Part shown: piece after piece, positions 1 to 40,789 of the stretch | How positions within the stretch are numbered: the stretch's first letter is position 1 | How the letters are laid out: each line of letters begins with the position of its first letter | From: an uncultured beta proteobacterium | Lineage (GTDB): Bacteria; Pseudomonadota; Gammaproteobacteria; Burkholderiales; Burkholderiaceae | Assembly: GCA_903918115.1 (NCBI GenBank) | Contig: CAIXDG010000055.1 | Coordinates: 1-40,789 of the forward strand | Direction: 5' to 3' | Length of the DNA stretch: 40,789 bases | The notes under the pieces: generated by a model | The model's database searches: none | Told to the model about the DNA's origin: nothing | The model's input: the letters and a program-made list of their open reading frames with translations, nothing else | Translations under genes and position numbers: made by a program

Positions 1-58
1 ACCACTAAGCTCTTGAAATCATTGAGGTCTTTGTTACAAGACCCCTAGGGCTTCTTTC

Positions 59-97
59 TTATGAGTCGTCTGCCCTAGCCAACTGAGCTATCGGCCC
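59..97 (-). tRNA. 5' half of a CAU-anticodon tRNA (Met or Ile2 type); 3' half not found adjacent, interrupted or truncated
   Basis: Minus strand reads GGGCCGA-TA-GCTC-AGTTGGCTA-GGGC-A-GACGA-CTCATAA: acceptor 5' strand, D-arm, 5' anticodon stem and CAU loop. The next bases (GAAAG...) do not pair with GACGA and no T-arm follows in the visible 58 nt. Confidence 0.75.
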
Positions 98-111
98 AAT
101 TAAACCGCTGA

Positions 112-2592
112 TTAATCTTCCTCGAGGAAGGTCTTTAACTTATCACTCCTACTTGGATGCCGCATCTTACGTAAAGCCTTCGCTTCAATTTGCCGAATAC
201 GCTCACGTGTTACATCAAATTGCTTTCCTACTTCTTCAAGCGTGTGATCAGTACTCATTTCAACACCAAAGCGCATACGTAACACTTTTGCTTCGCGCGG
301 GGTTAAAGAATCGAGCACATCTTTCACGACATCACGCATTGAATCATGTAAAGCTGCTTCAGCTGGCGCAAGGGTATTACCATCTTCAATGAAATCACCT
401 AAATGAGAATCTTCATCGTCACCAATTGGGGTTTCCATGGAGATTGGCTCTTTCGCAATTTTCATAATCTTACGAATCTTGTCCTCAGGAATTTCCATCT
501 TCAGCGCTAAAGTTGCGGCATCAGGCTCATGGCCAGTTTCCTGCAAGATTTGGCGACTAATACGATTCATTTTGTTGATGGTTTCAATCATGTGCACTGG
601 AATACGAATTGTGCGTGCTTGATCTGCAATAGAGCGGGTAATTGCCTGACGGATCCACCAAGTTGCATAGGTTGAAAACTTATAGCCACGACGATACTCA
701 AACTTATCTACCGCCTTCATTAAACCACTGTTGCCTTCTTGAATTAAATCTAAGAACTGTAAGCCCCGATTGGTATATTTTTTAGCGATAGAAATAACTA
801 AACGTAAATTAGCTACTGTCATTTCGCGCTTTGCTTCACGCGCACGTTTTTCGCCAGCAGTCATTTTTTTATTGACTTCTTTTAACTCAGGCAGCGGCAA
901 GACCACGCGCGTTTGAATATCAATTAACTTTTGCTGTAACTCTTGTACTGCGGGAACATTACGTTCAAGCAATGCACTATATGGCTTAGATTCTTTTAAC
1001 AGATTCGCAGTCCACTTGAGGTTCATTGCCATTTTTGGAAATGCATTAATCACTTCACCGCGATTAACGCCGACTTTATCAACTAATAGGCTAACGATAC
1101 CGCGCTCTAGCTTCCATACTTGATCGACTTGTGAGCGCATGGTGTCACATAATTTTTCAACGCTCTTGGCTGTTAAACGGAAACCCAGCATTTCATTACG
1201 AATACTTTCTTGCGCCTTAATATAGGCTGGGCTGTTATAGCCATCACGGTCAAATGCGCGCCGCATTTTATCGGTTTGCGTACGAATAATGGCAAATTTC
1301 TTCAACGAAATTTCTTTGAGCTCTTCCAACTGCTTGGTGTTCACTGTGCTTGCGCCGCCTCCGCCGCCTTCTTCTTCGCCCTCTTCTTCGCCTTCGATTG
1401 CATCGAGGTCAACTTCGGGCTCTTCTGGCCCTAGCTTAATATCTTCAGCATTGGGATCAACTAAACCATCCACAAATTGATCAATTTCCATTTCGCCAGT
1501 GGCAATTTTTTCAGCATTTGCCAAAATTTCACCAATGGTTACTGGGCAGGCAGATAAAGCCATGACCATGTCTTTTAAACCGGCTTCAATTTTTTTCGCA
1601 ATGACAATTTCGCCTTCGCGAGTCAGCAAATCTACGGTGCCCATTTCGCGCATATACATCCGCACGGGGTCAGTTGTACGACCAAATTCAGAATCCACAG
1701 TAGACAAAGCGGCTTCAGCTTCTTCTTCAGCCTCTTCTTCAGAAGCGCCGGCAATGCCATTTTCATTTAAGAGCAGTGTTTCTGCATCTGGCGCCTGCTC
1801 GTATACCGTAATGCCAATATCATTTAACAAGCCAATTAAGGTTTCTAGTGCATCAGCATCAGACAATTCATCTGACATCACGTCATTCATTTCGCCATGC
1901 GTGAGGTAGCCTTTTGACTTACCCATCTTAATAAGCATTTTTAAGCGTGCACGCCGCAGTTCCTGCTGCTCTTCACTACCCAATTGCTGGGCGGCAAATT
2001 CTTTTAGCAGGGCCTTTTCTTTTGCCTTACGATCGCGCGCTTTTTGGCGATCTGTACGGACATCAGTACCAGGCTCAACCACTTCTTCAATTTTTGGCTT
2101 GCGGCCACGAACTTTTTTCTCAACCTCAACTTCTGGCAAAGGCGCTGCCGCATCCGCAGCAACTGCTTTACCTTTTTTAATGGGTTCGACTACTTTTGTT
2201 GTCGTCTTACTAGTGGGCTTTGCGCTTACTTTGCTAACTGTCTTCGGCGCTGTCTTAGCAGCGGCCTTAACAACGCCCTTGGGATTGACTGCCTTACTTA
2301 CTGGTTTTTTTGTGCTCGCTAGTTGTTTCTTAGCTAGGGGCTTAGTGCTTAACTTGTTGCTTCCCTTAATCGGGGTCTTAACAACAGCTTTTGCTGGTGT
2401 CTTGGCCTTAGGTTTGGCGCTTGGCTTAGCGACAGCTTTCCCTATTGGCTTTTTTGCACTGGATACAATTTTCTTCTGCGCCGCTTTTGCCACCGGCTTC
2501 ATGGATTTAGTGGCAGGTTTTGCCGGCTGCTTAGCTACCGCTTTTTTTACAACTGCAGCTTTAATGGGTTTTTTGGATTTGGTGGTTGGCAT
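112..2592 (-). CDS. rpoD: RNA polymerase sigma factor RpoD (sigma-70) with long Lys/Ala/Pro-rich N-terminal extension
   Basis: Sigma-70 regions: [68 protein letters not shown], and region 4 [30 protein letters not shown]. Start taken at MPTTKSKK (2592); the ORF extends to a TTG at 2676, so the true start is uncertain. Confidence 0.97.
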
Positions 2593-2727
2593 AGGTTGGC
2601 GCTTACTTACAATACTGTTAGGGGATGCCAGCACAACACTGGCACTTACGGTGGGCAAATACCCAAATTTCGTCAAACTTCACTGCAAGTCTTTGAATTA
2701 CAACAATTATTTTTTCGGGAGCCTTAC

Positions 2728-2733
2728 ATTATA
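2728..2733 (-). promoter_or_regulatory. Candidate -10 (TATAAT) of an rpoD-proximal promoter in the dnaG-rpoD gap
   Basis: Minus-strand CGACTATAATG lies between dnaG stop (2762) and the rpoD start; -35 is not clear. Confidence 0.4.
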
Positions 2734-2761
2734 GTCGATTGACAGGGTTTTGCCTATCTTC

Positions 2762-4714
2762 CTACGCAAATCTCAGCTTTTCCCCTAGCTCGCGGTAGCG
2801 TTTACGGTCATCCTCACTCGCTGCATTCTGCGCAATTTTTTGGGCAATTTCCGTCATTTCTTCTTTTAGATGCAATAGCTCCAATTTTTTCATCGCACCA
2901 TTTAAATCTGCTGTAGCACCATCAAAATCCAGGTCGGAGCCCATCACTCGCTGCCGCAGAATTTCATATAAAGGGGCTAACTCACTGTTAGCCAACTGCT
3001 CCTGAAATAATGCAAAAGCTCCAGCCCCTGCGGCGGGAGTGGCATCGCCCTGCGCTAAGAATTCGACCAAATCACATTGCTGTAGCAGATCTTCCATTAA
3101 GCCTAAAGTTTTCGCTGAGCGTTGCTGTGCAGATTTGAGAATTAACTGTCGCTGATTAGAGTCAAGCCCTTTACCCAAATGCGGAAACTGGATTAAGACT
3201 CGCAAAATTTGCTCGGCTAAATCGGTTGGCGCTTGGGGTGGTACTACTACTTGACCAACATTTCTGCGCTGCGCGCCTTTACCTGATTGCCAAGGCGCTA
3301 ATGAGTCCCGTCCTTGCCGGGAACCCGGTGCATTGGCCTGCCAATAAGGGGGGCGCCCTGCAAAATTACCTTGCGCTTGACTTGAATTTTGTTGGACTGG
3401 TTTAGCGACTTGCGCTAAACCACAAAATGCTTCTAGTTCAGGCGGGGTTGTCGCCGTGCGCAACGCAACTTCGCGCAAAATTTGTGTACGTAAAGCTATC
3501 GGCGGCATCGATAACAATAATGGTTTGCTGGCATGATGTATTTTTGCCCGTCCTTCAGGCGTTCCAAGATCTTGCTCTTCGCTCACTGTTTTAAAAAAGA
3601 AACTTGATAAAGGCATCGCTTCTTTAATCGCCTTATCAAATGCTGCAGCACCAAAAGTTCTGACATAGCTATCGGGATCATGCTCGGCTGGTAGAAATAA
3701 AAAACGAATTTCTTTATCGTCTGACATCAATGGTAAAGAAGCTTCGAGTGCGCGTTGCGCAGCACGCTGACCAGCGGCATCGCCATCAAATGAAAAAACA
3801 ATGCGGTCGGTTTGACGCAATAAAGCCCGCACGTGATTGGCAGTGCAAGCCGTTCCTAAGGTAGCAACGGCATTTCCAAAACCTAATTGCGCTAGCGCCA
3901 CTACATCCATATAGCCTTCGCAAACTAATACAAATTCTTGGGCACGGATCGCTTGGCGCGCCTCAAAGAGCCCATATAAAGTATTGCCTTTGGAGAACAA
4001 AGGCGTTTCAGGTGAATTCAGGTATTTGGGTTCGCCCTGATCTAAGATGCGTCCACCAAATGCGATGGTTTGCCCCTTCGGATTACGAATGGGAAACATA
4101 ATGCGATCTCGAAAGCGGTCGTAATGTTTACTATCGTCGCCTTCACTTTGAATGATGAGGCCGCCCTCCGCTAATATTTTGGCAATCTCTTGATTCGCGT
4201 ACACACCAAAAACAGCTTCGAGACCCTGCCAGCCGTCAGGCGCGTAACCCATCGCATACCGTTTAGCAATTTCACCAGTTAAGCCTCGACCCTTGAGGTA
4301 ATCGATGGCCCGCGGAGCGCTTTTTAATTGCTGCTGATACCAATCGGCAGCTAGAGTCATGACTTCACCTAAAGCTAGCGCTTGTTTCTGTCTCGCTACA
4401 TCCTGCAATGTGCGCTCTTCACGTGGCACAGTTAGGCCAACGGAGCGCGCCAAATCTTCAATCGCTTCGATATAGCCAAGGCCCGAAAACTCCATGAGAA
4501 AACCAATCGCTGACCCATGTGCGCTACAACCAAAGCAGTGATAAAACTGCTTCGTTGGTGAGACAGAAAACGATGGCGATTTTTCTTGATGAAACGGACA
4601 CAGGCCTTGATAGTTTGCGCCCGCTTTTTTTAATTGCACATGTTGACCAACGACATCAACGATATCAATGCGATTGAGTAAATCAGCAATAAACGATTGG
4701 GGAATCAAGCCCAC
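2762..4714 (-). CDS. dnaG: DNA primase DnaG
   Basis: N-terminal zinc-binding CPFHQEKSPSFSVSPTKQFYHCFGCSAHG and TOPRIM region (VCEGYMDVVALAQLG...FSFDGDAAGQRAA). Confidence 0.97.
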   Translation of the reverse strand: MGLIPQSFIADLLNRIDIVDVVGQHVQLKKAGANYQGLCPFHQEKSPSFSVSPTKQFYHCFGCSAHGSAIGFLMEFSGLGYIEAIEDLARSVGLTVPREERTLQDVARQKQALALGEVMTLAADWYQQQLKSAPRAIDYLKGRGLTGEIAKRYAMGYAPDGWQGLEAVFGVYANQEIAKILAEGGLIIQSEGDDSKHYDRFRDRIMFPIRNPKGQTIAFGGRILDQGEPKYLNSPETPLFSKGNTLYGLFEARQAIRAQEFVLVCEGYMDVVALAQLGFGNAVATLGTACTANHVRALLRQTDRIVFSFDGDAAGQRAAQRALEASLPLMSDDKEIRFLFLPAEHDPDSYVRTFGAAAFDKAIKEAMPLSSFFFKTVSEEQDLGTPEGRAKIHHASKPLLLSMPPIALRTQILREVALRTATTPPELEAFCGLAQVAKPVQQNSSQAQGNFAGRPPYWQANAPGSRQGRDSLAPWQSGKGAQRRNVGQVVVPPQAPTDLAEQILRVLIQFPHLGKGLDSNQRQLILKSAQQRSAKTLGLMEDLLQQCDLVEFLAQGDATPAAGAGAFALFQEQLANSELAPLYEILRQRVMGSDLDFDGATADLNGAMKKLELLHLKEEMTEIAQKIAQNAASEDDRKRYRELGEKLRFA

Positions 4715-4728
4715 GGATTAGTCCAAGG

Positions 4729-5178
4729 TCATGATGGATTTAAGGCGGCCTTCACCATAGCTGAAACAGCACCCATATCAGCTTTACCAGCTAATTGCGG
4801 TTTAAGCGCGCCAATGACTTTACCCATTTCTTGCGGAGAACTGGCATTCAGTTGTGCGATCGTTGCTTTAACTATTGCCGTCACTTCCTCAGTAGAGAGT
4901 TGCGCTGGCATATAACCCTGCAAAATAGTTTGCTCGAGCACCTCTATTGCGACCAAATCAGTACGACCGGCTTTTTGAAATTGCTCAATCGAATCTTTTC
5001 TTTGCTTGATTAATTTTTCTACTATCGCTACCACTCCAGCATCATCAACCACGACGCGCTCATCAACTTCGCGCTGTTTGATCGCCGCCAATAAAAGACG
5101 AATCGTATTTAAACGCGCCGTTTCTTTGGCTCGCATAGCGTTTTTCATATCTTCAGTAATTTGTTCTTTGAGGCTCAT
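4729..5178 (-). CDS. GatB/YqeY domain-containing protein
   Basis: 149 aa, MSLKEQITEDMKNAMRAKETARLNTIRLLLAAIKQREVDER typical of the YqeY family; SD AGGAG upstream; located between rpsU and dnaG. Confidence 0.93.
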   Translation of the reverse strand: MSLKEQITEDMKNAMRAKETARLNTIRLLLAAIKQREVDERVVVDDAGVVAIVEKLIKQRKDSIEQFQKAGRTDLVAIEVLEQTILQGYMPAQLSTEEVTAIVKATIAQLNASSPQEMGKVIGALKPQLAGKADMGAVSAMVKAALNPS

Positions 5179-5230
5179 GCTGTCATTCTCCTAAAAACCT
5201 ACGAATATAGTAATACCTGTGCCCTTAAAA

Positions 5231-5263
5231 GCAAAAACCCGCTGCGTATTACCGTCAGCGGGT
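5231..5263 (-). terminator. Rho-independent terminator downstream of rpsU, upstream of yqeY
   Basis: Stem ACCCGCTG (5237-5244) / CAGCGGGT (5256-5263), followed on the minus strand by TTTTTGCTTTT. Confidence 0.75.
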
Positions 5264-5316
5264 ATAAAACATTGACCTAAAGAATTAATTCAGCAAATGA
5301 ATCGATAAAAAGCGTG

Positions 5317-5529
5317 TTAGAACAGCTTCTTAGGCAACATTTGACTGCGCAAACGCTTGTAATGGCGTTTAGCGGCTGCGGCTTTTTTGCGTTTACGCTC
5401 AGCCGTAGGCTTTTCATAAAATTCACGCGCGCGTAAATCGGTTAAGAGGCCATTTTTCTCAATGGTGCGCTTAAAACGGCGCAATGCCACTTCAAATGGC
5501 TCGTTTTCCCGGAGGCGGACTGTTGTCAT
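5317..5529 (-). CDS. rpsU: 30S ribosomal protein S21 (bS21)
   Basis: [70 protein letters not shown]; start at 5529, inside the longer 94-aa ORF. Confidence 0.97.
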
Positions 5530-5581
5530 ACTGTTTAACTCGTTTATGCTCGAAAATGATTGAAAATTTACAGAATCACGG

Positions 5582-5590
5582 ATTCTAGCA
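5582..5590 (-). promoter_or_regulatory. Candidate extended -10 (TGC-TAGAAT) for rpsU
   Basis: Minus strand TGCTAGAAT about 50 nt upstream of the rpsU ATG in the divergent rpsU/tsaD gap. Confidence 0.4.
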
Positions 5591-5605
5591 CGACTAGGCA
5601 AAAAA

Positions 5606-6682
5606 ATGATTGTTTTGGGTATTGAAACCTCTTGTGATGAAACGGGTCTAGCCCTCTATGACACCGCTCCCTTGGCAGCGGGACGCCCCGCGGAACTAGG
5701 TATTATGGGCCAAGCGCTGCATTCCCAAATTGCCATGCACCGAGATTATGGCGGGGTAGTGCCTGAACTAGCGTCGCGCGACCATATTCGGCGTATTTTG
5801 CCCCTTTTGGAGCTAGCCTTAGCGCAAGCTAAGCTAGATTTAAAGGCCATAGACGCTGTGGCATATACCCAAGGGCCTGGTTTAGCGGGGGCGCTTTTAG
5901 TGGGTAGTGCCTTTGGTCAATCGCTAGCACAGGCATTACAAAAACCGGCATTAGGTATCCATCATTTAGAGGGTCACTTACTTTCCCCCCTGTTGGGCGC
6001 GGCTAGCGATGGCGTACCAAACTTTCCCTTCGTAGCCCTCTTAGTTTCAGGTGGGCACACTCAGTTAATGCTGGTTAAAGCGGTGGGTCAATACGAACTA
6101 CTTGGCGAAACCCTCGACGATGCTGTTGGTGAAGCGTTTGATAAAACAGCCACGCTCTTGGGATTAGAGTATCCCGGTGGTGCTGCCGTATCTAAACTAG
6201 CCACCCTTGGTAAAGCAGGTCGCTTTAATTTGCCACGCCCGATGCTCCATTCAGGCGATTTAGATTTTTCATTTTCAGGACTTAAAACTGCAGTACTAAA
6301 TCAAATCAAACAACATTCACAAGTTGCAAGTGCAAATGCTGGCGATAACTTTCGAGCTGACTTAGCGTATGCTTTTGTTGAGGCGGCAGTTACCGTCTTA
6401 GTAAGTAAAACGACTAAAGCAATGCAGTTAACAAACTGTCGCGATTTAGTCTTAGCTGGTGGAGTGGCTGCAAACACTCAGCTGCGCTTGGCTCTTCAGT
6501 CTGCAGCAAAGAACCTGCAATTTAACGTCTTCTATCCGCCCCTTGAGCTTTGCACTGATAACGGTGTGATGATTGCATTTGCTGGAGCGCTGCGCTTACT
6601 CTCAAAGGTCAGCTCAGAAACGCAAGCTGAACGATCCGGCGCCTTTAGTGTTAAGCCCCGCTGGGATTTGGCGCCACACTAG
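5606..6682 (+). CDS. tsaD: tRNA N6-adenosine threonylcarbamoyltransferase TsaD
   Basis: [56 protein letters not shown]; divergent from rpsU as in many proteobacteria. Confidence 0.97.
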
Positions 6683-7508
6683 TAATGCGGGCAAAAGCGC
6701 TGTGATTATGAATCGATTCAAAATTTTCTGCGTCGACGGTGAAACCACGAATGCGCGCATCTTGCTGCAAACGACCAGCAACATCGCGCACCAAGTCTTC
6801 AACAAATTTGGGATTGTCGTAAGCGTGCTCGGTTACCCACTTTTCATCAGGCCGTTTTAATAAACCCCACAACTCACTTGAGGCCTCGGTCTCGGCGATG
6901 GTAATTAAATCTTCTACTGTCATGATGGCTTGCGGATCTAGCGCCACTGTCATGGTGACATGCGAGCGTTGATTATGAGCGCCGTAATCGGAAATTTCTT
7001 TTGAGCAAGGACATAAGCTCATCACTGGCACGATGACATGCAATATTAAGGTCGTCGTTACGGCGCCCGCTTGCGTACCCAACTTGTTTTTCTGGATTTG
7101 TGCAGTCCAGGTCACCTCGTAATCCATCAAACTTTCAACGGCAGAAACTGGTGCCTGCTTTTGGACAAAGTGAGTATAGGTAAATTGAATCATGCCTTGT
7201 TCGGCCTGTAATAACGGCAACATTTCCTGCGTCATGGTGACGAGAGCACTGCTATCCATCGCCGTATTTTGTTGTTGTAAGAGCGCAATAAAACGTGACA
7301 TATGCGTGCCCTTACTAGCAGCGGGCAAGGCAACACTCATCGTAAAGTTTCCAACCGTGGGAAAGGTGCCGCTAGCAGTACGAATCGTTAAGGGATGACG
7401 TATACCCCGAATACCCACTTGCTCGATCGGCATCGCCCGCTCATCAGCAGTCGACTGCACATCAGGCATAGTGCGGTTTTTAAGAAAGGAGAGGTTTAAA
7501 TCATTCAT
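6651..7508 (-). CDS. folE2: GTP cyclohydrolase FolE2 (type IB)
   Basis: [15 protein letters not shown] and [21 protein letters not shown]; start likely at [18 protein letters not shown] (7508), ORF extends to 7544. Confidence 0.93.
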
Positions 7509-7557
7509 TACGCTATTTTCAAGGAAAATTGGGTTCTTTGCCAACTCTGGCGCCAGA

Positions 7558-9480
7558 TTACTTACTCAGCGACTGTGCTAATGGCTCAATTTGTGAGTTA
7601 TTAGTGCTCGGAAAGCGCTTGGCAATAGCGGCGCTTATGCCCGCTACATCAAGGCCACACTTCGCCATTAACAAGTTATAGTCGCCATGCTCGATAAATT
7701 CATCAGGCAGACCTAGTTGCAATAAGGGTTTATTGATCCCCATGGCTGTTAAGGCCTCTAAGCAAGCGCTACCAGCGCCTCCCTGAATCGCACCATCTTC
7801 GAGCGTCACTAGAAAATCGTGCTCAAGTGCGACTTTTTTTAATAATTCAGTATCTAGTGGCTTAACAAAACGCATATTCACTACAGTTGCATCACAGGCT
7901 TCTGCGGCTGTAAGTGCTGAATACAGCAAAGTGCCGAAACTCAAAATTGCGAGCCGACTACCACTTGCTGCGCCAGCTTGACGACGTACCTCACCCTTAC
8001 CTAGTGGTAAGCTGCGCAACTCTTTCGGTGGAGTACGCCCTACACCAGCACCCCTTGGATAGCGCACGGCTGTTGGATGCGACTGATGAAAAGCAGTTGT
8101 GAGTAAATCGCGGCACTCGGCCTCGTCTGCAGGTGTCATGATGAGCATGTTAGGAATGCAGCGCAAAAAGGGAATGTCGTACGCCCCCGCATGAGTTGCA
8201 CCGTCTGCACCTACTAAGCCAGCCCGGTCTAAAGCAAACACCACTGGTAAATCTTGAATGGCCACATCATGAATCAACTGGTCATAGGCCCGTTGTAAAA
8301 AGGTCGAATAAATTGCCACCACCGGTTTCATTCCTTCGCACGCCATACCCGCAGCGAAAGTAACCGAATGTTGTTCAGCAATACCCACGTCGTAATAGCG
8401 CAGTGGAAAGCGTTTCTCAAATTCAACTAAGCCCGAGCCCTCGCGCATTGCTGGCGTAATGCCAACTAAGCGCGGATCGGCTTCGGCCATATCGCATAGC
8501 CACTCACCAAATACTTGGGTAAAGGTTTGTTTTCCTGCGCCCGTCGGTTTAATTCCCTCTTCAGGATTAAATTTACCCGGGCCGTGATACATCACAGGGT
8601 CGGCCTCAGCTAATTCGTAACCTTGACCTTTGCGCGTAATCACGTGCAAAAACTGTGGGCCGCCGCCCTCTAGGGCTAAGCGCCGCAAATTTTGTAACAT
8701 CGGTAATAAGGTATCTAAATCATGTCCATCAATTGGGCCAAAATAGGTAAAACCAAACTCTTCAAAAATCGTTGAGGGAGAAACCATTCCCTTAGCGTGA
8801 TCTTCTAGTCGTTTGGCAAATTGCCGTAATGGTGGGGCCATTGATGACAGCGCGCGATCAATGCCCTTTTTCGTCGCCGAATAAAATTGACCGCTGAGAA
8901 GGCGCGCTAGATATCGATTTAAAGCGCCGACTGCTGGTGAAATCGACATATCGTTATCGTTCAAAATCACGATCAACGGTAAATCTTCATAAATGCCAGC
9001 ATTGTTCATTGCTTCATAGGCCATGCCCGCACTCATTGCACCATCGCCGATCACCGCGACTACCACACGCTTTTCACCTTTTGTTTGCGCTGCCCGCGCC
9101 ATGCCAATAGCAGCAGAAATACTGGTGGAAGAGTGGCCAGTGCCAAACGTATCATAGTGACTCTCAGCGCGCCGTGGAAAACCTGATAAGCCACTAAACT
9201 GCCGCAATGAATGCATGCGCTCACGGCGCCCCGTTAAAATTTTGTGGGGATAACTTTGATGACCAACATCCCATACCAAGCGATCTTCGGGTGTATTAAA
9301 AACATAATGCAAAGCTACCGTTAATTCCACAGCACCTAAATTAGATGAAAAATGGCCGCCTGTTTTAGAGACTGAATCAACGATAAACTGCCGTAACTCT
9401 TCTGCTACCTGCGGCAGCTCTTCGCGCGATAACTTTCTCAAGTCGCTGGGGTCATTAATGGTGGGCAAAATCATCTTCAT
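7558..9480 (-). CDS. dxs: 1-deoxy-D-xylulose-5-phosphate synthase
   Basis: [76 protein letters not shown]. Confidence 0.97.
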
Positions 9481-9484
9481 AAGT

Positions 9485-10408
9485 CTATTTTCTTCGATTT
9501 ACAACGAACGCTGCCAGGCCACGTAAAGCATCTGCACGCAAACCAAAACTATCAATACTAGCTAGGGCTTGTTGGTGCATCTCTTGGGCCTGCCTTTGAG
9601 CGTAGTCTAAACCCATCAGGGTCACATAGGTCGGCTTATCGTTGGCGGCATCTTTGCCGGCCGTTTTACCGAGGGTTTGACTATCTGCTGTGGCATCCAG
9701 CACGTCATCGACTATTTGAAAAGCTAAGCCCAGGGCACTTGCAAATGAAGTCAAGGCGCGCATCTCTGCTGGCGATAAGTTCGCCACAATGCCACCCATT
9801 TGTACTGCGCAAGTAAGTAATGCCCCCGTTTTCATTTGATGCATATTTTGTAAGCCGGCTAAATCGAGCTTTGCACCTACGCTATCTAAATCAATTGCTT
9901 GCCCACCAGCCATACCACGCGAACCAGCAGCACTGGCCAACCCCGCAATTAATGCCAGACGCATCTCGCCATCGCCTGGTGCCTTAGCCAAAATTTCAAA
10001 CGCACGGGTTTGCAATGCATCACCTACCAGTAGTGCGGTGGCCTCGTCAAAAGCTTTATGCACTGTGGGTCGGCCGCGGCGTAAATCATCGTCATCCATG
10101 CAGGGCAAATCATCATGCACTAAAGAATAGGCATGCATCATTTCAATCGCGGCAGCTGCGGTATCGAGCATGTTTTCATGATCAGCATCAGCTAGTGTGC
10201 CAGTTGCACTCGCGCGAGGATTGCCAAGTTCACCGGCGGCATAGACCAGAAGTGGCCGCATGCGCTTGCCACCCCCCAAGCTAGCGTATAGAATCGCTTC
10301 GTGTAAACGCTGGGGCACTGTTTGGGCAACATCTAAATTTTTGATGAGCGCTGCCTCAGCACGGGCAGAATGCGTTTGCACCCACGCCTCGAAATTAAAT
10401 GGGTTCAT
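9485..10408 (-). CDS. ispA: Polyprenyl synthetase family protein (farnesyl/geranyl diphosphate synthase)
   Basis: Aspartate-rich motifs [21 protein letters not shown] and [13 protein letters not shown]; between xseB and dxs. Confidence 0.95.
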
Positions 10409-10419
10409 GCGACTATTTT

Positions 10420-10653
10420 CTAACCCTCAAAAACCCGCACCTGCTGCTCTACCTGAGTCAGAACAGCTTGACAATGCTTAAGAAGAGCTGCGCCGCGTTG
10501 ATAAGCCAATAAGGTTTCTTCTAAAGAAAGCTTGCCAGACTCCATATCGGCGATCAGTTTTTCTAAATCTTTCAAGGCCTGTTCGTAGCGCAAATTGGGA
10601 TCAATTGGACTCAGCGCTGCTGCAGTTGCATGAGCCGGTTTTTTGGCTGGCAT
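10420..10653 (-). CDS. xseB: Exodeoxyribonuclease VII small subunit
   Basis: YEQALKDLEKLIADMESGKLSLEETLLAYQRGAALLKHCQAVLTQVEQQVRVFEG; start at MPAKKP with SD GAGGGG. Confidence 0.93.
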   Translation of the reverse strand: MPAKKPAHATAAALSPIDPNLRYEQALKDLEKLIADMESGKLSLEETLLAYQRGAALLKHCQAVLTQVEQQVRVFEG

Positions 10654-10728
10654 AACTTGGTCCCCTCGGAGAAATAAGGCAAATATTGGTAAATAAACCC
10701 CCATCTTAATGGCAAACTAATCCGTAGG

Positions 10729-10734
10729 TATAAT
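10729..10734 (+). promoter_or_regulatory. Candidate -10 (TATAAT) upstream of the Rieske oxygenase gene
   Basis: GTAGGTATAATCC in the divergent xseB/Rieske intergenic region; partial -35 TTAATG 17 bp upstream. Confidence 0.45.
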
Positions 10735-10821
10735 CCATGCCTTCCTTTCCAATATCGATTCGTCGATGGTTGGATTGGTTGTTCCGCTTAGCTTCGGCTG
10801 ACTTTTTCGGGGGTGGGGAGA

Positions 10822-11931
10822 ATGACTAATCTGGCTACCGCGCAGCAACTTGCGCCGTCCAAACTTCAATTGCCAGTAACGGCCTATTTTGACCTTGATT
10901 TATATCAACGTGAAATCGACTTGCTATTTAAGCAGGGGCCTGCTTATGTAGGTCACGAGTTAATGGTACCTGAGCTAGGCTCTTATCAAACCTTGCGGGC
11001 CGAAAATGAAGGGCGGATACTCGTACGCAATGCCCATGGCGTTGAGCTACTGTCAAATGTTTGTCGCCATCGCCAAGCGCTGATGCTCAATGGTGCCGGT
11101 AAAGTGGAAACGATTGTATGTCCCTTGCACCGTTGGACCTACGATTTAGAGGGCGGTCTATTGGGCGCGCCCCATTTTGCAAATAAGCCTTGTCTAAACT
11201 TAGGAAAATCGCCCTTACAAAATTGGCAGGGCTTGTTGTTTGAAGGACCACGTGATGTGTGCGCTGATTTAGGCCGTCTTGGCGTCACTGCCGATTTAGA
11301 TTTCACCGGCTACCTACTCGATCATGTCGAAGTGCATGAATGCAATTACAACTGGAAAACATTTATCGAGGTCTATCTTGAGGACTACCATGTCGAATCC
11401 TTTCATCCAGGACTTGGCAAATTTGTTTCCTGTGAAAATTTGCAATGGGAATTTGGCGACTGGCATAGCGTACAAACGGTGGGCATCCATAAGGATCTCA
11501 GCACGCCGGGTACCCATACTTACCGTGACTGGCATGCAGCTGTCCTGCGCTATCACCAGGGCAAATTACCTCAACATGGGGCCATTTGGCTTACTTACTA
11601 TCCGAATGTCATGGTTGAATGGTATCCAGGGGTCTTATGCATTTCTACACTACATCCGCTTGGTCCCAATAAAACGCGCAATATTGTCGAGTTTTATTAT
11701 CCTGAAGAAATTGCTTTATTTGAGCGCGAATTTATCGCTGCAGAACGCGCGGCCTATATGGAAACTTGCCTAGAAGATGATGAGATTGCTGAACGTATGG
11801 ATGCAGGGCGTGCGGTTTTAATGGCGCGTGGCATCAATGAGGTTGGGCCTTATCAAAGCCCAATGGAAGATGGCATGCAACACTTTCACGAATGGTACCG
11901 CCGCACGATGAACTTGGAGAATCCAACATGA
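10822..11931 (+). CDS. Aromatic ring-hydroxylating (Rieske-type) oxygenase alpha subunit
   Basis: Rieske motif CRHRQALMLNGAGKVETIVCPLHRW; mononuclear iron region NYNWKTFIEVYLEDYHVESFHPGL. ATG at 10822 with SD-like GGGGAG; the ORF track starts at an upstream GTG. Confidence 0.93.
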   Translation: MTNLATAQQLAPSKLQLPVTAYFDLDLYQREIDLLFKQGPAYVGHELMVPELGSYQTLRAENEGRILVRNAHGVELLSNVCRHRQALMLNGAGKVETIVCPLHRWTYDLEGGLLGAPHFANKPCLNLGKSPLQNWQGLLFEGPRDVCADLGRLGVTADLDFTGYLLDHVEVHECNYNWKTFIEVYLEDYHVESFHPGLGKFVSCENLQWEFGDWHSVQTVGIHKDLSTPGTHTYRDWHAAVLRYHQGKLPQHGAIWLTYYPNVMVEWYPGVLCISTLHPLGPNKTRNIVEFYYPEEIALFEREFIAAERAAYMETCLEDDEIAERMDAGRAVLMARGINEVGPYQSPMEDGMQHFHEWYRRTMNLENPT

Positions 11932-12776
11932 GCCAACCCTTAATTACTGCCAATCAATTAGAAGAGTTACTCAATACTGGTGCTGATGTTTTACTCTGCG
12001 ACTGTCGCTTTGATCTCGCTAAGCCCTCTGCGGGACGTGAAGCGTATCAAATGAGTCACCTACCTGGTGCTATTTATGTCGATCTTGATCAGGATTTATC
12101 TGGCCCGCAAACGGGCACCAATGGACGGCACCCACTGCCTAGTCCCGAGGTCTGGGCAAAAACCCGCCAACGCCTTGGCATTAATTTAAATACTCCGGTT
12201 GTAGCCTATGACAATCAGGGCTCAGTTTTCGCCAGTCGTCTCTGGTGGATGCTAAGGGCAATTGGTCATACCCAAGTACAAGTGCTCGATGGCGGTCTCG
12301 ATGCTTGGAATGGTGCTATCGGCAGCAAGCCGCGCGAACCCATTGCGTTAGATGCTATGCCTACTGCCGTACCCTATCGTGATTTAGTGCTTGTTGATGA
12401 GGTTGTAGCAAATTTAGGTATTTCAGAAGCAGCAGCGCGCCTGGTTCTAGATGCCCGAACACCCGATCGTTTCCGCGGGGAAAATGAAACCCTTGATCCC
12501 GTGGGTGGGCATATTCCAGGGGCCGCTAATCGCTGCTTTAAAGAAAACTTACGGTCCAAACAATTTAAAACAGCGGATGAACTTTACCGCGAATTTAGTA
12601 TTCTTTTAGCGGGTAGATCTGCTAATAAAATTATTCATCAATGTGGTTCTGGCGTCACTGCTTGTCATAATCTCTTAGCCATGGAAGTAGCTGGCATAAG
12701 GGGCTCCCAACTCTATGCTGGCAGTTGGAGTGAATGGTGTGCAGATTCGCAGCGACCTATCGCGACAGCAGAATAA
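11928..12776 (+). CDS. Sulfurtransferase (rhodanese / 3-mercaptopyruvate sulfurtransferase-like)
   Basis: Two rhodanese domains (CDCRFDLAKPSAGREAYQMSHLPGAIYVDLDQDLSG; DARTPDRFRGENETLDPVGGHIPGAAN) and active-site CGSGVTA; ATGA overlap with the Rieske gene stop. Confidence 0.95.
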   Translation: MSQPLITANQLEELLNTGADVLLCDCRFDLAKPSAGREAYQMSHLPGAIYVDLDQDLSGPQTGTNGRHPLPSPEVWAKTRQRLGINLNTPVVAYDNQGSVFASRLWWMLRAIGHTQVQVLDGGLDAWNGAIGSKPREPIALDAMPTAVPYRDLVLVDEVVANLGISEAAARLVLDARTPDRFRGENETLDPVGGHIPGAANRCFKENLRSKQFKTADELYREFSILLAGRSANKIIHQCGSGVTACHNLLAMEVAGIRGSQLYAGSWSEWCADSQRPIATAE

Positions 12777-13533
12777 CCACGCCAATACCGCAGCCGATTA
12801 ACATAATTTGCCGTAAGGATTCTTGCCAATGCGGGCGGCGGTGCATTTGCGGAATTAAATCGCTGACTGCGATATAAATAAAACTACTCGAAGCAATTAC
12901 TAACAAGTAGGGCATGATGTGGTGCGCACGCTCTAAAAAAAAGTACGCTAATACGCCGCCCAACACCGCGAGTGAGCCGCTAATTAAGTTATAAAGTAAA
13001 GCACGGGCTTTAGAAAAACCAGCATTGAGTAAGACAATAAAATCGCCTACTTCTTGCGGAATTTCATGGGCAATAATGGCAAGTGCGGTAAAAATACCGA
13101 CTTGCATATTTGCCATAAACGCAGCTGCAATCAGCACGCCATCGACAAAATTATGCAAGCCATCACCAACTAAAATAGTCCAACCACTATTCCCGGCCAT
13201 TTCCGCATCATGCCCTTGATGATGATGATGCCCATCGCCTTCATGGTGATGACTGTGGCGTAATAAGGCAATTTTTTCTAACAAAAAAAATCCAAGTAAA
13301 CCCATAAGTAAAGCAGCAAATAAAATGGACGGGTTCGTGTTTGGCATGGCAAATGCTTCTGGCAAAGAATGTAAAAATGCCGTGGCCAATAAAATGCCGA
13401 CCGAAAAACTGACCATGGTGTTGATCATCTTGCTTAAAAAACCTAAGGACAAACTAGCGGCAATTAAAACGCTGGCTAAGCCCGCTAAAGCAGTAACTGC
13501 AACGATAAGTTGCAGGGTACTCAATCCCATCAT
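12757..13533 (-). CDS. ZIP family metal transporter
   Basis: Multiple TM segments, His-rich loop HSHHHEGDGHHHHQGHD, metal-site motifs VGDGLHNFVDGVLIAAAF and AIIAHEIPQEVGDF. Confidence 0.94.
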   Translation of the reverse strand: MMGLSTLQLIVAVTALAGLASVLIAASLSLGFLSKMINTMVSFSVGILLATAFLHSLPEAFAMPNTNPSILFAALLMGLLGFFLLEKIALLRHSHHHEGDGHHHHQGHDAEMAGNSGWTILVGDGLHNFVDGVLIAAAFMANMQVGIFTALAIIAHEIPQEVGDFIVLLNAGFSKARALLYNLISGSLAVLGGVLAYFFLERAHHIMPYLLVIASSSFIYIAVSDLIPQMHRRPHWQESLRQIMLIGCGIGVVILLSR

Positions 13534-14429
13534 GCGACGCCGTATTGCTTAAACCAAGCGAGGCATTTATCCCAGCCGTCTTTAGCAGGTCCAGCGCGAT
13601 ACGATTCACGATAGTCGGCATGAAAGGCATGCGGTGTATCGGGATAGACTTCAATTCGCGAGGCCTTAGCAGCGGCATTGGTAGCTGCTGCTGCAGATAA
13701 AGCGGCGCGCATTTTTTCTACGGTGTCTAAGGGAATGCCAGTATCTGCACCACCATATAAGCCAAGTACCGGTGCTTTTAATTCAGCAGCAATATCTACT
13801 GGATTATGCGGACTATTAGGCGTGGGTACACCGACTAAGCGACCATACCAAGCAACGCCAGCGCGCACCTCTGGCAAAGTAGCAGCGAGCCAAGTAATGC
13901 GACCGCCCCAACAAAAGCCGGTAACGCCAACTCGCTTCACATCTCCGCCATGGGTTCCTGCCCAAGCTAGAGTCGCTTTAAGATCAGCCATTACTTCTGC
14001 ATCCGGTGTCTTGGCAACAATATTGCTCATAATTTCAGCGATGGTGCCAAAGGTATTGGGATCGCCAGCGCGGGTAAAAAATTCTGGCGCAATCGCGAGG
14101 TATCCAAGTTTGGCAAAACGTCGCACAACATCAGCAATATGCTCATGGACGCCAAAAATTTCACTAACCACAATCACAATCGGCAAAGGCCCAGTACTTT
14201 TGTTTGGGCGTGCGGTGTAGAGTGGCACTTTAGTATTACCTACGGCAATGGTTTGCTCGCTGGCTTCAATCCCGACGAAGTCCGTTTGAATTGCCGCCGC
14301 TATCACGGGCTGTGCTGCGGCCACGAAACCGACACCCAAGCCGCCGATGGATACAGTCGAGACTGCCGAAGCAGCAGACGCAGCAGAAGCTACTGAAGTT
14401 TGCATAAATTTCCGCCGTTGATTTTGCAT
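13530..14429 (-). CDS. Dienelactone hydrolase family protein with Tat-like leader
   Basis: VVSEIFGVHEHIADVVRRFAKLGYLAIAPEFF, GVTGFCWGGRITWL (nucleophile Cys), PDTPHAFHADYR; N-terminal NQRRKFMQTS; SD AAGGAG. Confidence 0.93.
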   Translation of the reverse strand: MQNQRRKFMQTSVASAASAASAVSTVSIGGLGVGFVAAAQPVIAAAIQTDFVGIEASEQTIAVGNTKVPLYTARPNKSTGPLPIVIVVSEIFGVHEHIADVVRRFAKLGYLAIAPEFFTRAGDPNTFGTIAEIMSNIVAKTPDAEVMADLKATLAWAGTHGGDVKRVGVTGFCWGGRITWLAATLPEVRAGVAWYGRLVGVPTPNSPHNPVDIAAELKAPVLGLYGGADTGIPLDTVEKMRAALSAAAATNAAAKASRIEVYPDTPHAFHADYRESYRAGPAKDGWDKCLAWFKQYGVA

Positions 14430-14473
14430 TGCCTCTCCTTAATTTTAGTTGCCAACTATCTTGGCCTATCTAC

Positions 14474-17212
14474 TTAATGCGCTTCTTCCCAGTTATTACC
14501 TACACCAATACTTACCACAAGGGGTACGCGCAATTGTGCCACTGAGCCCATTAAACCAGGTAAAGCATCACGCAAACGATCTACCTCGGCAAATGGCGCA
14601 TCAAATATTAATTCATCATGCACCTGCAAAAGCAAGCGGGTTTGCAATTGCTCTGCTTCAATCCACTGCTGCACGGCAATCATGGCTAATTTAATTAAAT
14701 CGGCAGCTGTACCCTGCATGGGCGCGTTAATGGCTGCGCGTTCTGCGCCCTGTCGCCGCGGACCGGAACTTTTAATTTCGGGCAACCATAAACGTCGCCC
14801 GAAAACGGTTTCTACGTAGCCACTTTCTCGCGCCTCAAGTCTTGTTCGTTCCATGTATTGGGCTACCCCAGGATAGCGCTCAAAATAAGTATCAATGTAT
14901 TTTTGCGCTGCCGCCCGCTCAATGCCTAGGTTACCTGCTAAGCCAAAGGCACTCATGCCATAAATTAAACCGAAGTTAATCACCTTGGCATAACGGCGTT
15001 GCTCAGCAGTTACTGTCGCTAAGGCAATACCAAATATTTCTGCCGCAGTCGCTTGATGCACATCTAAGCCGGCAGCAAAAGCAGCCAGTAAATTTTCATC
15101 TTGCGCAATGTGCGCCATGATGCGCAATTCAATTTGGGAATAATCAGCAGAAACCAACTTACAACCATCAGCAGCAACAAATGCCTCTCGAATACGCCGA
15201 CCCTCTTCAGTGCGCACGGGAATATTTTGTAAGTTGGGATCACTCGAAGCCAAGCGACCAGTGACGGCAACCGCTTGAGAAAAATTGGTGTGTACGCGAC
15301 CTGTTTTCGGATTTACCATGCGAGGTAATTTTTCAATATAGGTCGACATCAACTTCGCTAAACTGCGGTAATCTAATATACGTGCAGGCAACGGATAGTC
15401 TTCAGCTAATTTTTGTAAAACTTCTTCATCAGTTGATGGTGCGCCTGCCGGCGTTTTTTTAATCACGGGTAATTGCAACTGACCAAATAAAATCTCGCCA
15501 ATTTGTTTAGGCGACTGAATATTGAATGGCTGCCCCGCAAGTTGATGAATTTCTGTCTCGAGGGATAAAAGGCGCTTCCCCACGGTTTGGCCTTGCTTAG
15601 CCAATAACGCAGTATCTACCTTAATGCCATTACTTTCCATAATGCCTAGCACGCGCATTGCCGGCAATTCTATTTGCTGATACACATAACAAAGTCCAGG
15701 ATTTGGCGCAATTTGGGGCCATAAAAATTGGTGCAAGCGCAAGGTGATATCAGCGTCTTCAGCAGCATAATTACAGGCCGTGGCTAAATCGACTTGATCA
15801 AACCCAATTTGATGAACGCCTTTGCCGCAAACTTCTTCATAGCGAATCGTCTTGATACCTAAATGTCGCTCTGCCATGCTATCCATATTGTGCGGTAAGT
15901 GCGATTCCAATACATAGGATTCAAGCAAAGTATCGAATGCAATTCCCTGCAGGGTTATGCCATAGTTAGCAAAGATGTGGGCATCATATTTCAGGTTCTG
16001 TCCCACCTTAGCTTTGCTGGCATCTTCTAGCCAAGGCGCTAAACGCGCTAATACCCAGGTGCGATCGAGATGGGCTTCGCCAGTGCGATGCGCTACGGGT
16101 ATATAGCAAGCCTTGCCGGCCTCTACCGAAAAAGAAATTCCAACGAGCTCAGCTACAAGCGCATCTAAGCCAGTAGTTTCTGTATCGACTGCGACAAGTT
16201 CAGCTTGTTGAAGCTTTGCGAACCAGCGCTCGAATCCCGCCTCATCAACTATGCATTCATAATGTCGCCCTACGGTGTCTGTCAGCACTTCGGCCGTGGT
16301 ACTGACAATGCCAGCAGCAATGGTTAAAGCTTCGTCAGCTGGCTTTTCTGCTACTGCAGCTATATCCCTTAACCAAGTTTTAAAGGCGTAGCGCTCGAAT
16401 AACTCGCGTAATTTTGGCGCATCCTCTGCAACTGCATGCAGGTCATCCAAGCTGGGCAAGTGCGGTGATAAATCACAGTCCGTTTTAATCGTGAGCAATT
16501 CGCGGGCGCGTAATAACCAAGGCAAGCTTGCGCGTAAATTTTCCCCCACCACGCCTTTGACCAATTCAGCTGAGGCCATTAAATTATCTAAATCACCAAA
16601 CTCAGCCAACCACTTATTAGCTGTTTTAGGGCCAGCTTTAGGCACCCCCGGTACGTTATCTACACTGTCGCCAATAATGGTGAGGTAATCGACGATGCGC
16701 TCGGGGGGTACGCCGAATTTATTAATCACCCCGGCAATGTCCAAGCGCTCATTGGTCATCGTGTTAATTAATGAGACTGAAGAATTGACTAATTGGGCTA
16801 AATCTTTATCGCCAGTAGAGATAATCGTTTCCCAGCCAGCTGCACTTGCTTGGGTCGCTAAGGTGCCAATCACATCGTCGGCCTCAACACCTGACACCAT
16901 CAAGATCGGCCAACCCATGGCTCGTACCATCGCATGAATTGGCTCAATTTGCTTAACCAAGTCTTCGGGCATCGGTGAGCGATTTGCCTTGTACTGGTCA
17001 TACATCTCATCGCGAAAAGTTTTACCCTTGGCATCGAAGACGCAGGCGATATGATCTGCAGCAATATCAGTTCGCGCCCGGCGGAGCATATTGACCATGC
17101 CATAAATAGCGCCAGTTGGCTCGCCTGCCCCATTACGTAAATCGGGCATCGCATGAAATGCCCGATAAAGGTAGCTAGAACCGTCAATTAATAGGAGTCT
17201 GTGTTTAGTCAT
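14474..17212 (-). CDS. polA: DNA polymerase I
   Basis: 5'-3' exo (LLIDGSSYLYRAFHA), 3'-5' exo (VAVDTETTGLD) and polymerase motifs (VSADYSQIELRIMAH, RRYAKVINFGLIYGMSAFGLA, LLLQVHDELIFDAP). Start likely MTKHRLLLIDG at 17212. Confidence 0.97.
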   Translation of the reverse strand: MTKHRLLLIDGSSYLYRAFHAMPDLRNGAGEPTGAIYGMVNMLRRARTDIAADHIACVFDAKGKTFRDEMYDQYKANRSPMPEDLVKQIEPIHAMVRAMGWPILMVSGVEADDVIGTLATQASAAGWETIISTGDKDLAQLVNSSVSLINTMTNERLDIAGVINKFGVPPERIVDYLTIIGDSVDNVPGVPKAGPKTANKWLAEFGDLDNLMASAELVKGVVGENLRASLPWLLRARELLTIKTDCDLSPHLPSLDDLHAVAEDAPKLRELFERYAFKTWLRDIAAVAEKPADEALTIAAGIVSTTAEVLTDTVGRHYECIVDEAGFERWFAKLQQAELVAVDTETTGLDALVAELVGISFSVEAGKACYIPVAHRTGEAHLDRTWVLARLAPWLEDASKAKVGQNLKYDAHIFANYGITLQGIAFDTLLESYVLESHLPHNMDSMAERHLGIKTIRYEEVCGKGVHQIGFDQVDLATACNYAAEDADITLRLHQFLWPQIAPNPGLCYVYQQIELPAMRVLGIMESNGIKVDTALLAKQGQTVGKRLLSLETEIHQLAGQPFNIQSPKQIGEILFGQLQLPVIKKTPAGAPSTDEEVLQKLAEDYPLPARILDYRSLAKLMSTYIEKLPRMVNPKTGRVHTNFSQAVAVTGRLASSDPNLQNIPVRTEEGRRIREAFVAADGCKLVSADYSQIELRIMAHIAQDENLLAAFAAGLDVHQATAAEIFGIALATVTAEQRRYAKVINFGLIYGMSAFGLAGNLGIERAAAQKYIDTYFERYPGVAQYMERTRLEARESGYVETVFGRRLWLPEIKSSGPRRQGAERAAINAPMQGTAADLIKLAMIAVQQWIEAEQLQTRLLLQVHDELIFDAPFAEVDRLRDALPGLMGSVAQLRVPLVVSIGVGNNWEEAH

Positions 17213-17265
17213 ACCGCAATCGTACAATCTAGTTGCCTAACTCCCATAAATAGAGGATTTTAAAG

Positions 17266-17673
17266 ATGCGCCAACTTCGCTTGACCCGCCTTCCAGCAAG
17301 CTTGGCATGTCTTTTATGCTTTTTTTGGGGCAGCCTGGTTTTGGGACCCCTCCCGGTTCTAGCTCAAGCCGGTAATTTGCAAGCACTGAGCCCAGAAGAT
17401 CTGCAACAAATTAATGGTCCCGCCCAATCGCCAAGCAGTACAGCCTCGACCAAGGTGGGCAGCAAGTTAACTCACCAGCCCTCCTTTACGCATACCAGCT
17501 CAAATGGGACGCAAATTACGGAATATCGAGATGCTCATAGCCCTACTAGCGTTCAGGTTAAAGGTCCATTAGGCGTCTACGATATGTCTCATCCTTCCTC
17601 TTTGATGCCGGGTGCACGCGAGCCCGCCACCACTATTCTCAGCGTACCTAGCTTCAACCTACCGCTGAGATGA
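17266..17673 (+). CDS. Small exported protein, possibly divergent DUF2782-like
   Basis: Signal peptide MRQLRLTRLPASLACLLCFFWGSLVLGPLPVLAQA; SD GAGG; lies between polA and thrB, the DUF2782 position in pseudomonads; C-terminal ITEYRDAHSPTSVQVKGPLGVYDM. Confidence 0.7.
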   Translation: MRQLRLTRLPASLACLLCFFWGSLVLGPLPVLAQAGNLQALSPEDLQQINGPAQSPSSTASTKVGSKLTHQPSFTHTSSNGTQITEYRDAHSPTSVQVKGPLGVYDMSHPSSLMPGAREPATTILSVPSFNLPLR

Positions 17674-17687
17674 ATTGGTTTTAGATA

Positions 17688-18668
17688 ATGGCCGTTTATA
17701 CCCCGCTCACCCTCTCTGAAATTACACCCTGGTTGGAGCACGAATTTTCGCTTGGCAAGGTAATGGATTTAAGAGGCATTCATGGCGGCATCGAGAATTC
17801 CAATTTTTTTCTAGACGTAGCTCAAGCCGGCGAGACTCATGAGTATGTTCTAACGATTTTTGAGCGCTTAACTGCTGCGCAGTTGCCCTACTATCTAGAG
17901 CTGATGTTGCACCTCGCCAATAAAGGTATTCCGGTACCTAAGCCAATTGCTAATCGTGCTGGAGAGATCCTTTTTACCCTCCATGACAAACCCGCTGCTA
18001 TCGTGACTAAATTACCAGGGCAATCGCACCTGCAGCCCACTGCCGAAAACTGTGCGATGGTTGGTGCGATGCTGGCCAAAATGCATTTAGCTGGAGCAGA
18101 TTTTCCGACTGTGCAGGCCAATTTACGCAGTCTCGCTTGGTGGCAACAAACTGCTCCCGCCATACTGCCTCATCTTTCCAGTGCCCAACAAAGCCTCTTA
18201 AATAGCGAGTTGCAATTTCAAGCAGCATTTTTTGCGAGCGCCGATTATGAACAGTTGCCCTCTGGCGCAAGTCACTGTGATTTATTTCGCGATAACGTGC
18301 TGTTTGTCGAACACCAACAGCAAACGCAGTTGGGGGGCCTATTTGACTTTTACTTTGCCGGAACCGATAAATGGTTATTTGATCTCGCGGTGACCGCCAA
18401 CGACTGGTGTCTTAATACCAACCAAGCCGATTTAGATGAGCAGCGTCTGGCTGCCTTGCTGAATGCTTATCAAACTATTCGCCCCTTGAGTGCAGGCGAA
18501 AAGCGCAGTTGGTCTGCTATGCTTCGTGCAGGCGCATTACGTTTTTGGATTTCGCGCTTATGGGATTTTTATTTACCCCGCAACGCGCATATGCTCACTG
18601 CACATAACCCTAATCACTTTGAGGCGATCTTAGATAGTCGTCGTAAGCAAAAAAATAATCTCTTATGA
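17688..18668 (+). CDS. thrB: Homoserine kinase (type II, APH-like)
   Basis: [76 protein letters not shown]. Confidence 0.95.
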
Positions 18669-19462
18669 AACTGAATAGTGTTAATGCCCAACAAGGCTAC
18701 GTCTGGATTCGCCAAGGTATATGGCTCTTTAAACAAAATCCGTTGGGCTTTTTAATGCTCGTATTTTTGTATATTTTTTTAGTCCAACTGGCTATCTTAA
18801 TACCCATTGTTGGTGTCTTTGCAATTTTGCTCATCACCCCCTCATTGCAGTTCGGTTTCATGACGGGTTGTCGCCAAACGATTCAAAAAATTCGTCTTTC
18901 GCCCCTAGTCTATTTGGTTGGCCTACGCTCTTCAGGAGCCTTAGTACGGAAAAGACTTTTGCAACTTGGCCTCATTCACACTAGCTTAATTTTGGTGTTG
19001 AGTTTTATCGCCAGCTTCTTTGTTGATGTGCAAGTACTCTTGCCTGCGCTAACTGGTGATAAACCTCTGGGCATCGAGATTATTAAGCAGATGTATATCG
19101 TCTTAGGGATTGTGGTGGCACTCTATATTCCCATTGGGATGCTGATGTGGTTCTCACCAATTCTGGTAGGTTGGGAAGACATGCCGGTTACCCAAGCACT
19201 TTTTTCCAGTTGGATTGCTTGCTGGCGCAATCGCAGCGCCTTTATCATTTATTTATGCATATGGGGCGCATTGTTAGTGGCGGTGCCGTTGTTGCTCAGC
19301 ACTGTGTTTGAGGCGCTCAATTTGAGTGAAGTGGGTTCGTTTGTCATTGCCCCAATTTCAATGGCTTGTATGACAGTGCTGTATTGCTCTGCGTTCGCTA
19401 CCTGGAAAAATTGCTTTTCCGATAATGTGGCTACCACTAACCCCGATGAGATTGGCGCTTAA
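18665..19462 (+). CDS. BPSS1780-like integral membrane protein
   Basis: 265 aa, about six hydrophobic segments, [41 protein letters not shown] overlap with thrB. Confidence 0.75.
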
Positions 19463-19494
19463 CTATCGATTAGGTAGTGCTGAGCCATTCCGCA

Positions 19495-21849
19495 TTAATC
19501 AATGGCTGCTAACTTCGCGATACTCAATTGCAACCATTTCACGCCGTGCCGTTTGAAATTAATTTGTGCACGCGCATCAGCCTCAAGGCCCTCGAGGGCA
19601 GTAATACGCCCCTCACCAAACTTGGTATGAAAAACCTGCTGACCTACCCGAAAGGGATAAATATCTCGCGCTGGTGCAGCCATGCGGGGAATATTGCTAC
19701 TTAAAGCACTGTGCGCTAGCCGCGGCTTACGTGCAGCAGGGCTATCTTCGTAATCAAATACCTGACTGTCATCACTATCATGCGAGTAACCACTTTGCCA
19801 AGTGCCCCCGCCACTTCGTCCCCCGCCCCAACGCGCATCTTTCATTTTGGGGGTAAGCCATTTCAAACACGCCGTCGGTAATTCTTCCAAGAAGCGTGAC
19901 GGCATGTTGTAACGCACTTGACCATGCAACATGCGTGATTGCGTATGCGACAAATACAAACGTTCTTTGGCACGCGTAATCGCCACATACATTAGGCGTC
20001 GCTCTTCTTCTAAACCGTTACTTTCATTAATACTGTTTTCATGAGGAAATAAACCCTCTTCAAGCCCAGTGATAAAAACTGCGGTGAATTCCAGGCCTTT
20101 GGCAGAGTGGACGGTCATGAGTTGAATGGCATCTTGCCCGGCTTGCGCTTGGTTGTCTCCAGCCTCTAAAGAAGCGTGCGCTAAAAAAGCGGCTAAAGGC
20201 GACATCTCTAAAGTACCGGCATCGTTCTCACTTGGTATTGAAGCGGCTTTAGCATTCTGCCCAAAACCCTCTTCGGCAATAAAAGCCGTGGCAGCATTAA
20301 TTAATTCTTGTAAGTTTTCAACCCGGTCTTGACCTTCGCGCTCACTTAAGTAGTGTTGAATTAAACCGCTATGTTGAATTACAAACTCGACTGTTTCTGG
20401 CAACGTGTTGTGCCGGGTTGCTTCGCGCATGTGATCGACAAGGCGCACAAAGCCCCCCAAGGCTGCGCCAGCCTTGCCTTCAAGTGTGCTGGCCGCCGAG
20501 TACAAGGAACATTGTTGCAATTGCGCCGCATCTTGAAGCGCCTCAATACTTCTCGCTCCAATTCCCCGTGTGGGGAAATTAACCACGCGAGAAAATGACG
20601 TATCGTCATTGGGGTTTTCAAGTAAGCGTAAATAAGCCAGCGCATGTTTCACTTCGGCGCGCTCAAAAAACCGTAAACCGCCATAAACTCGGTAAGGCAA
20701 ACCAGCAGAAAATAAATTATGTTCAATAATTCGCGATTGCGCGTTGCTACGGTAAAGCAAAGCAATCTCACTACGACTGATGCCGCTATTAATCAGCCCT
20801 TTGATTTCGTCAATGAGCCAAGCGGCTTCCATCCCATCGCTCGCCGCTTCGTAAATCCGCACTGGCTCGCCATGACCCGCATCCGTGCGTAAATTTTTAC
20901 CTAAGCGCGCAGTGTTGTTAGCGATTAAGTGATTCGCGACATCTAAAATATTGCCATGGGAGCGATAATTTTGTTCTAACTTCACCATGAATGGGTGAAA
21001 TTGATTTTCATATAAACGCATATTTTCTACATCAGCACCGCGAAACGCGTAGATACTTTGGTCATCATCGCCAACCGCAAAAACCGAACTTGCACTGGCG
21101 CTAGCGCGACCCCCGTCATGGCCTGAAAGAAGCTTTAACCACGCATATTGTAACGCATTGGTATCTTGAAACTCATCAATCAAAATATGGCGAAAGCGCT
21201 CTTGATAATGCGTGCGAATCGGCGCGTGGTGCTGCAATAATTCATAGCTGCGTAATAGTAATTCGGCAAAATCCACTACCCCTTCGCGTTGACATTGCTC
21301 ATCATAGGCAGCGTAAAGTTCAGCCATCCGATCTTGGAAGGCGTCACCTGAATGTAAATCTTTGGCCCGCATACCGCGCTCTTTTGCATGGGCAATAAAA
21401 TATTGCAATTGCTTAGGGGGATATTTTTCATCATCGACTTTAAGCCCTTTTAAAAGTCGCTTTATCGCTGACAATTGATCTTGGGTATCGAGGATTTGAA
21501 AGGTTGATGGCAAACCCGCATCGCGATGATGAGCGCGTAATAAACGGTTACACAGTCCATGAAAAGTACCGATCCACATGCCCCGGGTGTTAATTGGCAA
21601 GATCGCCGCAAGGCGAATCATCATTTCTTTAGCTGCTTTATTGGTAAAAGTTACTGCTAGCACGCTAATCGGTGAAGCTTGACCCGTTTGAATCAGCCAG
21701 GCAATGCGCGTGGTGAGCACACGGGTCTTGCCGCTACCGGCGCCCGCCAGAATTAAAGCAGAGCGCGAACGGCCCTTTTCATCGCTTGGCGGCAGTGTGA
21801 CTGCTTCGCATTGTTCGGGATTCAGGTTGGCGAGCAAGTCAGAGTACAT
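19495..21849 (-). CDS. UvrD/Rep-family superfamily I DNA helicase
   Basis: Walker A ILAGAGSGKTRVL, VTFTNKAAKEM, ILIDEFQDTNALQY, VGDDDQSIYAFRGAD, QLMTVHSAKGLEFTAVFI, YVAITRAKERL; C-terminal VFHTKFGEGRITALEG. Confidence 0.95.
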   Translation of the reverse strand: MYSDLLANLNPEQCEAVTLPPSDEKGRSRSALILAGAGSGKTRVLTTRIAWLIQTGQASPISVLAVTFTNKAAKEMMIRLAAILPINTRGMWIGTFHGLCNRLLRAHHRDAGLPSTFQILDTQDQLSAIKRLLKGLKVDDEKYPPKQLQYFIAHAKERGMRAKDLHSGDAFQDRMAELYAAYDEQCQREGVVDFAELLLRSYELLQHHAPIRTHYQERFRHILIDEFQDTNALQYAWLKLLSGHDGGRASASASSVFAVGDDDQSIYAFRGADVENMRLYENQFHPFMVKLEQNYRSHGNILDVANHLIANNTARLGKNLRTDAGHGEPVRIYEAASDGMEAAWLIDEIKGLINSGISRSEIALLYRSNAQSRIIEHNLFSAGLPYRVYGGLRFFERAEVKHALAYLRLLENPNDDTSFSRVVNFPTRGIGARSIEALQDAAQLQQCSLYSAASTLEGKAGAALGGFVRLVDHMREATRHNTLPETVEFVIQHSGLIQHYLSEREGQDRVENLQELINAATAFIAEEGFGQNAKAASIPSENDAGTLEMSPLAAFLAHASLEAGDNQAQAGQDAIQLMTVHSAKGLEFTAVFITGLEEGLFPHENSINESNGLEEERRLMYVAITRAKERLYLSHTQSRMLHGQVRYNMPSRFLEELPTACLKWLTPKMKDARWGGGRSGGGTWQSGYSHDSDDSQVFDYEDSPAARKPRLAHSALSSNIPRMAAPARDIYPFRVGQQVFHTKFGEGRITALEGLEADARAQINFKRHGVKWLQLSIAKLAAID

Positions 21850-21855
21850 TAGGCC

Positions 21856-21865
21856 AATTATAATT
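21856..21865. promoter_or_regulatory. Palindromic AATTATAATT: candidate bidirectional -10 for uvrD/rep and valS
   Basis: 10-bp perfect palindrome inside the 24-bp gap; TATAAT on + at 21859-21864 and on - at 21862-21857. Confidence 0.5.
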
Positions 21866-21873
21866 TGCCTCTT

Positions 21874-24777
21874 ATGCCAAACCCTTTAAATCCCTCTGCT
21901 TCAAGCCCCATCAACCCCACCGCTGATTTAGAGTTGGCTAAATCCTATGAACCAGGCCCCATTGAAGCCTATTGGGGCCCTGAATGGGAACGCCGTGGCA
22001 TTTCAGAAACTACTTTAGACGACCAGAAACCCAACTTCAGCATCCAACTACCGCCCCCCAATGTCACGGGTACTTTGCATATGGGACATGCGTTTAATCA
22101 AACGATGATGGATAGCCTCATTCGCCATGCCCGCATGCAAGGATGTAATACCCTCTGGCTACCGGGCACTGATCATGCTGGCATTGCCACGCAAATTGTG
22201 GTTGAGCGACAACTAGATGCGCAAAAGGTCTCACGCCATGATCTGGGTCGCGAGGCTTTTCTAAAAAAAGTTTGGGAATGGAAAGATACTTCTGGTTCAA
22301 CCATTACGCGTCAAATTAGTCGTCTTGGTGCATCCATTGACTGGTCACGTGAATATTTCACCATGGACGACAAAATGTCGGCTGCCGTAGTTGAAGTCTT
22401 TGTACGCTTACATGAGCAAGGTTTAATTTATCGGGGCAAACGCTTAGTCAATTGGGATCCTGTCCTCGGTACCGCTGTTTCCGATTTAGAAGTTGTGAGT
22501 GAAGAAGAGTCTGGCAGTCTCTGGCATATTCGCTACCCATTAAGCGATGGATCCGGCGAATTAATCGTCGCGACAACAAGGCCAGAAACTTTACTGGGCG
22601 ACGTTGCGGTGATGGTGAACCCAGAAGATGAACGTTATCGTCATCTGATTGGACAAATGGTGAATTTACCCTTGTGCAATAAAACCATTCCCATCATTGC
22701 TGATAGCTATGTTGATCCTGCCTTTGGTACTGGCGTTGTCAAAGTAACTCCTGCACACGACTTTAATGACTACGCCGTTGCCCAACGCCACCAATTACCG
22801 CTCATTACGATTCTGACGCTCGATGCCAAGATTAATGAAAACGCCCCCAAAATCTACCAAGGCCTGGATCGCTTCGCCGCTCGCAAGCAAATCATTGCCG
22901 ACTTAGAAGCCGCAGGTTTAATGGCGGAAGTAAAACCACATACCTTAATGGTGCCCCGTGGCGACCGCACTCAAACCATTATTGAGCCGATGCTGACCGA
23001 CCAATGGTTTGTCGCCGTATCTAAACCAAGCGCTGACAACCTCTATCAACCTGGTGCGTCGATGGCCAGTGCTGCATTACATGCCGTTACGAGCGGGGCA
23101 ATTCAGTTGGTGCCCGAAAATTGGGTCAGTACTTATACGCAATGGCTGGAAAATATTCAAGATTGGTGTATTTCAAGGCAGTTGTGGTGGGGCCACCAAA
23201 TTCCCGCCTGGTATGGCACTGACGGGCAAATATTTGTAGCCCGTAATGCAGCTGATGCGCAAGCCAAAGCCAGTGCAGCCGGATACTCCGGACCACTACA
23301 GCGCGACCCTGATGTGCTTGATACCTGGTTTAGTTCGGCACTCGTACCCTTCAGTTCATTGGGTTGGCCGCAAGCAACTCCGGAGCTGAAGCACTTTTTA
23401 CCTTCCTCGGTCTTAGTTACTGGCTTTGACATTATTTTCTTTTGGGTGGCGCGTATGGTGATGATGACGTGCCACTTTACGGGGCAAGTACCCTTTCATA
23501 CGGTCTATGTGCATGGCTTGGTACGCGATGCTGAAGGCCAAAAAATGAGTAAGTCAAAAGGGAATACCTTAGATCCAATCGACCTCATCGATGGCATTGA
23601 ATTAGCGCAGCTCGTAGACAAGCGTACTGCTGGTCTCATGAATCCGAAGCAAGCAGCAAGTATCACCAAAAAAACCAATAAAGAATTTCCCGATGGCATT
23701 CCCGCTTTTGGTACGGATGCCTTACGTTTTACCTTTGCCTCTCTAGCATCGCTAGGCCGTAATATTAATTTTGATCAAAAACGCTGCGAAGGTTATCGTA
23801 ATTTTTGTAACAAACTCTGGAATGCCAGCCGCTTCGTTTTAATGAATTGCCCCGGTGATGATGCAGCCAATGGCTTTGCGCCCTGTGACAATGAATGCGG
23901 TCCCGATGGTTATCTTGATTTTTCACCGGCTGATCGTTGGATTGTGTCCCAACTGCAAATCACTGAGGCAGAAGTTGCCAAAGGTTTCGCGATGTATCGC
24001 TTTGATAATGTGGCCAGCGCGATTTATCAATTTGTCTGGGATGAATACTGTGATTGGTATCTAGAGCTCGCAAAAGTTCAGTTACAAACTGGCACGCTTG
24101 CCCAACAGCGCGCTACACGGCGTACGCTCTTACGAGTCCTTGAAACTATCTTGCGTTTAGCCCACCCGCTTATTCCTTTTATTACCGAAACCCTTTGGCA
24201 AACCGTTGCCCCTAAATCTGGCAAAGAACTGAGTCAACAAGCAAGTCAATCAATTGCTTTGCAGCCTTATCCCATTAGCCAGCCTGAAAAAATCGATACG
24301 GGTAGTGAAGCGTGGATGACGCAAATCAAGGCTATTACAGACGCCTGCCGCAATCTCCGTGGTGAAATGCAAATTTCACCCGCACAAAAGGTGCCCTTGT
24401 GGATTTGTGGATCGTCAGCTTTTTTAACCCAAGCGAGTCCCTATTTAATGGCGCTCGCAAAATTATCTGAAGTGCGCATCTTTGCCGATGAAGCTAGCCT
24501 CGAGCGCGAAGGTGCAGGCGCCCCCATTGCCTTAGTTGGCGAGATTAAATTACTACTTAAAATTGAAGTCGATTTAGCCGCTGAGCAAATACGCATTAGC
24601 AAAGAATTGGTGCGAATTGCCAATGAAATTGATAAATGTCGCCAAAAATTGAATAATGAAAGCTTTGTTGCCCGCGCCCCAGACGAGGTAGTCGCACAAG
24701 AAAAACAGCGTCTTGCAGGCTTTGAGCTCAACCACGAAAAATTAGCTGCCCAACTGGAGCGCTTAAAATCATCTTAA
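21874..24777 (+). CDS. valS: Valyl-tRNA synthetase
   Basis: Class I motifs [19 protein letters not shown] and [13 protein letters not shown]-terminal coiled coil; ATG at 21874 (ORF track starts at TTG 21865). Confidence 0.97.
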
Positions 24778-24799
24778 ATCCTTTTTAGAATCGAACTTT

Positions 24800-25678
24800 A
24801 TGAGCAATGCCAAGTTAAAACCCGTTAGCAAAGCAGTATTTCCAGTTGCCGGCTTAGGCACGCGGTTTTTGCCTGCTACTAAGGCCAGTCCTAAAGAAAT
24901 GCTCAATATTGTTGATAAGCCGCTGATTCAATACGCGGTTGAAGAGGCGATAGCTGCCGGTATTACTGAAATGATTTTTGTCACCGGCCGCAGTAAACGC
25001 GCTATTGAGGACCACTTCGATAAGGCCTATGAACTTGAAGCCGAGCTGGAGGCTAAAAATAAAACGGCTTTACTCGAAATTGTGCGTAATGTGAAACCGA
25101 GTCATGTCGATTGTGTATATGTGCGTCAACCTGAAGCTTTGGGCTTAGGTCACGCGGTACTTTGCGCCGAAAAATTAGTGCGCGATGAGCCCTTTGCCGT
25201 CATCTTGGCAGATGATTTATTGGTTGGCGATCCAGCAGTACTGACGCAAATGTTAGCAGTCCATGATCAATATCAAGGCTCAGTTTTGGCGGTAGAAAAA
25301 ATTAATCCCGCCCAAAGTAGTTCTTATGGCATTGTGGCTGGCACTCTTACTAGCCCAGGTGTGCATCGCTTAACGGGCATTGTTGAAAAACCGTTACCGA
25401 AAGATGCGCCATCAAATTTAGCCGTGGTGGGTCGCTACGTACTCTCTTCTAATATATTTAATTACATTCGTAATCTTCAGCCTGGGGCTGGGGGCGAATT
25501 ACAACTTACCGATGCGATTGCTGCCTTATTAAAAGCAGAACCTGTATTTGCCTACGAATATCAAGGTGTACGCTACGACTGCGGAAGTAAATTAGGCTAT
25601 CTCAAAGCCACTGTAGATTTTGCTCTCCGCCATCCCGAAGTCAGTAGTGATTTTGCCGCGTTCTTAAAACAACGCTAA
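24800..25678 (+). CDS. galU: UTP-glucose-1-phosphate uridylyltransferase
   Basis: [45 protein letters not shown] and [14 protein letters not shown]. Confidence 0.96.
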
Positions 25679-25686
25679 GTTTCTCA

Positions 25687-25728
25687 CTAAGCTTGCGGCT
25701 TAGCCTCGACCGCTAAAAAATTTAGCGG
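25687..25728. terminator. Two adjacent hairpins between convergent galU and tusA
   Basis: CTAAGC-TTGCG-GCTTAG (25687-25703) and CCGCTAAA-AAA-TTTAGCGG (25710-25728); the second includes the tusA stop codon. No strong U-tract. Confidence 0.4.
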
Positions 25729-25997
25729 CGCTTGAGGTAAAAAACAAAGGTATCGTTCACTACCTCAGTAGCGATCAGTTGGTTGCCAGTTTGTTTGGCA
25801 AACGCTGGGAAATCATGTTTTGCCCCTGCGTCGGTGGCGATAATTTTGAGAATTTCTCCGGACTGCATATCGGCTAAGGCTTTTTTGGTGCGCAAGATTG
25901 GCAATGGGCAATTCATCCCGACGGCATCAACCTCACGATTGGCATGGGGCAATTCGGTGACGGTGCTCTCATTAAAAGTGACTTGATTCTCGTTCAT
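25722..25997 (-). CDS. TusA/SirA-family sulfurtransferase
   Basis: DAVGMNCPLPILRTKKALADMQSGEILKIIATD, CPxP motif; 5 bp after the alaS stop. Confidence 0.9.
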   Translation of the reverse strand: MNENQVTFNESTVTELPHANREVDAVGMNCPLPILRTKKALADMQSGEILKIIATDAGAKHDFPAFAKQTGNQLIATEVVNDTFVFYLKRR

Positions 25998-26002
25998 GCT
26001 AT

Positions 26003-28648
26003 TTAACCTGCAGTTTTTTCTGCAGTTTTCTCCCTAATCCATTGTTGTACGCTTGCTAAAGCCGCCGGCAAAGCACTTGGCATTGTACCGCCCGCCATCG
26101 CCATTTCGGCTTTTCCGCCGCCTTTTCCGCCCACCTGCTGGGCCACAAAATTCACTAAATCCCCTGCTTTTATATGGCTTATTTTATCGGCTGTCACGCC
26201 TGCGATCAAGCTGACCTTATCCCCTTGCACAGAGGCTAAAACGATCGCGGCAGTTTTCAGCTTGGCTTTTAAAGCATCTAGGGTTTCACGCAATATCTGC
26301 GCATCTGCACCATCAAGGCGGAGCGCTAATACCATTAGGCCATTTACCTCAATTGCCTGCGCCGCAAGTTCATCGCCCTGACTAGCGGCCAATTTTGAGT
26401 TCACTCGCTCAAGCTCGCGCTCGGTTTGACGCAAAGTATCTTGCAGCTGGGTAACACGAGTTGCTAGCTCTTGCGGATTACTTTTTAATACCTGCGCCAC
26501 CGCATTTAGCTTATCTTCCAAATCTTGTAAAAAATGTAAGGCGTTATTTCCAGTGACCGCCTCTACCCTACGAATACCAGCAGCTACTCCAGACTCTGAG
26601 GTTACCTTGAGGCTTCCAATATCACCAGTGCGACCGACATGAGTGCCCCCGCACAGTTCTTTGGAGGTGCCAATTTCTAAAACCCGTACTTCGGCGCCAT
26701 ATTTTTCGCCAAAAAGCATCATCGCTCCGGTTTTTTGCGCATCTTCGAGTGACATCACTTGGGCAGAGGTTGCGGTATTAGCAAGAATTTCGCGATTCAC
26801 GAGCGCTTCAATTTGTCTTAACTGGGCTGGGCTAATAGGCGCATGGTGAGTAAAGTCAAAACGGGTTTTACTGGCATCTACTAAAGATCCTTTTTGCATT
26901 ACATGCTCACCCAAGACTTCACGCAATGCTTTATGCAGTAAATGGGTAGCGCTGTGATTGCGCATAGTGTCTTGGCGATGCGCAATATCGACCAGCGCTT
27001 TTAGCGAATCGCCAACGCACAGTTGCCCCTCTAAGACCTCACCTTGATGGCCAAATACATTGGCTTGAATCTTAAATGTATCGGCAACTTCAAAGCGGGA
27101 GCGCTCATTACGTAACTCGCCACGATCGCCAACTTGACCGCCCGACTCGGCATAAAAAGGGGTGTGATCCAGAACCACTACGGCGTTATCGCCGGCGGCG
27201 ACAGACTGAACTGGCACGCCATCAAGATACAACGCAGTAATGGTGTTGCTATCACGTTGCAGTTGCTCGTACCCATGAAATTCAGTTGGCTTGCCAGCGT
27301 AAGTCAAGCCTTGCGTCATTTTAAATTGCCCTGCCGCACGCGCTTGGTTACGTTGCGCCTGCATGGCCAACTCGAAGCCAGCGACATCGACAGTCACGCC
27401 TCGCTCGCGACAAATGTCGGCAGTTAAATCTAAGGGGAAGCCAAAGGTATCGTGCAGGCGAAAAGCAGTTTCACCGTCAATATTGGTAGCATTTTTTACT
27501 AAAGCGGCTTCTAAAATTTCCATGCCATTGGCAATCGTTTGAAAAAAGCGCTCTTCTTCTTGCTTGAGAACATCACTGACTTTATCTTGCGCCTGACGCA
27601 ACTCGGGGTAAGCATCACCCATTTCAGCAACTAATGCAGGTACCAACTGATATAAAAACGGCTGCCGCGCACCCAGTTTAAAACCATGGCGAATGGCCCG
27701 ACGCGCAATACGACGTAAGACATACCCGCGCCCTGCATTACCGGGAATCACGCCATCGACAATGACAAAACTACAAGCGCGAATATGGTCAGCAATGACC
27801 TTCAGTGAGGGGCTATTGGAATCGCAATTTTGGCCGCCAGCGCCATCGACTGCGGCTTTAGCAGCTTGCAGTAAATTGACAAATAAATCTATTTCATAAT
27901 TGGAATGGACTTTCTGCAAGACCGCTGCAATTCTTTCCAGACCCATACCCGTATCAACACTTGGCTTAGGCAAAGGATGCATATTACCCGCTTCATCGCG
28001 ATTAAATTGCATAAAAACATTATTCCAAATTTCAATAAAGCGATCACCATCTTCATCGGGACTTCCCGGAGGGCCGCCAGGAATGTGGGCACCGTGATCA
28101 TAAAAAATTTCCGTACAGGGGCCACAAGGGCCGGTATCGCCCATCATCCAAAAATTATCGGATGCATACCGCGCGCCCTTGTTATCGCCAATGCGGATAA
28201 TGCGCTCAGCAGGAACACCAATTTGTTGATGCCAAATATCGTAGGCCTCTTGATCTTCTGCGTAAACCGTAATTAATAGTTTCTCTTTCGGCAATTTAAA
28301 TACGACAGTTAATAATTCCCAGGCAAATTGAATTGCATCTTGCTTAAAGTAATCGCCAAAAGAAAAATTACCGAGCATCTCGAAAAAAGTATGGTGTCGA
28401 GCGGTGTAGCCGACGTTATCTAAATCGTTGTGCTTACCCCCCGCCCTAATACACTTTTGCGCCGTGGTTGCCCGACTATAAGGGCGCTGATCAAAGCCCA
28501 AGAAAACATCCTTAAACTGATTCATCCCAGCATTGGTAAATAGTAGGGTGGGGTCATCGCCCGGAACCACCGGACTAGATGGCACGATTTGATGCCCTTT
28601 GCTGGCAAAGAAATCAAGGTAAGCTTGGCGGATTTGGGAGACTTTCAT
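26003..28648 (-). CDS. alaS: Alanyl-tRNA synthetase
   Basis: [47 protein letters not shown]; editing-site [17 protein letters not shown] and [18 protein letters not shown]1 C-terminus. Confidence 0.97.
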
Positions 28649-28786
28649 AGCAATAATTATCGCATTGGCACTAAATTAGGGCAAACCCTAGATTTTTCGA
28701 CTAGCAAGGGCTATCAGCGTGGCTTACAATCGCTCATCAATATTAAAAAATGGTCCGTCAGTAATTAGACCAACTTGGAGCGCACT

Positions 28787-29248
28787 TTGAAAATACGCAA
28801 TCAACAAGACTTTGCCGCTGGCTTTATGTATATCGTCGTTGGCTTATTTTTTGCCAGCCTAGCTACCGGTTATCAAATGGGTACTGCCGCCAAAATGGGT
28901 CCTGGCTACTTCCCTTTTTGCCTTGGAATGCTTTTAGCTGTAATCGGCTTAGTTGTTTTGCTAAGCGCAATTACTAAAAAAGCTGCTGACGTCAAACTAA
29001 AAAGATGGGATCTGAAAAGCGTCATTTGGATTACTGGCGCGGTAGTGCTCTATGGCGTACTGTTAACCACCATGGGATTTTTTGTAGCGCTTATCACTTT
29101 GGTCTTTGTTTCAGCCTCCGCTAGCCATGAATTTAAGTGGAAAGGCACGATCGTCAATGCCCTTATTTTGCTGATCTTCACGTATCTCGCTTTCGTAGTT
29201 GGGCTCAAGCTACAGTTTCCGCTGTGGCCCTTCTTCCTTAATAATTAA
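28787..29248 (+). CDS. Tripartite tricarboxylate transporter TctB family protein
   Basis: About 155 aa, four TM segments, GTAAKMGPGYFPFCLGMLLAVIGLVVLL; TTG start with SD GGAG (alternative TTG at 28775). Confidence 0.85.
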   Translation: MKIRNQQDFAAGFMYIVVGLFFASLATGYQMGTAAKMGPGYFPFCLGMLLAVIGLVVLLSAITKKAADVKLKRWDLKSVIWITGAVVLYGVLLTTMGFFVALITLVFVSASASHEFKWKGTIVNALILLIFTYLAFVVGLKLQFPLWPFFLNN

Positions 29249-29271
29249 TCGCTAAAGCCTAGGACACTGAC

Positions 29272-30777
29272 ATGGATCTGCTGAATAATTTAGCGCTGGG
29301 TTTTTCAACCGCCCTGACCTTTCAAAATTTAATTTACTGCTTTCTGGGTTGTTTATTGGGTACCTTAATTGGTATTCTGCCCGGACTTGGCCCCATTGCT
29401 ACTATTGCCATGTTATTGCCAGCAACGTATGCTTTGCCACCCATTGCCGCCCTCATTATGTTGGCCGGTATTTACTATGGTGCGCAATATGGTGGCTCAA
29501 CAACAGCCATCTTATTAAATATTCCTGGAGAAACATCTTCTGTCGTCACCGCAATTGATGGCTATCAAATGGCCCGACGAGGGCGAGCTGGAGTAGCGCT
29601 CTTTACCGCTGGTATGGGTTCATTTTTTGCTGGGTGCGTAGCGACTTTTATTTTGGCTGCTTTTGCCGCGCCCCTTTCACAACTAGCCTTTAAGTTCGGT
29701 CCGGCTGAATACTTCTCATTAATGGTGTTGGGTTTAATCGGCGCAGTGGTTTTAGCGTCGGGCTCACTCATTAAGGCCATTGGCATGATTATTTTGGGTT
29801 TGCTCATGGGCCTAGTTGGCACTGACGTGAACTCAGGCGTTTCACGCTATGCTTTTGATGTGCCCGAACTTAGTGACGGTATTGGCTTTGTCAGTATTGC
29901 CATGGGTGTATTCGGCTTTGCTGAGATCATGATGAACTTAGAGCAAAAAGAAAAGCGGGAAAGTTTTTTAAATAAAGTGACTACCTTGATTCCCTCATGG
30001 AATGACGTGAAGCGAATGGTGCCTTCAATTTTGCGTGGTACAGCCATCGGTTCAGTTTTGGGAATTTTGCCAGGCGGCGGCGCTGCCTTAGCGGCTTTCG
30101 GGGCTTATTCAGTAGAAAAGAAAACCTCAAAACACTCTGCTGAATTTGGGCAAGGTGCTATTGAAGGTGTTGCTGGCCCAGAAAGCGCGAATAATGCTGC
30201 GGCCCAAACTTCCTTTATTCCTTTGCTAACTTTAGGTATTCCACCAAATGCGGTTATGGCGTTAATGGTGGGCGCAATGACTATTCACAATATTCAACCA
30301 GGCCCGCAAGTGATGACCAGCAACCCTGCTTTATTTTGGGGCTTGATTGCGTCGATGTGGATTGGAAACTTGATGTTAATTCTGCTCAATCTACCGCTCA
30401 TTGGTATGTGGGTACAGATTTTGAAAATTCCCTATCGTTTTCTTTATCCCGCTATTTTAGTTTTCTGCTGTATCGGGGTTTATACGGTTAACAATACGGT
30501 ATTTGACGTCTACATCACCGCCACCTTTGGCATTATTGGCTACCTATTTTTTAAACTGGGTTGCGAACCCGCACCGCTTTTATTAGGCTTTGTATTGGGT
30601 CCGATGATGGAAGAAAACTTCCGCCGCGCTTTATTACTATCGCGAGGTGATTTTTCTACCTTTATTACCCGCCCTCTGTCGCTTGGCCTCTTGGTGGCGG
30701 CTGCTTTAATGGTGGTGATTGTGGCCTTGCCAGCAATTAAACAAGGGCGTGAAAAAGTCTTCGTCGAAGATCAATAA
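29272..30777 (+). CDS. Tripartite tricarboxylate transporter permease TctA
   Basis: GCLLGTLIGILPGLGPIATIAMLLPATYALPPIAALIMLAGIYYGAQYGGSTTAILLNIPGE; GTAIGSVLGILPGGGAALAAFGAY. Confidence 0.96.
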   Translation: MDLLNNLALGFSTALTFQNLIYCFLGCLLGTLIGILPGLGPIATIAMLLPATYALPPIAALIMLAGIYYGAQYGGSTTAILLNIPGETSSVVTAIDGYQMARRGRAGVALFTAGMGSFFAGCVATFILAAFAAPLSQLAFKFGPAEYFSLMVLGLIGAVVLASGSLIKAIGMIILGLLMGLVGTDVNSGVSRYAFDVPELSDGIGFVSIAMGVFGFAEIMMNLEQKEKRESFLNKVTTLIPSWNDVKRMVPSILRGTAIGSVLGILPGGGAALAAFGAYSVEKKTSKHSAEFGQGAIEGVAGPESANNAAAQTSFIPLLTLGIPPNAVMALMVGAMTIHNIQPGPQVMTSNPALFWGLIASMWIGNLMLILLNLPLIGMWVQILKIPYRFLYPAILVFCCIGVYTVNNTVFDVYITATFGIIGYLFFKLGCEPAPLLLGFVLGPMMEENFRRALLLSRGDFSTFITRPLSLGLLVAAALMVVIVALPAIKQGREKVFVEDQ

Positions 30778-30806
30778 ATCCCCTAATACTCTTTTGCTTC
30801 ATGAGG

Positions 30807-30837
30807 AAGCCCGCATCGTCTGCGGGCTTTTTTCTTT
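30807..30837 (+). terminator. Rho-independent terminator of tctBA
   Basis: AAGCCCGCA (30807-30815), loop, TGCGGGCTT (30821-30829), then TTTTTTCTTTC. Confidence 0.9.
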
Positions 30838-30868
30838 CTCGTGCAGCGATCTTCTCTACAATTAGCGA

Positions 30869-32671
30869 ATGTCAAAAGAAAGCCCTAAAAATCCAGCCTC
30901 CAATAAGACTAAAGCGCTAGCCGCTGAACCTTCTAATTTTCTCCGCCAAATTATCGAGCACGATTTAGCCCAACCTTTATACCAACAGCGTCCACTGCAC
31001 AACGATGCTGACGGCAATGCCTTACCCCCACTGATTACCCGCTTTCCACCTGAACCAAATGGCTATTTACATATTGGGCATGCTAAAAGTATTTGTCTCA
31101 ATTTTGGTCTAGCTGCTGAATATCAAGCACGCGCTGGTGGTGCCCGTTGCAATATGCGCTTAGACGATACCAATCCTGTAAAAGAAGAGGTTGAATACGT
31201 TGATAGTATTTTAGATGCAGTACGCTGGCTTGGTTTCGATTGGGAGGCAAATGGTCAAACCCATTTGCATTACGCCAGTGATTATTTCGCACAGCTCTAT
31301 CAATTTGCGGAAATCTTAATCGAACATGGCAAAGCGTATGTCGATAGCCAAACTGCCGATGAAATACACACCAAACGGGGCAACTTTAATCAAGCAGGAC
31401 AAAATAGTCCTTATCGTGAGCGTAGTGTGGCGGAAAATTTACAACTCTTTCGCGCGATGCGGGCGGGTGAGTTTAGCGATGGCCAGCATGTACTCCGTCT
31501 AAAAATCGATATGCAACACCCTAATATCGTCATGCGCGATCCAGTGATTTACCGTATTCGTCATGCGCATCATCATCGGACTGGTGACCAGTGGTGCATT
31601 TATCCTTTGTATGATTTCACCCACTGCATTTCTGATGCCCTCGAATTCGTGTCTCATTCGATTTGCACCTTAGAGTTTGAAAATAATCGACCGCTCTACG
31701 ATTGGATTCTGAACACCCTAAAAGAAGCCGGCGTCTTTAGCGATCCACTGCCGCATCAGCACGAATTTGCGCGCCTCAATTTAACCTATACCCTCACTAG
31801 TAAACGTAAATTACTGCAATTAGTCGAAGAAAAATGTGTTGATGGCTGGGATGATCCACGCATGCCAACCATTGTTGGTATTCGTCGCCGCGGCTACACC
31901 CCTGAAAGCCTCCGCTTATTTTGTGAACGTATTGGCGTCTCGAAGGCTGACAGCTGGATCGATATGAGTACGCTAGAACAGGCTTTGCGAGACGACTTGG
32001 ATGCCAAGGCGCCGCGGGCTACTGCGGTACTAAAACCGCTAAAACTGGTGATTGAAAACTTTCCTGAAAATGGTTCTGAAGCTTGCTCGGCTCCACGACA
32101 TCCGCATCATCCCGAATGGGGTAAGCGAGAATTTAACTTTACGCGTGAAGTTTGGATCGAGGCCGATGACTTTATGTTGGAGCCAGTAAAAGGCTTCTTT
32201 CGACTTTATCCTCCCAACAATGACCAAGCAGGAGGACGCGTGCGTCTACGCCATGGTTTTGTGATTGAATGTACTGGAGTTGAGTTAGATAGCAATGGTC
32301 AGGTAAAGCAAGTGAACGCGCGTTATTTTCCCGATAGCAAGAGTGGCACCCCAGGCTCAGACAACTATAAAGTGAAGGGGAATATCCATTGGCTAAGCGT
32401 TGCTGAGGCTCTCGCTGTTGAGGTACGTCTTTATGATCACCTGTTTACTGAACCTCATCCCGATAGCGGAGAAAATAATTTTCTCGCTCACCTTAATCCA
32501 AATTCAAAACAGATTATTACTGCATACCTCGAACCCAGCATGAAATCAGTCCAAGCCGGCGAGCGTTTTCAGTTTGAACGTCATGGATACTTTATTGCGG
32601 ATGCCAGCGACTCACAAGCTGGAAAGCCAGTCTTTAATCGGACGGTGGCACTAAAGGATGCTTGGAAATAA
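30869..32671 (+). CDS. glnS: Glutaminyl-tRNA synthetase
   Basis: TRFPPEPNGYLHIGHAKSICLNFGLA, CNMRLDDTNPVKEEVEYVDSI, TLTSKRKLLQLVEEKCVDGWDDPRMPT. Confidence 0.96.
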   Translation: MSKESPKNPASNKTKALAAEPSNFLRQIIEHDLAQPLYQQRPLHNDADGNALPPLITRFPPEPNGYLHIGHAKSICLNFGLAAEYQARAGGARCNMRLDDTNPVKEEVEYVDSILDAVRWLGFDWEANGQTHLHYASDYFAQLYQFAEILIEHGKAYVDSQTADEIHTKRGNFNQAGQNSPYRERSVAENLQLFRAMRAGEFSDGQHVLRLKIDMQHPNIVMRDPVIYRIRHAHHHRTGDQWCIYPLYDFTHCISDALEFVSHSICTLEFENNRPLYDWILNTLKEAGVFSDPLPHQHEFARLNLTYTLTSKRKLLQLVEEKCVDGWDDPRMPTIVGIRRRGYTPESLRLFCERIGVSKADSWIDMSTLEQALRDDLDAKAPRATAVLKPLKLVIENFPENGSEACSAPRHPHHPEWGKREFNFTREVWIEADDFMLEPVKGFFRLYPPNNDQAGGRVRLRHGFVIECTGVELDSNGQVKQVNARYFPDSKSGTPGSDNYKVKGNIHWLSVAEALAVEVRLYDHLFTEPHPDSGENNFLAHLNPNSKQIITAYLEPSMKSVQAGERFQFERHGYFIADASDSQAGKPVFNRTVALKDAWK

Positions 32672-33542
32672 AACTGGCGACATTGGGATAGCGTAAAGCA
32701 ATCTTTAACTCTTTCAGACGGGTATTACTCACCCGCCGTGACTCACGCATAAATGACCAGAGCATTGGGCTCACTTTTTCTTTTACGGCAGCAGCGGTTA
32801 AACGAGGCGGTCGCTCAAGCTCATAAGCATCAGCAACTTGATCAAAATAATCGCCCATTTTGAGCTCTTCACCATCACAAGCATTGACGATGCGCTGGGG
32901 ACGCCCACGAAATACTGCCGCGCAAATCAGGCGGGATAAATCATCGCTCTGAATATGGTTGGAATAGGCATCTTCAGCGGCTAATAAAGCCGGGGTTCCC
33001 GCCTTCAGGCGTTCAATCGGCAAACGGTTGAGGTCATAAATGCCGGGCACCCGCAAAATTGTCAAACTTGCTTGCTGCGTTAAAGCAAAGGTCCGTAATA
33101 CCTGCTCAGCATCGACGCGGCGCTGCGCGCGCTCGCTTTGTGGGTCTATAGGCGTTGTTTCATGGACCCAAGAGCCATTAGCGTCACCGTATACCCCTGT
33201 GGTACTGACATAAATCAGGCGCCTGACGACACCGCCACCTTGGGCTAAAATTCGCAGTAGATTGCGGGTTCGGCGATCTTGATTACCTGAGTTAGGTGGT
33301 GGCGCTAAATGAATGACGGTTGCTGCTAATCCACTCAGACGCCATAAGCTATCAGGCTGATCAAGATTACCCAGAATAGGTAGTGCTCCAGCCTCTCGCA
33401 ATGCTGGAAAACGCGTTAATTGAGAAGTCAGTGCAAAAATATGAAAAGCCGGTGCTAACTGTTCAACAACTCTTAGCCCTATATCTCCACATCCCACAAT
33501 CAGGAGTCTAGGCTTAGCAAATAGGTGGGTGGTGTTACGCAT
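32634..33542 (-). CDS. NAD(P)-dependent epimerase / SDR family oxidoreductase
   Basis: Rossmann LLIVGCGDIGLRVVEQLAP; LIYVSTTGVYGDANGSWVHETTP. Confidence 0.9.
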   Translation of the reverse strand: MRNTTHLFAKPRLLIVGCGDIGLRVVEQLAPAFHIFALTSQLTRFPALREAGALPILGNLDQPDSLWRLSGLAATVIHLAPPPNSGNQDRRTRNLLRILAQGGGVVRRLIYVSTTGVYGDANGSWVHETTPIDPQSERAQRRVDAEQVLRTFALTQQASLTILRVPGIYDLNRLPIERLKAGTPALLAAEDAYSNHIQSDDLSRLICAAVFRGRPQRIVNACDGEELKMGDYFDQVADAYELERPPRLTAAAVKEKVSPMLWSFMRESRRVSNTRLKELKIALRYPNVASFISKHPLVPPSD

Positions 33543-33579
33543 TAGTTATATCGTACCGATTTATTGAAAGGAATGGGTT

Positions 33580-34674
33580 TTGGGGCATCGAGTCACACTG
33601 AAGGCTAGCGGTAAGGAGTTTACCGTCAACACCGATGAAACTATTTTAGAGGCCGCCCTGCGCCAAGGAATTAACTTGCCTTACGGCTGCAAGAATGGTG
33701 CTTGTGGATCTTGTAAAGGGAAAGTGATTTCAGGCCAAGTTCAGCATGGCGAACATAGTGAGAGCGCCTTGAATCGTGCTGAAGAATTAGCCGGTATGAG
33801 TCTATTTTGCTGCGCACACGCTACCGCCGATCTCATCATTGAAGTGCGTGAAGTACAAGGGGGCAGCGATTTGCCGGTGCGTAAGGTGCCCTGTCGCGTG
33901 AACTCAATTACCCGCCCCACTACTGATGTAGCAATTTTGCAATTACAACTGCCTGCAGCTGAACGTTTTCAGTATTTAGCTGGGCAATATATTGAATTTT
34001 TACTCAAAGATGGTCAGCGCCGCGCTTACTCTTTGGCTACAGCACCCGAACACGATGGGCCCCTTGAAGTCCAAATTCGGCATTTGCCAGGCGGCCTTTT
34101 TACTGATTTTGTTTTTGGGCATCAGCAAGACAGTAGTAATGAGAACTCCAGCGGCATGCCAACGCAATTTTTACAAGAGAAAGCAATCCTCCGTTTTGAA
34201 GGACCGCTGGGTAGTTTCTTTTTGCGTGAAGAGTCGACTAAGCCCATCCTCTTTTTGGCTGCAGGCACCGGGATTGCGCCGATTAAAGCGATCATTGAAC
34301 ACATGCTTGCCAAAAAAATTCAGCGGCCCATCAGCCTCTATTGGGGTGGCCGTCGACCCACCGATCTTTACCTGGATGCACTATGCAAAAGCTGGGCTAG
34401 CACCATCCCCGACTTTCACTATATTCCGGTAGTGTCAGATGCAATACCTGCCGACCAGTGGCACGGTCGAACGGGTTTTGTTCACCAAGCAGTGATGCAA
34501 GACTTTCCCAGTCTAAAGGCTATGCAGGTTTATGCTTGTGGGTCGCCACTGATGGTTAATGCTGCACGGCGTGACTTTATAGGCCAATGCCAATTACCGG
34601 AAGCTGAATTTTTTGCTGACTCGTTTACCAGTGCCGCAGATTTATCTCGCAGCTTAGATGAAACCGTTTCATAA
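33580..34674 (+). CDS. 2Fe-2S / FAD-NAD(P)H oxidoreductase (CDP-6-deoxy-delta-3,4-glucoseen reductase-like)
   Basis: 2Fe-2S motif PYGCKNGACGSCKG...CCAHA; FAD motif RRAYSLATAPE; NAD motif LFLAAGTGIAPIKAII. TTG start with SD AAAGGA. Confidence 0.9.
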   Translation: MGHRVTLKASGKEFTVNTDETILEAALRQGINLPYGCKNGACGSCKGKVISGQVQHGEHSESALNRAEELAGMSLFCCAHATADLIIEVREVQGGSDLPVRKVPCRVNSITRPTTDVAILQLQLPAAERFQYLAGQYIEFLLKDGQRRAYSLATAPEHDGPLEVQIRHLPGGLFTDFVFGHQQDSSNENSSGMPTQFLQEKAILRFEGPLGSFFLREESTKPILFLAAGTGIAPIKAIIEHMLAKKIQRPISLYWGGRRPTDLYLDALCKSWASTIPDFHYIPVVSDAIPADQWHGRTGFVHQAVMQDFPSLKAMQVYACGSPLMVNAARRDFIGQCQLPEAEFFADSFTSAADLSRSLDETVS

Positions 34675-34710
34675 TTCAGTTTTATTTAATTTAATTATCC
34701 TTCTTGCCTC

Positions 34711-35898
34711 ATGACCAATAAAACGCTGAATACCGACGCCATCATGTTTATTACCCCACGCCCTGAATTGGTGATGGTGCAGGGTGAGGGTTCTTGGCTA
34801 ACTGATCAAAATGGCAAGCGCTATCTCGACTTCATGCAAGGGTGGGCTGTAAATTGCTTAGGGCATGCTAACGCTGGCATGATTGCGGCGCTAAATACCC
34901 AAGCTAAATTATTAATTAGTCCTAGCCCTGCGTTTTACAACGAACCCATGCTGCGTTTAGCAAATCTACTGACTGCGAATAGCTGTTTTGATAAAGTTTT
35001 TTTTGCTAACAGTGGCGCCGAAGCCAATGAGGGAGCGATAAAGCTAGCACGTAAATGGGGACAACTCAATAAGGCGGGTGCCTTTGAAACTATTACTTTT
35101 GATCATGGCTTTCATGGGCGTACTCTAGCTACTATGAGTGCTTCTGGCAAACCAGGCTGGGATAGCATGTTTGCACCACAGGTTGCCGGCTTTCCGAAAG
35201 CCAATCTTAACGACCTAAGCTCGGTCATTGCCTGCATTACCGATAACACCGTGGCGGTAATGGTTGAGCCAGTTCAAGGTGAAGGTGGGGTTATTCCCTG
35301 TACGCCAGAATTTATGCAAAATTTACGCCAACTCACACAAGAGCGAAATATTTTATTGATAGTTGACGAAGTGCAATCGGGAAGCGGGCGTACAGGTAGC
35401 TTATTTGCTTATGAACAATTTGGCATTAAGCCCGACATCATGACCTTGGGTAAAGGTATTGGTGGTGGCGTTCCCTTGGCAGCCCTATTAGCTACTGATG
35501 CAGTAGCGTGCTTTGTAGCTGGTAATCAAGGCGGTACTTACAACGGCAATCCCCTCATGACAGCAGTAGGTATTAGTGTTGTTGAGCAACTCTTAGCTCC
35601 CCAATTTTTAGCCCAAGTGCAAGCTAAGGGCGAATTATTGCGTAATGAATTACGCCAACTGGTTGCAGAATTTCAGTTAGAAGGAGAGCGGGGAATGGGC
35701 ATGTTGCGGGCCTTAATGTTAGGTCGCGAAATTGGCCCTAAACTCGTAGAAATGGCTCGTGATCAAAATCCAGTAGGACTATTGATTAACTCCCCACAAC
35801 CCGATTTATTGCGTTTTATGCCCGCCCTAAATACCAGTGACGATGATATTCGCTTGATGGCTTCAATGCTACGCGGACTTCTCAAGCAATTGGTTTGA
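34711..35898 (+). CDS. argD: Acetylornithine transaminase family aminotransferase (class III, PLP)
   Basis: [78 protein letters not shown]. Confidence 0.88.
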
Positions 35899-35948
35899 CC
35901 TGCGCTCGCTTGGCATTAGTTGCAACTAGACTTGCATCGGTCTCATCT

Positions 35949-36659
35949 CTATTCACCTAAGTAGGCCTTGCGAACCCTGGTGTCAGCCATGAGTTCAGCG
36001 CCTGAACCAGCCAAGGTAATCAGTCCGCTTTCCATGACATAAGCGCGCTGTGCAAGCTGCAAGGCTAAACGCGCATTTTGCTCAACTAATAAAATAGTCA
36101 TACCCGCTTTAGTTAAGGAATGAATTACATTAAAAATGGTTTCAACCATGAGTGGTGCCAGCCCCATTGAGGGCTCATCTAACAATAATAATTTCGGTTG
36201 CGCCATCAGCGCCCTACCCATTGCCACCATCTGCTGCTCTCCCCCCGAAAGTGTGCCCGCCATTTGCGTGCTGCGCTCTTCTAAGCGTGGGACAAAAGTG
36301 TAGGTCTGATCTCAAAGACGTTTAAATTCAGCTGGGTTTTGCTGCAGAAAAGCGCCCATTTGTAAATTCTCAAAAACCGTCATGCGCTTAAATACACCAC
36401 GGCCTTCGGGCACTAAACTTAGACCGCGCTTGACCAATTCATAAGCAGGTAAATGGCTAACAGGCTCGCGATTAAATTGAATCTCACCAGCACTTGCGGA
36501 AATGATTCCAGCTAAGGCATTTAATGTCGAGCTTTTGCCAGCCCCATTGGCGCCAATTAAAGCGACTAACTCGCCAGACTTAATCTCAAAATCAATTCCC
36601 TTAACGGCTGTTATACCGCCGTAAGATACTTTTAGGTCCCTGACTTGTAAAATATGCAT
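35949..36659 (-). pseudogene. livF: LivF branched-chain amino acid ABC transporter ATPase with one in-frame TGA (36312-36314)
   Basis: The two ORFs 36312-36659 (Walker A IGANGAGKSSTLNALAG) and 35949-36263 ([21 protein letters not shown]) share a frame: ...[37 protein letters not shown]... Confidence 0.88.
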
Positions 36660-37420
36660 TAGCCATTACCTAAATACGCACGGATTACTTCAGGATTATT
36701 GCGAACCTCACGTGGGCTTCCAACTGCAATAGTCTTGCCATAATCTAATACCGTGAGGCTATCGCATATTCCCATTACCAAACTCACGTCATGCTCAATC
36801 AATAAAATTGTTTTGCCGTCACCGCGAATTTTTAAAAGTAATTCGCGTAAGTCTAATTTTTCAGTCGCATTCATTCCCGCGGCAGGTTCATCAAGCGCCA
36901 ATAACAAAGGATCGGTAGCCAAAGCACGGGCAATCTCTAAACGGCGTTGATGCCCATAAGATAGATTGATCGCAGTATGATCAGCAAATTCGCCCAAGCC
37001 AACATAGTGCAAGAGCGCAAACGATTTTTCTCTGATGTCACGTTCTTCGCGCTGCACCCGATTAGTCCGCATAACTGCACCAAAGACACCGGTATGCGAG
37101 CGGCAATGACAGCCCACCATCACATTTTCTAAGGCAGTCATCGCCCCAAACAAGCGAATATTCTGAAACGTACGGGCAATACCCGCTTGGGTTACCTGGG
37201 CAATTGAATGGGGTAAATAGTTTTTGCCATTAAATTGAAATTGGCCGCTTTCAGCAGGATACAAGCCTGTAATCACATTAAAAAAAGTGGTTTTGCCTGC
37301 TCCATTCGGGCCGATTAAGCCAACAATACTTCCCGTTGGCACGTTTAAACCGACATTATCTAAGGCATGTACGCCGCCAAAAAATTTCGATACATTAGCA
37401 ACGTCAAGTAATGTATTCAT
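36659..37420 (-). CDS. livG: LivG branched-chain amino acid ABC transporter ATPase
   Basis: LIGPNGAGKTTFFNVITGLYPAESG, LSYGHQRRLEIARALATDPLLLALDEPAAGMN; start likely MNTLLDVANV. Confidence 0.95.
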   Translation of the reverse strand: MNTLLDVANVSKFFGGVHALDNVGLNVPTGSIVGLIGPNGAGKTTFFNVITGLYPAESGQFQFNGKNYLPHSIAQVTQAGIARTFQNIRLFGAMTALENVMVGCHCRSHTGVFGAVMRTNRVQREERDIREKSFALLHYVGLGEFADHTAINLSYGHQRRLEIARALATDPLLLALDEPAAGMNATEKLDLRELLLKIRGDGKTILLIEHDVSLVMGICDSLTVLDYGKTIAVGSPREVRNNPEVIRAYLGNG

Positions 37421-38520
37421 GAAGTTGATGCTCCCCGCTTTTGCCAAATTCCTTTGGGACGATAGAGCATGATCAAAATTAAAGCTAAACCATAAATTAA
37501 CTGGCGCAAAATTTCAGCATCAACAATGACCTGACCAAAAAGCGCATGTTGGATTGGTTGCACCACTCCACGCAGTACTTCGGGAAAAATGGCGAGTAAT
37601 ATGGCGCCCAAAATCACTCCAGGAATATGGCCAATACCACCCAAGACCACCATCGCTAGTACCACAATCGATTCCCAGAGGGTAAAAGACTCTGGCGAAA
37701 CAAAACCTTGAAAACCGGCAAATAAAACCCCGGCTACACCTGCAAATGAAGCGCCAATCGCAAACGCCAGTAATTTCATATTGCGTGTGTTAATGCCCAT
37801 TGCTTGGGCAGCAACTTCATCCTCACGAATTGCGACCCAAGCGCGGCCAATACGCGAATTTTGTAAGCGCATGCAGATCACCGTAGCAAGACATGCTAAA
37901 AAAAGAAACAGATAAAAAATTAAATATAAAGCGGGCACTTGGATAAATCCAAGGTCTAAGGATTTGGCAAAAGAAATTCCAAAGAGCTCGATTGAGTCAA
38001 TTGCGCGGATGCCTTTAGGTCCATTTGTGAGATTAATGGGTCGATCTAAATTGTTTAAAAAAATGCGAATGATTTCACCAAAACCGAGAGTCACAATCGC
38101 TAAATAATCTCCCCGAAGTTTCAGCGTCGGCACACCCAAAATAATGCCAAATGTCGCCGCTAGAAGAGCGCCAATCAAACAGGCAAGCCAAATTGGGCTA
38201 TGCAAACCCGCTGGAAAGAGCGCGGCGATGGCCGCAAAAGATTGTGTCAGGTGGGGCGATGCTAGCAAGGCAAACGTATATGCGCCCAAGGCATAAAAGG
38301 CGATAAAACCCAAATCGAGTAAACCGGCAAAACCAACGACGACATTTAAGCCTAGTGCTAAAACAACATAAAGCAAAGCAAAATCCAGAACGCGCACCCA
38401 GTAATTTCCGCCCACCGCGCCAATACACCAAGGCAAAATGAGCAGGCTTAATATTGCCAACAACAAAACCATACGGCGCTGGGAAATAAAATTAGGCACG
38501 ATCTGAAACCCGTTCGCCAA
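37417..38520 (-). CDS. livM: LivM branched-chain amino acid ABC transporter permease
   Basis: VVGFAGLLDLGFIAFYALGAYTFALLASP, VPTLKLRGDYLAIVTLGFGEIIRI, VVLGGIGHIPGVILGAILL. Confidence 0.95.
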   Translation of the reverse strand: MANGFQIVPNFISQRRMVLLLAILSLLILPWCIGAVGGNYWVRVLDFALLYVVLALGLNVVVGFAGLLDLGFIAFYALGAYTFALLASPHLTQSFAAIAALFPAGLHSPIWLACLIGALLAATFGIILGVPTLKLRGDYLAIVTLGFGEIIRIFLNNLDRPINLTNGPKGIRAIDSIELFGISFAKSLDLGFIQVPALYLIFYLFLFLACLATVICMRLQNSRIGRAWVAIREDEVAAQAMGINTRNMKLLAFAIGASFAGVAGVLFAGFQGFVSPESFTLWESIVVLAMVVLGGIGHIPGVILGAILLAIFPEVLRGVVQPIQHALFGQVIVDAEILRQLIYGLALILIMLYRPKGIWQKRGASTS

Positions 38521-39427
38521 GTAAACCGCTCGGACGTAATACTAAGACCATAATCAGCACAATGAAAGCAAAGATATCTTGGTAATTAGAGCCCAATACA
38601 CCACCCGTCAAATCACCAATATAGCCAGCTCCTAACGATTCAATTAGGCCCAGCAACAATCCCCCTAACATTGCCCCGCGAATATTACCAATACCGCCTA
38701 AAACCGCCGCTGTAAAGGCCTTGAGGCCAGGGATGAAGCCCATATAAAAATTCGCATTGCCATAGTTAGTCGCAATCATCACCCCCGCTAAGCCTGCCAA
38801 AGCACCACCTAACATAAAGGTAATCGAAATGACCCGATTAGGATTAACCCCCATGAGCGCAGCAATTTGGGTTTGCTCAGCAGTAGCGCGCATAGCACGA
38901 CCCAACCGAGTGCGCTCAACTAAAAGTAACAAAGCGCACATCACCAAAAAAGCGACCGCAATAATAATTAATTCTTTTCCAGTAATTGTTACAGCACTGT
39001 TAAATAATTGAATCGGCAGTGAAGGCAGCAACTGCGGATACATCAACGGGTCTCGCGACCACACCATCATGGCAATCGTTTGCAACAACACCGACATGCC
39101 GATAGCTGAAATCAGTGGTGCAAGCCGTGGGGCATTTCGCAAGGGCCGATACGCGACCCGCTCGATCGTATAACTAAGCGCGGCACACACGGCCATCGTG
39201 ATTGGTAAGACCAGCACCAATATCAGCCAGCCTGGCAAAAAAGGGGTGAGCATCATCATGCCCTGAATGAGGGTGAGAGAAACCAAAGCGCCAATCATCA
39301 GCACTTCCCCATGCGCAAAGTTAATAATGCCTAGTACGCCATAAACCATGGTGTAACCCAAGGCAATTAAGGCATAAATACTACCTAAAACTAGACCATT
39401 AACTAGCTGCTGGAGGAAAGTTTCCAT
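38492..39427 (-). CDS. livH: LivH branched-chain amino acid ABC transporter permease
   Basis: LVNGLVLGSIYALIALGYTMVYGVLGIINFAHGEVLMIGA, LGGIGNIRGAMLGGLLLGLIES. Confidence 0.95.
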   Translation of the reverse strand: METFLQQLVNGLVLGSIYALIALGYTMVYGVLGIINFAHGEVLMIGALVSLTLIQGMMMLTPFLPGWLILVLVLPITMAVCAALSYTIERVAYRPLRNAPRLAPLISAIGMSVLLQTIAMMVWSRDPLMYPQLLPSLPIQLFNSAVTITGKELIIIAVAFLVMCALLLLVERTRLGRAMRATAEQTQIAALMGVNPNRVISITFMLGGALAGLAGVMIATNYGNANFYMGFIPGLKAFTAAVLGGIGNIRGAMLGGLLLGLIESLGAGYIGDLTGGVLGSNYQDIFAFIVLIMVLVLRPSGLLGERVSDRA

Positions 39428-39435
39428 CCGCCCAT

Positions 39436-40629
39436 TTACATCTTGACGACGTCAAGCACGGATTTCTTTTTGTCTTTGTATTCGTATAGAGAAATAACAC
39501 CATGCTGCAAATCGCCCTGTTTATCAAAGGCAATATTCCCTGTTAGGCCATTCATTTGGGTCTCTGGCATGACCAACAAAATTTTGGCTGGATCAGTCGA
39601 TTTGGCCCGCTTCATGGCATCTACTAAAACGTAAACTGCATCATAGGTAAAGGGAGAATAAATTTGTACTTCAGTATTGAAACGCTCTTTGTACCGCTTC
39701 TGAAAATCATTACCATTGGCCATTTTGCTTAACGCCATACCCGCCTCTGAGCAAGTAACGTTGGTAACCGCATCGCCCGCCAAATCGGCCAGCTTTTCAG
39801 TACACATCCCATCGCCACCCACAATCTTGGCAGTGATACCTAACTCCTTAGCCTGCTTAGCCAACGGCCCACCAGTAGCGTCCATGCCGCCATACATTAT
39901 CACGTCAGGTTTTGTGCCTTTAATTTTAGTCAAAATAGCTTTGAAATCGGTAGCCTTATTATTGCTAGCTTCACGCGCCACAATTTTGAGGCCGGCAGCT
40001 TTTACGGTTTTCTCAAACTCATCAGCTAACCCTTTGCCATATTGAGTTGCATCGTCAATAATTGCGACCGACTTAGCCTGCAGTTTTTGGGTTACATAAT
40101 TAGCCAATGCGGGCCCTTGCTGTGCATCTGTCGCGACTAAACGGTAAGTCGTTTTAAACCCTTGCTTGGTATATTCAGGATTGGTTGCCGAAGGCGAGAT
40201 TTGGGTAATACCAGCGTCACTATAAATTTTTGACGCCGGAATGCTGGTGCCAGAATTAAGATGGCCTACTACCGCAGCTACTTTAGCGTCGACTAATTTT
40301 TGTGCTACTTGGGTGGCAGTCTTTGGATCTTCCGCATCATCCTCTGGCACCAAAGTGAGGAATATTTTTTTACCATCAATCATTAAGCCGGTTTTATTAA
40401 TTTCTTCAATCGCTAAACGTGCGCCATTTTCATTATCCTTACCCAAGTGTGCAATCGGGCCGGTTAATGGCGCAACGTGGCCAATCTTCACTTCAGTGGC
40501 ATCGGCTGGCACTGCCGTAGCCGTTTTTTTATCACTTTTGCCGCAGGCGCCAAGAAGCGATACCAAGATAATCGCACTCATTGCGATACTGATTTGGCGC
40601 AAAGTAAAGCGCTGAATTAAAGCTTGCAT
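39436..40629 (-). CDS. livK: Branched-chain amino acid ABC transporter substrate-binding protein, predicted lipoprotein
   Basis: VKIGHVAPLTGPIAHLGKDNENGARLAIEEIN; lipobox-like SLLGAC; SD AGAGGTG before ATG 40629 (ORF extends to GTG 40638). Confidence 0.92.
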   Translation of the reverse strand: MQALIQRFTLRQISIAMSAIILVSLLGACGKSDKKTATAVPADATEVKIGHVAPLTGPIAHLGKDNENGARLAIEEINKTGLMIDGKKIFLTLVPEDDAEDPKTATQVAQKLVDAKVAAVVGHLNSGTSIPASKIYSDAGITQISPSATNPEYTKQGFKTTYRLVATDAQQGPALANYVTQKLQAKSVAIIDDATQYGKGLADEFEKTVKAAGLKIVAREASNNKATDFKAILTKIKGTKPDVIMYGGMDATGGPLAKQAKELGITAKIVGGDGMCTEKLADLAGDAVTNVTCSEAGMALSKMANGNDFQKRYKERFNTEVQIYSPFTYDAVYVLVDAMKRAKSTDPAKILLVMPETQMNGLTGNIAFDKQGDLQHGVISLYEYKDKKKSVLDVVKM

Positions 40630-40651
40630 ATTATTCACCTCTAAAATGAAA

Positions 40652-40789
40652 TTAATCGACTAAACTTTTTGGCAAAGAAAAAACGGTATCTTCAACTATT
40701 CCAGGCAATGAATGTACCTGCCTTGGACCAAAATATTGAATACGCTGCACATTTGCCTGCGCCAAAGTTTCTGGCGCCGACGCTCCAGC
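40652..40789 (-). CDS. 3' end of a CDS running off the window, function unknown
   Basis: Open frame from window end to TAA at 40652: ...AGASAPETLAQANVQRIQYFGPRQVHSLPGIVEDTVFSLPKSLVD*; 22 nt upstream of the livK ATG. Confidence 0.6.
   Translation of the reverse strand, partial: AGASAPETLAQANVQRIQYFGPRQVHSLPGIVEDTVFSLPKSLVD

Follow-up and report, generated by a model that had tools for sequence, protein, structure and literature searches.

A Candidate Bidirectional −10 Element between Divergent uvrD and valS Genes, Fixed across the Genus Polynucleobacter

Introduction

Bidirectional bacterial promoters built on symmetric −10 elements are said to have been described by Warman et al. in 2021. 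Bidirectional promoters with divergent transcription start sites (TSSs) 7–25 bp apart are experimentally established; in Escherichia coli and Salmonella, symmetric −10 elements drive divergent transcription from starts that are most often 18 bp apart, and this 18-bp form, with its reciprocal −7/−11 positions and −18T, is the commonest arrangement and not the defining one (PMC10268837, PMC12825309). At five bidirectional promoters of E. coli, basal activity was too low for competition, which set in once one side was activated (PMC12825309). Most descriptions present bidirectional promoters as frequent, weak, enriched in new, mobile or plasmid DNA, and gradually removed (PMC10268837, PMC12825309). 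The TSS map of Burkholderia cenocepacia includes leaderless genes in which a TA-rich −10 stands directly before the start codon (PMC4603805), and a transcriptome paper on P. asymbioticus, which is without TSS data, reports a 1.29-fold increase of UvrD under UV and mentions neither valS nor valine.

Here we describe the junction between divergent uvrD and valS genes in a window of 40,789 nucleotides (the whole stretch of DNA analysed) from Polynucleobacter, whose nearest named genome is a P. meluiroseus MAG. Like the bidirectional promoters reported to date (Middlemiss et al. 2023, PMC10268837; Warman et al. 2026, PMC12825309), this locus carries what appears to be a near-symmetric −10 shared by both strands; its predicted TSSs fall within 7–25 bp of each other, with steric exclusion expected, and, as chromosomal bidirectional promoters most often do, it lies between divergent genes. 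Unlike them, it has two perfect hexamers that overlap by TATA and occupy 8 bp in total, with predicted starts 21 bp apart instead of 10, 18 or 23, and it lacks −18T, −35 and TG motifs. At least one and usually both of its mRNAs are predicted to be leaderless, and, whereas known bidirectional promoters belong largely to new or plasmid DNA and are gradually removed, the uvrD/valS core is fixed across a genus. The locus also resembles the leaderless genes of B. cenocepacia, where a −10 immediately precedes the start codon and stands in for a Shine-Dalgarno (SD) sequence (PMC4603805), but here a single predicted −10 would serve two such genes in opposite directions. Bidirectional promoters as such are already known from Warman, Grainger and colleagues; the uvrD/valS core would be a new and unusually well conserved case.

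Results

Two Perfect −10 Hexamers Overlap in a 24-bp Junction

Profile searches identify the minus-strand gene at 19495..21849 as encoding a uvrD-type DNA helicase II of 784 aa (NCBIfam TIGR01075 uvrD, 1.8e-279; PRK11773, 7.8e-270) and the plus-strand gene at 21874..24777 as valS, encoding a valine–tRNA ligase of 967 aa (NCBIfam PRK05729 and TIGR00422, both above cut-off), with galU downstream of valS and alaS further on. The first-pass annotation had named the pair uvrD/rep and valS; the ValS assignment holds, and the helicase is best matched by UvrD/helicase II (929 bits vs. 519 for Rep), with the UvrD score lying below the strict equivalog cut-off. Its description of divergent ATGs flanking a 24-bp gap, with a palindrome that contains TATAAT on both strands, proved right in every coordinate when the sequence was re-read: the uvrD ATG occupies 21849–21847 on the minus strand, the first base of the plus-strand valS ATG is 21874, and the gap between the two start codons is TAGGCCAATTATAATTTGCCTCTT (21850..21873), of a length that is nearly always kept in the commonest type of junction.

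The 10-bp palindrome, AATTATAATT (21856..21865), had been placed at the centre of this gap; it does lie within the gap, with its own centre 1 bp off. Its outer T is invariant in the genus, and its outer A is replaced by C at 21856 in 7 genomes, so that the outer A·T pair is not essential and the invariant unit is ATTATAAT (21857..21864) plus T21865. The 8-bp core is the union of two overlapping hexamers, each of which matches the sigma70 −10 hexamer TATAAT at 6/6 positions: the predicted valS −10 on the plus strand (21859..21864) and the predicted uvrD −10 on the minus strand (21857..21862), which share TATA at 21859–21862. In valS, an in-frame TTG at 21865 lies three codons before the ATG and inside the predicted promoter, and automatic annotation may choose this TTG (21865–21876); in some relatives an in-frame ATG precedes the valS start by two codons (TTGATGCTTATG). 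At the uvrD start, one genome (G032, locus L077) carries an in-frame 6-bp duplication (GTACAT region) that leaves the 24-bp gap unaffected.

Both words are rare. AATTATAATT and ATTATAAT each occur once in the 1.88-Mb genome, at the uvrD/valS junction, vs. 5 and 28 occurrences of their respective reversed-word controls; the junction palindrome is therefore far beyond chance. This copy of ATTATAAT is the sole one in the genome that lies 3–33 bases before an ATG, and it does so in both directions, while a whole-genome word search for another fully symmetric form, ATTATATAAT, found none. Non-regulatory DNA is known to avoid consensus −10 words (PMC1939733), and here the other copies of ATTATAAT have been almost all purged from the genome. 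Across the genus the word is found in 185 of 186 genomes (the one without it is 59% complete), typically in 1–5 copies vs. 10–30 of the reversed word; 20 other copies examined in related genomes are scattered over unrelated places and have no common context.

The Core Is Invariant within Polynucleobacter

We fetched the junction from 149 Polynucleobacter genomes and counted substitutions on a tree of valS codons (148 genomes). The bidirectional reading had been made to depend on conservation of the palindrome in close relatives, and all 149 congeneric genomes indeed keep ATTATAAT at the uvrD/valS junction. The 8 core positions and T21865 have zero inferred changes on the tree, as against 14–59 changes (mean 38) at each of 30 fourfold-degenerate valS sites, and these counts rule out coincidence or recent common descent as the cause of the invariance. 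Positions 21851–21852 of the gap vary freely (14 changes each), the sequence to the right of the core is well conserved, and positions 21857–21858, which belong to the minus-strand hexamer only, are as invariant as the rest of the core.

Three types of uvrD/valS junction occur in the genus, and the core is identical in all of them. In the commonest (about 117 genomes), 7 bp separate the uvrD start codon from the core, and nearly every gap measures 24 bp. In the second (16 genomes), represented by AAAAAATTATAATT, uvrD apparently starts at a GTG about 27 bp away, preceded in most cases by an SD-like AAAGG; in a third, more divergent set, the uvrD start is about 24 bp away. The start codon of uvrD has thus moved by about 20 bp in junction types B and C with the 8-mer still in place, and because the same core is found in all three types, its conservation is separable from the uvrD start codon itself. 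Loci of the second type include L109, L135, L153, L155, L269 and L271–L280, which keep the palindrome despite the moved uvrD start.

Most Outgroup Junctions Carry Two Separate −10 Hexamers

Other Burkholderiaceae (Cupriavidus, Caballeronia and others) have the same gene pair with the same two perfect −10s, but there, unlike in Polynucleobacter, the hexamers stand separately, 10–244 bp apart, and the leaders of uvrD and valS are longer. Of the 35 divergent uvrD/valS junctions examined outside Polynucleobacter, 33 have a separate perfect ATTATA for uvrD and a perfect TATAAT for valS; the latter precedes valS in nearly all genera of the family that have the junction. In 31 of the 33 junctions with a separate uvrD −10, C or T stands two bases before the valS hexamer, at the equivalent of 21857, where a merged uvrD element would have its key −7T; the two exceptions (L170 and L174) come from small-genome members of one genus. 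On the simplest reading, the merged −10 seems to be derived in Polynucleobacter from two separate ones. In another genus of the family, the sole perfect −10 that uvrD and valS have at one junction (L146, genome G219) is a single symmetric ATTATAAT, whereas L169, of the same genus, has two separate −10s; L146 is apparently an independent merger, convergent with that in Polynucleobacter.

Predicted Start Sites and Flanking Promoter Elements

Start sites were placed at the usual 7-nt distance from the −10 hexamer. This geometry puts the plus-strand TSS at 21871 and the minus-strand TSS at 21850, a spacing of 21 bp, or of up to 25 bp if both transcripts were to begin at the A of the ATG. On the plus strand, pyrimidines occupy positions 7–9 past the hexamer and the first purine beyond them is the A that opens the valS ATG, which makes 21874 a plausible predicted start for valS; on the minus strand, the purines at 21850 (A or G) and 21849 (first base of the uvrD ATG) lie 7 and 8 nt from the hexamer. 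The valS ATG stands 6–9 nt after its hexamer in nearly all genomes (9 nt here), and the uvrD ATG stands 7 nt after its own in the common junction type. Taking as leaderless any gene whose TSS falls at the start codon or ≤10 nt before it, we predict leaderless transcripts of valS in nearly all genomes and of uvrD in the commonest junction type. The earlier proposal that both genes are leaderless is thus retained, as a prediction, for that type, whereas in the two other types uvrD starts further away. The perfect hexamers pair at 12/9 and 11/10, which corresponds to the 21-bp spacing; an 18-bp spacing would result from a weaker register, AATTAT, which matches at 4/6 positions. Strong SD sequences are absent before both uvrD and valS, as they are before most gene starts inspected in the window, so that their absence at this junction is not unusual. 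The genus may have many leaderless or SD-free starts.

Additional −10-like sites, defined as hexamers with at least 4/6 matches on the proper strand, were sought within 150 bp of the core in the 149 genomes. None common to most genomes was found for uvrD on the minus strand, and the plus strand yielded just two: the palindrome itself in its 4/6 register, and a 4/6 site that 64% of genomes have 109 bp upstream of the core. A −35 hexamer or the TGn of an extended −10 is common in sigma70 promoters and not obligatory. Any −35 contacts had been expected in the first codons of the opposite gene; with spacers of 15–19, none is recognisable in either direction, the best match to TTGACA being mostly 2–3/6 and not above control across the 149 genomes. 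The TG of an extended −10 is absent in both directions (−15/−14 is AA, or CA in 7 genomes), and inspection likewise finds no −18T of the kind seen in E. coli bidirectional promoters (−18 is C on the plus strand and G on the minus strand). A consensus promoter scan requires a −35 and for that reason gave no hit at the core. With no −35, TG or −18T, promoter strength would rest on the −10 and the discriminator alone.

Discussion

We consider it very probable that ATTATAAT is a shared bidirectional −10 of the sigma70 type, with divergent starts about 21 bp apart; it seems to have merged from two ancestral −10s. The original suggestion of one symmetric −10 for uvrD and valS gains strong support from the exact conservation of both hexamers, from the lack of any other conserved −10 in the region searched, and from the separate hexamers of the outgroups; against it stand the missing −35, TG and −18T elements and the predicted 21-bp spacing, which satisfies the 7–25 bp definition yet differs from the optima reported so far (10, 18 and 23 bp). 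In the mechanism that we propose, the two perfect TATAAT hexamers lie head to head and share TATA, and RNA polymerase holoenzyme would engage the 8 bp in either orientation. Rightward transcription would start at about 21871–21874 to give the valS mRNA, and leftward transcription at about 21850–21849 to give the uvrD mRNA, each mRNA beginning at or within about 3 nt of its AUG and thus being leaderless, with only one polymerase on the core at a time. Ancestrally, the gap would have been longer, with a separate perfect −10 for each gene; in Polynucleobacter the two would have merged and then been held fixed. Transcription in both directions, the exact start sites and leaderless translation are what we infer from the sequence.

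Several other readings of the core can be weighed against this one. A single perfect plus-strand −10, located 9 nt before the valS ATG, would by itself account for 6 of the 8 invariant positions, and the good conservation to the right of the core would also suit a one-way promoter in which TATAAT serves valS only, the left half being valS spacer or accident and uvrD being transcribed from elsewhere. Positions 21857–21858, however, lie outside the plus hexamer and yet are invariant; outgroups with their own uvrD −10 have C or T at the equivalent of 21857, and no other conserved minus-strand −10-like site lies within 150 bp of the core, all of which makes a promoter for valS alone improbable. 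Perfect dyad symmetry in intergenic DNA is typical of operators, and the dyad at this junction is confirmed, as would suit a site, overlapping the promoter, at which a dimeric transcription factor regulates uvrD, valS or both. Such a factor would nevertheless have one exact site in the genome, the conserved unit coincides with the two −10 hexamers, and both hexamers occur separately, without the palindrome, in other genera; we regard an operator as very improbable. Least credible is a promoter for each gene inside the opposite gene, with overlapping transcripts and the AT palindrome otherwise used (for example, in start-codon accessibility): the core alone might seem too weak with no visible −35, but the first 150 bp of either gene hold no −10-like site common to most genomes except the plus-strand site present in 64%, and the core is fixed while the distance to the uvrD start changes.

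If ATTATAAT is a shared two-way −10, mutually exclusive polymerase binding, as the first-pass annotation anticipated, follows from the geometry, and exclusion at the core is physically likely; the regulatory consequence of the shared site, including the coupling of helicase and synthetase that was attached to it, is conjecture. In its strongest form, two ancestral divergent promoters would have become one as genomes compacted at the base of Polynucleobacter, and the merged form would have been kept because exclusive occupancy balances expression of the repair helicase and the tRNA synthetase, which would make bidirectionality a selected trait and not a by-product. We find this full scenario doubtful.

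The uvrD/valS core is a candidate bidirectional promoter that is fixed genus-wide between two core genes, in a genome that is otherwise eliminating the same word, and the outgroups show the two-promoter state from which it seems derived. Taken together, genus-wide fixation, elimination of the word elsewhere and the state of the outgroups argue, on evolutionary grounds, that selection can have a bidirectional promoter as its end state. The junction also offers a very small, fully conserved natural test piece, with two perfect −10s, no −35 and two predicted leaderless starts in 24 bp, and would be a clear natural example, predicted from sequence, of a two-way bacterial promoter in freshwater Polynucleobacter.
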